From: Pseudomonas sediminis
Lineage (GTDB): Bacteria; Pseudomonadota; Gammaproteobacteria; Pseudomonadales; Pseudomonadaceae
NCBI RefSeq assembly: GCF_039555755.1
Contig: NZ_CP154631.1
Coordinates: 2,728,001 to 2,792,000 of the forward strand
DNA length: 64,000 nt
Direction: 5' to 3'
The translations under genes and the position numbers were made by a program. Shown piece by piece: positions 1-64,000 of this stretch; position 1 is the first letter of the stretch; each line of letters begins with the position of its first letter. The notes under the pieces are model-generated. The model saw only the letters and a list, made by a program, of their open reading frames with translations. It made no database searches and was not told the DNA's origin.

Positions 1-2
1 GT

Positions 3-1226
3 CAAGGGCTTTCTACCACGGTGCGTCAGGGCGAGGTGGAGACCGTCGAGTTCAATCGCGACCAGGGTTTTGGCATCACCCTGTACGTAGGCCAGCGCAA
101 GGGCTCGGCCAGCACCTCGGCCACCGGTATCGAGGCCATTCGTGAGACTGTGGCAGCGGCCCTGGCGATTGCCAAACATACCAGCGAGGACGAGTGCTCC
201 GGCCTGGCCGATGCCGCGCTGATGGCGCGCGAGCTGCCCGAGCTGGATCTCTATCATCCCTGGTCGATCACTCCAGAGCAGGCGGTGGAGCAGGCACTGA
301 CCTGTGAGGCCGCGGCTTTTGCGGCAGACAAACGAATCAAGAATGCTGACGGTACCAGCCTCAATACCCACCAGGGCTGTCGTGTGTATGGCAACAGCCA
401 CGGTTTCGTCGGCGGTTACGCCAGCACCCGTCATAGCCTCAGCTGCGTGATGATCGCCGAGGGCGATGGGCAGATGCAGCGCGACTACTGGTACGACGTC
501 AATCGTCAGGGTGAACTGCTGGCCGATGCCAAAGGCATCGGCCAGCGCGCCGCCGAGCGCGCGGTCAGCCGTCTTGGTGCGCGCCCGGTACCGACTTGCG
601 AAGTACCGGTGCTTTTCGCCGCCGAGCTGGCTGGTTGTCTGTTCAGCCACCTATTGGCGGCAATCTCGGGTGGCAACCTGTATCGCCAGTCCTCCTTCCT
701 CGAAGGTGCCCTCGGCCAGCGCTTGTTCCCCGAGTGGCTGAGCCTCGACGAGCGCCCGCATCTGCCGCGCGCACTGGGCAGTGCCACCTTCGATGGTGAC
801 GGCCTGGCCACCTACGCCAAACCGTTCGTGGAAAAGGGCGAGCTGGTGTCCTACGTGCTCGGCACCTATTCCGGGCGCAAGCTGGGTTTGCCGAGTACCG
901 CCAACTCCGGTGGCGTACACAACCTGTTCGTCACCCATGGCGATGAGGATCAGCAGGCGCTGATTCGCCGCATGGATCGTGGCTTACTGGTTACCGAGCT
1001 GATGGGCCAGGGGCTGAATCTGGTGACGGGCGATTACTCGCGGGGTGCGGCAGGCTTCTGGGTCGAGAATGGCGAAATCCAGTTCCCGGTTCAGGAAGTA
1101 ACCATCGCCGGTAATCTGCGCGACATGTTCCGTCAGGTCGTTGCAGTCGGTCGTGACCTTGAGCGTCGCGGCAATATCTGCACTGGCTCGGTGCTGATCG
1201 AGAAAATGACTGTCGCCGGCAGTTGA
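3..1226 (+). CDS. pmbA: PmbA/TldE metalloprotease-family protein (5' end outside window)
   Basis: TldE/PmbA is the non-catalytic partner of TldD. The TldD/TldE complex is a cytosolic protease that matures modified peptides such as microcin B17 and degrades unfolded peptides. The frame is open from the first bases of the window, so the true start lies upstream; about 402 codons of a family length near 448 are visible. Family stretches seen are the early GEVETVEFN segment, YWYDVNR, and the C-terminal GLLVTELMGQG and NIEVGRD-like region. No HEXXH zinc motif is visible, as expected for TldE. It runs convergently to the ptsO end of the rpoN operon, with a strong terminator between them. Confidence 0.93.
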   Translation, partial: QGLSTTVRQGEVETVEFNRDQGFGITLYVGQRKGSASTSATGIEAIRETVAAALAIAKHTSEDECSGLADAALMARELPELDLYHPWSITPEQAVEQALTCEAAAFAADKRIKNADGTSLNTHQGCRVYGNSHGFVGGYASTRHSLSCVMIAEGDGQMQRDYWYDVNRQGELLADAKGIGQRAAERAVSRLGARPVPTCEVPVLFAAELAGCLFSHLLAAISGGNLYRQSSFLEGALGQRLFPEWLSLDERPHLPRALGSATFDGDGLATYAKPFVEKGELVSYVLGTYSGRKLGLPSTANSGGVHNLFVTHGDEDQQALIRRMDRGLLVTELMGQGLNLVTGDYSRGAAGFWVENGEIQFPVQEVTIAGNLRDMFRQVVAVGRDLERRGNICTGSVLIEKMTVAGS

Positions 1227-1235
1227 GTTGGCAGA

Positions 1236-1272
1236 AACGACAAGGCCACCTGCGGGTGGCCTTGTCGTTTTT
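1236..1272. terminator. Strong hairpin between convergent pmbA and ptsO
   Basis: There are perfect 15-bp arms at 1236-1250 and 1255-1269 with a TGCG loop. A T-run follows on the + strand. It lies 10 bases after the pmbA stop and just before the ptsO stop, so it can terminate pmbA and perhaps also the leftward operon. Confidence 0.85.
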
Positions 1273-1283
1273 GTCAGGAGGGG

Positions 1284-1556
1284 TTACTCGCCTTCGTCGA
1301 AGTAGTTCTCTATCAGGCCTACCAGGGCGGCCATCGCTTCTTCGTCCTGCTCGCCCTCGGTCAGCAGGTGCACGTTGGAGCCCTTGCCGGCCGCCAGCAT
1401 CATGACTGCCATGATGCTCTTACCGTCCACCAGACTTTCGGTGCTGCGACCGATGCGCACCTGGCAGGGGTAAGTGCTCGCCACGCCGACGAACTTCGCA
1501 GCGGCGCGGGCATGTAGACCAAGCTTGTTGATGATGGTGATTTCACGTGCGGGCAT
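1284..1556 (-). CDS. ptsO: Phosphocarrier protein NPr (nitrogen PTS)
   Basis: This 90-aa HPr-like protein passes phosphate from EI-Ntr (PtsP) to IIA-Ntr (PtsN). The phosphorylated histidine is His15 in LGLHARAAAKF, and Ser47 lies in the GKSIMAVMML segment. The ATG at 1556 gives the usual family length; the longer open frame upstream overlaps rapZ and is not needed. It is the last gene of the leftward kdsD-to-ptsO cluster, 14 bases after rapZ, which fits co-transcription with ptsN. Confidence 0.95.
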   Translation of the reverse strand: MPAREITIINKLGLHARAAAKFVGVASTYPCQVRIGRSTESLVDGKSIMAVMMLAAGKGSNVHLLTEGEQDEEAMAALVGLIENYFDEGE

Positions 1557-1570
1557 CGCGGCATGGCTCC

Positions 1571-2428
1571 TTAGCTGAGGTCGCGGTGACGCACCTGGAC
1601 ATTCTTCAGCGAATCTTTGAGCGCCTGGCTCAGGCGATTGGCCAGATACACAGAGCGGTGGTGACCACCGGTGCAACCGATGGCGATTGTGACGTAGGCG
1701 CGGTTGCTGGCGGCGAAGCGCGGTAGCCATTTTTCCAGATAGGCGAGGATATCCTGATACATTTCCTCGACCTCCGGCTGCGCAGCCAGGTAGTCGATCA
1801 CAGGTTGATCCAGGCCGGAGTAGTCGCGCAGTTCAGGCTTCCAGTAAGGATTGGGCAGGCAGCGTGCATCGAACACCAGATCGGCGTCGACCGGCATGCC
1901 ACGCTTGAAGCCGAAGGACTCGACGAGAAAGGCGGTGCCCGTTTGCGTCTGGCCCAGCAGGCGCAGTTTGAGCGTGTCGCGCAACTGATAAAGGTTCAGT
2001 CGAGTCGTGTCGATCTTCAGATCGGCACGATCAGTGATCGGCGCCAGCAGCAGACTTTCGTACGCAATGGCTTCGGCCAGCGAGCGGTTATCGTTGGTCA
2101 GCGGATGGCGCCTGCGGGTTTCCGAAAAACGCTTGAGCAGCGTCTCGTCCTCGGCGTCGAGGTAAAGCACATCGCAGCGGATATTACGTTTGCGCACTTC
2201 TTCGAGCAGCTCCGGGAAACGCTTGAGCTGACTCAGCAGGTTACGTGCATCGATGGAAACGGCCACTTGCGGCAGCAGCATGTCGCTGTGCGGCAGGAAG
2301 CGCTCGGCGAGGTCCGGTAGCAGACCGGCCGGCAAGTTGTCGATGCAATAGAAACCGTTGTCCTCAAGTACATCGAGGGCGGTGCTCTTGCCCGAGCCCG
2401 AGCGACCGCTGACGATGATCAGGCGCAT
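1571..2428 (-). CDS. rapZ: RNase adapter protein RapZ (YvcJ family P-loop protein)
   Basis: 285 aa. In enterobacteria RapZ delivers the sRNA GlmZ to RNase E and senses glucosamine-6-phosphate. The GlmY/GlmZ circuit is not established for Pseudomonas, so the target here is open. A Walker A motif GRSGSGKS sits at residues 8-15. The conserved C-terminal RNA-binding domain contains [16 protein letters not shown] near residues 251-266. The gene starts 2 bases after the ptsN stop, so translation is probably coupled. Length and motifs are normal. Confidence 0.95.
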
Positions 2429-2430
2429 GA

Positions 2431-2895
2431 TTATTGACCGTTCTGAATGTCCACGACGACCTGAAAGAGATCTTCGCCGCTGTTGGCCTGGCGCAGACGT
2501 TCACGTACTTCCTGGCGATCGAGCATGCTGGCGATCTGGCGCAACAGTTCGAGGTGCGCATCGGTTGCCGCTTCCGGCACCAGAAGTACGAACAGCAGAT
2601 CGACCGGCACGCCGTCGATGGCGTCGAAGTCGACTGCCGTCTCCAGGTGCAGGACTGCACTGATCGGGGCACTGCAGCCAGCCAGGCGGCAGTGGGGAAT
2701 GGCAATGCCGTTGCCGAAGCCGGTAGAGCCAAGCTTCTCGCGGGCGATGAGGCTTTCGAAGATGTCCTGGGCATCCAGGTCGGGCAGGTCGCGTGCAACC
2801 AGGTTGGCGATCTGTTCGAGCACGCGTTTTTTGCTGCCGCCCGGCACGTTCACCAGGGAACGGCCGGGGGTCAGGATATTTTCAAGTCGGATCAT
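2431..2895 (-). CDS. ptsN: Nitrogen-regulatory PTS enzyme IIA (PtsN)
   Basis: 154 aa. This single-domain IIA protein is the terminal phosphate acceptor of the PTS-Ntr chain. It regulates potassium transport and carbon/nitrogen balance by protein contact rather than sugar uptake. The phosphorylated residue is His68 in [11 protein letters not shown]. It follows hpf by 12 bases and precedes rapZ by 2, within the conserved rpoN-hpf-ptsN-rapZ-ptsO block. Confidence 0.96.
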
Positions 2896-2907
2896 GGATA
2901 GGGAATG

Positions 2908-3216
2908 TCAGCGGGCTGTGGCACCTTGCAGGCGTTCGAGCTGCTTTTCCTTGTGCTTGATGAGTTGACGGTCGAGTTTATCGGCCAACAGGTCGATGGC
3001 AGCGTACATGTCCTGATGTTCGGCGTTGGCGACGACTTCGCCGCCGGCGATGTGCAGGGTGGCTTCGATCTTCTGCTTGAGTTTTTCGACCTCCATGGTC
3101 ACCTGTACGTTGGTGATCTTGTCGAAGTGGCGTTCCAGTCGGCCCAGTTTCTCGCCGATATAGTCACGCAGGGCGTCGGTCACATCCAGCTGATGTCCAC
3201 TGATGTTGACTTGCAT
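2908..3216 (-). CDS. hpf: Ribosome hibernation-promoting factor (short form)
   Basis: 102 aa. It binds the 30S decoding and tRNA sites in stationary phase and supports 100S dimer formation. The start MQVNISGHQLDVTDALRDY is chosen because an AAGGAGA ribosome binding site lies just upstream of the ATG at 3216; longer upstream starts have none. The single S30AE domain covers nearly the whole protein, so this is the short HPF type without a C-terminal dimerisation tail. It lies 93 bases downstream of rpoN, as usual in Pseudomonas. Confidence 0.94.
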   Translation of the reverse strand: MQVNISGHQLDVTDALRDYIGEKLGRLERHFDKITNVQVTMEVEKLKQKIEATLHIAGGEVVANAEHQDMYAAIDLLADKLDRQLIKHKEKQLERLQGATAR

Positions 3217-3309
3217 ACCGCTATCTCCTTGTTGCCTTGTGTAAGAGACGGAATCCATGAGAATCCGCCACCGGAACACGTTGGCTTGGAGGCAGGTCGC
3301 CTCCTTGGC

Positions 3310-4803
3310 CTACATCAGTCGCTTGCGTTCGCTGGAGGGCGCTATACCGAGGGATTCACGGTATTTGGCAACCGTCCTGCGGGCGACTTGGATGCCTTGT
3401 GCCTCCAGTAAACCAGCGATCTTGCTGTCACTCAACGGCTTTTTCGCGTTTTCTGCTGCGACCAGTTTTTTGATGATCGCGCGGATCGCGGTGGACGAGC
3501 ATTCGCCGCCTTCGGAGGTGCTGACGTGGCTGGAGAAGAAATATTTCAGCTCGTAAATACCACGCGGGGTGTGCATGAATTTCTGCGTGGTAACACGTGA
3601 AATGGTCGACTCGTGCATGCCTACTGCCTCGGCGATGTCGTGCAATACCAGAGGCTTCATCGCTTCATCACCGTAGTCGAGGAAGCCACGCTGGTGCTCG
3701 ACGATCTGGGTGGCTACCTTCATCAGCGTTTCGTTACGGCTTTGCAGGCTCTTGATGAACCAGCGGGCCTCTTGCAACTGGTTGCGCATGAAAGTGTTAT
3801 CGGCACTGGAGTCGGCGCGTTTGACGAAGCCGGCATACTGCGGGTTGACGCGCAGACGCGGCATCGCCTCCTGGTTCAGCTCCACCAGCCAACGCTCATT
3901 GTGCTTGCGCACGATTACATCGGGCACGACGTATTCTGGCTCGCTGGATTCGATCTGCGAACCTGGACGCGGATTCAGACGCTGGATCAGGTCGATGACC
4001 TGGCGCAGTTCGTCTTCCTTGAGTTTGGTGCGCCGCATCAGTTGGGCGTAATCGCGGCTGCCGAGCAGTTCCAGGTAATCACCGACCACGCGCTGGGTTT
4101 CGTTCAGCCAGGGGGTGTTGGCGGGCAGCTGACGCAGTTGCAGTAGCAGACACTCGCGCAGATCACGGGCGCCGATACCCGCGGGTTCGAACTGCTGGAT
4201 GCGGTGCAGCACCACTTCCACTTCGTCCAGTTCGATATCCAGCTCGGGGTCGAAGGATTCGGTCACTTCCTCGAGGGTTTCCTCGAGATAGCCGTCGTTG
4301 TTGATGCAGTCGATCAGGGTGGCCGCGATCAGGCGATCCTTGTCCGACATGGGCGCCAGGTTCAGTTGCCAGAGCAGGTGGCTGTGCAGGCTCTCGCCGC
4401 TGGACGTGCGGGTGGTGAAGTCCCACTCGTCATCATCGTTGCTGGGCAGGCTGCTGGCGCTGGTTTGGTAGATGTCTTCCCAGGCTGTGTCGACTGGCAG
4501 CTCATTGGGAATACGCTCGCCCCAGTCGCCTTCTTCCAGGTTATCCACCGTGGGGGTGGTTTCCTGGTAGCTCTCTTCCTTGCTCGGGGTCGGGGTGGCG
4601 CTCTCGGCGCCATCAGCCATTGGATCGCTGTTGTCGAAGTCGTCGCCTTCTTCCTGGCGCTCGAGCATGGGATTGGACTCCAGCGCCTCCTGAATTTCCT
4701 GTTGCAGGTCCAGGGTGGACAGTTGGAGGAGGCGGATAGCCTGTTGCAGCTGCGGGGTCATCGTCAGCTGCTGGCCCATCTTGAGGACTAGCGATGGTTT
4801 CAT
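3310..4803 (-). CDS. rpoN: RNA polymerase sigma-54 factor
   Basis: 497 aa. Sigma-54 directs RNA polymerase to -24/-12 promoters that need AAA+ activators (nitrogen, flagella, many transport genes). Region I is the glutamine-rich N-terminus with [19 protein letters not shown]. An acidic linker follows (about residues 50-120), then the core-binding domain and a helix-turn-helix. The RpoN box ARRTVAKYR is at about residues 474-482. All expected parts are present. It lies downstream of lptB, with a 136-base gap that may hold its own promoter. Confidence 0.98.
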
Positions 4804-4939
4804 TGCAGACCTTAATTTACTGGCGAGTTACGCCTTCCACATCAGGGCGCCGAAGCGCCGCCAGGAAGCAAATTATATGCCTGATGTTGTCGATTTTGCC
4901 TAGGGGTTGCCATATTTCTGTCGTGAAATATCCGCAGGC

Positions 4940-5665
4940 CTACAGGCGGAACTCGTGCCCCAGGTAAACCTCTTTCACCGTCTGGTTGGCAAGGATGGTC
5001 TCGGCGTCACCTTCAGCGATTAGTTGTCCATCGTTGACGATGTAGGCGGTTTCGCAGATATCCAGGGTTTCGCGCACGTTGTGATCGGTGATCAGAATGC
5101 CGATGCCCTTGGTCTTGAGGTGATGGATGATCTGTTTGATGTCGCCAACCGAGATCGGGTCGACACCGGCAAAAGGTTCGTCGAGCAGAATGAACTTGGG
5201 GTTGGTCGCCAGGGCTCTGGCAATCTCTACGCGGCGTCGCTCACCGCCGGACAGGCTCATGCCGAGGCTGTCGGCGATATGGTGAATATGGAACTCCTGC
5301 AGCAGGTTTTCCAGCTCCGCCTGGCGGCCGGTGCGGTCCAGGTCCTTGCGCGTTTCCAGGATGGCCATGATGTTGTCGGCCACCGACAGCTTGCGGAAGA
5401 TCGACGCTTCCTGCGGCAGGTAGCCGATGCCCGCGCGGGCGCGGCCGTGCATAGGCTGATGGCTGACGTCGAGGTCGTCGATCAGCACGCGGCCTTGGTC
5501 GGCGCGTACCAGGCCGACGATCATGTAGAAACAGGTGGTCTTGCCGGCACCATTGGGGCCGAGCAGGCCAACGATCTGACCGCTTTCGATGCTTAGGCTG
5601 ACGTCACGCACGACCTGGCGGCTCTTGTAACTTTTCGCCAGGTGTTGGGCTTTGAGAATGGCCAT
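4940..5665 (-). CDS. lptB: LPS export ABC transporter ATPase LptB
   Basis: 241 aa. It is the cytoplasmic ATPase of LptB2FG, which extracts LPS from the inner membrane and pushes it along the Lpt bridge. Walker [10 protein letters not shown] is at about residues 36-44. The ABC signature [15 protein letters not shown] and Walker [14 protein letters not shown] follow, and the switch histidine is in [10 protein letters not shown]. The gene overlaps the lptA stop by one base, so the two are tightly coupled. Confidence 0.97.
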
Positions 5666-6204
5666 TACTGCTGCTGATCCGCGGGTTTGTTCTTCGGTTG
5701 GATGACCATGTCGATACGCGGGCGCGGCGTGCTGACGTTGCCGCCTGTTGCGCGGCCGGCGTTGACGATCTGGCGGCGGGTGTCGTAGACGATCTTCTCG
5801 CCTTCGAAGGTATTGCCTTCCTGAATCACCTTGGCCTGGTCGATCAGTACGATGCGCTCATTGCTGGCGAAGTACTGGATGGTCTTGCCGTAGGCCTTGA
5901 CGATGTCCTTGTCCACAGCCGGCTTCTGCTCGTAGTAGGCCAGATTGCCGACCGATGTGAAGACGTCGATGTCGCCACTGGCGGTCTGGGTGATGGTAAC
6001 AGTGTCGCCCGTGATCTTCAGGGTGCCCTGAGTGATGATCACATCGCCGCGGTAGACGGCTACACCTTGTCGATCATCCAGTTCTGCGCTGTCGGCCTGG
6101 ATGCGAATCGGTTGATCGCGATCCGATGGCAGTGCCCAGGCAGCCGCGCTTCCCAATGCGGCGCCGAGGCTGAGAATCAGGGGGAGGGTATTAACGAACC
6201 TCAT
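5665..6204 (-). CDS. lptA: Periplasmic LPS-bridge protein LptA (LptH in Pseudomonas)
   Basis: 179 aa. This OstA-family beta-jellyroll protein forms the periplasmic bridge carrying LPS between LptC and LptD. An N-terminal signal peptide ([24 protein letters not shown]) is visible, followed by [29 protein letters not shown] OstA sequence. It overlaps lptC by 14 bases and lptB by one. The Pseudomonas protein is called LptH. Confidence 0.95.
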
Positions 6205-6757
6205 GCTGGCCTCTTACGTTGGACTGCAGGAGCATCCTGCCGTCATTCAAGTACGCTTTCATTCCTTGTGCCGTGGTTACCCCGTTGGCCGCGACGATTC
6301 TAACGGCTTGCTCGGTCTGCGCATATTCCTTGTCAGGAATAACGGTCATGCGGCTGCTGGTGATGATGGTTGGACGGTTCTTGGCGTCGGTGCGGGCGAT
6401 GCGCACGTCGTCGATCAGTTCTACCTCGACGCCGCCGGGCGAGACTTCGGCACGCTGGCTGGTGACTTCCCAGGGCAACTCGGTGCCGCGATATAGCTTC
6501 AGCTTGGGGGTATCGACCAGGGTAATGTCGGTGCTTTTGATGTGTTCGAGCTTGTCCGCGGTCATGCGGTAGTGCAGTTTGCCGTCATCCTGGAACTGCA
6601 CGGTACGCGCGCCTACCGCATAGAAGTCGACTACGTTGTCATCGCTGGCCTGCTGGGTCAGGCGCGCGCTGTCCGGGGCAAGGTTCCAGTAACCGAGTGC
6701 GGCCACGACGACTGCAATCAGAGCAAAGATCAGGGTATTGAGGATTTTACGCGGCAT
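6191..6757 (-). CDS. lptC: LPS export system protein LptC
   Basis: 188 aa. LptC is a bitopic inner-membrane protein that receives LPS from LptFG and hands it to LptA/LptH. There is one N-terminal membrane helix (about residues 6-24, ILNTLIFALIAVVVAALGYW), then a periplasmic OstA-like domain. It follows kdsC by 8 bases and overlaps lptA, as in other Pseudomonas. Confidence 0.94.
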   Translation of the reverse strand: MPRKILNTLIFALIAVVVAALGYWNLAPDSARLTQQASDDNVVDFYAVGARTVQFQDDGKLHYRMTADKLEHIKSTDITLVDTPKLKLYRGTELPWEVTSQRAEVSPGGVEVELIDDVRIARTDAKNRPTIITSSRMTVIPDKEYAQTEQAVRIVAANGVTTAQGMKAYLNDGRMLLQSNVRGQHEVR

Positions 6758-6765
6758 GCTGTTCT

Positions 6766-7290
6766 CTACAGGTAGGCGGCTTGGGCCGCATCCAGTGTGC
6801 CTTGGGCACGCATGATCAGTTCGCAGAATTCCCGCGCCGCACCATCACCGCCACGCGCCTGGGTTACGCCGTGGGCATGCTGGCGGACGAAGCTGTCGGC
6901 GCTGGCCACGGCCATGCCCAATCCGACACGACGAATCACCGGAAGGTCCGGCAGGTCGTCACCGAGATAGGCGACCTGTTCATAGCTTAGGCCGAGTTCG
7001 GCGAGCAGGCCGTCGAGTACCACGAGTTTGTCTTCACGACCTTGGAACAGGTGCTGGATACCCAGGTTGTTGGCGCGGCGCTCCACCACAGGTGTCTTGC
7101 GGCCGCTGATGATGGCCGTGCGCACGCCCGAGTTGATCAGCATCTTGATGCCGTGGCCGTCGAGTGTGTTGAAGGTCTTGAACTCGCTGCCGTCTTCGAG
7201 AAAGTACAGGCGGCCGTCGGTCAATACGCCATCGACGTCGAAGATCGCCAGTTTCACGGCGCGTGCGCGTTGCAGTAGTTTGTTCATCAC
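6766..7290 (-). CDS. kdsC: 3-deoxy-D-manno-octulosonate 8-phosphate phosphatase
   Basis: 174 aa. KdsC hydrolyses Kdo-8-phosphate to Kdo for LPS inner core. It is a HAD-superfamily enzyme of the capless C0 type. The nucleophile motif is DVDGVLTDG (Asp18, Asp20), motif II is AIISGRKTP, and the late acidic motif is YLGDDLPDLPV. Its start overlaps the kdsD stop by 4 bases (ATGA). Confidence 0.96.
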   Translation of the reverse strand: MMNKLLQRARAVKLAIFDVDGVLTDGRLYFLEDGSEFKTFNTLDGHGIKMLINSGVRTAIISGRKTPVVERRANNLGIQHLFQGREDKLVVLDGLLAELGLSYEQVAYLGDDLPDLPVIRRVGLGMAVASADSFVRQHAHGVTQARGGDGAAREFCELIMRAQGTLDAAQAAYL

Positions 7291-8261
7291 ATCACCCCCG
7301 CGCGCAGTAGATCGCCGAGGTTGAACGCGCCGATCGGGCGATCATCACTATCGACTACCACCAGGGCGCTGATCTTGTTGTCTTCCATGATCTTCAGGGC
7401 TTCGGCGGCGAGCATCTCGGCGCGAATGGTCTTGCCATGCGGCGTCATCACGTCGTCGATCCGGGCATCGCGTACATCGATGCCCTTGTCCAGTGCGCGG
7501 CGCAGGTCGCCATCGGTGAAGATCCCGGCCAGGTGGCCATCAGCCTCCAGGACCGTGGTCATACCCAGGCCCTTCTGGGTCATTTCCAGCAGGGCGTCAC
7601 GCAGGCTGGTGCCGCGTGTGACTTGAGGCAGGCTCTCGCCGCTGTGCATCACGTTCTCTACCTTGAGCAGCAGGCGCCTGCCAAGGGCGCCGCCCGGATG
7701 GGAGAAGGCGAAGTCTTCGGCGGTGAAGCCGCGCGCTTCGAGCAGGGCGATAGCCAGGGCGTCGCCCAGTACCAGGCTGGCAGTGGTCGAGGAAGTGGGT
7801 GCCAGGTTCAGCGGGCAGGCTTCCTGCGAGACGCGTGCATCCAGATTGACCTCGGCGGCCTTGGCCAGCGGCGACTCAGGGTTACCGGTCATGCTGATCA
7901 GGCGGATACCGAGGCGCTTGATCAGTGGCAGCAGGGTAACGATCTCGGCGGTCGAGCCAGAGTTCGACAGTGCCAGAACGATGTCGTCCTTGGTGATCAT
8001 GCCCATGTCGCCATGGCTGGCTTCTGCCGGGTGGACAAAGAACGACGTGGTACCGGTGCTGGCCAGAGTTGCAGCGATCTTGTTGCCGATATGCCCGGAC
8101 TTGCCCATGCCAACCACGACCACGCGGCCCTTGCAGCTGAGAATCAGCTCGCAGGCCTTGATGAAGTCGGCATTGATACGGGGCAATAGCTCCTGCACCG
8201 CTTCAATTTCGAGGCGGATGGTGCGCTGCGCGGAATCAATCAGGTCGCGGGTCTGGTTCAT
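7287..8261 (-). CDS. kdsD: Arabinose-5-phosphate isomerase
   Basis: 324 aa. KdsD converts ribulose-5-phosphate to arabinose-5-phosphate, the first step of Kdo synthesis. An N-terminal SIS sugar-isomerase domain (about residues 35-170, with VVVGMGKSGHIGNKIAATLAS-like sequence) precedes two CBS domains (about 205-320). It is the first gene of the leftward kdsD-kdsC-lptCAB-rpoN cluster and is divergent from mlaF. Confidence 0.97.
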   Translation of the reverse strand: MNQTRDLIDSAQRTIRLEIEAVQELLPRINADFIKACELILSCKGRVVVVGMGKSGHIGNKIAATLASTGTTSFFVHPAEASHGDMGMITKDDIVLALSNSGSTAEIVTLLPLIKRLGIRLISMTGNPESPLAKAAEVNLDARVSQEACPLNLAPTSSTTASLVLGDALAIALLEARGFTAEDFAFSHPGGALGRRLLLKVENVMHSGESLPQVTRGTSLRDALLEMTQKGLGMTTVLEADGHLAGIFTDGDLRRALDKGIDVRDARIDDVMTPHGKTIRAEMLAAEALKIMEDNKISALVVVDSDDRPIGAFNLGDLLRAGVM

Positions 8262-8293
8262 TGAGTAAGGCTGTCGGGCGAAAAAAGACGGGG

Positions 8294-8299
8294 ATTATA
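8294..8299 (-). promoter_or_regulatory. Possible -10 element for the kdsD operon
   Basis: Read on the minus strand this is an exact TATAAT, 33 bases upstream of the kdsD start. A good -35 at 16-18 bases is not visible, so the promoter call is tentative. Confidence 0.4.
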
Positions 8300-8384
8300 A
8301 ACGGAAAAGCTTCCCGCGCTCACCCTCGGTGCAACGAGCCAACGTCGAAACTGTCGCAAGTCTGAACGACGCTTTGGGGCGCTA

Positions 8385-8414
8385 TTGGGCGGCATGTTCG
8401 GCAAATGCTATAGT
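8385..8414 (+). promoter_or_regulatory. Possible sigma-70 promoter for mlaFEDCB
   Basis: TTGGGC (8385-8390) and TATAGT (8409-8414) are separated by 18 bases and lie about 90 bases upstream of mlaF. The -10 matches 5 of 6 consensus bases; the -35 is weak. No other promoter-like pair stands out in the kdsD/mlaF gap. Confidence 0.5.
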
Positions 8415-8504
8415 TCGCGGCCATTTTGGCCCTCTCTGGATGGTGCGTGTCTTCGCTTCTGGAGGCGGCGTCTGCCAGGAAGGCCTTATTTTCAAGGAGT
8501 TCAG

Positions 8505-9314
8505 ATGAGCGCCGAGCACGAGTACGCGATCGAGTTGCAGGGCGTCAGCTTTCAGCGTGGCGCGCGATCGATTTTCGACAAGGTCGATATCCGCATTCCG
8601 CGCGGCAAGGTCACCGGCATCATGGGCCCCTCCGGCTGCGGCAAGACCACGCTGCTGCGCCTGATCGCTGCCGAACTGCGTCCTTCTGCAGGCGATGTGC
8701 GCGTCGACGGCGTCAGCCTGCCGAAGCTCTCGCGCGACGAACTGTTCGATATGCGCAAGCAGATGGGCGTCCTGTTCCAGAGCGGCGCGCTGTTCACCGA
8801 TCTCGATGTGTTCGAGAACGTGGCGTTCCCTCTGCGCGTACACACCAAGCTTTCTGAAGAAATGATCCGCGACATCGTCCTGATGAAACTGCAGGCCGTC
8901 GGCTTGCGCGGGGCGCTGGATCTGATGCCGGACGAGCTGTCTGGCGGCATGAAGCGCCGTGTCGCGCTGGCCCGAGCCATTGCGCTCGATCCGCAGATTC
9001 TGCTGTATGACGAGCCGTTTGTCGGTCAGGACCCCATCGCCATGGGTGTTCTGGTGCGCCTGATCCGCCTGCTCAACGATGCACTGGGGATCACCAGCGT
9101 GGTGGTGTCTCACGACCTTGCAGAAACGGCCAGCATCGCCGACTACATCTATGTCGTCGGTGATGCTCAGGTGTTGGGGCAGGGCACTCCGGCCGAGTTG
9201 ATGGAGTCGGATAATCCACGTATTCGCCAGTTCATGAAGGGCATTCCGGATGGGCCGGTGCCGTTTCATTTTCCAGCGCCGGACTACCGCGAAGATCTGT
9301 TGGGGAGAGGTTGA
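8505..9314 (+). CDS. mlaF: Phospholipid transport ATPase MlaF (Ttg2A)
   Basis: 269 aa. MlaF is the cytoplasmic ATPase of MlaFEDB, which moves phospholipids between inner membrane and MlaC to keep outer-membrane asymmetry. Walker [10 protein letters not shown] is at 41-49, the signature is [15 protein letters not shown], and Walker B is [13 protein letters not shown]. The ATG at 8505 has AAGGAG six bases upstream and is preferred over earlier in-frame starts. It overlaps mlaE by one base. In Pseudomonas the operon is also named ttg2. Confidence 0.95.
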
Positions 9315-10111
9315 TGCGCAGAAATTCACCGCTCGAACGGCTGCGGCTGTTCGGTCGTGCGGGTATCGATGTGGTCGCGACACTGGGGCGTTCGGTGCTG
9401 TTTCTGGTCAGCGCTCTGTTCGGTCGCAGCCGTGCCGGCAAGCCTTTGCAGCTGTTGATCAAGCAACTGTTCGCGGTTGGCGTGATGTCGCTGGCGATCA
9501 TCGTCGTGTCCGGCATCTTCATCGGCATGGTGTTGGCCCTGCAGGGCTACAACATTCTGGTCAGCTATGGCTCCGAACAGGCTGTTGGGCAGATGGTCGC
9601 CCTGACCCTGCTGCGTGAACTTGGCCCGGTGGTGACCGCGTTGCTGTTCGCCGGTCGCGCCGGCTCGGCGCTGACTGCCGAGATCGGCAACATGAAGTCC
9701 ACCGAGCAGCTCTCCAGCCTGGAGATGATTGGCGTCGACCCGCTCAAGTACATCGTCGCGCCGCGGCTGTGGGCCGGCTTCATTTCCATGCCGCTGCTGG
9801 CGATGATCTTCTGCGTGGTCGGCATCTGGGGTGCGGCCATGGTCGCCGTGGATTGGCTGGGCGTTTACGAGGGCTCGTTCTGGTCGAACATGCAGAACAG
9901 TGTTTCTTTTTATGACGACGTGCTCAACGGCGTGATCAAGAGCATCGTCTTCGCCTTCGTGGTGACCTGGATCGCCGTGTTCCAGGGCTACGACTGTGAA
10001 CCCACTTCCGAAGGCATCAGCCGTGCGACCACGCGCACCGTGGTGTACGCCTCGCTGGCCGTGCTTGGGCTGGATTTCATTCTGACCGCTTTGATGTTTG
10101 GAGATTTCTGA
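9314..10111 (+). CDS. mlaE: Phospholipid transport permease MlaE (Ttg2B)
   Basis: 265 aa. This MlaE/YrbE-type integral membrane permease has several hydrophobic helices and the family core around [17 protein letters not shown] (about residues 112-128). The ATG at 9314 overlaps the mlaF TGA (TGATG), and the TTG three bases earlier is not needed. Its stop overlaps the mlaD start in the same way. Confidence 0.95.
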
Positions 10112-10581
10112 TGCAAAACCGCACGCTGGAGATTGGTGTCGGCCTGTTCCTCATGGCCGGTGTGCTGGCCCTGCTGTTGCTGGCCCTGCGCGTCAGCGGC
10201 CTGAGCGTCGGCAGTGCTGGCGATACCTACAAGGTCTACGCCTATTTCGACAACATCGCCGGGCTGACCGTGCGCGCCAAGGTCACCATGGCCGGCGTGA
10301 GCATCGGCAAGGTCACTGCGATCGATCTGGATCGTGACAGCTACATGGGCCGGGTGACCCTGGAGCTCGATGGTGGCGTCAATAACCTGCCTGAGGATTC
10401 CACTGCGTCGATCCTGACTGCGGGGCTACTCGGTGAGAAATACATCGGCATCAGCGTTGGTGGTGACGAGGAGGTGCTCAAGGACGGCGGCACCATTCAC
10501 GACACGCAGTCCTCGCTGGTGCTGGAAGACCTGATTGGCAAATTCCTGCTCAATTCGGTCAATAAAGATGAAGCCAATTGA
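10111..10581 (+). CDS. mlaD: MCE-domain lipid transport protein MlaD (Ttg2C)
   Basis: 156 aa. MlaD forms a hexameric periplasmic ring on top of MlaE, with a hydrophobic channel for phospholipid. One N-terminal membrane helix (about residues 6-24) precedes a single MCE domain (about 36-115, YAYFDNIAGLTVRAKVTMAG). It is somewhat shorter than the E. coli protein (183 aa) at the C-terminus, which I believe is usual in Pseudomonas. Confidence 0.94.
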   Translation: MQNRTLEIGVGLFLMAGVLALLLLALRVSGLSVGSAGDTYKVYAYFDNIAGLTVRAKVTMAGVSIGKVTAIDLDRDSYMGRVTLELDGGVNNLPEDSTASILTAGLLGEKYIGISVGGDEEVLKDGGTIHDTQSSLVLEDLIGKFLLNSVNKDEAN

Positions 10582-10595
10582 TGAGGGCTCCTGAC

Positions 10596-11228
10596 ATGTT
10601 CAAAACCGTGCGTAATTCCCTGCTGGTGTTGCTGGCTACCATGCCGCTGCTGGCCACCGCTGCGCCAAGCGCCCATGAAGTGGTGCAGCAAACCACCGAA
10701 ACCCTGCTGGCGGACCTCAAGGCCAACAAGGAGCAGTACCGCAGCAACCCCAATGCTTTCTACGACTCGCTCAACGAGATTCTCGGCCCGGTGGTGGATG
10801 TCGATGGCATCGCCCGTGGCGTGATGACCGTGCGCTACTCGCGCCAGGCCTCGCCTGAGCAGATGAGCCGCTTTCAGGAGAACTTCAAGCGCAGCCTGAT
10901 GCAGTTCTATGGCAATGCCTTGCTCGAGTACAACAATCAGGACATTCGCGTGCTGCCGGCCAGCGGCAGGGCCGAAGGCGAGCGCACGTCGGTCGGCATG
11001 GAGATTCGTGACGGCAAGGGCGCGGTTTATCCGCTGTCCTACACCATGGTGTCGATGGATGGCGGCTGGAAGTTGCGTAACGTGGTGATCAACGGCATCA
11101 ACGTCGGCAAGTTGTTCCGCGATCAGTTCGCTCAGTCGATGCAGAACAACCGCAACGATCTCGACAAGGTCATCGACACCTGGGCCGATACTGTGGCCAG
11201 GGCTCGTCAGGCTCGGGGCGAGTCGTGA
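10596..11228 (+). CDS. mlaC: Periplasmic phospholipid carrier MlaC (Ttg2D)
   Basis: About 210 aa. It shuttles phospholipids between the outer-membrane MlaA complex and MlaD. A cleavable signal peptide (MFKTVRNSLLVLLATMPLLATAA) precedes the MlaC/Tgt2 domain. The ATG at 10596 is preferred because GAGGG lies about 8 bases upstream and the protein then begins with a normal signal peptide; starts at 10578 or 10581 are possible. It overlaps mlaB by 4 bases. Confidence 0.92.
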   Translation: MFKTVRNSLLVLLATMPLLATAAPSAHEVVQQTTETLLADLKANKEQYRSNPNAFYDSLNEILGPVVDVDGIARGVMTVRYSRQASPEQMSRFQENFKRSLMQFYGNALLEYNNQDIRVLPASGRAEGERTSVGMEIRDGKGAVYPLSYTMVSMDGGWKLRNVVINGINVGKLFRDQFAQSMQNNRNDLDKVIDTWADTVARARQARGES

Positions 11229-11533
11229 GCCAGGCGACAATCAGCGAGCGCGCCGCTGGGCAATTGCAGCTCAGTGGCGTGCTCGATTACAGCACCGGCC
11301 CGCTGCTGCGTGAGCAGGGCGCGCGCCTGATCGCCGCAAGCAGTGCGACATGTCTGGCACTGGACTGCAGCGCAGTGGAAAAGTCCAGCAGCGTCGGTCT
11401 GGCGCTGTTGCTGGCGTTCATGCGTGATGCACGTAAGGCAGGGCGTGAGTTGACAATCAGTGCGCTGCCCGACGACATGCGAGAGATCGCTCAGGTCAGC
11501 GGCCTGCTGGAGTTGCTACCGCTGCAAGCGTGA
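11225..11533 (+). CDS. mlaB: STAS-domain protein MlaB (Ttg2E)
   Basis: 102 aa. MlaB is a small cytoplasmic STAS protein that binds MlaF and is needed for transporter activity. The GTG start overlaps the end of mlaC (GTGA). The STAS core is LALDCSAVEKSSSVGLALLLAFMRDARKAG-like, with a Ser pair at the position used by STAS folds. It is the last mla gene; ibaG begins 118 bases later. Confidence 0.9.
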   Translation: MSQATISERAAGQLQLSGVLDYSTGPLLREQGARLIAASSATCLALDCSAVEKSSSVGLALLLAFMRDARKAGRELTISALPDDMREIAQVSGLLELLPLQA

Positions 11534-11651
11534 AGTGCTTCCCGTCGTTCCGTCAGCGCCGTTGCTGGCGGGGTTCGCAGGCGGGAGGCTTTTTTGTATG
11601 ATGGCCGACCCGCGGGCGCTGGTAGCCCGAATGCGTCAGTCGAGGTCGAGC

Positions 11652-13179
<1,528 letters not shown>

Positions 13180-13212
13180 TGGCGATCTGCTGCGCGTCGG
13201 TCCTGCTGCGTT

Positions 13213-13271
13213 AAAAACAGGCTCGGAATGCTCATTTACAACTTGTAAACTCCGCTTCCTCGCCTGTTTTT
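13213..13271. repeat. Inverted repeat with inner palindrome between murA and hisG
   Basis: Arms AAAAACAGGC (13213-13222) and GCCTGTTTTT (13262-13271) are perfectly complementary. Centred inside is TTTACAA-C-TTGTAAA (13235-13249), also a perfect palindrome. The right arm ends in T5, so it could terminate murA transcription. The symmetric centre looks like a protein site or a dispersed repeat. I recall similar sequences in other Pseudomonas intergenic regions but cannot confirm that here. Confidence 0.7.
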
Positions 13272-13355
13272 GCCTTGCATGACTCTAGCTCGCGAGATCG
13301 CAGATAGTGTGGCCACCCCTCTCGGGAGGCCGCTTCCGCTCAAGGAAACCGTTTC

Positions 13356-13991
13356 ATGTTGACCATCGCCCTGTCCAAAGGCCGCATTCTCGATGACACC
13401 CTGCCGTTGCTGGCTGCAGCGGGCATCGAGCCGACCGAGAACCCGGACAAGAGCCGCAAGCTGATCATCCCGACCACTCAGGATGACGTGCGCCTGCTGA
13501 TCGTGCGTGCCACCGATGTGCCGACCTATGTCGAGCACGGTGCCGCTGATCTGGGTGTCGCCGGCAAGGATGTACTGATGGAGTACGGCGGCCAGGGCAT
13601 CTACGAGCCGCTGGATCTGCAGATCGCCAAGTGCAAGCTGATGACGGCTGGCAAGGTCGGTGCGCCGGAGCCGAAAGGCCGCCTGCGCGTGGCCACCAAG
13701 TTCGTCAACGTCGCCAAGCGCTACTACGCCGAGCAGGGCCGTCAGGTCGACATCATCAAGCTGTACGGCTCGATGGAACTGGCGCCGCTGGTGGGCCTGG
13801 CCGACAAGATCATCGACGTGGTCGACACCGGCAACACCCTGCGTGCCAACGGCCTGGAACCGCAGGAACTGATTGCTACCATCAGCTCGCGGCTGATCGT
13901 CAACAAGGCCTCGATGAAGATGCAGCACGCGCGCATCCAGGCTCTGATCGATACCCTGCGTGGCGCCATCGAGGCGCGACATCCGCACTGA
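13356..13991 (+). CDS. hisG: ATP phosphoribosyltransferase, short form
   Basis: 211 aa. HisG catalyses the first step of histidine biosynthesis (ATP + PRPP). The protein ends after the catalytic domain ([13 protein letters not shown] is the phosphate-binding segment), so it is the short HisG that lacks the C-terminal histidine-binding domain. Such enzymes need the HisRS-like partner HisZ, which is not in this window. hisD follows, with a repeat between them. Confidence 0.96.
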
Positions 13992-14018
13992 TCTCTTTCG
14001 AGTAAGCGCTGAAGCAGT

Positions 14019-14086
14019 CGTCATTCCCGCGAAGGCGGGAACCCAGAACATGCAGCACCTGGGCTCCCGCCTTCGCGGGAGTGACT
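14019..14086. repeat. Long inverted repeat between hisG and hisD
   Basis: The two arms (about 14019-14046 and 14059-14086) match at roughly 26 of 28 positions and each contain CCCGC[GC]AAGGCGGG-type cores. One reading frame encodes the peptide WVPAFAGMT, the usual signature of a widespread family of dispersed intergenic inverted repeats in proteobacteria. It is non-coding and may act as an mRNA stabiliser or weak terminator. Confidence 0.75.
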
Positions 14087-14200
14087 GTTCAGAGTTTTCT
14101 CCAGCCTATCCGTGTCATAGCCATTTTTCTTGGGTGCCCGCACGGTGGGCTTGCTACATTACGGGCGCCCGAGAACACGCCATTTAATGAGGCTTTCGCT

Positions 14201-15511
14201 ATGACCGCACCCGTTGCCATCCGCCGACTCAACGCTGCCGACACGGACTTCGCGCGTCATCTGGATCATCTGCTGTCCTGGGAAAGTGTCTCCGACGATG
14301 GCGTCAACCAGCGCGTGCTGGAAATCATCCAGGCCGTGCGTGAGCGCGGCGATGCCGCCCTGGTCGAATACACCCAGCGTTTCGATGGTCTGCAGGTCGC
14401 CTCCATGGCCGACCTGATCCTGCCGCGCGAGCGCCTGGAACTGGCCCTGACCCGTATCAGCGCCGAGCAGCGCCAGGCGCTGGAAGTGGCCGCCGAGCGG
14501 GTGCGCAGCTACCACGAGAAGCAGAAGCAGGACTCTTGGCGCTACACCGAAGCCGACGGCACGGTGTTGGGGCAGAAGGTCACCCCGCTGGATCGCGCCG
14601 GCCTGTACGTGCCGGGCGGCAAGGCGTCCTACCCGTCCTCGGTGCTGATGAACGCCATTCCGGCCAAGGTCGCCGGCGTGCCGGAAGTGGTAATGGTGGT
14701 GCCGACCCCGCGCGGTGAGATCAACGAGATCGTTCTCGCTGCTGCCGCCATCGCCGGCGTCGATCGTGTGTTCACCATCGGTGGCGCCCAGGCTGTGGCC
14801 GCGTTGGCCTACGGCACCGAGAGCGTGCCGCCGGTGGACAAGATCGTCGGTCCGGGCAACATCTATGTGGCCACCGCCAAGCGCCATGTGTTCGGCAAGG
14901 TGGGCATCGACATGATCGCCGGTCCGTCGGAGATCCTCGTGGTCTGCGATGGTCAGACTGACCCGGACTGGATCGCCATGGATCTGTTCTCCCAGGCTGA
15001 GCACGATGAGGACGCCCAGTCGATTCTGGTCAGCCCGGATGCCGCCTTCCTCGACCGCGTCGCTGAAAGCATCGCCAAGCTGCTGCCGACCATGGAGCGG
15101 GCCGAGATCATCCGTACCTCGCTGGAGGGGCGCGGCGCCTTGATCCAGGTGGCGGACATGGCGCAGGCTATCGAGGTGACCAACCGTATCGCGCCCGAAC
15201 ACCTGGAGCTGTCGGTCGCCGACCCGGAAGCCTGGCTGCCCGAGATTCGCCACGCAGGTGCGATCTTCATGGGCCGCTACACGGCAGAAGCCCTGGGCGA
15301 CTACGTGGCAGGCCCGAATCACGTGCTGCCAACATCGGGCACCGCGCGTTTTTCCTCGCCGCTGGGTGTGTACGACTTTCAGAAGCGCTCGTCGATCATC
15401 TTCTGCTCGCCGGATGGCGCGTCGGAGCTTGGCAAGAGCGCCTCGGTGCTGGCCCGTGGCGAGTCGCTGACCGCGCATGCGCGCAGCGCCGAGTACCGAA
15501 TCAAGCCTTAA
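14201..15511 (+). CDS. hisD: Histidinol dehydrogenase
   Basis: 436 aa. This zinc enzyme catalyses the last two NAD-dependent oxidations from L-histidinol to L-histidine. The ATG at 14201 gives [17 protein letters not shown] and the normal family length; upstream in-frame codons run into the repeat and are not credible. Family segments include [18 protein letters not shown], the zinc/catalytic [10 protein letters not shown], and the C-terminal [10 protein letters not shown]. Confidence 0.97.
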
Positions 15512-15522
15512 GGGCCACGTAG

Positions 15523-15548
15523 GGTGGACAACGCTTCGCTTGTCCACC
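15523..15548. repeat. Small hairpin repeat between hisD and hisC
   Basis: GGTGGACAA (15523-15531) and TTGTCCACC (15540-15548) are perfect arms around CGCTTCGC. It starts 12 bases after the hisD stop. The sequence around the hairpin resembles a dispersed Pseudomonas intergenic hairpin that I recall, and there is no T-run. Confidence 0.55.
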
Positions 15549-15592
15549 GCTATGCATACGACAACTCAAGCATTTCGAGGAGAGAAGGGCGG

Positions 15593-16645
15593 ATGAGCAA
15601 ATTCTGGAGCCCCTTCGTCAAAGACCTGGTGCCCTATGTGCCAGGTGAGCAGCCCAAGCTAAGCAAGCTGGTCAAGCTCAATACCAACGAAAACCCTTAT
15701 GGTCCGTCGCCCAAGGCCATTGCGGCGATGCAGGCTGAGGTCAACGACAACTTGCGTTTGTACCCGGACCCCAACAGCGACCGCCTGAAGCAGGCGGTCG
15801 CTGACTACTACGGCGTACAGACCAGCCAGGTGTTCGTCGGCAACGGTTCTGACGAGGTGCTGGCGCATGCGTTCCATGGCCTGTTCCAGCATGACGCGCC
15901 TTTGCTGTTCCCGGATATCAGTTACAGCTTCTATCCGGTTTACTGCGGCCTGTACGGTATCGAGCAGCAGCAGGTGCCGCTGGACGAGCAGTTCCAGATC
16001 CGCGTGGAGGATTACGCCAGGCCGAACGCTGGCATCATCTTCCCCAACCCCAATGCTCCGACGGGTTGCCTGCTGCCGCTCGACGCCATCGAGCGCCTGC
16101 TGCAAGGCAGCCCGGATTCGGTAGTGCTGGTTGATGAGGCATATATCGACTTCGGTGGGCAGACGGCCATCGCCCTGGTCGACAAGTACCCGAATCTGCT
16201 GGTCACCCAGACCCTGTCCAAGTCGCGCTCGCTAGCTGGGCTGCGCGTCGGCATCGCGGTTGGCCACCCGGATCTGATCGAAGCGCTGGAGCGAATCAAG
16301 AACAGCTTCAACTCCTACCCGCTTGATCGAGCGGCCATCGCCGGTGCAGCCGCAGCGTTCGAGGACCGTGATTATTTCGAGAAAATCTGCCAGCAGGTGA
16401 TCGAGAGTCGTGAGGCGGTGGTTGCGGGCCTGCAGGGGCTGGGCTTCGAGGTACTGCCTTCGGCAGCGAACTTCGTCTTCGCCCGTCATCCGGGCAAGGA
16501 TGCAGCGACTTTGGCCGCGGGCCTGCGTGAGCAGGGCGTGATCGTGCGTCACTTCAAGCAGCAGCGCATCGCCCAGTTCCTGCGTATCACCATCGGTACG
16601 CCGGGGCAGAACCAGGCACTGCTGGATGCGCTGCGCGGGCTGTAA
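15593..16645 (+). CDS. hisC: Histidinol-phosphate aminotransferase
   Basis: 350 aa. This PLP-dependent class I/II aminotransferase converts imidazole-acetol phosphate to histidinol phosphate. The PLP lysine is in [16 protein letters not shown] (near residue 210), and [10 protein letters not shown] is the cofactor-contact segment. The ATG at 15593 has an AGGAG-like site upstream and gives the family start [15 protein letters not shown]. It is followed closely by an IS5-family element. Confidence 0.97.
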
Positions 16646-16684
16646 ACGGTCCTGATCAGACATGAAAAAGCCGGCTAACGCCTA

Positions 16685-17539
16685 GGGTGTGTTGCCGTTT
16701 CGCGCTAAGCGCTTGATCTATAAGAGCAAACTCGTATCGTTGAAGCTCTGACCCGACATCGATACGAGCTTGCAATGCCCCGATTACTGCTCAGCGATGA
16801 GCATTGGTCGAAGCTGCGGGAAATTCTGTTGCACAAGGCCATCTACAACAAGCGTGATCTACGAATGACCGTGGAGGGCATGCTGTACCGCATGCGCACG
16901 GGATGCCCCTGGAGAGACCTGCCCAAGGCGTTTGGCAACTGGAATAAGGTCTACAAGCGCTTCAATGCATGGTCTGCTGCCGGCAAATGGCTCAAGGTCT
17001 TCAAGGTGCTGGTGGTGGAGCCCGACATGGAGTGGGTGTTCATTGATGGCAGCCATGCCAAGGCTCACCAGCACAGTGCAGGTGCTGCCAGCGCAAACGA
17101 TGAAGCTATAGGGAAAAGCCGAGCCGGCAATACCAGCAAGATTCATCTGGCAGTGGACGCCCACGGCTTACCCATCGAGTTTGAAATCACGGGAGGCCAA
17201 ATCAATGACTGTACTCAGGCACCCGGATTGATTTCCAAGCTCCCAGCGGCAGAAACCATCGTTGCGGATAAGGGCTATGACAGCGAGAGAATCCGAGAGC
17301 AGGTTGAGCGACAAGGGGCCAAGGCCGTGATCCCGAGGAAGCGTAACTCTGTGAAAGGCAACGCGGATCTGGACAGAGGTCTATACCGAAATCGCCACCT
17401 GGTAGAAAACGCCTTCGCCCGGCTGAAGCACTAGCGGGCGGTGGCCTCTCGATTCGACAAACTCAAGAGAAATTACGAGAGCGTGGTGGCCATGGCCTGT
17501 GCATTCCTATGGTTGCCCATGTGAAACGGCAACAGACCC
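16685..17539 (+). mobile_element. IS5-family (IS427-type) insertion sequence
   Basis: This is an 855-bp element. The left end GGGTGTGTTGCCGTTTCGC and the reverse complement of the right end GGGTCTGTTGCCGTTTCAC match at 17 of 19 positions. Both ends are flanked by TA (16683-16684 and 17540-17541), the target duplication expected for this group. It carries one transposase gene that is interrupted by a TAG. It lies between hisC and the convergent recN, in what looks like a terminator region. Confidence 0.9.
16775..17524 (+). pseudogene. IS5-family transposase with in-frame amber codon
   Basis: The reading frame of 249 codons (MPRLLLSDEHWSKLREILL to AFLWLPM) is broken by TAG at codon 220 (17432-17434), in LKH-stop-RAVASRFDKLKRN, where relatives have an aromatic residue. 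The DDE residues are all upstream of the stop: Asp in FIDGSHAKAHQ, Asp in VADKGYDSERI, and Glu in HLVENAFARLKH. The truncated 219-aa protein therefore keeps its catalytic residues but lacks the last 29. Whether it is active is unknown. Confidence 0.88.
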
Positions 17540-17615
17540 TAGGGTCGCCTTTTTGCTTTGTCATGGTCCGGTTGTAATTGGGGGGCTTCCGGATTGCGTC
17601 CGCGCTAAGCGTGTC

Positions 17616-19292
17616 TCACGCCGCCTGGGCGCTGGTGACCATCTTGCGCGCATGAGCCAGGGATTCCTCGGTCAGGTCGACGCCACCGAGCATGCGGGCG
17701 ATCTCTTCGACGCGGCCGCTTTCGTCCAGCTTGCTCACGGCGGTAGAGGTGGCATCTTCGCCGCGGCGTTTGTGCACGAACAGATGCTGGTGGCCCTGTG
17801 CGGCGACTTGCGGCAGGTGAGTGACGCAGAGCACCTGGCCACGTTCGCCGAGACGGCGTAACAACTGCCCGACCACTTCTGCGGTTGGGCCGCCGATACC
17901 GACGTCCACTTCGTCGAATACCAGGGTCGGCACGCGCGAGGTCTGTGCGGTGATCACCTGAATCGCCAGGCTGATGCGTGACAGTTCACCGCCAGATGCC
18001 ACCTTGGCCAGGCCGCGTAACGGCTGACCAGGGTTGGCGCTGACCAGAAATTCCACTGTCTCCAGGCCGCTTGCGTGTGGTTCTTCGCTGCTCATGGCCT
18101 GGAGTTGAATATTGAAGCGACCGCCGGGCATGCCCAGTGCCTGCATCTCCTGCTCTACGGCTGCGGCCAGGCGCTCGGCAGCATTGCTGCGCAGAGTGCT
18201 GAGCTCGGCTGCTTTCTCCAGGTAGTGGCGCTCATAAGCCGCCAGCTCCTCGGCCAGGCGTTCGCTGGCCTGATCGTCGGCATTCAGGCCTTCGATCTCA
18301 TCGAACAATTGCTGCTGCAGGGCGGCCAGTTCGGCTGGTTGAATACGGTGCTTGCGGGCCAGGGTGTAGATGGTGTCCAGGCGTTCTTCGAGAAACTGCT
18401 GACGCTCTGGGTTGGCGTCGAAGTGATCGAGGAAGCGGTTCAGCTCGCCGACTGCTTCCTCTACCTGGATCTGCGCGCTGGCCAGCAAGTTGCTGGCTTC
18501 GTTCAAGGTGCCACCCTGACCGCCAAAGGCGCCCAGGCGGTTGAGGCTGGCGGTCAGCGCCGACAGCACGTTGCCGGCATCGCTTTCGCTACACAAATCG
18601 AGCACTTGGCGACAGGCCGCGAGCAGCGCTTCAGCATTGCTCAGCGCCTTGTGTTCCTGTTCCAGCTGTTCCAGCTCGTTGTCGCCCAGCGCCAGATTTT
18701 CCAGCTCTTCCAGTTGATAGCTTAGCAACTGGTGGCGGGCGCGCTGCTCGTCGCTCTGGCTGGAGATGCGCTCAAGTTCGTTGCGCGTCTGCTTCCAGCG
18801 CTGCGCGGCGAGTTGCACCTGGCGCGCGAGGTCCTGGCTGCCGGCGTATTCGTCGAGCAGGCGACGGTGGGTGTCGGTCTTGAGCAGCGACTGATGTTCG
18901 TGCTGGCTGTGGATATCGATGATCAGTTCGCCAAGGGCCTTGAGATCGGCCTGCGGGCAGGGGCTGCCATTGATATAGCCGCGCGAGCGGCCCTCGGCGG
19001 TGATCACCCGGCGCAGGATGCACGGGCCGTCGCTGTCCAGGTCGCGCTCGGCAAGCCAGGTGCGGGCTTCGGGAATGTCCGCCAGGTCAAAGCTGGCGAG
19101 AATGTCCGCCTTGTCACTGCCTGGGCGTACCACGCCGCTGTCGGCGCGATCGCCCAGGCACAGGCCGAGGGCGTCGAGCATGATCGACTTGCCGGCACCG
19201 GTCTCGCCGCTGATGGCGCTCATGCCGGCATCCAGCTCGAGATCCAGGTGGTCGACGATGGCGTAGTTGTGAATGGACAGGTGCACCAGCAT
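17616..19292 (-). CDS. recN: DNA repair protein RecN
   Basis: 558 aa. This SMC-like ATPase is induced in the SOS response and acts early at double-strand breaks. Walker A GETGAGKS is at 29-36, long coiled-coil segments fill about residues 160-380, and the C-terminal ABC half has VASGGELSRISLAIQ and Walker B TLVFDEVDVGIGG. It is divergent from grpE. I did not find an unambiguous LexA box in the 158-base gap. Confidence 0.97.
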   Translation of the reverse strand: MLVHLSIHNYAIVDHLDLELDAGMSAISGETGAGKSIMLDALGLCLGDRADSGVVRPGSDKADILASFDLADIPEARTWLAERDLDSDGPCILRRVITAEGRSRGYINGSPCPQADLKALGELIIDIHSQHEHQSLLKTDTHRRLLDEYAGSQDLARQVQLAAQRWKQTRNELERISSQSDEQRARHQLLSYQLEELENLALGDNELEQLEQEHKALSNAEALLAACRQVLDLCSESDAGNVLSALTASLNRLGAFGGQGGTLNEASNLLASAQIQVEEAVGELNRFLDHFDANPERQQFLEERLDTIYTLARKHRIQPAELAALQQQLFDEIEGLNADDQASERLAEELAAYERHYLEKAAELSTLRSNAAERLAAAVEQEMQALGMPGGRFNIQLQAMSSEEPHASGLETVEFLVSANPGQPLRGLAKVASGGELSRISLAIQVITAQTSRVPTLVFDEVDVGIGGPTAEVVGQLLRRLGERGQVLCVTHLPQVAAQGHQHLFVHKRRGEDATSTAVSKLDESGRVEEIARMLGGVDLTEESLAHARKMVTSAQAA

Positions 19293-19368
19293 GGCGAACG
19301 CTCCCGAATTGATGTCTGGTTATTTATACAGTGTTTTTTCTTTTCCTGGCAATCCTCGTCTATCGCCC

Positions 19369-19396
19369 CTTGAAAGCTGTGGAATTGACTCCATAT
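19369..19396 (+). promoter_or_regulatory. Sigma-32 (heat-shock) promoter for grpE
   Basis: CTTGAAA (19369-19375) and CTCCATAT (19389-19396) are separated by 13 bases. The consensus is CTTGAAA-N(11-16)-CCCCATnT. The promoter lies 54 bases upstream of the grpE ATG. Confidence 0.85.
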
Positions 19397-19450
19397 AGGC
19401 GTCAGTAGCGCGAGCCGGTATCGCGCCAGTTTTTTCGAGAGGAGAAAGGC

Positions 19451-20020
19451 ATGGCTGACGAACAGACCCTGGATACGCAGAATCCCGAAGCGCAGGCAGC
19501 GGATGCTGTGGCGCCGAGTGACGATCTGGCTGCTCGCGTGCAAACGCTGGAAGAGCAACTGGCCGCTGCGCAGGATCAGTCGCTGCGCATGGCTGCCGAC
19601 CTACAAAACGTGCGTCGCCGCGCAGAGCAGGATGTGGAAAAGGCGCACAAGTTTGCGCTGGAAAAATTTGCCGGCGACCTGCTGCCGGTAATCGACAGCC
19701 TGGAGCGTGGCCTGGAGCTGTCCAGCCCTGACGATGTATCGATCAAGGCCGTACGTGAAGGTATGCAGCTGACCCTCAAGTTGTTCCACGACACGCTGGC
19801 TCGCTACAACCTGGAAGCCATCGACCCGCACGGTGCGCCGTTCAACCCGGAGCACCACCAGGCCATGGCCATGGAAGAGAGCATTCATGCCGAGCCTAAT
19901 TCGGTGCTCAAGGTGTTCCAGAAGGGCTATCTGCTCAACGGTCGCCTGCTGCGCCCGGCCATGGTCGTGGTCAGCAAGGCACCAACCACGCCGCCGCCGA
20001 GTATCGACGAGCAGGCTTGA
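19451..20020 (+). CDS. grpE: Nucleotide exchange factor GrpE
   Basis: 189 aa. GrpE releases ADP from DnaK and acts as a thermosensor. The acidic N-terminus leads into a long coiled coil (about residues 25-90). The C-terminal beta domain contains [14 protein letters not shown] and [20 protein letters not shown]. It has its own sigma-32 promoter, and its stop codon lies inside the -35 of the dnaK promoter. Confidence 0.97.
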
Positions 20021-20043
20021 AATCAGCTGTAGCGACCCCATTT
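20016..20043 (+). promoter_or_regulatory. Consensus sigma-32 promoter for dnaK
   Basis: CTTGAAA (20016-20022), 13 bases, then CCCCATTT (20036-20043): an exact match to the heat-shock consensus. The grpE TGA is embedded in the -35 box. Confidence 0.9.
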
Positions 20044-20119
20044 TTAAGTCAAGCGTTTTAGTGCTGCCGGCGCCTGAGAAACGAGGCGACGGAAAAATCA
20101 AAGTTTCGGGAGAACATTC

Positions 20120-22036
20120 ATGGGCAAAATTATCGGTATCGACCTGGGGACCACCAACTCCTGCGTCTCCATTCTGGAAAACGGCAACGTCAAGGTAATC
20201 GAGAACGCCGAAGGCGCTCGTACCACGCCGTCCATCATTGCTTATGCCAATGACGGTGAAATTCTCGTCGGTCAGTCGGCCAAGCGTCAGGCTGTGACCA
20301 ATCCGCACAACACCCTGTATGCGGTGAAGCGTCTGATCGGTCGTCGTTTCGATGAAGAAGTCGTGCAAAAAGACATTCAGATGGTGCCGTACAAGATCGC
20401 CAAGGCGGACAACGGTGACGCCTGGGTCGAAGTGAACGGCCAGAAAATGGCGCCGCCGCAAATCTCGGCTGAAATTCTCAAGAAGATGAAGAAGACTGCC
20501 GAAGACTATCTCGGCGAAGCAGTCACCGAGGCGGTGATCACCGTCCCGGCTTACTTCAACGACAGCCAGCGTCAGGCTACCAAGGATGCTGGTCGCATCG
20601 CTGGTCTGGACGTCAAGCGCATCATCAACGAGCCGACTGCGGCTGCGCTGGCGTACGGTATGGACAAGGCCAAGGGCGACCACACCGTGATCGTCTATGA
20701 CCTGGGTGGCGGTACCTTCGACGTGTCGGTGATCGAGATCGCCGAAGTCGATGGCGAGCACCAGTTCGAAGTGTTGGCCACCAACGGCGACACCTTCCTC
20801 GGTGGTGAGGACTTCGACATTCGTCTGATCGATTACCTCGTCGACGAATTCAAGAAAGAAACCGGCATGAACCTCAAGGGTGACCCGCTGGCCATGCAGC
20901 GCCTGAAGGAGGCCGCAGAGAAGGCCAAGATCGAGCTGTCCTCGAGCCAGCAGACCGACGTCAACCTGCCGTATATCACTGCAGATGCCACCGGTCCGAA
21001 GCACCTGAACGTGAAGATCTCCCGCTCCAAGCTGGAGTCGCTGGTCGAGGATCTGGTGCAGCGCACCATCGAGCCTTGCCGTATCGCGCTGAAAGATGCT
21101 GGTGTCGACGTCGGCTCTATCAACGATGTGATTCTGGTCGGTGGTCAGACCCGTATGCCGCTGGTGCAGAAGTTGGTGACCGAGTTCTTCGGCAAGGAAC
21201 CGCGCAAGGACGTCAACCCGGACGAAGCCGTTGCCATGGGCGCAGCCATTCAGGGCGCCGTTCTGGCTGGTGACGTCAAGGACGTTCTGCTGCTCGACGT
21301 GTCCCCGCTGACCCTGGGTATCGAAACCATGGGCGGCGTGATGACTGCGCTGATCGAGAAGAACACCACCATCCCGACCAAGAAGTCGCAGGTGTTCTCC
21401 ACTGCCGATGACAACCAGAGCGCCGTGACCATTCACGTGCTGCAGGGTGAGCGCAAGCAGGCCGGCCAGAACAAGTCCCTGGGCAAGTTCGACCTGGCCG
21501 AGATTCCGCCGGCTCCGCGTGGCGTGCCGCAGATCGAAGTGACCTTCGATATCGACGCCAACGGCATCCTGCACGTGTCCGCCAAGGACAAGGCCACTGG
21601 CAAGCAGCAGTCCATCGTGATCAAGGCCAACTCCGGTCTGTCCGATGAGGAAATCGAGCGTATGGTGCGTGATGCCGAGGCCAACGCTGAGGAAGACCGT
21701 AAGTTCGAAGAACTGGCCACTGCGCGTAACCAGGGTGATCAGCTGGTGCACGCCACCCGCAAGATGCTCACCGAGGCGGGCGACAAGGCCACTGCCGACG
21801 AGAAGGCGGCCATCGAGAAGGCCATTGGCGAACTGGAAGTGGCTGTGAAAGGCGACGACAAGGAGGCCATCGAAGCCAAGATGAACGCCCTGTCCGAGGC
21901 CACCACGCCGCTGGCGCAGAAGATGTATGCCGAGCAGCCGCAGGGTGGTGCCGCCCAGGCTGACGCTGGCGACGCCAAGGATGCCGGTGACGACGTGGTC
22001 GACGCTGAGTTCGAAGAGGTCAAGGAGAACAAGTAA
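20120..22036 (+). CDS. dnaK: Hsp70 chaperone DnaK
   Basis: 638 aa. This ATP-driven chaperone works with DnaJ and GrpE. The ATPase domain begins [15 protein letters not shown] and contains [13 protein letters not shown] and [10 protein letters not shown]. The substrate-binding domain follows (about 390-505), with a helical lid and an acidic C-terminal tail ending EFEEVKENK. It is followed by a hairpin that may attenuate transcription into dnaJ. Confidence 0.99.
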
Positions 22037-22041
22037 GGGAT

Positions 22042-22071
22042 GCGGCCTGCTCGGCAGGCCGCCTCTTCTTT
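22042..22071 (+). terminator. Hairpin between dnaK and dnaJ
   Basis: GCGGCCTGC (22042-22050) and GCAGGCCGC (22054-22062) form a 9-bp stem with a TCG loop. A T-rich but interrupted tail (CTCTTCTTTA) follows. It is probably a partial terminator that lowers dnaJ relative to dnaK. Confidence 0.6.
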
Positions 22072-22171
22072 ACGCTCCACCGTCGCTCGCGACGGGCAGG
22101 ATTCGCCGCGCGGGAGCCTTCTCCCGCGTCGGCGTATCTGGAGCTCACGAATCTGAGAGTGCAGCACAACT

Positions 22172-23299
22172 ATGGCAAAACGTGACTATTACGAGATCCT
22201 GGGGGTCGAGCGCGGCGCTAGTGAAGCCGAGCTGAAGAAGGCCTACCGGCGCCTGGCGATGAAGTATCACCCGGACCGCAACCCGGACGACAAAGACGCC
22301 GAAGAGAAATTCAAGGAGGCCAACGAGGCCTACGAAGTACTTTCTGATGCGGCCAAGCGTTCGGCTTACGATCAATACGGCCACGCCGGGGTCGACCCGC
22401 AGATGGGTGGCGGTGGTGGCGCTGGTTTCGGCGGCGCCAACTTCTCCGATATCTTCGGGGATGTGTTCAGCGACTTCTTCGGCGGTGCTCGCGGCGGTTC
22501 GCGTGGCGGCGCCCAGCGCGGCTCGGATCTGCGCTACACCCTTGAGCTGGATCTGGAGGAAGCGGTACGCGGCACCACCGTGACCATCCGCGTGCCGACC
22601 CTGGTCGGTTGCAAGACCTGCGATGGCTCGGGTGCCAAGAAGGGTACCAGCCCGGTCACCTGTACCACGTGCGGTGGTATCGGTCAGGTGCGCATGCAGC
22701 AGGGTTTCTTCTCCGTACAGCAGACCTGTCCGCGCTGTCATGGCAGCGGCAAGATGATCTCCGACCCGTGCGGCAGCTGTCATGGCCAGGGGCGCGTGGA
22801 AGAGAGCAAGACCCTGTCGGTCAAAGTGCCGCCAGGTGTCGATACCGGTGACCGCATTCGCCTGTCCGGCGAGGGCGAGGCCGGCACCCATGGCGGTCCG
22901 GCCGGTGACCTGTATGTGGTGGTCAACGTCCGTGAGCATGCGATCTTCCAGCGTGACGGCAAGCATCTGTACTGCGAAGTGCCGATCAGCTTTGCCGATG
23001 CGGCGCTGGGTGGCGAGCTGGAAGTGCCGACCCTCGATGGTCGGGTCAAGCTGAAGATCCCGGAAGGTACTCAGACCGGCAAGCTGTTCCGCCTGCGTGG
23101 CAAGGGCGTGGCACCTGTGCGTGGTGGTGCGGCTGGTGATCTGATGTGCCGGGTGGCGGTGGAAACGCCGGTCAACCTGAACAAGCGTCAGCGCGAGCTG
23201 CTCGAGGAGTTCCGCAAGTCGCTGCAGGGTGACGATTCCCACTCGCCCAAGGCCAGTGGCTGGTTCGAAGGCGTGAAGCGCTTCTTCGGCGACGTTTAA
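22172..23299 (+). CDS. dnaJ: Hsp40 co-chaperone DnaJ
   Basis: 375 aa. It stimulates DnaK ATPase and binds unfolded substrate. The J domain (residues 1-70) has HPDRN. A Gly/Phe-rich linker follows, then four zinc-binding repeats ([32 protein letters not shown]) and C-terminal substrate domains. It is a complete type I DnaJ and lies downstream of dnaK in the usual order. Confidence 0.98.
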
Positions 23300-23343
23300 T
23301 CGCAACGCGCCCCGGTGATGCCGGGGCGACAGCTTGGAGCTGA

Positions 23344-24150
<807 letters not shown>

Positions 24151-24256
24151 TGCGAATGTGTGACTGAGGCGTCTTATTGGGTGGACCGAAAAAGGGTTTT
24201 CCTGTAAGCTTCCTGTTTTAGTGTGTCCACTAAAAGTTACGCAGAATGGCTCAAAT

Positions 24257-24296
24257 AAAAAAGCGGGATGACCTTCACACGTCATCCCGCTTTTTT
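24257..24296 (+). terminator. Strong terminator or attenuator upstream of carA
   Basis: A 16-bp perfect stem (24257-24272 with 24281-24296; core GCGGGATGAC / GTCATCCCGC) has an 8-base loop and ends in T6. It lies 107 bases after the dapB stop and only 44 bases before the carA start. It either ends dapB transcription or acts as an attenuator on a carA leader. Confidence 0.85.
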
Positions 24297-24340
24297 ACAA
24301 CCTGCGTTTGCTTCAAGCCTTGATCGAGACGGAGGTCTTC

Positions 24341-25489
24341 TTGACTAAGCCAGCCCCCAAACCTGCCATTTTGGCCCTTGCTGACGGCAGCATTTTTCGC
24401 GGCGATTCCATCGGGGCCGATGGCCAGACGATTGGAGAGGTGGTGTTCAACACCGCCATGACCGGCTATCAGGAAATCCTTACCGATCCATCCTATGCCC
24501 AGCAGATCGTTACCCTGACTTACCCGCACATCGGCAACACCGGCACCACGCCGGAAGATGCCGAGTCCAACCGCGTATGGGCCGCTGGCCTGATCATTCG
24601 TGACCTGCCGCTGATCTCCAGCAACTGGCGCGACAAGCAACCGCTGGACGAGTACCTGAAAGCCAACGGCACCGTCGCCATCGCCGGTATCGATACGCGC
24701 CGCCTGACCCGCATCCTGCGCGAGAAGGGTTCGCAGAACGGCTGCATCCTGGTCGGTGACGACGCCACCGAAGAGAAAGCACTGGAGCTGGCGCGCAGCT
24801 TCCCGGGTCTCAAGGGTATGGATCTGGCCAAGGTGGTCAGCTGCACCGAGCGCTACGAGTGGCGCGAAAGCACCTGGAATCTGAAGAACGACAGCCATCC
24901 GGAAATCCCGGCCAGCGAACTGCCTTATCACGTGGTCGCCTACGACTACGGTGTGAAGCTGAACATCCTGCGCATGCTGGTCGAGCGTGGCTGCCGCCTG
25001 ACCGTGGTGCCGGCGCAAACTCCGGCCAGCGACGTGCTGGCGCTCAATCCCGATGGTGTGTTCCTGTCCAACGGCCCTGGCGATCCCGAGCCGTGCGACT
25101 ACGCGATCCAGGCGATCAAGGACGTGCTGGAAACCGATATCCCGGTATTCGGCATCTGCCTCGGCCACCAGTTGCTGGCCCTGGCCTCCGGCGCCAAGAC
25201 CCTGAAAATGGGTCATGGCCATCACGGTGCCAACCACCCGGTACAGGATCTCGACAGCGGCGTGGTGATGATCACCAGCCAGAACCACGGTTTTGCCGTG
25301 GACGAAAGCAGCCTGCCGAGCAATGTGCGTCCGATCCACAAGTCGCTGTTCGACGGCACCCTGCAGGGCATCGAGCGTACCGACAAGGACGCCTTCAGCT
25401 TCCAGGGTCACCCCGAGGCGAGCCCCGGCCCGCACGACGTGGCGCCGCTGTTCGACCGCTTCATCGAAGCCATGGCCAAGCGCCGTTAA
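24341..25489 (+). CDS. carA: Carbamoyl-phosphate synthase small subunit
   Basis: About 382 aa. This is the glutamine amidotransferase subunit, feeding ammonia to CarB for arginine and pyrimidine synthesis. A TTG at 24341 is taken as the start because GGAGG lies five bases upstream and the protein then begins [17 protein letters not shown], close to other CarA proteins. The class I triad includes the Cys in [12 protein letters not shown] and the His/Glu in [11 protein letters not shown]. carB follows after 36 bases. Confidence 0.95.
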
Positions 25490-25525
25490 GCCCCGCCGAC
25501 TGACCCAAGGATTCGAGTAACCGCT

Positions 25526-28743
<3,218 letters not shown>

Positions 28744-28747
<4 letters not shown>

Positions 28748-29220
28748 ACAAGTACCCCATGACCGTCCAGGGCGCTCGCGCCCTGGAAGAAGAGCTGGCG
28801 CACCTGACCAAGGTGCGTCGTCCCGCACTGAGCCAGGCGATTGCCGAAGCTCGCGAGCTGGGCGACCTGAAGGAAAACGCCGAATACCACGCCGCCCGCG
28901 AAGAGCAGGGCATGGTCGAGGCGCGCGTGCGTGATATCGAAGGCCGTCTGCAGAACGCAGTGATCATCGACGTCACCAGCATCGAGCACACCGGCAAGGT
29001 GATCTTCGGCACCACGGTGGAAATCGCCAACGTCGAGACCGACGAAAGCGTGACCTACCAGATCGTTGGTGAAGACGAAGCCGACATCAAGCAGCGCAAG
29101 ATCTCCGTCGGCTCGCCTATCGCTCGTGCCCTGATCGGCAAGAGCGAGGGTGATGTGGTGGCGGTGCAGACCCCCAGCGGCCTGATCGAGTACGAGATTG
29201 TCGAAGTCCGTCATATCTAA
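28744..29220 (+). CDS. greA: Transcript cleavage factor GreA
   Basis: 158 aa. GreA rescues backtracked RNA polymerase by stimulating transcript cleavage. The N-terminal coiled coil has the acidic tip [18 protein letters not shown], and the C-terminal FKBP-like domain ends [14 protein letters not shown]. Translation is probably coupled to carB through the ATGA overlap. Confidence 0.97.
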
Positions 29221-29638
29221 ACCGCAACAACCGTCGCGGGCGGCTGCCATAAGTTGGCAGCTGGCCCAGACTCTCTGGGTTGGCGGTTTGTGGTTGCTGC
29301 AATTCGTCATCCTGCCAGCTATCGGTCAGGTTGGCCTGGCGCCGCTGCTGGTGGAGGAAATCGCTACGCGGCTGGTGCCGTTGCTGGTCGGCATGACGGC
29401 CGTATGCATTGCGCTGCAGGCCTTTGCCCTGTTGCGCAGTGATGGGCTATCGAGTCTTTGGCGAGATATACGCGGGCAGTTGTTGTTGACCGTCGCAGTC
29501 ATGGCCCTGAGCTATTTTGCCGTGCTGCGTTACTGGCCCGATGCCGAGCGCCTGCTGCGTTTCAGCTATCTGGTGATGGCCTTTTGCGGGCTGTTACTGG
29601 TACTACAGCCCGTTCCGGGTAAATTGCGCGGCGCCTGA
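29198..29638 (+). CDS. Small integral membrane protein (DUF4149-like)
   Basis: 146 aa. Four hydrophobic segments are visible, at about residues 25-45, 55-80, 93-110 and 118-135. The [18 protein letters not shown] region resembles DUF4149/TMEM205-type proteins; this assignment is from memory and function is unknown. The frame has no ATG near its beginning. The TTG at 29198 overlaps the end of greA by 23 bases, so the exact start is uncertain. It sits between greA and yhbY, as its PAO1 counterpart does. Confidence 0.75.
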
Positions 29639-29664
29639 CGTCTGACAGGCGCTGCACGCAGCCG

Positions 29665-29976
29665 TCAACCCTGATAACGAATGACGTTGGACAGGTTGCG
29701 ATTCGGCTTGGGGTTCTTGCGATAGAGCAGGGCGACCTTGCCAATCGATTGGACCAGTTCAGCGCGTCCACTCTCGCACAGGGCTACAATGGCAGTCTGG
29801 CGATCCTCGCGTTCGGTGAGGCGCAGCTGTACCTTGATAAGCTCGTGATCGTTCAGGGCGCGGTCCAGCTCGGCCAGCACTCCCTCGGTCAATCCATTGT
29901 CAGCCACGATCAATACAGGTTTCAGGTGGTGGCCGATAGATTTGAATTGTTTCTTCTGCTCTTGAGTGAGCGGCAT
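29665..29976 (-). CDS. yhbY: YhbY-family RNA-binding protein (CRM domain)
   Basis: 103 aa. This single CRM-domain protein associates with the 50S ribosomal precursor. The sequence MPLTQEQKKQFKSIGHHLKP through GNIGKVALLYRKN-like C-terminal residues covers the fold, with the loop near VADNGLTEGV. It is divergent from the rlmE remnant, the classic neighbourhood in gammaproteobacteria. Confidence 0.92.
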   Translation of the reverse strand: MPLTQEQKKQFKSIGHHLKPVLIVADNGLTEGVLAELDRALNDHELIKVQLRLTEREDRQTAIVALCESGRAELVQSIGKVALLYRKNPKPNRNLSNVIRYQG

Positions 29977-30066
29977 AATCGTTAGTACCTAGTTCGGTCT
30001 GGAAAACGGCGCCTATCTTACCCGAGCCCGCGCAGTTATTCATGACCCGTTGAGTCAGAGGTTTCA

Positions 30067-30564
30067 GTGGCACGTTCCAAGACCAGCCAGCGTTGGCTGA
30101 AAGAACATTTCGACGATCCTTACGTGGAGATGGCGCAGATGGACGGCTATCGTTCACGCGCCAGCTACAAGTTGCTGGAAATCCAGGAGAAGGATCGCAT
30201 CCCTGATGTCACCTTCATTCAGGGTGACTTCACCGATGACGCGGTCTTCGCGCAGATTCTCGAGGCCATCGGTGAAAATCCGGTGGACCTTGTTATTTCC
30301 GATATGGCCCCCAATATAAGTAGGGTAAGAACCGCCGATCAGGCGCGCGCCATGTAATTGTGCGAGCTGGCGCTGGATCTGGCCGGGCGTGTATTGCGTC
30401 CGGGCGGTGATTTTCTGATCAAAATCTTCCAGGGCGAAGGTTTCGACGCTTATCACAAGCAGGTGTATGAGACCTTCGACAAGGTACAGATGCGCAAGCC
30501 GCTGTCCTCGCGTGATCGCTCCCGTGAACAATATCTGCTGGCGCGTGGCTTTCGCGGGGTGTGA
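30067..30564 (+). pseudogene. rlmE: Decayed 23S rRNA 2'-O-methyltransferase RlmE (FtsJ/RrmJ)
   Basis: RlmE methylates U2552 of 23S rRNA. From a GTG at 30067 the sequence follows RlmE closely ([20 protein letters not shown] to [12 protein letters not shown]), then jumps to [11 protein letters not shown]. About 45 residues, including the SAM-binding motif (DLGAAPGGWSQ in relatives), are missing, with the frame kept (junction near 30201). A TAA then replaces the tyrosine codon after QARAM (30355-30357). The rest ([19 protein letters not shown] to LLARGFRGV) continues in frame to 30564. Lacking SAM motif I and split by a stop, it should not be active. The position between yhbY and ftsH is the native one. 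Confidence 0.92.
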
Positions 30565-30726
30565 TTGAAACTGGTATCGACCCTGTCGGTCTCAGTGGCA
30601 GAAACCTAATAAAGGGTTACAGACGGCGCCTGCGGGACGCGGGCGTTTGGTGTAAGTTAGTCGGTATATCATTGGTCGTCATGGGAAGCCCGCTTCGCCA
30701 CGAGGCCTGCTTCAGAGGGTAGCTAA

Positions 30727-32649
<1,923 letters not shown>

Positions 32650-32657
32650 GGTTTCAT

Positions 32658-33509
32658 ATGTCTCAAGCGCAACACCCGAGCCGGCTACCCTGTGGTAGCC
32701 GGCTTCTTGATTTGTCCCGTCCGCAGGTGATGGGCATCCTCAATGTCACTCCTGATTCTTTCTCCGACGGTGGGCGCTTTACGGCGCGCGATGCTGCATT
32801 GCGTCACGCCGAGCAGATGGTCGCCGCAGGTGCGACGCTGATCGATATCGGTGGTGAGTCCACCCGCCCGGGCGCCCGAGCCGTTTCTCCGACCGAAGAG
32901 CTGGAGCGGGTTGCGCCAGTGGTCGAAGCCATCGCCCGTCAGCTCGACGTGATCATTTCCGTGGATACCTCGACGCCCGCAGTCATGCGCGAAAGTGCAA
33001 GGCTTGGTGCGGGGCTGATCAATGATGTGCGTTCGTTGCAGCGTGATGGTGCTCTGGATGCGGCGGCAGATACTGGTTTGCCGGTCTGTCTGATGCATAT
33101 GCGTGGCGAGCCCGGCAACATGCAGGATGATCCGCAATATCCGGATATCGTCGCTGAGGTGCGTGATTTTCTCGCCGAGCGCATGGCCGTCTGCACGACA
33201 GCCGGTATTCCCGCTGAGCGGATCCTGCTCGATCCGGGCTTTGGTTTTGCCAAGACCCTGGAGCACAATTTGCTCCTGTTCAAGCGCATGAGTGAGCTCT
33301 CTGATCTGGGGCGCCCATTGCTGGTCGGTGTTTCGCGCAAGAGCATGATCGGTAAGGTGCTCGGTCACGAGGTTGGCGGTCGACTCTTCGGTAGTTTGGC
33401 ATTGGCGGCCCTGGCATTGACCAAGGGTGCAAATATTTTGCGTGTGCACGATGTCGCCGAAACGGTGGATGTGGTGCGCATGATCGCTGCGGTTGAGGCG
33501 GCGCAATAA
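32658..33509 (+). CDS. folP: Dihydropteroate synthase
   Basis: 283 aa. FolP condenses p-aminobenzoate with hydroxymethyl-dihydropterin diphosphate and is the sulfonamide target. Family motifs are [41 protein letters not shown] and [10 protein letters not shown]. It starts 8 bases after ftsH. A strong hairpin lies inside its first 16 codons. Confidence 0.97.
32679..32704 (+). promoter_or_regulatory. Hairpin in the first codons of folP
   Basis: AGCCGGCTACC (32679-32689) and GGTAGCCGGCT (32694-32704) form an 11-bp perfect stem with a CTGT loop. It lies 21 bases into the coding sequence and is followed by TCTTGATTTG. It resembles a weak terminator and may reduce ftsH readthrough or folP translation. 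Confidence 0.6.
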
Positions 33510-33522
33510 CAAGGAAAGCGTT

Positions 33523-34860
33523 ATGACTAGAAAATACTTCGGCACCGACGGTATTCGTGGCCGCGTTGGCCAGTTTCCCATTACTCCGGATTTCATGCTC
33601 AAGCTCGGCTGGGCCGCTGGTATGGCGTTTCGCAAACAGGGTAAGTGCCGCATTCTGATCGGCAAGGACACGCGTATCTCTGGCTACATGTTCGAGTCTG
33701 CCCTTGAAGCGGGGCTGGCTGCTGCAGGGGCTGACGTGCAACTGCTCGGGCCGATGCCGACGCCGGCCATCGCCTACCTGACGCGTACTTTCCAGGCTGA
33801 TGCCGGTATCGTCATCAGTGCTTCGCACAATCCGCATGACGATAACGGCATCAAGTTCTTTTCCAGCGAAGGTACCAAGCTTCCGGATGATGTCGAGCTG
33901 ATGATCGAAGAGTTGCTCGACCAGCCGATGACCGTGGTTGAGTCTGCCGGGATCGGTAAGGCTTCGCGAATCAACGACGCTTCGGGGCGCTATATCGAGT
34001 TCTGCAAGGGCAGCGTGCCCAGCGGCACCAGCTTCAAGGGGCTGAAGATCGTCCTCGATTGCGCTCATGGTGCTGCCTACAAGGTGGCGCCGAGTGTATT
34101 CCGCGAGCTGGGTGCAGAGGTTCGGGTCATTTCGGCTCAGCCTGATGGGCTCAATATCAATGATGATTGTGGCTCCACGCACATCGCGGCGTTGCAGGCT
34201 GAAGTGGTCGCGCAGCAGGCGGACCTGGGTATTGCCTTCGATGGCGATGCTGATCGTGTGCTGATGGTCGATCAGTACGGTGCGGTGGTCGACGGTGATG
34301 AGCTGTTGTTCATCATTGCGCGAGACCTGCAGGAGCGTGATCGTCTGCGTGGCGGTGTGGTTGGCACGCTGATGAGCAACCTGGGGCTGGAGCTGGCTCT
34401 GGCAGATCTGAACATCCCATTCGTTCGCGCCAATGTGGGCGATCGCTATGTGATCGCTGAATTGCTGGCGCGCAATTGGCAACTTGGTGGCGAGAACTCT
34501 GGGCACCTGGTGTGCTTCCAGCACACCACCACCGGCGATGCGATCATTGCCGCTCTGCAGGTGCTGATGGCGCTCAAGCGTCGTGGCCAGAGTCTGGTCG
34601 AGGCGCGCAGCGACCTGAAAAAATGCCCGCAGATATTGGTCAATGTGCGGTTTTCCGGTGCGCTCGACCCGCTCGAGCATCCGTCCGTTAAAGAGGCTTG
34701 TGCGCGGGTGACCGAGAGCATGGCAGGGCGCGGTCGCGTACTGCTACGCAAATCCGGCACCGAGCCATTGGTGCGGGTAATGGTCGAGGGTGACGAGGAA
34801 AGCTCGGTTCGCGGCTATGCCGATGAATTGGCTAAGATTGTTGCCGAAGTCTGTGCTTGA
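33523..34860 (+). CDS. glmM: Phosphoglucosamine mutase
   Basis: 445 aa. GlmM converts glucosamine-6-phosphate to glucosamine-1-phosphate for UDP-GlcNAc. The phosphoserine is Ser101 in [15 protein letters not shown], the metal loop is FDGDADR, and the phosphate-binding end has [14 protein letters not shown]. The ATG at 33523 has AAGGAAAG upstream and gives [13 protein letters not shown]. Confidence 0.98.
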
Positions 34861-34925
34861 TTGAGCTTGCTACCGAGGGTGCTCTTGGGTAACATCTGCG
34901 CCCTCTTTGATCGACGAGGCAAAAC

Positions 34926-35681
34926 ATGCGTCGCACCTTAGTCGCCGGTAACTGGAAAATGCACGGTACCCGCGCAAGCGTCGCAGAGCTGATCGAGGGG
35001 TTGCGTCAGCAGGTGCTGCCTGCTGATGTCGATTTTGCGGTGTTTCCCTCCAGTCTGCATATCGCTCAGGTCGTCGAAGGCCTGAATGGTAAGGCGGTGA
35101 AGATTGGGGCTCAGGATTGCGCGGCGCAAGTAGAGCAGGGCGCCTTGACTGGTGAGCTGGCCGTTAGTCAGTTGGTCGACGGCGGTTGTGAGCTGGTGCT
35201 GGTTGGTCACTCGGAGCGTCGCCTGATTCTGGGTGAAAGTGACGAAGTGGTCGTGCGCAAGTTTGCAGCGGTACAGGCTGCAGGTTTGACTCCTGTGCTC
35301 TGTGTGGGTGAAACCCGCGAGCAGCGTGAGGCGAATGCAACGCTGGGTGTGGTGGGTGGCCAGTTGGCCGCAGTCATCGACGCGCTGGGTGTCGATGCGT
35401 TGAAAAACGCCGTAGTGGCCTATGAGCCTGTATGGGCCATTGGTACCGGGTTGACCGCTACGCCCGAGCAGGCTCAGGAAGTGCACGCAGCGATCCGGGC
35501 GCAAGTTGCGCAGCTCGATGCTGGTGTCGCGAGTGAGTTGAGAATTCTTTATGGCGGCAGTGTAAAGGCCGCCAGTGCTGTCGAGTTGTTCGGTATGCGG
35601 GATATCGATGGGGGGCTCGTAGGTGGTGCCTCTCTGAATGCGGATGAATTCGGTGCGATCTGTCGCGCTGCAGGAAACTGA
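34926..35681 (+). CDS. tpiA: Triosephosphate isomerase
   Basis: 251 aa. It interconverts dihydroxyacetone phosphate and glyceraldehyde-3-phosphate. Active-site residues are Lys11 in NWKMHG, His in VGHSERR and Glu in [12 protein letters not shown]. It lies between glmM and secG, as in PAO1. Confidence 0.98.
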
Positions 35682-35684
35682 AGA

Positions 35685-36062
35685 ATGCTGGAAACAGTCA
35701 TTGTTGTTTTGCACCTGATGGGTGCGATCGGGATTGTAGCGCTGGTGCTGTTGCAGCAAGGTAAGGGTGCTGACGCAGGTGCGTCGTTCGGTTCGGGTGC
35801 TTCGGCAACTGTATTCGGAAGCCAAGGTTCCTCTACCTTTCTGAGTAAGTTTACTGGTATACTAGCTGCGGCTTTTTTCATTACCAGCTTGGGTTTAGCG
35901 TACTTTGCTAAAGAAAAAGCTGATGCACTGACTCAGGTTGGTCTGCCAGATCCGGCGGTTCTGGAAGTTCAACAAAAACCGGCTGTCGAAGATGTGCCGG
36001 TGCTCGAAGAGCAAGCTCCAGCATCCGATGCTTCGGATGTGCCGGAGGCTCCAGAGCAGTAA
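35685..36062 (+). CDS. secG: Preprotein translocase subunit SecG
   Basis: 125 aa. This inner-membrane subunit of SecYEG has two membrane helices (about 3-22 and 53-72) and the conserved [25 protein letters not shown] loop between them. The acidic, proline-rich C-terminal tail (about 85-125) is typical of Pseudomonas SecG. It starts 3 bases after tpiA and ends 7 bases before tRNA-Leu. Confidence 0.96.
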
Positions 36063-36069
36063 CAGTTTT

Positions 36070-36155
36070 GCCGAGGTGGTGGAATTGGTAGACACGCTAC
36101 CTTGAGGTGGTAGTGGCCATAGGCTGTAGGGGTTCGAGTCCCCTCCTCGGTACCA
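36070..36155 (+). tRNA. tRNA-Leu (anticodon GAG)
   Basis: The acceptor arm GCCGAGG pairs with CCTCGGT, followed by A and an encoded CCA. The anticodon stem-loop CTACC-TTGAGGT-GGTAG gives anticodon GAG. A long variable arm, as in class II tRNA, precedes the GGTTCGAGTCC T-arm. It is placed directly after secG. Confidence 0.96.
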
Positions 36156-36159
36156 TACT

Positions 36160-36190
36160 CAAGAAAGCCCGCAGTTCGCGGGCTTTCTTG
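36160..36190. terminator. Hairpin after tRNA-Leu
   Basis: AAGAAAGCCCGC (36161-36172) and GCGGGCTTTCTT (36178-36189) form a 12-bp stem, extended by a C-G pair, around AGTTC. It starts 5 bases after the tRNA CCA end. The tail TTCTTGTTG is only moderately T-rich. Confidence 0.7.
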
Positions 36191-36252
36191 TTGCTGGAGT
36201 GTTTGGTTGACCCTCGCCAGGGGGTGGCCGTATAATTCCGGCCCAGCTTTGA

Positions 36253-36329
<77 letters not shown>

Positions 36330-36336
36330 GTTTCAG

Positions 36337-36359
36337 AAGCCCCTTTTCAGGGGCTTTTT
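36337..36359 (+). terminator. Terminator after initiator tRNA
   Basis: AAGCCCC and GGGGCTT arms (36337-36343, 36350-36356) with loop TTTTCA and a T5 tail, 8 bases after the tRNA. Confidence 0.85.
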
Positions 36360-36404
36360 GTTAGCTGAAACACAGTGTCCGCAGCGTTATCGCGGGCAGA
36401 CGGG

Positions 36405-36426
36405 ATGGGCGTTTCGCCCATTTTTT
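36405..36426 (+). terminator. Second terminator-like hairpin just before rimP
   Basis: ATGGGCG (36405-36411) and CGCCCAT (36415-36421) form a 7-bp stem with loop TTT and T6. It lies 30 bases upstream of the rimP start, so it may be an attenuator in the nusA operon leader rather than a simple end-of-tRNA terminator. Confidence 0.75.
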
Positions 36427-36455
36427 ATTTGCACAGCATGCACGAGGGCCGTTAA

Positions 36456-36914
36456 GTGTCGAGCAAGCTAGAACAGTTGCAGGCCTTGTTGGCCCCAGTA
36501 ATCGAGGCGCTCGGTTACCAATGTTGGGGCATCGAGTTCCTGTCGCAGGGGCGTCATTCGCTGCTGCGTGTCTATATCGATAAAGCCGATGGCATCCTGA
36601 TCGACGATTGTGAAATCGTCAGCCGTCAGCTCAGTGGTGTACTCGATGTCGAGGATCCGATTACCTCGGAGTACACACTGGAAGTTTCTTCTCCTGGCAT
36701 GGATCGTCCGTTGTTCACCATCGAACAGTTTGCGACGCATGCCGGTGAACAGGTGAAGATCAAGCTGCGTTCGCCTTTCGACGGGCGTCGTAACTTCCAG
36801 GGCCTCCTTCGCGGTGTGGAGGAGCAGGACGTGGTAGTTCAGGTGGATGACCACGAGTATCTGTTGCCGATCGACCTGATCGACAAGGCCAATATCATCC
36901 CCCGATTTGATTGA
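36456..36914 (+). CDS. rimP: Ribosome maturation factor RimP
   Basis: 152 aa. RimP assists 30S assembly. Family segments are [34 protein letters not shown] and [12 protein letters not shown]. The start codon is GTG. It is the first protein gene of the nusA-infB operon, downstream of initiator tRNA as in E. coli. Confidence 0.96.
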
Positions 36915-37074
36915 TATGCGGATTTTGTGGCGCTGCTGAACTGCCGATTTTCGGCGCAGCGCAAGCGACACAGATGGCGCGAAGGTAGCGCGGCCGCTCA
37001 CGACGATAGCGCCAATGGCGTGAACGTGACGCGGACTGCGCAGAACCAATGGATTGCGAAAGGCGAGGCGTACG

Positions 37075-38556
37075 ATGAGCAAAGAAGTACTGCTGGTTGT
37101 TGAGTCGGTATCCAACGAAAAGGGTGTACCGGCCGGCGTGATTTTCGAGGCGCTGGAGCTGGCTCTGGCGACTGCCACCAAGAAACGTTTCGAGGACGAG
37201 GTCGACCTGCGTGTGTCGATCAACCGTCAGAACGGTAGCTACGAAACTTTCCGGCGCTGGACCGTGGTCGACGAGTCCGAGTTCGAGGACCCTGCCTACC
37301 AGGTGACCGAGGATATGCCGCAGGCCGTTGAGGCCAACGCCAAGATCGGTGCCGTGCTCGAAGAGAAGGTCGATTCCATCGAGTTCGGCCGCATCGCCGC
37401 GCAAACTGCCAAGCAGGTCATCGTGCAGAAAGTGCGCGAGGCCGAGCGTGCCCAGGTGGTAGACGCCTACCGCGAGCGCCTGGGTGAGATCATCTCCGGC
37501 ACCGTGAAGAAGGTCACCCGCGACAACGTCATCGTTGACCTGGGTAACAACGCCGAGGCGCTGCTGGCCCGTGAAGACATCATCCCGCGCGAGACTTTCC
37601 GCGTTGGTGTGCGTCTGCGTGCCCTGCTCAAGGAAATTCGTACCGAGAACCGCGGCCCGCAGCTGATCCTGTCGCGTACCGCTCCGGAAATGCTGATCGA
37701 GCTGTTCCGCATCGAAGTACCGGAAATCGCCGAAGGGCTGATCGACGTCAAGGCCGCCTCCCGTGATCCGGGTTCGCGCGCCAAGATCGCGGTGCGCTCC
37801 AAGGACAAGCGTATCGACCCGCAGGGTGCCTGCATCGGTATGCGTGGTTCGCGCGTCCAGGCCGTTTCCGGCGAGCTGGGCGGTGAGCGCGTTGATATCG
37901 TGCTGTGGGACGACAACCCCGCGCAGTTCGTCATCAATGCCATGTCGCCGGCTGAAGTGGCTGCGATCATCGTCGATGAAGATGCCCATGCCATGGACAT
38001 CGCCGTTGGCGAAGACAACCTGGCCCAGGCCATTGGTCGTGGCGGTCAGAACGTGCGTCTTGCCAGTCAGTTGACCGGCTGGACGCTGAACGTGATGACC
38101 GAAGCGGACATTCAGGCCAAGCAACAGGCAGAAACCGGCGACATCATGCAGTCCTTCATCGACGAGCTGGAAGTCGACGAAGAGCTGGCACAAGTCCTGG
38201 TTGAAGAGGGTTTCACCAGTCTCGAAGAGATTGCCTACGTACCCATGGAAGAAATGCTCAGTATCGACGGCTTCGACGAGGAGATCGTCAATGAGCTGCG
38301 TGCACGGGCCAAGGATCGTCTGCTGACCAAGGCGATCGCCAACGAGGAGAAGTTGGCCGATGCCCATCCGGCAGATGATTTGCTGGAACTGGAAGGCATG
38401 GACAAGGCGCTGGCTCTGGAGCTTGCGCTGCGCGGCGTGATTACCCGTGAAGACCTGGCCGAGCAGTCGATTGACGACCTGCTCGACATCGACGGCATCG
38501 ACGAAGAGCGTGCCGGCAAGCTGATCATGGCCGCCCGAGCCCATTGGTTCGAATAA
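37075..38556 (+). CDS. nusA: Transcription elongation factor NusA
   Basis: 493 aa. NusA modulates pausing, termination and antitermination. The N-terminal RNA-polymerase-binding domain (1-125) is followed by S1 (about 135-200), KH1 and KH2 (about 205-345, with [14 protein letters not shown] and [17 protein letters not shown]), and two acidic C-terminal repeats (about 365-490). The ATG at 37075 gives [20 protein letters not shown] 160-base gap separates it from rimP and holds no evident gene. Confidence 0.98.
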
Positions 38557-38583
38557 GCGGTTGCGGCCTGAGGAGAAAGATGC

Positions 38584-41070
38584 ATGACGCAAGTCACGGT
38601 GAAAGAACTGGCCACAGTGGTCGACACCCCGGTTGAACGCCTGCTGCAGCAGATGCGTGAGGCTGGCCTGTCCCACGACAGTGCCGAACAAGTAGTGACC
38701 GATAGTGAGAAACAGGCCCTGCTGGCCTATCTCAAGAGCAGTCACGGCGACAAGGTCGAAGAGCCGCGCAAGATCACCTTGCAACGCAAGACCACCAGCA
38801 CGCTGCGCGTTGCTGGTAGCAAGACCATCAGTGTTGAAGTGCGCAAGAAGAAAACCTTCGTCAAGCGCAGCCCGGAAGAGCTCGAAGCCGAGAAGCAGCG
38901 TGAGCTGGAAGCTCAGCAGGCAGCTGCCGAGGCCGAGCGCCTGAAGGCCGAGGAAGACGCCAAGCGCAAGGCCGAAGAAGAGGCCAAGCGTCAGGCGGCA
39001 ACTACCACTACCGATACTGCCGCACCTGCTGCTGCGCCGACGCCTGTCAGCGAGCCGGTGGTTGCCGCTCCGGTCATCGAAGTCGAGCGCAAGAAAGAAG
39101 AAGTACGGCGCCCCGAGAAGGCACGCTCTGATGAAGACGAGCGTCGCGACCGCAAGCACACTCAGCATCGTCCTGCCACCAAGGAGAAGGCGCCGGCTCC
39201 GCGCGTCGCTCCGCGTAGCGTCGATGAAGAAAGCGACGGCTTCCGTCGTGGTGGCCGCGGCAAGTCGAAGATGAAGAAGCGCAACCAGCATGGTTTCCAG
39301 GCTCCGGCCGGTCCGGTGGTGCGTGAAGTGGCCATTGGCGAAACCATCACTGTGGGCGATCTGGCTCAGCAGATGTCGGTCAAGGCTGCCGAAGTCATCA
39401 AGTTCATGTTCAAGATGGGCACCCCGGCTACCATCAACCAGGTGCTGGATCAGGAAACTGCCCAGCTGATCGCCGAAGAGTTGGGCCACAAGGTCAAGCT
39501 GGTCAGCGATACCGCCCTGGAAGATTCCCTGGCCGAGTCGCTGAAGTTCGAAGGTGAAGCCGTATCCCGTGCTCCGGTTGTGACCGTAATGGGTCACGTT
39601 GACCACGGTAAGACCTCGCTGCTCGACTACATTCGTCGCGCCAAGGTGGCTTCCGGTGAAGCGGGTGGCATCACCCAGCATATCGGTGCCTACCACGTCG
39701 AAACCGAGCGCGGCATGGTCACCTTCCTCGACACCCCCGGTCACGCCGCGTTCACCGCGATGCGTGCGCGTGGTGCCAAGGCCACCGATATCGTCATTCT
39801 GGTCGTCGCTGCTGACGACGGCGTGATGCCGCAAACTCAGGAAGCCGTACAGCACGCGAAAGCGGCTGGCGTGCCGATCGTGGTTGCCGTGAACAAGATC
39901 GACAAGCCCGACGCCAACCCGGACAACATCAAGAACGGCCTGGCCGCTCTCGACGTGATCCCGGAAGAGTGGGGCGGCGATGCCCCATACGTGCATGTAT
40001 CGGCCAAGATGGGTACAGGCATCGACGAACTGCTCGAAGCCGTACTGCTGCAGGCTGAAGTGCTCGAGCTGAAAGCTACTCCGTCGGCCCCGGGTCGTGG
40101 TGTGGTGGTCGAATCGCGTCTGGACAAGGGCCGTGGCCCGGTAGCCACCGTGCTGGTTCAGGACGGTACCCTGCGTCAGGGTGACATGGTGCTGGTCGGC
40201 GTCAACTATGGCCGCGTGCGCGCCATGCTCGACGAGAACGGCAAGCCGATCAAGGAAGCTGGTCCGTCCATTCCGGTCGAGATTCTCGGCCTCGATGGCA
40301 CCCCGGATGCCGGTGACGACATGACCGTGGTCGCCGACGAGAAGAAGGCCCGCGAAGTTGCCCTGTTCCGTCAAGGCAAGTTCCGCGAGGTCAAGCTGGC
40401 CCGTGCTCACGCCGGCAAGCTGGAAAACATCTTCGAGAACATGGGCCAGGAAGAGAAGAAAACCCTCAACATCGTGCTCAAGTCCGATGTGCGTGGTTCT
40501 CTGGAAGCCCTGCAAGGCTCGCTCAGCACCCTGGGCAACGACGAAGTGCAAGTGCGCGTGGTCGGTGGCGGCGTCGGTGGTATCACCGAGTCCGATGCCA
40601 ACCTGGCGCTGGCTTCCAATGCCGTGCTGTTCGGCTTCAACGTCCGTGCTGACGCCGGTGCGCGCAAGATCGTCGAGGCCGAAGGCCTGGACATGCGCTA
40701 CTACAACGTCATCTACGACATCATCGAAGACGTCAAGAAGGCGCTCACCGGTATGCTCGGCAGCGATGTTCGCGAGAACATCCTGGGCACCGCCGAAGTG
40801 CGTGACGTATTCCGTTCGCCGAAGTTCGGCGCTGTCGCTGGCTGCATGGTCATCGAGGGCACCGTCTACCGTAACCGTCCGATCCGCGTACTGCGTGAAG
40901 ACGTGGTGATCTTCGAAGGTGAGCTGGAATCGCTGCGTCGCTTCAAGGACGACGTCGCCGAAGTGCGTAACGGCATGGAGTGCGGTATCGGCGTGAAGAG
41001 CTACAACGACGTCAAGGTCGGCGACAAGATCGAAGTGTTCGAGAAAGTCCAGGTGGCTCGCAGCCTGTAA
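38584..41070 (+). CDS. infB: Translation initiation factor IF-2
   Basis: 828 aa. This GTPase places initiator tRNA on the 30S subunit. The N-terminal IF2-N domains and a long charged Ala/Glu/Lys/Arg linker (about 55-240) lead to the G domain, with G1 [11 protein letters not shown] near residue 337, G3 DTPGH and G4 NKID. Beta-barrel and C-terminal fMet-binding domains follow. Internal in-frame starts may yield a shorter isoform, as in E. coli; this is inference. Confidence 0.98.
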
Positions 41071-41088
41071 TCGCGAGTCGCAACACGC

Positions 41089-41122
41089 AACGCCCGGCCC
41101 CGCATTCGCGCGGCCGGGCGTT
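41089..41122 (+). terminator. Intra-operon hairpin between infB and rbfA
   Basis: AACGCCCGGCC (41089-41099) and GGCCGGGCGTT (41112-41122) form an 11-bp perfect stem with a 12-base loop. There is a short T tract and a further GCTTTT downstream. It is probably a partial terminator or RNA-processing site inside the operon. Confidence 0.55.
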
Positions 41123-41179
41123 TGCCGCTTTTGAGTCCGCTGGCGAACAGGCAGCGGAGGAAGTAAAGGTAACTAGAAA

Positions 41180-41572
41180 ATGGCCAAAGATTACAGCCGT
41201 ACCCAGCGTATCGGCGACCAGATGCAGCGCGAACTGGCCCAGCTTATCCGGCGTGAGGTTAAGGATCCGCGTCTGGGCCTGGTGACCATCACCGCTGTCG
41301 ACGTCAGTCGTGATATCGGTCACGCCAAGGTCTTCATCACCGTCATGGGGCAGGACGACGCCGAGGCGATCAAGGAGAGCCTCAAAGTGCTCAACGACGC
41401 GGCCGGCTTCCTGCGCATGCAACTGGGCAAGGCGATGAAGCTGCGCAGCGTGCCACAGCTGCACTTCCACTATGACGAGAGCGTCCAGCGCGGTGCTCAC
41501 CTGTCGGCGCTGATCGAGCGTGCCGTAGCGGAAGATCGTCTGCACGACGACACCGCAGGTTCCAAGGAGTAA
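41180..41572 (+). CDS. rbfA: 30S ribosome-binding factor RbfA
   Basis: 130 aa. RbfA binds the 16S 5' helix region during late 30S assembly and is cold-shock related in E. coli. The single KH-like domain has [17 protein letters not shown] and the conserved [25 protein letters not shown]. truB starts 3 bases after its stop. Confidence 0.97.
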
Positions 41573-41575
41573 GGC

Positions 41576-42496
41576 GTGGCGCAGGTCAAACGTATTCGCC
41601 GCAAGGTCGACGGCATCATCCTGCTCGACAAGCCGTACGGTTTCACGTCCAACGCCGCGCTGCAGAAAGTGCGTTGGCTGCTCAATGCCGAGAAGGCCGG
41701 TCACACCGGCAGCCTCGATCCACTGGCCACCGGTGTGCTGCCGCTGTGTTTCGGTGAAGCGACCAAGTTCTCCCAGTATCTGCTCGACGCTGACAAGGGC
41801 TACGAGACCGTCGCTCAGCTGGGCGTCACCACCACCACTGGTGATGCCGAAGGCGACGTTATCGAACGGCGCCCGGTGACCGTCGGTCGCGCCGAAATCG
41901 AGGCGCTACTGCCGCGTTTTCGCGGTGAAATCAAACAGATACCGCCGATGTACTCGGCGTTGAAGAAGGACGGTCAGCCACTCTACAAGCTGGCCCGTGC
42001 GGGTGAAGTAGTGGAGCGCGAAGCGCGTTCTGTTACTATTGCGCGCCTGGAACTGCTGGCCTGCGAAGGCGAGCGGGCCCGTCTGGCGGTTGATTGCAGT
42101 AAAGGCACCTATATTCGTACGTTGGTCGAGGATCTCGGCCAATTGCTGGGCTGCGGTGCGCATGTCGCCGAGTTGCGTCGTACCAAGGCCGGACCGTTCG
42201 ATTTGACGCGCACCGTAACGCTGGAAGAGCTGGAAGCTGCACACGCTGAAGGTGGCAACGAGGCGCTGGATCGCTTCCTGCTACCGGCCGATAGCGGCCT
42301 GCAGGACTGGCCGCTGCTGCAGTTCTCCGAGCACAGCGCGTTCTACTGGTTGCAAGGGCAGCCGGTGCGAGCGCCGGAAGCACCGAAGTTCGGTATGGTG
42401 CGGGTGCAGGATCACAATGGTCGCTTCATCGGCATAGGTGAAGTGAGTGACGATGGGCGTGTTGCCCCGCGTCGATTGATTTATACCGGTGCGTAG
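41576..42496 (+). CDS. truB: tRNA pseudouridine(55) synthase
   Basis: 306 aa. TruB converts U55 of tRNA to pseudouridine. The catalytic Asp48 is in [14 protein letters not shown], and the [12 protein letters not shown] and [19 protein letters not shown] segments are conserved. The start is GTG, with AAGGAG in the end of rbfA acting as ribosome binding site. The C-terminal PUA-like part is present. Confidence 0.97.
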
Positions 42497-42666
42497 CACC
42501 GAACGATTCGGCCGAGATGGCTGAAAGCCTGATGCTGACGATGTCGTCATCAGGTACTGCGAGGGTGGCTGTTAGTAGGCACGGTCATACCTCTTTTTAA
42601 AACACGGGGAGCGATTCCCGGCCTATTGAGACTGCTTCGGCAGTTTCCCGATGAGAGGAAGCCAAC

Positions 42667-42936
42667 ATGGCACTCAGCGTTGAAGAAAAAGCCCAGATCG
42701 TTAACGACTACAAGCAAGCTGAAGGCGATACCGGTAGCCCGGAAGTGCAGGTTGCCCTGCTGACCGCCAACATCAACAAGCTGCAAGGCCACTTCAAGGC
42801 CAACGGTAAAGATCACCACAGCCGTCGTGGTCTGATCCGTATGGTTAACCAGCGTCGTAAGCTGCTGGACTACCTGAAGGGTAAAGACACCAGTCGTTAC
42901 AGCGCCCTGATCGGTCGCCTGGGCCTGCGTCGTTAA
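42667..42936 (+). CDS. rpsO: 30S ribosomal protein S15
   Basis: 89 aa. S15 binds the 16S central domain. Conserved segments are [41 protein letters not shown] and the [12 protein letters not shown] end. The 170-base leader between truB and rpsO probably holds its promoter and an autoregulatory structure, but I could not define either from sequence alone. Confidence 0.99.
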
Positions 42937-43107
42937 TAGACGCGAGCTGCACAAGTTGGAAGCTGGGAGTTCGGCGTCGCGAGTGGGGAGTGATCCTCAC
43001 CTCGTGGCGCTGGGCTTCCAGCTTTTGGCTTTTCGAGGGATGCACCGGGTCCGACTCCCGCGCTTCTTTCCAATTTCCCCCAAGGCAACAAAGAGAAGGA
43101 AAACACC

Positions 43108-45213
43108 GTGAACCCGGTAATCAAGAAATTCCAGTTCGGTCAGTCGACCGTTACCCTCGAGACTGGCCGTATCGCCCGTCAAGCCTCCGGCGCAGTGCTG
43201 GTCACCGTTGACGACGACGTCAGCGTGCTGGTCGCCGTAACCGGCGCCAAGACTGCCGACCCAAGCAAGGGCTTCTTCCCGCTGTCCGTGCACTATCAGG
43301 AAAAGACCTACGCTGCCGGCAAGATCCCCGGCGGTTTCTTCAAGCGTGAAGCACGTCCTTCCGAGAAAGAAACCCTGACCTCGCGTCTGATCGATCGCCC
43401 GATCCGTCCGCTGTTCCCGGAAGGCTTCCAGAACGAAGTGCAGGTCATCTGCACCGTGGTTTCCACCAGCAAGAAGACCGACCCGGACATCGCAGCGATG
43501 ATCGGCACCTCGGCCGCTCTGGCCATTTCCGGTATCCCGTTCAACGGCCCGATTGGTGCCGCGCGCGTGGCCTTCCACCCGGAAACCGGCTACCTGCTGA
43601 ACCCCAATTACGAGCAGCTCAAGGCTTCCAGCCTGGACATGGTCGTGGCCGGCACCAAGGACGCCGTTCTGATGGTCGAATCGGAAGCCAAAGAGCTGAC
43701 CGAAGACCAGATGCTGGGCGCCGTGCTGTTTGCCCATGAAGAGTTCCAGGTCGTCATCCAGGCGGTCGCCGAACTGGCCGCCGAAGCCGGCAAGCCGACC
43801 TGGGACTGGCAGCCGAAGCCGGAAAACACCGCGCTGCTGAATGCCATCCGTAGCGAGTTCGGCGAGGCGATTTCCAAGGCCTACACCATCACCGTCAAGC
43901 AGGATCGCTACGCGCGTCTGGGCGAGCTGCGTGATCAGGTCGTGGCCAAGTTCTCCGGTGAAGAAGGTCAGCCTACTGCCGGTGAAGTCAAGGAAGCCTT
44001 TGGCGAGATCGAATACCGCACCGTGCGCGAGAACATCGTCAACGGCAAACCGCGTATCGATGGCCGTGACACTCGAACCGTGCGTGGCCTGAACATCGAA
44101 GTCGGTGTACTGGACAAGACTCACGGTTCGGCGCTGTTCACCCGTGGCGAAACCCAGGCGCTTGTGGTTGCCACCCTCGGCACCGCTCGTGACGCACAGC
44201 TGCTGGACACCCTTGAAGGCGAGAAGAAAGACCCCTTCATGCTGCACTACAACTTCCCGCCGTACTCGGTCGGTGAGTGTGGTCGCATGGGCGCCACTGG
44301 CCGCCGCGAAATCGGCCACGGCCGTCTCGCCCGTCGTGGCGTTGCCGCCATGCTGCCGAGCGCCGACGAGTTCCCGTACACCATCCGCGTAGTGTCGGAA
44401 ATCACCGAGTCCAACGGTTCTTCCTCCATGGCTTCGGTGTGCGGCGCTTCCCTGGCGCTGATGGACGCCGGTGTGCCGATGAAGGCACCGGTTGCCGGTA
44501 TCGCCATGGGTCTGGTGCTCGAGGGTGAGAAATTCGCCGTTCTGACCGATATCCTCGGTGACGAAGATCACCTGGGCGACATGGACTTCAAGGTAGCCGG
44601 TACCGCCAAGGGTGTTACCGCGCTGCAGATGGACATCAAGATCCAGGGCATCACCGAAGAGATCATGGAGCAGGCGCTGGAGCAGGCGCTGGAAGCGCGT
44701 CTGAACATCCTCGGTCAGATGAACCAGGTCATCGCCCAATCGCGCAGCGAGCTGTCGGCCAACGCGCCGACCATGATTGCGATGAAGATCGACCAGGACA
44801 AGATCCGCGACGTCATCGGTAAAGGCGGCGCAACCATCCGTGGTATCTGCGAAGAGACCAAGGCCTCGATCGACATCGAAGACGATGGCTCGATCAAGAT
44901 CTTCGGCGAAACCAAGGAAGCCGCCGAGGCTGCCAAGCAGCGTGTACTGGCCATTACCGCAGAAGCCGAGATCGGCAAGATCTACGTCGGCAAGGTCGAG
45001 CGCATCGTCGACTTCGGTGCCTTCGTCAACATCCTGCCGGGCAAGGACGGCCTGGTGCACATCTCCATGCTGAGCGATCAGCGCGTGGAGAAGGTCACCG
45101 ACGTGCTGCAGGAAGGCCAGGAAGTGAAAGTGTTGGTACTGGACGTGGACAACCGCGGCCGTATCAAACTGTCGATCAAGGACGTAGCTGCTGCTGAGGC
45201 CTCTGGCGTCTAA
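43108..45213 (+). CDS. pnp: Polyribonucleotide nucleotidyltransferase (PNPase)
   Basis: 701 aa. This phosphorolytic 3'-5' exoribonuclease is part of the RNA degradosome. Two RNase PH domains (about 1-140 and 310-445, the second with [14 protein letters not shown]) flank an alpha-helical domain. KH ([17 protein letters not shown]) and S1 ([18 protein letters not shown]) domains follow. The start is GTG with AGAAGGA upstream. Its terminator appears to have been split by an IS4-family insertion 30 bases after the stop. Confidence 0.98.
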
Positions 45214-45242
45214 GTACGGCTGACCTGTTCGAACGAAAAGGC

Positions 45243-45251
45243 TCCTTCGGG
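45243..45251. repeat. Left 9-bp direct repeat of the IS4-flanked block
   Basis: TCCTTCGGG immediately precedes the first IS4 copy. The identical 9-mer immediately follows the second copy (51919-51927). Joined without the block, the flanks read AAAAGGC-TCCTTCGGG-AGCC followed by T7, a perfect terminator hairpin. Confidence 0.8.
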
Positions 45252-46677
45252 CTAATGCCAGTCAGTTAAGCGCTACAGCTTGACCTTCTGCGCGCTGAAA
45301 CGAAAATCCGATGCTTGTTTTGAGCATCGGATTTTTTATGCGACTTTCCCGCGCCTTGGCACTGCCTCACGAAGCGGCTTCTGCCACCCACTCCCTTGAC
45401 GAGCTGGGGCGCTGCTTGATCCAGACCTAGTTAGCACCGCACTGGAAACGGCGGGAGTGGCGACCCTGCGTAAGCGACGTCTCCCTCTTGAAGCCATGAT
45501 CTGGTGCGTGATCGCCATGGCGTTGTTTCGCCGGATGTCGGCCTGGGATGCCGCGAGCCGTATGGGCATCATGCTGCCTGGGCAGAAGCCATTGGTAGCA
45601 CCCAGTGCAATCGTGCAAGGTCGCCAGCGTTTGGGCAGCGCTGCGGTGCGAGAGGTCTTTTCCCTGACTCAACAACGCTGGCATGCCAGCGCCAATCACC
45701 CCACTTGGGCCGGTTTGCGCCTGCTCAGTGTCGATGGCGTGGTCTGGCGCACACCGGATACGGACGACAACCGCAAGCACTATGGCAGCGCCAGTAATCA
45801 GCATGGCGATACCGGCTATCCCCAAGTTCGCATGGTCTGCCAGATGGAGCTGACCAGCCACATGCTGGTGAATAGTGCTTTTGCCGGCTACCACAGCAAC
45901 GAGATGAAACTGGCCGAACAACTGATCGACAGCACACCCGATCACTCGCTGACCTTGTTCGACCGTGGCTTCTATTCACTGGGGTTACTTCATCGCTGGC
46001 AACAGACAGGCACTCAGCGCCATTGGTTACTGCCGCTGCGCAAGGATGCTCAATACGAGGTGCTGCGTAAGTTAGGGCGCCACGATGCCATCGTCTCGCT
46101 AAAGACCTCGCCGCAGGCGCGTAAACAATGGCCCGCCCTGCCAGACACGCTACAGGCTCGGTTATTAAGCAAGACCATCAAGGGCAAAGTGCGGCAGGTA
46201 CTGACCTCAATGATCGATCCTCTGCGCTTCCCTCCAGACGAAATCGTGGATCTGTACAGTCAGCGTTGGGAAGTCGAACTGGGCTATCGAGAAATGAAGC
46301 AAGGCATGCTCGCGGGTCACTACACACTGCGTAGTAAAACGCCGGAGATGATTGAACAAGAACTGTGGGGCGTACTACTGGGGTACAACCTGCTGCGTTA
46401 TCAAATGCTGGAAATGAGTCGCCACTGCCCTGGCATCTACCCCTGCGAAATGAGTTTTACCGCTTGCACCTGGGCGATTCTGGGCTTCTTGAGCGGGGTC
46501 TCTTTGAATCATCCAGGCAACATCCCTCGTTACCTGGCCGAACTACAGGCCTCGGCCATGCACTACGTCCTACCTCGTCGTCGTGAGGATCGCAGTTATC
46601 CGCGAGCGGTCAAACCCAAGCCATCCAAGTATCCGACCAGAAATAAAAATGCCAGTCAGCTTAACTGACTGGCATTA
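45252..46677 (+). mobile_element. IS4-family insertion sequence, copy 1
   Basis: About 1,426 bp. The terminal 18-bp inverted repeats TAATGCCAGTCAGTTAAG (45253-45270) and CTTAACTGACTGGCATTA (46660-46677) are perfect. A strong hairpin (GATGCT...AGCATC plus flanking A/T) at about 45303-45337 precedes the transposase region and could block incoming transcription. A second, nearly identical copy lies at 50505-51918 in the same orientation. The ends are uncertain by one base. Confidence 0.93.
45457..46668 (+). CDS. IS4-family transposase, copy 1
   Basis: 403 aa from a GTG start. This is a DDE transposase with the IS4 N-terminal domain, Asp in [12 protein letters not shown], Asp in [10 protein letters not shown] and Glu in the [12 protein letters not shown] signature. 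A 30-codon ATG-started frame at 45338-45430 (MRLSRALALPHEAAS to CLIQT-stop) reads like the missing N-terminus in a different frame, so the gene may carry a fixed one-base frameshift. Compared with copy 2 it has a 12-base insertion (VNSAFAGYH versus VSGYH). Confidence 0.9.
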
Positions 46678-46707
46678 CCCCGAAGGGCGGTTTTTTGTGC
46701 GTGACGA

Positions 46708-48207
46708 TCAGGCGCTGGGAGTATCGAGCTGCAGGCGCTGGTTCGATTGCGTCTGTACCTGGCGATAGCGCTCGGCGTCGTGGGACAGAACCTCGGCCAT
46801 GGCCGGGAAGATCTCATCCAGCTTGGTGCGCCAGCCTTCGCTCTTGGCTTGCTCGGGGAAGCAGCGACGGATCAAGTCGAGCATGATCGACACGGTCACC
46901 GATGCGCCCGGCGAGGCGCCGAGCAGGGCAGCGATGGTGCCGTCTGCAGCTGCCACCAGTTCGGTGCCGAACTGCAGGATGCCGCCGTTCTTGCTGTCTT
47001 TCTTGATGATCTGCACGCGTTGGCCGGCCACTTCCAGGCGCCAGTCCTCGGCCTTGGCTTCCGGGTAAAAGCCGCGCAGGGTGTTCAGACGCTGCTCTTC
47101 GGACTGCATCACTTCCTTGATCAGGTAACGGGTCAGATCCAGGTTGTCGCGCGCCACCGCCAGCATCGGGCCGAGGTTGTTGGGGCGTACCGACAGCGGC
47201 AGGTCGAGGAATGAGCCGTACTTGAGAAACTTGGTGGTGAAGCCGGCGTAAGGGCCGAACAGCAGGGATTTCTTGCCGTCCACTACGCGAGTGTCGAGGT
47301 GCGGCACGGACATCGGCGGTGAGCCGACGGCAGCCTGGCTGTAGACCTTGGCCTGGTGCTGCTTGACGATCTCAGGGTTGTCGCAACGTAGCCACTGGCC
47401 ACTTACCGGGAAGCCGCCAAAGCCTTTGCCTTCGGGGATGCCGGACAGTTGCAGCAGCGGCAGTGCGCCGCCACCAGCGCCGAGGAAGACGAACTTGCTC
47501 TTGAGCTTGCGCGTGGCGCCGGAGCGGGTGTCCTTGATGTCCACCAGCCAGCCTTCACCGTCGCGCTTGAGGTCGGTGACCTTCTGGTTGCAGGTGACTT
47601 TGGCGTTGGGCTGGGTGGTCAGGTAGGCGAGCATCTGTTCGGTGACCGCGCCGAAGTTGACGTCGGTACCGGCTTGCACGCGGGTCATCGCCAGTGGCTC
47701 GCCACTGTCGCGGCCCGGGATCAGCAGCGGCGCCCACTCGGCGATGGTGGCACGATCTTCGGTGTACTCCATCTCGGTGAAGGCGTGGTGCTGGCGCAGG
47801 GCCTCGAAACGCTTCTTGAGGAAGGCGATACCGCTGTTGCCGCGCACGAAACTCATGTGCGGGACCGGGTTGATGAAGGTCTTCGGCGAGTTGATCGCGC
47901 CTTTATCGATCAGGTAGGCCCAGAACTGCTTGGACTCCTCGAATTGGGCGTTGATGTTCACCGACTTCTTGATGTCGATGCTGCCGTCAGCGCCTTCCGG
48001 TGTGTAGTTCAGCTCGCACAGGGCCGCGTGACCGGTGCCGGCGTTGTTCCAGGGGTTGGAGCTTTCCACTGCGCCGGACTCGCGCAGCTCCACCACTTCC
48101 AGGGTGATGCCGGGGTTGAGTTCCTTGAGCAGTACGCCCAGGGTCGCGCTCATGATACCGGCACCAACCAGCACCACATCTACGCTTTGGGAATCGTTGT
48201 GCGCCAT
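46708..48207 (-). CDS. mqo: Malate:quinone oxidoreductase
   Basis: 499 aa. This FAD-dependent peripheral membrane enzyme oxidises malate to oxaloacetate and passes electrons to quinone, acting in the TCA cycle. The FAD-binding start is [19 protein letters not shown], and family segments [17 protein letters not shown] and [13 protein letters not shown] are present. A GGAGAG site precedes the ATG. It lies inside the IS4-flanked block. In PAO1, as I recall, mqoB (PA4640) is far from pnp (PA4740), which fits relocation. Confidence 0.97.
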
Positions 48208-48669
48208 TAACCTCTCTCCAAGAAAAACTGCACCAGATGGACGGCCGTTCGGCCTTTCAGGGCGATACCGGCAGACTCAGGCGTGATGCCCTGTCGTTCG
48301 GCGGGGAGGGTCAAGGCTGGGATTTGCGGACGCAAAACTGTTCATTTGTTCGCCACACTCTTGTGAAGTTTGTAAAAACCGTCTTTTCACGCTCTTTTGG
48401 AGCGGTGAACCTCAAAAGCTCGACTGCCTCGGCGCGCTTTTGCCCGTGCAAATCATGCAATGCATGGCTGCATAACTGCTCTGCATATGGGCTGAAAGCG
48501 GCTGGCCGGAAGCGGCAGCTCGAAGTGGGCGACTCTCTGGGGCGGGGCGATGACGTTGCATCGGCGAGGTCGTTCGGCCCGATCAGGAGACGTCCTTATA
48601 ATCGGGGCGTGATTATAACGGTGAATGAGGGGAAATTGAGCCCCTGTGTGACTTTTATTCTTTCACCGG
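48208..48669. other. Gene-poor stretch upstream of mqo
   Basis: I see no convincing gene on either strand. It should contain the mqo promoter. Two TATAAT-like elements (near 48597 and 48613) lie at its far end, and an 8-bp dyad AGGGG...CCCCT near 48628-48648 may end the small leftward gene at 48670. Confidence 0.5.
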
Positions 48670-48900
48670 TCAGGCCGCCAACGGGCGGGCTGCTGATGCG
48701 TGTGTGGCGACCGGGGTGAGCCGGGCACCGGCGGGCAGTGGGGCGCCCAGCCAGGAGATGCTCGGCTCGCGAGTTTCCACCCATCCCGCCTGGATCGGGT
48801 GTTCCTGCATCTGCCGCAGGGCACAGCAAACGCCACGATCATCAATCAGGGCAAAATGGCGCATCGGGCGAGCGTGGCTGAACAGGCGGCGCAACAGCAT
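48670..48900 (-). CDS. Small conserved-looking hypothetical protein
   Basis: 76 aa (MLLRRLFSHARPMRHFALID to HASAARPLAA), arginine-rich and without membrane helices or signal. GGAG lies 9 bases before the ATG. The RHFALIDDRGVC and GWVETREPSISWLGAPLP segments look like a folded small protein and resemble short Pseudomonas hypothetical proteins that I recall, but I cannot name a family. Function unknown. Confidence 0.5.
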   Translation of the reverse strand: MLLRRLFSHARPMRHFALIDDRGVCCALRQMQEHPIQAGWVETREPSISWLGAPLPAGARLTPVATHASAARPLAA

Positions 48901-49065
48901 GGCGAAGGCTCCAGCGTGGTGACAGGTACTTTATGCCCGTGCGCGGTGACAGGCTGATGACAGGAACCGCAGCGATATGCCAACGGTCCTATGCAGCGCT
49001 ACTGTCGGCCTCAGGCCGCGCTGGTTATACTGCCGGCCACTTTTACCTCACTCGGAGAGATGAGC

Positions 49066-49650
49066 ATGCTGCACCGTGCGTTGATCGCCTTGCTTGCTGC
49101 CGCCAGCCTGACTCTGGCCGGTTGCGCCCTCAGCCCTCAGCAACTCACCCCGCAACCCAAGCTGACCAGTTCGCTGACCCCAGTCGGCCAGGGTCAGCCG
49201 GTGGTGGTGCGCGTGGTCGACGGCCGTCCTTCGCCGGTGCTTGGCACCCGCGGCGGTCTGTATCCGGAGACCAGCTCCATCAGCGTCAACCCCGATTATG
49301 TGCTGCCCAAGCTGCAGGCTGAGGCCGAGGCGGCTGTACGTCTGCTCGGCTTCACCCCGTCGGCCAACGCTTATAACGCACCACAGCTGACTATCACCCT
49401 GGCGGAACTGAAGTATCAGTCGCCCAAAGAGGGCATGTACGTCACCGAGGCGGATATCTCGGCCTCGATCCGTGCCGACGTGCAAGGTGGCAGCCGCCGT
49501 TATACCGGCCGTTACGGTGCCTCGCTGAACCAGCGTTTCGGCACCGCACCGAACCAGCAGACCAATAGCAAGCTGGTGGGTGACGTGCTCAGCGACGCGC
49601 TGACTCGTGCGTTCAAGGACCCGACCATCGGCCAGGTACTGCTGCAGTAA
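49066..49650 (+). CDS. YajG-family lipoprotein
   Basis: 194 aa. The signal peptide MLHRALIALLAAASLTLAGC has a lipobox LAGC with the lipidated cysteine at residue 20. Mature sequence VVRVVDGRPSPVLGTRGG and the GDVLSDALTRAFKD end match the YajG (DUF799-like uncharacterised) lipoprotein type. Ala at +2 predicts outer-membrane sorting. The ATG at 49066 is spaced better from GGAGAG than the ATG at 49060. Function unknown. Confidence 0.85.
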   Translation: MLHRALIALLAAASLTLAGCALSPQQLTPQPKLTSSLTPVGQGQPVVVRVVDGRPSPVLGTRGGLYPETSSISVNPDYVLPKLQAEAEAAVRLLGFTPSANAYNAPQLTITLAELKYQSPKEGMYVTEADISASIRADVQGGSRRYTGRYGASLNQRFGTAPNQQTNSKLVGDVLSDALTRAFKDPTIGQVLLQ

Positions 49651-49669
49651 TTCGGCGTATCGTTATAAA

Positions 49670-49696
49670 AAAACGCCCCGCATTGCGGGGCGTTTT
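49670..49696. terminator. Bidirectional terminator after the YajG-like gene
   Basis: AAAACGCCCCGC (49670-49681) and GCGGGGCGTTTT (49685-49696) form a 12-bp stem with loop ATT. Symmetric A and T ends suit termination of the convergent genes on both sides. Confidence 0.9.
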
Positions 49697-49712
49697 CATT
49701 TGTCCTGGGTCT

Positions 49713-49919
49713 TCATGCTGCTTCGGCGTAGAACTCCGGCAGGCTCATGCCGGTACGGTTGTCGATATCCGGCAGGTCGTAATGCTCATGGCCGCCAAGG
49801 GCGCAGTACACCAGCCAGTGCTGGTCCTGCACGTTGAAAGACAGCTCGTCGACCACGGCGTCCACTTCATCCAGCGAGTCGATCAGGTAATCGCGGTCCA
49901 GCGGTTGAGAATTGAGCAT
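49713..49919 (-). CDS. Small acidic hypothetical protein
   Basis: 68 aa (MLNSQPLDRDYLIDSLDEVD to SLPEFYAEAA), strongly acidic, no signal or membrane helix. A GGAGG site precedes the ATG at 49919 at good spacing, whereas the longer upstream frame has none. It converges on the YajG-like gene. Not recognised beyond resembling a small Pseudomonas hypothetical near mqoB; function unknown. Confidence 0.75.
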   Translation of the reverse strand: MLNSQPLDRDYLIDSLDEVDAVVDELSFNVQDQHWLVYCALGGHEHYDLPDIDNRTGMSLPEFYAEAA

Positions 49920-50193
49920 GGCAGGGCCTCCAGGGACATTGAGGTTTGGCTCCAGCAACAGTCGTGACTGTTTGGTCACTCTTGGAGATACAAACCCTAG
50001 GCCAGGCATATGACAGTTTTCAGACGATTTCGGGATAGCGGGCCGCGTTCGTCGGAAACGAACCTTATAAAAGGGGTATTTCAGTACACTGCGCGACGAC
50101 TTTTCGAGGGTCGAGATGCACCGCTTCTCGGCCAAAATCCCCATTCTGGTGCGGTGGCGAGGTTGCTGCACCATGCTGTTCTCGAGGTGTTGC

Positions 50194-50469
50194 ATGTCGC
50201 TGCAGATGTTGTGGTCGCTGTTCCTCGCCCATCCGGCCGGTGCGGTCAATTCGCTGGCATTGTTCTTCGCGTTGGCGGGCGCCTGGCTGTGCCTGATGAC
50301 TCACTTGCGCGAGCAGCGCGGCTTAGCGCGAGTGCTGGCGCAAGGCGAGCTGGATGAAACCGAGGTTCAGGACGAGCGTACCCTGCGGATCAACCGCTTC
50401 TTCTATCGCTTCGGTGGCATTTGCCTGGGTGCAGCCCTGGTGCTGTCCTGGTTCAGTACGCGGCTTTGA
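50194..50469 (+). CDS. Small two-helix inner-membrane protein
   Basis: About 91 aa (MSLQMLWSLFLAHPAGAVNS to VLSWFSTRL). Two hydrophobic segments (about 13-37 and 70-88) flank a charged cytoplasmic or periplasmic middle (REQRGLARVLAQGELDETEVQDERT). The ATG at 50194 has GAGGTG upstream; a longer in-frame start at 50116 is possible. Its downstream terminator is interrupted by the second IS4 copy. Function unknown. Confidence 0.65.
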   Translation: MSLQMLWSLFLAHPAGAVNSLALFFALAGAWLCLMTHLREQRGLARVLAQGELDETEVQDERTLRINRFFYRFGGICLGAALVLSWFSTRL

Positions 50470-50504
50470 CGCTTGAGCGATAAATGAAAACGGCAGCCTT
50501 CGGG

Positions 50505-51918
50505 CTAATGCCAGTCAGTTAAGCGCTACAGCTTGACCTTCTGCGCGCTGAAACGAAAATCCGATGCTTGTTTTGAGCATCGGATTTTTTATGCGACTTT
50601 CCCGCGCCTTGGCACTGCCTCACGAAGCGGCTTCTGCCACCCACTCCCTTGACGAGCTGGGGCGCTGCTTGATCCAGACCTAGTTAGCACCGCACTGGAA
50701 ACGGCGGGAGTGGCGACCCTGCGTAAGCGACGTCTCCCTCTTGAAGCCATGATCTGGTGCGTGATCGCCATGGCGTTGTTTCGCCGGATGTCGGCCTGGG
50801 ATGCCGCGAGCCGTATGGGCATCATGCTGCCTGGGCAGAAGCCATTGGTAGCACCCAGTGCAATCGTGCAAGGTCGCCAGCGTTTGGGCAGCGCTGCGGT
50901 GCGAGAGGTCTTTTCCCTGACTCAACAACGCTGGCATGCCAGCGCCAATCACCCCACTTGGGCCGGTTTGCGCCTGCTCAGTGTCGATGGCGTGGTCTGG
51001 CGCACACCGGATACGGCCGACAACCGCAAGCACTATGGCAGCGCCAGTAATCAGCATGGCGATACCGGCTTTCCCCAAGTTCGCATGGTCTGCCAGATGG
51101 AGCTGACCAGCCACATGCTGGTGAGTGGCTACCACAGCAACGAGATGAAACTGGCCGAACAACTGATCGACAGTACACCCGATCACTCGCTGACCTTGTT
51201 CGACCGTGGCTTCTATTCACTGGGGTTACTTTATCGCTGGCAACAGGCAGGCACTCAGCGCCATTGGTTACTGCCGCTGCGCAAGGATGTTCAATACGAG
51301 GTGCTGCGTAAGTTAGGGCGCCACGATGCCATCGTCTCACTAAAGACCTCGCCGCAGGCGCGTAAACAATGGCCCGACCTGCCAGACACGCTACAGGCTC
51401 GGTTATTAAGCAAGACCATCAAGGGCAAAGTGCGGCAGGTACTGACCTCAATGATCGATCCTCTGCGCTTCCCACCCGACGAAATCGTGGATCTGTACAG
51501 CCAGCGCTGGGAAATCGAACTGGGCTATCGAGAAATGAAGCAAGGCATGCTCGCGGGGCACTACACACTGCGTAGTAAAACACCGGAGATGATTGAACAA
51601 GAACTGTGGGGCGTACTACTGGGGTACAACCTGCTGCGTTATCAAATGCTGGAAATGAGCCGCTACTGCCCTGGCATCTACCCCTGCGAAATGAGTTTTA
51701 CCGCTTGCACCTGGGCGATTCTGGGCTTCTTGAACGGGGTCTCTTTGAATCATCCAGGCAACATCCCTCGTTACCTGGCCGAACTACAGGTCTCGACCAT
51801 GCACTACGTCCTACCTCGTCGTCGTGAGGATCGCAGTTATCCGCGGGCGGTCAAACACAAGCCGTCCAAGTATCCGACCAGAAATAAAAATGCCAGTCAG
51901 CTTAACTGACTGGCATTA
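50505..51918 (+). mobile_element. IS4-family insertion sequence, copy 2
   Basis: About 1,414 bp, nearly identical to the copy at 45252-46677 and in direct orientation. It has the same perfect 18-bp inverted repeats (50506-50523 and 51901-51918) and the same internal hairpin before the transposase. It is preceded by CCTTCGGG (50497-50504) and followed by TCCTTCGGG (51919-51927). Confidence 0.93.
50710..51909 (+). CDS. IS4-family transposase, copy 2
   Basis: 399 aa from the same GTG position as copy 1. It has the same DDE residues ([34 protein letters not shown]), differs from copy 1 by scattered substitutions, and lacks a 12-base segment. The same out-of-frame 30-codon N-terminal segment is present upstream, so both copies share one ancestor with that arrangement. 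Confidence 0.9.
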
Positions 51919-51927
51919 TCCTTCGGG
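51919..51927. repeat. Right 9-bp direct repeat of the IS4-flanked block
   Basis: TCCTTCGGG, identical to 45243-45251. It is followed by AGCC and T7, the right half of the terminator whose left half follows pnp. Confidence 0.8.
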
Positions 51928-52031
51928 AGCCTTTTTTTGTGCCTGATCGTCAGGGGGCGCTCGAACTCTGCCACTGTCCAGGTCATCCAGGGGCGGCGTT
52001 TTTCAAGATAGTTGTCGCGTCGACCGTGTTT

Positions 52032-53018
52032 TCAGGCCGCCTTTTTCTGCGGCTGTTGTTCCTGCTCCCGCTCGGGGTTGAGTGTCACCGCTCCGACCGG
52101 CGTCCAGTTGCGTGTGGTGCCTGACCAGCGCTCCGGCATGCGCTGGCGGGCTTCTTGGTACAGCGCATGGCGATGGGCCAGCGCGCGGTGATCTTCACCC
52201 CGATGGCGCTCTGCCGGTGTCACGAAACCGATGCGGCTGTGCCGGTGCTCGTGGTTGTACCAGCGGATGAAATCTCTCACCCAGCAACGTGCCGCTTCCA
52301 GGTCGGCGAAGCCTTGTTTCGGCCACTGCGGGCAGTATTTCAGCGTGCGGAACAGCGATTCCGAGTAGGGGTTGTCGTCGCTCACCCGCGGGCGGTTGTG
52401 CGACGGCGTGACGCCCAGGTCGTACATCTTTTGCAGCATGGTCGCCGATTTCATCGGTGCACCGTTGTCCGAGTGCAGTACCGGCAGCTTGAGCAGGCAC
52501 TGCTCGCTGAGCACGCTGCGTTGCAGCAGCATGGCACCCAGCTCGCCGCTTTCCTGTTCGTGGACCTCCCAGCCCACCGCCTTGCGGCTGTAGATGTCCT
52601 CGATCAGGTACAGGTAGAAATACTTCCCGCGTACCGCCGCCGGGAGATAGGTGATGTCCCATGACCAGACCTGATTGGCGGCGGTCGCTACATGGCTGGT
52701 CGGCGCTTTCACCGTGCGCGGTGGCTGGCTGCGACCGCGGCGATGCTGCTGATCGGCTGCGTGCAGGACGCGGTAGAACGTCGACTCCGAGGCCAGGTAA
52801 CGCCCGGCATCCGCCAGCCTCGGCACGATCTGGCTGGGCGGCAGATGCGCGTATTCCGGGCTGTTGCAGACGGCCAGGATGGCTTCGCGCTCAGCCGGGC
52901 TCAGTGCATTGCGCGGCACCGGTCGCTTGGCTGTGGGGCGGGCATCAGCGCGCACGACGTTCTCCTCGGTCCAGCGTTGCAGGGTGCGCAGGGACACGCT
53001 CAGCTCCTTGCAGGCCAA
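52032..53018 (-). CDS. IS3-family transposase OrfB (integrase core)
   Basis: 328 aa from an internal TTG; coding continues upstream in this frame to the frameshift site near 53130 (AERLLGQRQRGQLIPLPERQ...). The HTH_21-type region and the rve integrase core carry Asp in WSWDITYLPA, Asp in LHSDNGAPM, and Glu in NPYSESLFRTLKY. In IS3 elements OrfB is normally made as an OrfAB fusion by -1 frameshifting, so the TTG is only a nominal start. Confidence 0.9.
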   Translation of the reverse strand: MACKELSVSLRTLQRWTEENVVRADARPTAKRPVPRNALSPAEREAILAVCNSPEYAHLPPSQIVPRLADAGRYLASESTFYRVLHAADQQHRRGRSQPPRTVKAPTSHVATAANQVWSWDITYLPAAVRGKYFYLYLIEDIYSRKAVGWEVHEQESGELGAMLLQRSVLSEQCLLKLPVLHSDNGAPMKSATMLQKMYDLGVTPSHNRPRVSDDNPYSESLFRTLKYCPQWPKQGFADLEAARCWVRDFIRWYNHEHRHSRIGFVTPAERHRGEDHRALAHRHALYQEARQRMPERWSGTTRNWTPVGAVTLNPEREQEQQPQKKAA

Positions 53019-53089
53019 CGTTTTACGGGCACCTGCGGCGACGGCTTCGTTCAGCCATTCAACGAGTTTCTGCCGTTCTGGCAGCGGGA

Positions 53090-53590
53090 TCAGTTGTCCT
53101 CGCTGTCGTTGCCCCAGTAGGCGTTCAGCTTTTTTCGCAGCACCAGAATCGCTGCCGCCTCGGCCAACGCCTTGTCCTTGCGGCGCAGCTCGCGCTCCAG
53201 CTCACGGATGCGTTTCTTGTCTGCCTTGGCTTGCTCGCGCTCGGCCTGTCGCTGCGCCTGTGCCGACTGCTGGCCGCTGATGCACGCCTACCGCCAGGTC
53301 TGCACCTGCTCGGGGTAGAGCCCCTTACGTCGGCAGTACTCGCTCAGTTCGATTTCCGACAGCGCAGCGGTTTCCAGCACGACGGCGAACTTGGCCTCGG
53401 CCGACCAGTCATCGGGCAGTTTCTTGTCTCCTGGCACGGGGGCTCCTTCAGCCTTGGCCTGTTTGCGCCAAGCATACAGGGTCATCTTGGAGACGCCTTC
53501 CTGGCGGGCGACCTCAGCCACGGACAGGTTGATCGGTGGCAGCAGCTTCTTCAGCAGGGCAGCTTTTCGTTCAGCAGAGTAACGCGGCAT
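53090..53590 (-). pseudogene. IS3-family OrfA with amber mutation
   Basis: The 166-codon frame (MPRYSAERKAALLKKLLPP to NAYWGNDSEDN) contains a helix-turn-helix (SVAEVARQEGVSKMTLYAWRKQ) and a C-terminal leucine-zipper-like helix (KKRIRELERELRRKDKALAE). It is broken by TAG at 53288-53290 after QVQTWR, where CAG (Gln) is the likely original. The stop precedes the A-AAA-AAG slippery site (53129-53135 on the complement), so the OrfAB fusion cannot be made without suppression. Confidence 0.88.
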
Positions 53591-53659
53591 TGCATGGCTC
53601 TTTCCGCCCCCGGGGTTCAGTTTGGGTGAATCCGATCAGGCGACAACTATCCTGACACC

Positions 53660-53911
53660 GGGGGGGGGCTGCTCCATATTGCTTTAGATACGCGCCGGTA
53701 GTGGCTTGGTGCCATGTTCATGCAAATTGCCCGAGGTCTTTTATGCGATTCGGCGAAATGCAATCAAAAGTGTAATGGTGATTTTATTTAAGTTATTGTT
53801 TTTAAAGGATTTTTTTTATTTTAAAACCTGGCACAGGCCCTGCAATAGTACTAGTGAACCTGCAGCCAGGAGTTGGTTTGCAGATTGTCTGGAATGTACA
53901 GGAGTCGAATC
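53660..53911 (+). promoter_or_regulatory. AT-rich upstream region of the BON gene
   Basis: This 250-base gap holds a very AT-rich stretch (about 53770-53826), unlike the rest of the window. A GAACCT at 53856-53861 resembles the -35 of AlgU/RpoE-type promoters (GAACTT), with no clear TCTGA at 16-17 bases. It probably contains the promoter for the BON and CsbD genes. Confidence 0.4.
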
Positions 53912-54265
53912 ATGAAACAGCCAATCAACCGTTTTGCCGCTACTACCCTGACCGCTGCCGTGCTGAGCATGTCTCTGGCCTCCGCAGCCTTCGCCGCTGA
54001 GCCGACCATGCTTGCAGCCAGTGACACTGTGGATAAAGCCGAGCAGGCGGTATCCGACACTTGGATCACCAGCAAAGTGAAATCCACCTTCGTTGCTGAC
54101 TCGAACCTCAGCGCGCTGGACATCAAGGTCGAGACCAACCAGGGCGTAGTTTCCCTGTCCGGCGTGGTCGCTACCGACGCCGAGCGTGATCTGGCTATCG
54201 CCAAGACCAAGGAAATCGAGGGTGTGCGTGACGTGTCCGCTGATGCCCTGAAAACCGCTGACTGA
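53912..54265 (+). CDS. Periplasmic BON-domain protein (OsmY-like)
   Basis: 117 aa. A signal peptide (about residues 1-29, ending ASAAFA) precedes one BON domain (about 48-115, [36 protein letters not shown]). OsmY-type BON proteins are envelope-stress or osmotically induced and bind membrane phospholipid. AGGAG lies before the ATG at 53912. The gene is followed by csbD-like, a pairing I recall from PAO1 (PA4739-PA4738). Confidence 0.92.
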
Positions 54266-54323
54266 TAGCCGGGCCGGCCGGGCTAGCGCCCGGCCCCCAC
54301 CTTCTGTCACTGGGAGAATGACC

Positions 54324-54521
54324 ATGAATAGCGACATCATCAAAGGCAAATGGAAGCAGCTCAGCGGTCGTATGAAGGAGCGTTGGGGCAACCTGACCGA
54401 TGACGACCTGGACGTCGCCGAGGGCCACAGCGAATACCTGGCTGGCAGGCTGCAAGAACGTTACGGCTGGACCAAGGAAAAGGCCCAGCAAGAGCTGCGC
54501 GATTTCAGCGACAAGCTCTAA
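54324..54521 (+). CDS. CsbD-family stress-response protein
   Basis: 65 aa ([20 protein letters not shown] to LRDFSDKL), the YjbJ/CsbD type: a small hydrophilic protein strongly induced by general stress, with unknown mechanism. The ATG at 54324 is spaced properly from GGGAG; the ATG at 54318 is too close. It lies 58 bases after the BON gene and directly before the GGA-rich RNA candidate. Confidence 0.92.
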
Positions 54522-54525
54522 GTAG

Positions 54526-54683
54526 GGATTATCTGGTAAGGATGCCGATTAAGCACGGACAGCTATGGAAACGGATGTCTCAGCAGCACGGATGGCTGCA
54601 GGCAGGACGCCTGATCTGCACGGATAGCGAAAGCATGGATGCGCGAAGGCCCCGTCGGTGTAACCGACGGGGCCTCGATTTTT
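54526..54683 (+). ncRNA. Candidate RsmA/CsrA-binding RNA (GGA-rich, terminator-ended)
   Basis: Nine GGA triplets occur in 114 bases (54526, 54540, 54557, 54567, 54573, 54590, 54605, 54622 and 54637), seven of them as A-N-GGA, the CsrA/RsmA core. One is displayed in a perfect hairpin loop: GCAGC-ACGGATG-GCTGC (54583-54599). Another sits in AGC-ACGGACA-GCT (54552-54564). A 13-bp terminator stem (54647-54659 / 54663-54675) with T5 follows. There is no open frame of note. It could be an independent sRNA or the 3' UTR of the csbD mRNA. No GacA-type upstream box was found. Confidence 0.6.
54647..54683 (+). terminator. Strong Rho-independent terminator of the GGA-rich RNA
   Basis: AGGCCCCGTCGGT and ACCGACGGGGCCT form a perfect 13-bp stem with loop GTA, followed by CGATTTTT. 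Confidence 0.9.
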
Positions 54684-54736
54684 GTGCTGAGCACTAGAAA
54701 TGCGTCAGGCAGGTGCACCCGGCATGCAGGGTTCGA

Positions 54737-55039
54737 TCAGCTACCGCGCTTGCTGCGGACCTCGGTCAGGCGGCCGCCCTCGAAGCGGAGAAAGTGGTAC
54801 ATGCCGCTTTTCGGGCCGTAGATCCACTCCTCGACACTCACCTCATTACGAAAACCATAGCTGTCGACCACTTCCTTGTAGCCGACAAAGTCGCGGCTGG
54901 AAGGCTCGCCACATTTGTTCAGCACCTCTGCAGTGGGCGCTGTCTTGCTGACCAGGGCGCTACCGCAGCGATAGGTGGAGGACGCCTCGGCCATCAGGGG
55001 CAGGCAGAGCAGGGTGAGCAGACAGCTGAATTTGCGCAT
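54737..55039 (-). CDS. Small secreted DUF2845-type protein (copy A)
   Basis: 100 aa with a signal peptide (MRKFSCLLTLLCLPLMAEAS). The mature part contains YRCGSALVSKTAPTAEVLNK and CGEP, then VEEWIYGPKSGMYHFLRFEGGRL, the DUF2845 pattern. An AGGAGG site precedes the ATG at 55039. It is 13 bases downstream of a paralogue with the same layout. Probably periplasmic; function unknown. Confidence 0.85.
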   Translation of the reverse strand: MRKFSCLLTLLCLPLMAEASSTYRCGSALVSKTAPTAEVLNKCGEPSSRDFVGYKEVVDSYGFRNEVSVEEWIYGPKSGMYHFLRFEGGRLTEVRSKRGS

Positions 55040-55052
55040 GAGAACCTCCTGC

Positions 55053-55361
55053 TCAGCGTTCGCGCCGGCGTTCAATGACGGTCAGACGGTTACCCTCGAA
55101 ACGCAGGATGCTGAGCATGCCGTTGCTCGGGCCGTATACCCATTCCTCGATCATGTACTCACGACGGTCATAGGAGCCCAGGGTGTAGCCGACTGGGTCA
55201 CGGTGCACTGGCGCGCCACATTTACGCTCGACCTCGAACGGGCGGTCGCCCAGGTTGACCAGGGCGCTGCCGCAACGCAGCGTGTCGGCCTGCGCGTTGG
55301 TACTGTTCAGGCCGGTAACCAGGGCGGTGAACGTGATGATGGATAAGCTGCGCATGATCAT
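55053..55361 (-). CDS. Small secreted DUF2845-type protein (copy B)
   Basis: 102 aa, signal peptide then LRCGSALVNLGDRPFEVERK, CGAP, RDPVGY and EEWVYGPSNGMLSILRFEGNRL. It is paralogous to the gene just downstream (same cysteines, same EEW-YGP and LRFEG blocks). The ATG at 55361 overlaps the stop of the DUF748 gene (ATGA); a start at 55355 is also possible. Function unknown. Confidence 0.85.
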   Translation of the reverse strand: MIMRSLSIITFTALVTGLNSTNAQADTLRCGSALVNLGDRPFEVERKCGAPVHRDPVGYTLGSYDRREYMIEEWVYGPSNGMLSILRFEGNRLTVIERRRER

Positions 55362-58240
55362 TGGCTGTCCAGGTGCAGGGTGGTGAGCACGCGGCCGTCG
55401 GCTTCGGGCTCACCCAGGTTGGCATCGATCAGGTAGACACGTTCATCGTACAACCCACCTTGTTCAACCAGATAATCCTTGATCGTTGCAGCGCGTTGCT
55501 GAGCCAGCTGACGCAGCAACAACTTGCTTTGAGCCCAGGAGTCCAATACTGCCTTGCGCATGTTCTGCTGGCGTTGTTCTTTGTCCAGCTCGGCCCACTC
55601 GGCTGGCGGCTGCTGCTTGAGCCGGGTGCGATAAATACCTTCGAGCAGGGCGGCTTGTTCATCTTCCGCGACCGTCAGTTCATCGGGGCTGGCCGGTACT
55701 TTGTCACCACGGCGTTGTAGCACCTTGTACCAGCCTTCGCGAAACTCGCGTTGCAGACGCTGTTCGGCCAGCAGCGGGCCGTCGGCACGCTGTGCGGCCT
55801 GACCTTCGACCTCCAGGCGCAGGTTCGGGCGTTCCTCGAGCGCTTTGGCCAGGGTGTCCAGGGCCTGGCGTGCGTCTCCCTCCAGCTCTGCAGAGCCCGC
55901 AGCGAACGGCACGGTACTGAGGTCGACGTTGCTGCCGCCGACCAGGCCGGCGATGAACTTGAATGGCGCCTGGGCCGCGCGCAACACCAGATTGCGCAAG
56001 GTTTGCCAGACGATGGGCATGACGCTGAACTGCGGATTGTTCAGGTCTCCCTGTACCGGCAACTCGATGGCGATGCGCCCCTGGGTGTCCTTGAGCAGGG
56101 CCACTGCCAGGCGAATCGGCAGGTCGACAGCATCCGGGCTGTCGACACGCTCGCCCAGTTGCAGGTTCTCCACCAGCACCTTGTTCTCGGCATTGAGCTG
56201 GCCTTTCTCGATGCGGTAGTGCAGGTCGAGGTTGAGGCGACCCTTGCGGATGCGATAGCCGGCGAACTTGCCGGAATAGGGGGTGATGGTGGTCAGTTCG
56301 ACGTTCTTGAAGCTGGTGGCGATATCCAGGCTGTTGAGCGGATCGAACGGCGTCAGCTTGCCTTTGATGCTCATTGGCGCGTAGCGGTCGACCTTGCCCT
56401 GGATATCGACGCTGGCGGCTTGCGGCTTCTGGTTGTCGAGTACACCGATGCGCCCGTTCATTTGCTGAACGGCAGTGGCGAAGCTGGGGGTCAGGCTGAA
56501 GTCGGCGAAGTTGGCCGAACCATCGTTGATGGCTACGCCGCCGATGCGGATCGCCAGTGGTTTGCCCGCATCGGCCTTGCTCTCGTTCGGCGTCGCCGGT
56601 TGCGGCACGATCAGCTCGCTGACGTTGGTGGTCAGGTCCTCGTTTATCACGAAACGTGCATAGGGCTGATCCAACTCGACGCGCTCGATGGCCAGGCTTT
56701 CGCCGTGACGATAGTCGAGACCACCCACCCGTAATTGCTTCCAGCGCACGAAATCGCGTTCGCGCAGAGTATCCAGGGTATGCAGCTGATCGACCTTGGC
56801 GTTGCCGGTGACGCTGAGTGCCAGCGGTTCGGTGCTCTTGAGTTGCACGTCGAGGTCGCTGCCGAGCAGGCCACTGCGCAGTTCCAGGTGAATGAATGGG
56901 CTCAGGTAGGCTTGTGCCACGCGCAGGTCGATGTCCTGCGTGGCGACCTTGAGTTGAGCGCTGGTCGGGCTCAGTTGTACGTTGCCGGCTGCCTGCAGCT
57001 TGCCCTGTTTGCCGAGGCCGCTATCGAGCCTGAGGTCGAAAGGTTTGTCGCCCAGGCTGTCGAAATTCTTCAGATCCAGGTTCAGTGGGCCGACCTCCAC
57101 CGCCACTTCTTGCTGCGGCACGCGGTCGGCCAAGTGAGCCTTGTAGTCGCGTAGCTGCACATCTTGCAGCAGCACTTGCCAGGGCTTGCTATCGCCGGCT
57201 TGCGACGTCGGCTCGGCAGTTTCGCTCTTGGCGCTTTCGGGTTTGGCGAACAGCTTCTGCCAATCCAGCTGGCCGTCGGCTTCGCGCGCCGCCCAGGCTT
57301 CGAGGCCCTGGCTACGCACCTGGCCGATCACCACCTGCTGCTTGGCCAGGTCGAGGCTGGTGTTGTCGATATCCAGGCGTTGCAGGCGTACCAGCGGTTT
57401 GCCTTGCGGATCGTCGATGGCGAAGGGGGCCAACTGCACCTTGACCTTGCTCAGTTGCAGCTCGGTACCGCTGGAGAGGTCGAGGCGATAGTCGCTGCTG
57501 AGGTCGACCTGGCCTTCTTTCAGCACCAACGGCAAGGCATCCCGCACGTAAGGCCAGAAGGTGCTCAGGCGGCCATCGCTGACGCTCAGACTACCGCTGG
57601 AGGTGATGGGCGTCAGGCTGACCTGGCCGCGCCAGTCGATCTGCGAGCCGTGCGGGCCGCTGGCGGTCATGGTCATTTCGGCGTTATCGCCGGCCAGGGT
57701 GCTGAGGTTGTGCAATTCCAGATCGAGCGCGTCATAGGCGAATTCCACGGCCTCGCTCGGGCGCAGGTCCTGAAAGCGCAGAGACTTCTCGCGCAGACGA
57801 ATGCTGTCGATGCGCAGCGGGAAAGGCTCGCTGCTCTCTGTCTTGGGTTCCGCCTGACTTTCCGGCAGATGGAACAACTGGGTGAGATTGAGCGTACCGT
57901 CTTTGGCGAAGAGTATTTCAGTGCGCGCACCGTCCAGCTCGACGCCACTCAGGTGCAAGGCACCGCTCCACAGGCTGTCACTTTGCAAGTTAGCGTAGAG
58001 GCGCTGGAAGCTCACTTGCTCCTGGCCACTCTCGCCGATACGCAGGCCCCAGAGGCTCAGCTCGAGTGTGAAGGGGTTGAGCTGCACGCGCTGCAGCGAG
58101 GCGGGCAGCGTGGCGTACTGCGCCAACTGCTGATTGGCGACACGCAGGGCGATGCCCGGCAGAATCAGAAAGCCGATCAGGCTGTAGAGGAAAACGGTGA
58201 TCAACAGTGCGCTTAGCGCGCGCTTCAGTCCTTTGGGCAT
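55358..58240 (-). CDS. Large DUF748-domain envelope protein
   Basis: 960 aa. An N-terminal membrane helix (about 9-30, LLITVFLYSLIGFLILPGIAL) anchors a long, mostly beta periplasmic region with repeated LxLxxLRI-type segments, typical of DUF748/AsmA-like proteins thought to span the periplasm and move lipids. The last ~150 residues are helical and charged. It resembles PAO1 PA4735 as I recall. It leads an operon with the two DUF2845 genes. Confidence 0.85.
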   Translation of the reverse strand: MPKGLKRALSALLITVFLYSLIGFLILPGIALRVANQQLAQYATLPASLQRVQLNPFTLELSLWGLRIGESGQEQVSFQRLYANLQSDSLWSGALHLSGVELDGARTEILFAKDGTLNLTQLFHLPESQAEPKTESSEPFPLRIDSIRLREKSLRFQDLRPSEAVEFAYDALDLELHNLSTLAGDNAEMTMTASGPHGSQIDWRGQVSLTPITSSGSLSVSDGRLSTFWPYVRDALPLVLKEGQVDLSSDYRLDLSSGTELQLSKVKVQLAPFAIDDPQGKPLVRLQRLDIDNTSLDLAKQQVVIGQVRSQGLEAWAAREADGQLDWQKLFAKPESAKSETAEPTSQAGDSKPWQVLLQDVQLRDYKAHLADRVPQQEVAVEVGPLNLDLKNFDSLGDKPFDLRLDSGLGKQGKLQAAGNVQLSPTSAQLKVATQDIDLRVAQAYLSPFIHLELRSGLLGSDLDVQLKSTEPLALSVTGNAKVDQLHTLDTLRERDFVRWKQLRVGGLDYRHGESLAIERVELDQPYARFVINEDLTTNVSELIVPQPATPNESKADAGKPLAIRIGGVAINDGSANFADFSLTPSFATAVQQMNGRIGVLDNQKPQAASVDIQGKVDRYAPMSIKGKLTPFDPLNSLDIATSFKNVELTTITPYSGKFAGYRIRKGRLNLDLHYRIEKGQLNAENKVLVENLQLGERVDSPDAVDLPIRLAVALLKDTQGRIAIELPVQGDLNNPQFSVMPIVWQTLRNLVLRAAQAPFKFIAGLVGGSNVDLSTVPFAAGSAELEGDARQALDTLAKALEERPNLRLEVEGQAAQRADGPLLAEQRLQREFREGWYKVLQRRGDKVPASPDELTVAEDEQAALLEGIYRTRLKQQPPAEWAELDKEQRQQNMRKAVLDSWAQSKLLLRQLAQQRAATIKDYLVEQGGLYDERVYLIDANLGEPEADGRVLTTLHLDSQ

Positions 58241-58342
58241 GGCTTGGCGTCATCTATCCAGACGAGGAGACGACTTGGAGTATGGCACGGCGGTTCGGTT
58301 CCGGTCGTTATCGCTGCAGTCAGATTGCGCGTAAGTCCCGGT

Positions 58343-59359
58343 TCAGAGGTGCAGGATCAGGGTTTTCAGCGGCGGTTTGGCATCATGCGAAGGGAAGTCG
58401 GATGCTGGGACGATGACCTGGCAATCCTGGACTGGGCGGCCGAGTTTCTCGGCGCAGCGCAGCACCTGGGCGCGCCAGTCGCTCATCTCCACTTTTGCCA
58501 GGTTGTTGCAGCACACCAGGGTGCCGCCTTCGGCAGTGGCCAGCAGAGCTGGCTTGAGCAGGCTCTGGTAATCACGCAGCAGATCGACCGTACCGAAGGT
58601 GCTCTTGGCCCAGGCAGGCGGGTCGAGGAACACAAGATCGAACTGACGCGGTTGCAGGCGCGGGTAACTCGGCAGTTTTTGCCCGCGTCGGCTGCTGATC
58701 GGTAGATCGGCCAACTGACGAATCGCCGGGAAGTAATCGGACTGGATGAACTGCATGGCGGGCAACTCGGGGTTGAGCGCACCGTTTTCGCGGCCCACTG
58801 CGAGGTTACCCTGGGCGAAGTCGAGGTTGGTCACCTCACGTGCGCCACCCGCCGCGGCGCACAGACCGACGCCGCAGGTGTAGGCGAACAGGTTGAGCAC
58901 GGACTTGTCGGCGCTGTTGGCCTTGACCCAGCCGCGGGCGTTGCGCAGGTCGAGAAACAGCAGCGGGTCCTGTCCGGCATGCCGGCCGCGTACGCGGTAA
59001 CGCAGTCCCCACTCGCGGCCGACCATATCCTCCAGCGCTGCCTCATCGGCCTGGAACAGGGTTGGGTCGCGATCGATCCGCGAATTGCCCTTGGAGCGGT
59101 CGTTGTAGACCAGGAGCAGCGGCTGTCCCAGATGCGCTTCGACGTTGCCGACGATGCTGTGTAGCTCGCCGGCCTCAAGTGGTTGATGAAAACTCTGTAC
59201 CAGCAACTGCGGGCCGTAGCGGTCGACGGTCAGGCCAGGCGCGCCTTCCTGGCTCCCGTGGAACAGTCGGTAGCAGTCGGTGCCCTGGGCGTGCAGGTCT
59301 GCGAGGAGGTTTTCGCGAGCAGCGAGGGCGGCGCGCAGCGCCTGGTCAAGAGAAGGCAT
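58343..59359 (-). CDS. Class I SAM-dependent methyltransferase, RlmI/RlmK-like
   Basis: 338 aa. The N-terminal half resembles the RlmI family (GLTVDRYGPQLLVQSFHQ). The Rossmann fold has motif I LNLFAYTCGVGLCAAAGGA and the catalytic-type motif DLVFLDPPAWAKS. These features suggest modification of 23S rRNA, but the exact target cannot be read from sequence. The ATG at 59359 (MPSLDQALRAAL) is preferred to an upstream TTG. Confidence 0.85.
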   Translation of the reverse strand: MPSLDQALRAALAARENLLADLHAQGTDCYRLFHGSQEGAPGLTVDRYGPQLLVQSFHQPLEAGELHSIVGNVEAHLGQPLLLVYNDRSKGNSRIDRDPTLFQADEAALEDMVGREWGLRYRVRGRHAGQDPLLFLDLRNARGWVKANSADKSVLNLFAYTCGVGLCAAAGGAREVTNLDFAQGNLAVGRENGALNPELPAMQFIQSDYFPAIRQLADLPISSRRGQKLPSYPRLQPRQFDLVFLDPPAWAKSTFGTVDLLRDYQSLLKPALLATAEGGTLVCCNNLAKVEMSDWRAQVLRCAEKLGRPVQDCQVIVPASDFPSHDAKPPLKTLILHL

Positions 59360-59432
59360 GCGCGGCGTCTCGGAGAAAGGGAGGCGCAAGTTTATCAAGA
59401 AAAGCCGCGGGGGATGGACGTGGGACGGTGGC

Positions 59433-60305
59433 CTACAGGCGCGGCGCTAAACGACGGTGGGCGCGCTGTGCTGCGCTGTTACGAATCGCCCAGCGCAGCA
59501 GCGTGGCGGTGCGTTGCACGCTGCTGCGAATCAGCGGACGGCGCCAGGGCGCCTGGTGTTCGCCGAGCAGGTCGCTGGCCCAGTCCGGCAGCAGGTCTAC
59601 ACCGGCCTGCATCATCAGATTGCCGAAGGGTTTGGCGAGAATATTGGGCATCGGTGCGGCATACAGCAGTCGCACCACTTCGCGTGTTCGCGCGTCACAC
59701 AGCAATTGCGGGCGCATACGCTGGAGGTAGTCGCTGATGGTCTGGCGCGATTTAGGCACGTCCTGCACGCCGAGGCGTTCGGCGATCAATGCCACTTCGC
59801 GGTAGTAACGATCCTGTTCGGCCACCGGCAGTTGCGGGTCGACGTAGCGCAGGTAGCCGGTGAGAAACTGGCTGGCCTCGGAGACATGCACCCAGGTCAG
59901 CAGCTCGGGATCGCTGGCGGCATAGGGGCGACCGTCCGGCGCGTTGCCGGTTACCTGCAGGTGGATGCGGCGCACCTTGTCGAGCAACTGTTCGGCATCG
60001 TGCAGGCCGCCATAGGTGGTGCCGGCGATGAACAGGCTGGTGCGGCGCAGGCGGCCGAGCATGTCCTGGCGAAAGGTAGAGTGATCCCACACCCCGGCCA
60101 AGGCCAGCGGGTGGAGCATCTGCAGGAGCAGGGCGGAGATGCCGCCGACCATCATCGCGGTGAAGTCAGCGTGGACTTTCCAGACCATCGACTCGGGGCC
60201 GAACAGACCGGCATCACCGTGCGGCTGATCGAGGTCGAGCACGCCCAGCGAGGCGCCGGTGAGGCTGTGCACCTGTTTTTCGATCTGACGACGTAGGCTT
60301 TCCAT
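59433..60305 (-). CDS. DUF2236 (MpaB-like) oxygenase-family protein
   Basis: 290 aa. Histidines in KVHADFTAMMVGG and QMLHPLALAGVWDHSTF, and later WVHVSEASQFLTGYLRY, match DUF2236/MpaB-type haem proteins, some of which are latex-cleaving oxygenases. The actual substrate is unknown. The ATG at 60305 gives MESLRRQIEKQV. It is downstream of acs but separated by a terminator. Confidence 0.82.
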   Translation of the reverse strand: MESLRRQIEKQVHSLTGASLGVLDLDQPHGDAGLFGPESMVWKVHADFTAMMVGGISALLLQMLHPLALAGVWDHSTFRQDMLGRLRRTSLFIAGTTYGGLHDAEQLLDKVRRIHLQVTGNAPDGRPYAASDPELLTWVHVSEASQFLTGYLRYVDPQLPVAEQDRYYREVALIAERLGVQDVPKSRQTISDYLQRMRPQLLCDARTREVVRLLYAAPMPNILAKPFGNLMMQAGVDLLPDWASDLLGEHQAPWRRPLIRSSVQRTATLLRWAIRNSAAQRAHRRLAPRL

Positions 60306-60344
60306 GGCGCGTAGTGTCGGCGCTTGGCAGGCACAAGACAAGAT

Positions 60345-60370
60345 GCGCCCGGCCCTTTCAGGCCGGGCGC
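60345..60370. terminator. Hairpin after acs
   Basis: GCGCCCGGCC (60345-60354) and GGCCGGGCGC (60361-60370) form a 10-bp stem with a six-base loop, five bases after the acs stop on the minus strand. There is little T tail. Confidence 0.6.
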
Positions 60371-60375
60371 GAGGC

Positions 60376-62313
60376 TCAGCGGTTGAGGCGCTGATCGATC
60401 AGGCTGTCGACCACGCCGGGGTCGGCCAGGGTCGAGGTGTCGCCCATGTTCTCCAGCTCGTTGCAGGCGATCTTGCGCAGGATGCGGCGCATGATCTTGC
60501 CCGATCGGGTCTTGGGCAGGCCCGGTGCCCACTGGACCAGTTCCGGCTTGGCGAAGCTGCCGATCTCCTTGCCGACCAGGGTCAGCAGATCCTTCTTCAG
60601 CTCGTCGGAAGGCTCCTGGCCATTCATCAGGGTGACGTAGGCATAGATGCCCTGGCCCTTCACATCGTGCGGGTAGCCGACCACTGCCGCTTCGGCCACT
60701 GCATCGTGCAGCACCAGCGCGCTCTCCACTTCGGCGGTACCGATGCGGTGGCCGGAGACGTTGATCACGTCATCCACACGGCCGGTGATCCAGTAGTAGC
60801 CTTCCTCGTCGCGGCGTGCGCCGTCACCGGTGAAGTAGTAGCCGGGGTAAGGCTTGAAGTAGGTATCGATCATGCGTTGATGATCGCCGTAGACGCTGCG
60901 GATCTGGCTCGGCCAACTCGCCTTGATGGCCAGTACGCCGCTGCCGGGGCCGTCGATCTCCTTGCCCTGTTCGTCGAGCAGCACCGGTTGTACGCCGAAG
61001 AACGGACGGGTGGCCGAGCCGGGCTTGAGGTCGGTAGCACCAGGCAGCGGAGTGATCAGGATGGAGCCTGTTTCGGTCTGCCACCAAGTGTCGACGATGG
61101 GGCAGCGGCTATCGCCCACCACATGAAAGTACCACTCCCAGGCTTCCGGGTTGATCGGCTCGCCCACCGTGCCGAGCAGGCGCAGGCTGCTACGCGACGT
61201 GCTCTTGACCGGGGCTTGACCCTCGCGCATGAGCGCGCGCAGGGCAGTGGGCGCGGTATAGAAGGTGTTGACCTGGTGCTTGTCGATTACCTGCCAGAAG
61301 CGCGAAGCGTCCGGGTAGTTGGGCACGCCTTCGAACATCAGTGTGGTGGCAGCGTTGGCCAGTGGGCCGTAGACGATGTAGCTGTGCCCGGTAACCCAGC
61401 CGACATCGGCGGTGCACCAATAGATGTCGCCCTCGTGGTAGTCGAACACGTACTTGTGCGTCATCGCCGCGCCGAGCAGGTAGCCGCCAGTGGTGTGCAG
61501 TACACCCTTGGGTTTCCCGGTCGAGCCCGAGGTGTAGAGAATGAACAGCGGATCCTCGGCGTCCATCGGCTCGGCCGGGCAGTCGGCATCGACCCCCTTC
61601 AGCGCCTGGTGGTACCAGAGGTCACGACCTTCCACCCAGGCGATATCGCCCTGAGTGCGTTCGACTACCACCACGGTGGAGACGTCCGGGCAGCTTTGCA
61701 GGGCCTTGTCGACGTTGGCCTTCAAGGGGATGTACTTGCCGCCGCGCACGCCTTCGTCGGCGGTGATCACTGCACGGCAGTCGGCATCGAGGATGCGGTC
61801 GCGCAGGGCATCGGGAGAGAAACCGCCGAACACCACCGAATGCACCGCACCGATACGCGTGCAGGCGAGCATGGCGTAGGCTGCTTCGGGAATCATCGGC
61901 ATGTAGATGCACACCCGGTCGCCTTTCTTCACGCCACGCCCCTTGAGCACGTTGGCCAGTCGGCTGACGTTGTGGTGCAGCTTGTTGTAGGTGATGTGTG
62001 CCGACTCGGCCGGGTTGTCACCTTCCCAGATGATGGCGATCTGTTCGCCGCGCTTTTCCAGGTGGCGGTCGATGCAGTTATAAGCGACGTTGAGTTGGCC
62101 GCCCTTGAACCATTCGGCGTGGCCCTGTTTCAGGTCGCTGGTATGCACCTTGTCCCAGGGTTTGAACCAGTCCAGAAAGGTCTTGGCCTGCTCGCCCCAG
62201 AAGGTCTCGGGTTGCTCGACGGACTGTTGATACAGGCGCAGATAAGCATCGTTATCCAGGTGTGCGCGCTGACGTACCGCGTCGGCCACGGGGTGGCGGG
62301 TGATCTCGAACAT
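60376..62313 (-). CDS. acs: Acetyl-CoA synthetase
   Basis: 645 aa. This AMP-forming enzyme activates acetate to acetyl-CoA. The P-loop-like motif is [16 protein letters not shown], the adenylate-binding segment is [16 protein letters not shown], and the C-terminal [13 protein letters not shown] contains the lysine that is reversibly acetylated in relatives. AAGGAG precedes the ATG at 62313. It is probably PAO1 acsB (PA4733) by context. Confidence 0.97.
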
Positions 62314-62422
62314 GGCGGGCTCCTTGTAATTGTTTGTCCGCAACAATCACAAGGGTGCACCCAAGCAGGCGCTTGGTTCAAGGGGCGATATTCGACGCAA
62401 GAGCGGCTGCGCGCCGTGAACA

Positions 62423-62447
62423 CTGCCCGGCGCTTGGCCCCGGGCAG
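62423..62447. terminator. Hairpin after pgi
   Basis: CTGCCCGG (62423-62430) and CCGGGCAG (62440-62447) form an 8-bp stem, 16 bases after the pgi stop on the minus strand. There is no T-run, so it is a weak call. Confidence 0.45.
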
Positions 62448-62462
62448 CGTCAGACGCGTACA

Positions 62463-64000
62463 TCAGCCGCGATGATGTTCGCGGAAATGAGCGATCAGGC
62501 CCTGGGTCGATGCATCCGATGCACTGCCATCGAGCTGGCCGGTCAGGCGCTGATACACTTCCTTGCCCATCTCCTTGCCCAGCTCCACGCCCCACTGGTC
62601 GAAGGCATTGATGCCCCAGATGGCGCTCTGCACGAAGACCTTGTGCTCGTAAAGGGCAACCAGCGCGCCCAGCTCGAATGGTGCGATGCGGTTCATCACC
62701 AGGATGTTGCTCGGGCGATTGCCGGGGATCACCTTGTGCGGCGCCAGGCGCTGCACGTCGGCCTCGGCCATGCCTTTGGCGCGCAGTTCGGCCTCGGCCT
62801 CCTCACGCGTCTTGCCCTGCATCAGCGCCTGGGCCTGCGACAGGCAGTTGGCGAACAACCACTGGTGATGGTCTGACAGCGGGTTGTAGCTGTTGACCGG
62901 AACGATGAAGTCCGCCGGTACCAGCAGGCGGCCCTGGTGCAGCAACTGGTGGTAAGCATGCTGGCCGTTGCAGCCGACACCGCCCCAGATGATCGGCCCC
63001 GTGGCGATGTCCAGCGCGCTGCCATCCTGGCGCACGCTCTTGCCGTTGGACTCCATGTCCAACTGCTGCAGGTGTTTGGTGAAGTTACGCAGGTAATGGT
63101 CGTAGGGCAGGATGGCGTGGCTCTGCGCGTCCCAGAAATTGGTGTACCAGATGCCCAGCAGGGCCATCAGCACCGGCATGTTCTCGGCCAATGGCGCCTG
63201 GGTGAAGTGCTGGTCCATGGCGTAGGCACCGGCCAGCAGTTCCTTGAAGTTGGACACGCCGATGGCCAGGGCGATGGGCAGGCCAATGGCCGACCACAAC
63301 GAGTAGCGGCCGCCGACCCAGTCCCACATGGGGAAGATGTTCTCTTCGCCGATGCCGAACTCGATGGCAGCCTTGCGGTTGCTGGTTACGGCGATGAAGT
63401 GACGGTGCAGCTCTTCTTCCGGGCCGCCCATGGCCAGGTACCAGTCGCGCGCGGCCAGGGTATTCTTCAGGGTTTCCAGGGTGCCGAAGGACTTGCTGGA
63501 AACGATGAACAGGGTAGTTTCCGGGTTGAGGCGGGCGGTCAGTTCGCGGAATTCGCTGCCGTCGATATTGGCCAGGTAGTGGCAGCGCACGCCACGCTGG
63601 GTGAATGGGCGCAGGGCCTCGGAAACCAGTTGCGGGCCGAGGAAGGAGCCGCCAATGCCGATGTTGACCACTTCCTTGATCGGTTTTTCGCTGTAGCCGC
63701 GCCACAGGCCACTGTGAATGCGACTGACCAGCTCGGTGACCTGGTTCAGGACGCGATGGACCTCGGGAATGATGTCATGGCCGTCGACCAGCAGGCGGCG
63801 GCCAATCGGGCTGCGCAGGGCGGTATGCAGCGCGGCGCGGCCTTCCGAAGCGTTGACCTGTTCGCCGTGGTACAGGCTGGCGATGGACTCCTGCAGACCG
63901 GCCTGCTCGGCCAGTTGAATCAGCAGATCGAGGCCGTGCTCATCGATCAGGTTCTTCGAGTAATCCAGCAGCAGCCCGCAGCTGTCGAGGGAAAAGCGCT
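62463..64000 (-). CDS. pgi: Glucose-6-phosphate isomerase (5' end outside window)
   Basis: About 511 residues of a family length near 550 are visible; the frame is open to the window edge ([20 protein letters not shown]...). Family segments are [19 protein letters not shown], the signature [18 protein letters not shown], and [17 protein letters not shown]. It interconverts glucose-6-phosphate and fructose-6-phosphate; in Pseudomonas, which lacks a full EMP pathway, it mainly serves recycling and gluconeogenesis. It is upstream of acs. Confidence 0.96.

Follow-up and report, generated by a model that had tools for sequence, protein, structure and literature searches.

The BON-csbD operon of this Pseudomonas genome is followed by a stretch rich in GGA triplets, which raises the question of whether the csbD 3′ UTR is an RNA element that sequesters RsmA. 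A sequence-only reading had likened this stretch to the Rsm small RNAs and suggested that it might be a Gac-independent or 3′-UTR-derived sponge. We analyzed it within the 64,000-nt stretch of DNA in which it lies (the window) and compared it with its counterparts in related genomes.

The GGA array behind csbD

The 3′ half of the locus comprises the following features:

53912..54265, + strand: BON-domain gene, the first gene of the operon (Pfam BON PF04972, 64.3 bits)
54318..54521, + strand: csbD gene (Pfam CsbD PF05532, 70.4 bits), whose 3′ UTR is the array
54522..54646, + strand: GGA array, a candidate RsmA-sequestering element (125 nt, from the csbD stop to the terminator)
54583..54599, + strand: hairpin GCAGC-ACGGATG-GCTGC, with a GGA in its loop
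54599..54613, + strand: hairpin CAGGC-AGGAC-GCCTG, with a GGA in its loop
54647..54685, + strand: intrinsic terminator, a 13-bp stem followed by a T-rich tail, kept in the alignment of relatives

All nine GGA triplets that the sequence-only reading had counted after the csbD stop codon (54519-54521) were located in 54522-54646, starting at 54526, 54540, 54557, 54567, 54573, 54590, 54605, 54622 and 54637. Its count of seven A-N-GGA has to be raised to eight, the sole exception being GCAGGAC at 54605. Eight of the units are shared with relatives and follow one another at a spacing of 14-17 nt, and the extra one at 54567 is lineage-specific. The hairpin GCAGC-ACGGATG-GCTGC and the 13-bp terminator that had been pointed out are likewise present, the former at 54583-54599 as part of the minimum-energy fold and the latter as 13 pairs (54647-54675) ahead of a run of T's. 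An intrinsic terminator at the 3′ end is a mark of Csr/Rsm sequestering RNAs, and we propose that this one forms the 3′ end of the RNA. A consensus scan for sigma70-type promoters and intrinsic terminators found none on the + strand from 54318 to 54646; by the same scan, no terminator or promoter separates csbD from the array, which is the arrangement of the RsmW type. Overlap of the array with the convergent neighboring gene was ruled out because the open frame of that neighbor ends at 54737, beyond the array. The − strand between 54737 and 55361 holds two adjacent small open frames that look alike by eye, and the frame at 55053-55361 is a DUF2845 gene (Pfam PF11006).

Dinucleotide-preserving shuffles of the array (n=5000) contained 4.0 GGA and 1.1 A-N-GGA on average; nine GGA were reached by 3/5000 of them and eight A-N-GGA by 0/5000. 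As a genomic control we combined the 64-kb window with 400 kb (20 stretches) of the same genome and counted both strands of these 464 kb in 922,792 segments of 125 nt, array included, which gave means of 1.4 GGA and 0.25 A-N-GGA per segment. Multiple A-N-GGA above background are expected of a Csr/Rsm sequestering RNA, and the array holds the maximum, eight, against five at the best place outside it (464 kb, both strands, all segments). On the same 464 kb and both strands, raw GGA count is less exclusive, with one other place also reaching nine, as is the number of hairpin-presented GGA, in which another place ties with the array at six. The array is an outlier in A-N-GGA density only. The RsmY and RsmZ of this genome have seven GGA and three A-N-GGA each.

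Conservation, origin and folding of the array

We examined how far the array extends among relatives by a CsbD scan with one genome per species (217 relatives), from which the best 80 loci of 217 were kept. Eight to nine GGA lie within 150 nt 3′ of the csbD stop in 14 of these 80 loci (L002-L013, L015, L019). Pseudomonas khazarica (L017) has four GGA units ahead of its terminator and P. mendocina EF27 (L016) has two. None of the remaining 64 loci exceeds five GGA or three A-N-GGA, in counts that run beyond the terminators. The sequence-only reading had staked its proposal on the conservation of the GGA motifs among close relatives that keep the terminator. This is borne out across 17 aligned arrays, in which eight units stand in register; against it, L016 has two units with its terminator kept, and L053 and L072 have none though theirs is kept as well. 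A FastTree phylogeny of csbD and BON, which is built on two short genes, midpoint-rooted and not to be trusted in its fine branching, placed the array-bearing loci together with L016 and L053 in a single clade whose basal member is P. khazarica. Because L016, with two units, and L053, with none, fall inside the array clade, the array looks dispensable.

To measure conservation we collected 19 full-length arrays from relatives of P. mendocina and merged two duplicates, which left 17 distinct ones. Invariant columns numbered 22/24 for GGA versus 29/102 for the others, and mean column identity was 0.995 versus 0.852; the associated p of 1e-8 is indicative only, because columns were treated as independent and the sequences are related. 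The GGA are thus conserved against their flanks across species, as in Csr/Rsm sequestering RNAs. The A at position -2 is kept in at least 16/17 rows for seven of the eight shared units, and the base directly before GGA is variable in seven of eight, which fits the A-N-GGA expectation. Spacing is mostly 14-18 nt; leaving aside the lineage-specific extra units of the window, L002, L019 and L105, shared units keep to this range in every array except L105 (one gap of 11), and unit spacings vary by 1-3 nt among species. In the L012 array, Tandem Repeats Finder reported a period of 31 bp in 3.3 copies, and the outer units of long arrays look like P. khazarica units (partly by eye). From the four units of P. 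khazarica and the 31-bp repeat of L012, which suggest module duplication, we infer that the array grew by duplication of a two-site module.

A covariance search in relatives, which the sequence-only reading had named as a check, led mainly to further csbD 3′ UTRs. Model R1, built from the array without its terminator, was run on 398 sampled congeneric genomes (E≤0.001 per genome) and matched 13 of them, several being the same strains as the named csbD loci. Eleven strong matches (88-143 bits) all lie 3′ of csbD, the genome studied here included, and among them is the divergent L105 with nine GGA. Three places matched weakly at 24-26 bits (L106-L108), and one of the three shares its genome with a strong match. 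L106 is a true rsmX gene (Rfam RF02144, 87.6 bits); L107 and L108 were set aside as probably chance matches because they lie within long open frames. No further copy of the array was convincing in its own genome, where three other places all had E > 1.

In the minimum-energy fold of the window RNA just two GGA hairpins are clear. The hairpin at 54583..54599 corresponds to helix 5 of our pair count, with 82% of cells paired and one pair changed on both sides, and the hairpin at 54599..54613, of which four pairs appear in the minimum-energy fold, corresponds to helix 6 (72% of cells paired). We also drew a structure of eight mini-hairpins by hand on 14 sequences (13 distinct), in which 87.5% of cells form standard pairs versus 28-44% for slid structures, a control that flatters the drawing because the structure was drawn from the same sequences. 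Four pairs in these hairpins are changed on both sides, a number matched by 1/500 shuffles; in unit 1, for example, C-G becomes U-A and the adjacent G-C becomes G-U, in two distinct rows. The number of further pair types, taken as a covariation measure, showed no excess over shuffles (14 versus a mean of 13.0, reached by 173/500).

Stems of at least 3 bp surround 65% of the 140 GGA in the 17 arrays versus 39% of 8916 genomic GGA; when the flanks were shuffled in place, the mean was 29% and the highest of 300 shuffles 42%. For single sequences the stem count gave p values of 0.0025 (window), 0.008 (L012), 0.021 (L015) and 0.18 (L105). Ensemble folding assigned the GGA a mean unpaired probability of 0.65 versus 0.39 for the other array letters (17 arrays). 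Among the eight of 17 arrays run against flank-shuffled controls, six exceeded these in accessibility at p≤0.04, and the window (p 0.15) and L105 (p 0.43) did not. The flanks of the GGA units vary yet tend to keep short hairpins, several of which are only 2-3 bp long. RNAalifold on the whole alignment preferred other pairs and retained few mini-hairpins, which weighs against one fixed structure. The array set as a whole thus offers its GGA in short hairpin loops, a signal that is weaker and mixed in single-sequence folds, and the array is better described as a series of many weak hairpins than as one rigid fold.

Relation to known Rsm RNAs

RsmA itself is present: the genome has one match to the CsrA/RsmA family (PF02599, 90.9 bits), and its translation carries L4 and R44, residues named in PMC4950607 as important for the binding of RNA by RsmE. 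Other Rsm RNAs are present as well, namely one RsmY and one RsmZ above cut-off and two divergent rsmX genes (L136, G000:C1:3145815-3145922; L137, 1794904-1795009). In all 11 array-bearing genomes checked, rsmX was found above cut-off at least twice; genomes that carry the array have no shortage of other Rsm RNAs.

At gathering score, Rfam reported nothing at the array and, in the whole window, two tRNAs, the P31 Pseudomonas sRNA (24263-24341, − strand, 54.8 bits) and a ribosomal S15 leader (42627-42723, 50.1 bits). With permissive settings, 54300-54760 yielded five weak matches, the best Rsm family among them being RsmY at 14.4 bits against a threshold of 57. Conversely, R1 scored at most 13.1 bits on known RsmX, RsmY and RsmZ loci, or missed them, except for L106, and the array therefore shares a motif with them rather than a family. 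By the covariance test the array is not a member of the RsmX, RsmY or RsmZ families, none of which it matches at gathering score. It resembles the three (RF02144, RF00195, RF00166) in its several GGA, partly in short hairpins, and in its intrinsic terminator, and differs from them in sitting in an mRNA 3′ UTR and scoring below the gathering threshold of all three; in this genome RsmY and RsmZ, unlike the array, also have a GacA box. Of the Rsm-sRNA architecture claimed by the sequence-only reading, GGA density, hairpins and terminator stand, whereas the tandem small modules and the missing Rfam Rsm match at gathering score depart from it. Although outside these families, the array very likely works as they do.

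The closest parallels come from P. aeruginosa. RsmW is a Gac-independent RNA whose binding to RsmA was shown and which appears to originate in the 3′ UTR of PA4570, its processing having been inferred from Northern bands (PMC4950607). Like the csbD array, it is linked to the 3′ UTR of a gene for a small protein, from which no terminator separates it; it has seven GGA and is about 120 nt long. RsmW lies behind PA4570, whereas the candidate here lies behind csbD and has a regular array of modules and a sigma54-type promoter; binding was demonstrated for RsmW, whereas for the array it is predicted from sequence. By this analogy the csbD array would be RsmW-like in principle. RsmV is likewise a Gac-independent RsmA-sequestering RNA, RsmV and RsmW are considered probably independent in origin, and the class is described as short hairpins exposing unpaired ANGGA (PMC7366521). 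Given RsmW and this class description, the kind of RNA is therefore already known. For the array locus itself, no description was found by title among the matches listed, in a search that most subscription papers lay outside.

Promoter region and possible roles of the array

Upstream of the BON-domain gene, the + strand holds three features of interest:

53721..53762, + strand: imperfect inverted repeat TGCAAATTGCCCGAG...CGGCGAAATGCA, possibly the site of an activator (enhancer-binding protein)
53829..53843, + strand: sigma54-type -24/-12 promoter TGGCAC-N5-CTGC of BON-csbD, as read from the sequence
53860..53883, + strand: hairpin CTGCAGCC-AGGAG-TTGGTTTGCAG that may form in the leader and whose loop contains a GGA, a possible 5′ UTR RsmA site

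A TGGCAC-N5-YTGC-like pattern, which we take to be the sigma54 promoter consensus, occurs 5′ of BON in 77/82 loci. In a control on the 80 named loci it was found upstream in 75, versus one on the reverse strand and one elsewhere in the locus. Osmotic or stress control of the operon, which the sequence-only reading had envisaged, gives way to a promoter that looks sigma54-dependent. Because the site also occurs in species without the array, the array probably joined an operon that was already under sigma54-type control. When 21 upstream sequences were aligned, the inverted repeat proved conserved while its flanks drift, and a loose pattern found both of its half sites in just 22/83 sequences. 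The region from 53721 to 53843 is laid out as inverted repeat, AT-rich stretch and sigma54-type promoter, and by eye the AT-rich stretch resembles an IHF site.

The GacA box (TGTAAG-N6-CTTACA) was searched for as TGTAAG-N5-7-CTTAC and in a looser form, and neither was found in 53301-54700, in agreement with the earlier statement that the locus has no GacA-type box; rsmY and rsmZ, which served as positive controls, each showed a box by these patterns in the 200 nt upstream. The missing box is no proof of Gac independence, because in neither rsmX gene of this genome did the pattern find a complete box. Each of these two rsmX genes has a CTTACA half site upstream. As a candidate, the Gac-independent 3′-UTR sponge put forward by the sequence-only reading gains support from the conservation of the array, the R1 matches and the absent GacA box.

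The BON leader (53860-53904) is strongly conserved, can fold with a GGA in the loop in many species and is followed by an AGGAG Shine-Dalgarno sequence. In the window a competing hairpin is the minimum-energy fold of the leader. Within the array group the loop GGA is retained, but not in every Pseudomonas, and the automatic count of 58/78 is an upper figure that includes other loops. The leader is a possible RsmA target or 5′ stabilizer.

Taken together, we consider it highly probable that the array forms an RNA element to which RsmA binds, and its main role is probably the titration of RsmA rather than control in cis. The reading we favor, with fair confidence, is that of a candidate sigma54-driven, Gac-independent RsmA sponge in the 3′ UTR. 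Under this model, the BON-csbD transcript would start at the sigma54 promoter with the help of some enhancer-binding protein, begin with a leader able to fold with a loop GGA and reaching the AGGAG Shine-Dalgarno sequence, and end in a 3′ UTR that sequesters RsmA. Each two-site module of ~31 nt could hold one RsmA dimer, so that eight sites would hold about four dimers. The 3′ part could act inside the mRNA or, after cleavage, as a piece of ~160 nt, and switching the operon on would lower free RsmA independently of GacA. A more tentative and rather doubtful extension is a dual-function mRNA, in which RsmA represses the transcript through the leader GGA hairpin and the GGA Shine-Dalgarno sequence while the 3′ sponge removes RsmA; each burst of the operon would then lift the repression both of the operon itself and of the RsmA regulon with no need of GacA, and the capacity of the sponge would have evolved by duplication of the two-site, one-dimer module, first to four sites and next to eight or nine, some arrays having contracted afterwards.

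Binding of RsmA to the array might instead matter in cis, protecting or destabilizing the BON-csbD mRNA or tying its turnover to the RsmA level, with no noticeable titration. The array does lie within the mRNA, with no promoter-like site in the sigma70-type scan between csbD and the array, and the leader combines a GGA Shine-Dalgarno sequence with a GGA able to occupy a hairpin loop, a usual layout of an RsmA target. Control in cis nevertheless calls for fewer than eight to nine sites, and an increase from four sites to eight, if it took place, fits selection on capacity; we regard the cis reading as unlikely, while bearing in mind that the P. aeruginosa transcript of PA4570, to which RsmW is joined, varies with the RsmA level (PMC4950607). 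That the GGA units are recognized by a different RNA-binding protein, or have a role connected with the ribosome, is very improbable: the triplet also looks like a Shine-Dalgarno core, but the conserved A at -2, the hairpin flanks and the weak R1 match to rsmX point to a CsrA/RsmA site. Least probable of all is a functionless tandem repeat or a short coding sequence. The 3.3 copies of 31 bp in L012 would suit the former and a 51-aa open reading frame that crosses the array in L100 and L101, both near relatives, the latter, as would a frame that in other relatives extends from csbD into the array in another reading frame. However, GGA columns are far more conserved than their neighbors, the 51-aa frame is absent from eight other strong-match relatives (L095-L098, L102-L105; frames of at least 45 aa considered), the end points of the other frame vary, and unit spacings change by 1-3 nt between species.

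If the favored sponge reading is true, the P. mendocina group would add to RsmY, RsmZ and two RsmX another RNA that sequesters RsmA, one outside the usual Gac input, and the array would be another 3′-UTR case after RsmW, suggesting that such sponges evolve time and again downstream of genes for small proteins. A natural series for relating sponge capacity to site number would be offered by the species that have zero, two, four and eight or nine units. If the sigma54 promoter is real, RpoN-controlled physiology would be linked directly to RsmA-controlled functions. NrsZ of P. aeruginosa depends on sigma54 and NtrC and is not known to be an RsmA sponge. It is a nitrogen-responsive RNA that matures by processing, as cited in PMC4950607.

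Farther upstream, an IS element with HTH_Tnp_1 and rve transposase genes on the − strand occupies 51994-53663. It ends 5′ of the BON inverted repeat and promoter and is missing at the same place in L002, where the flanking matches overlap by 4 bases.
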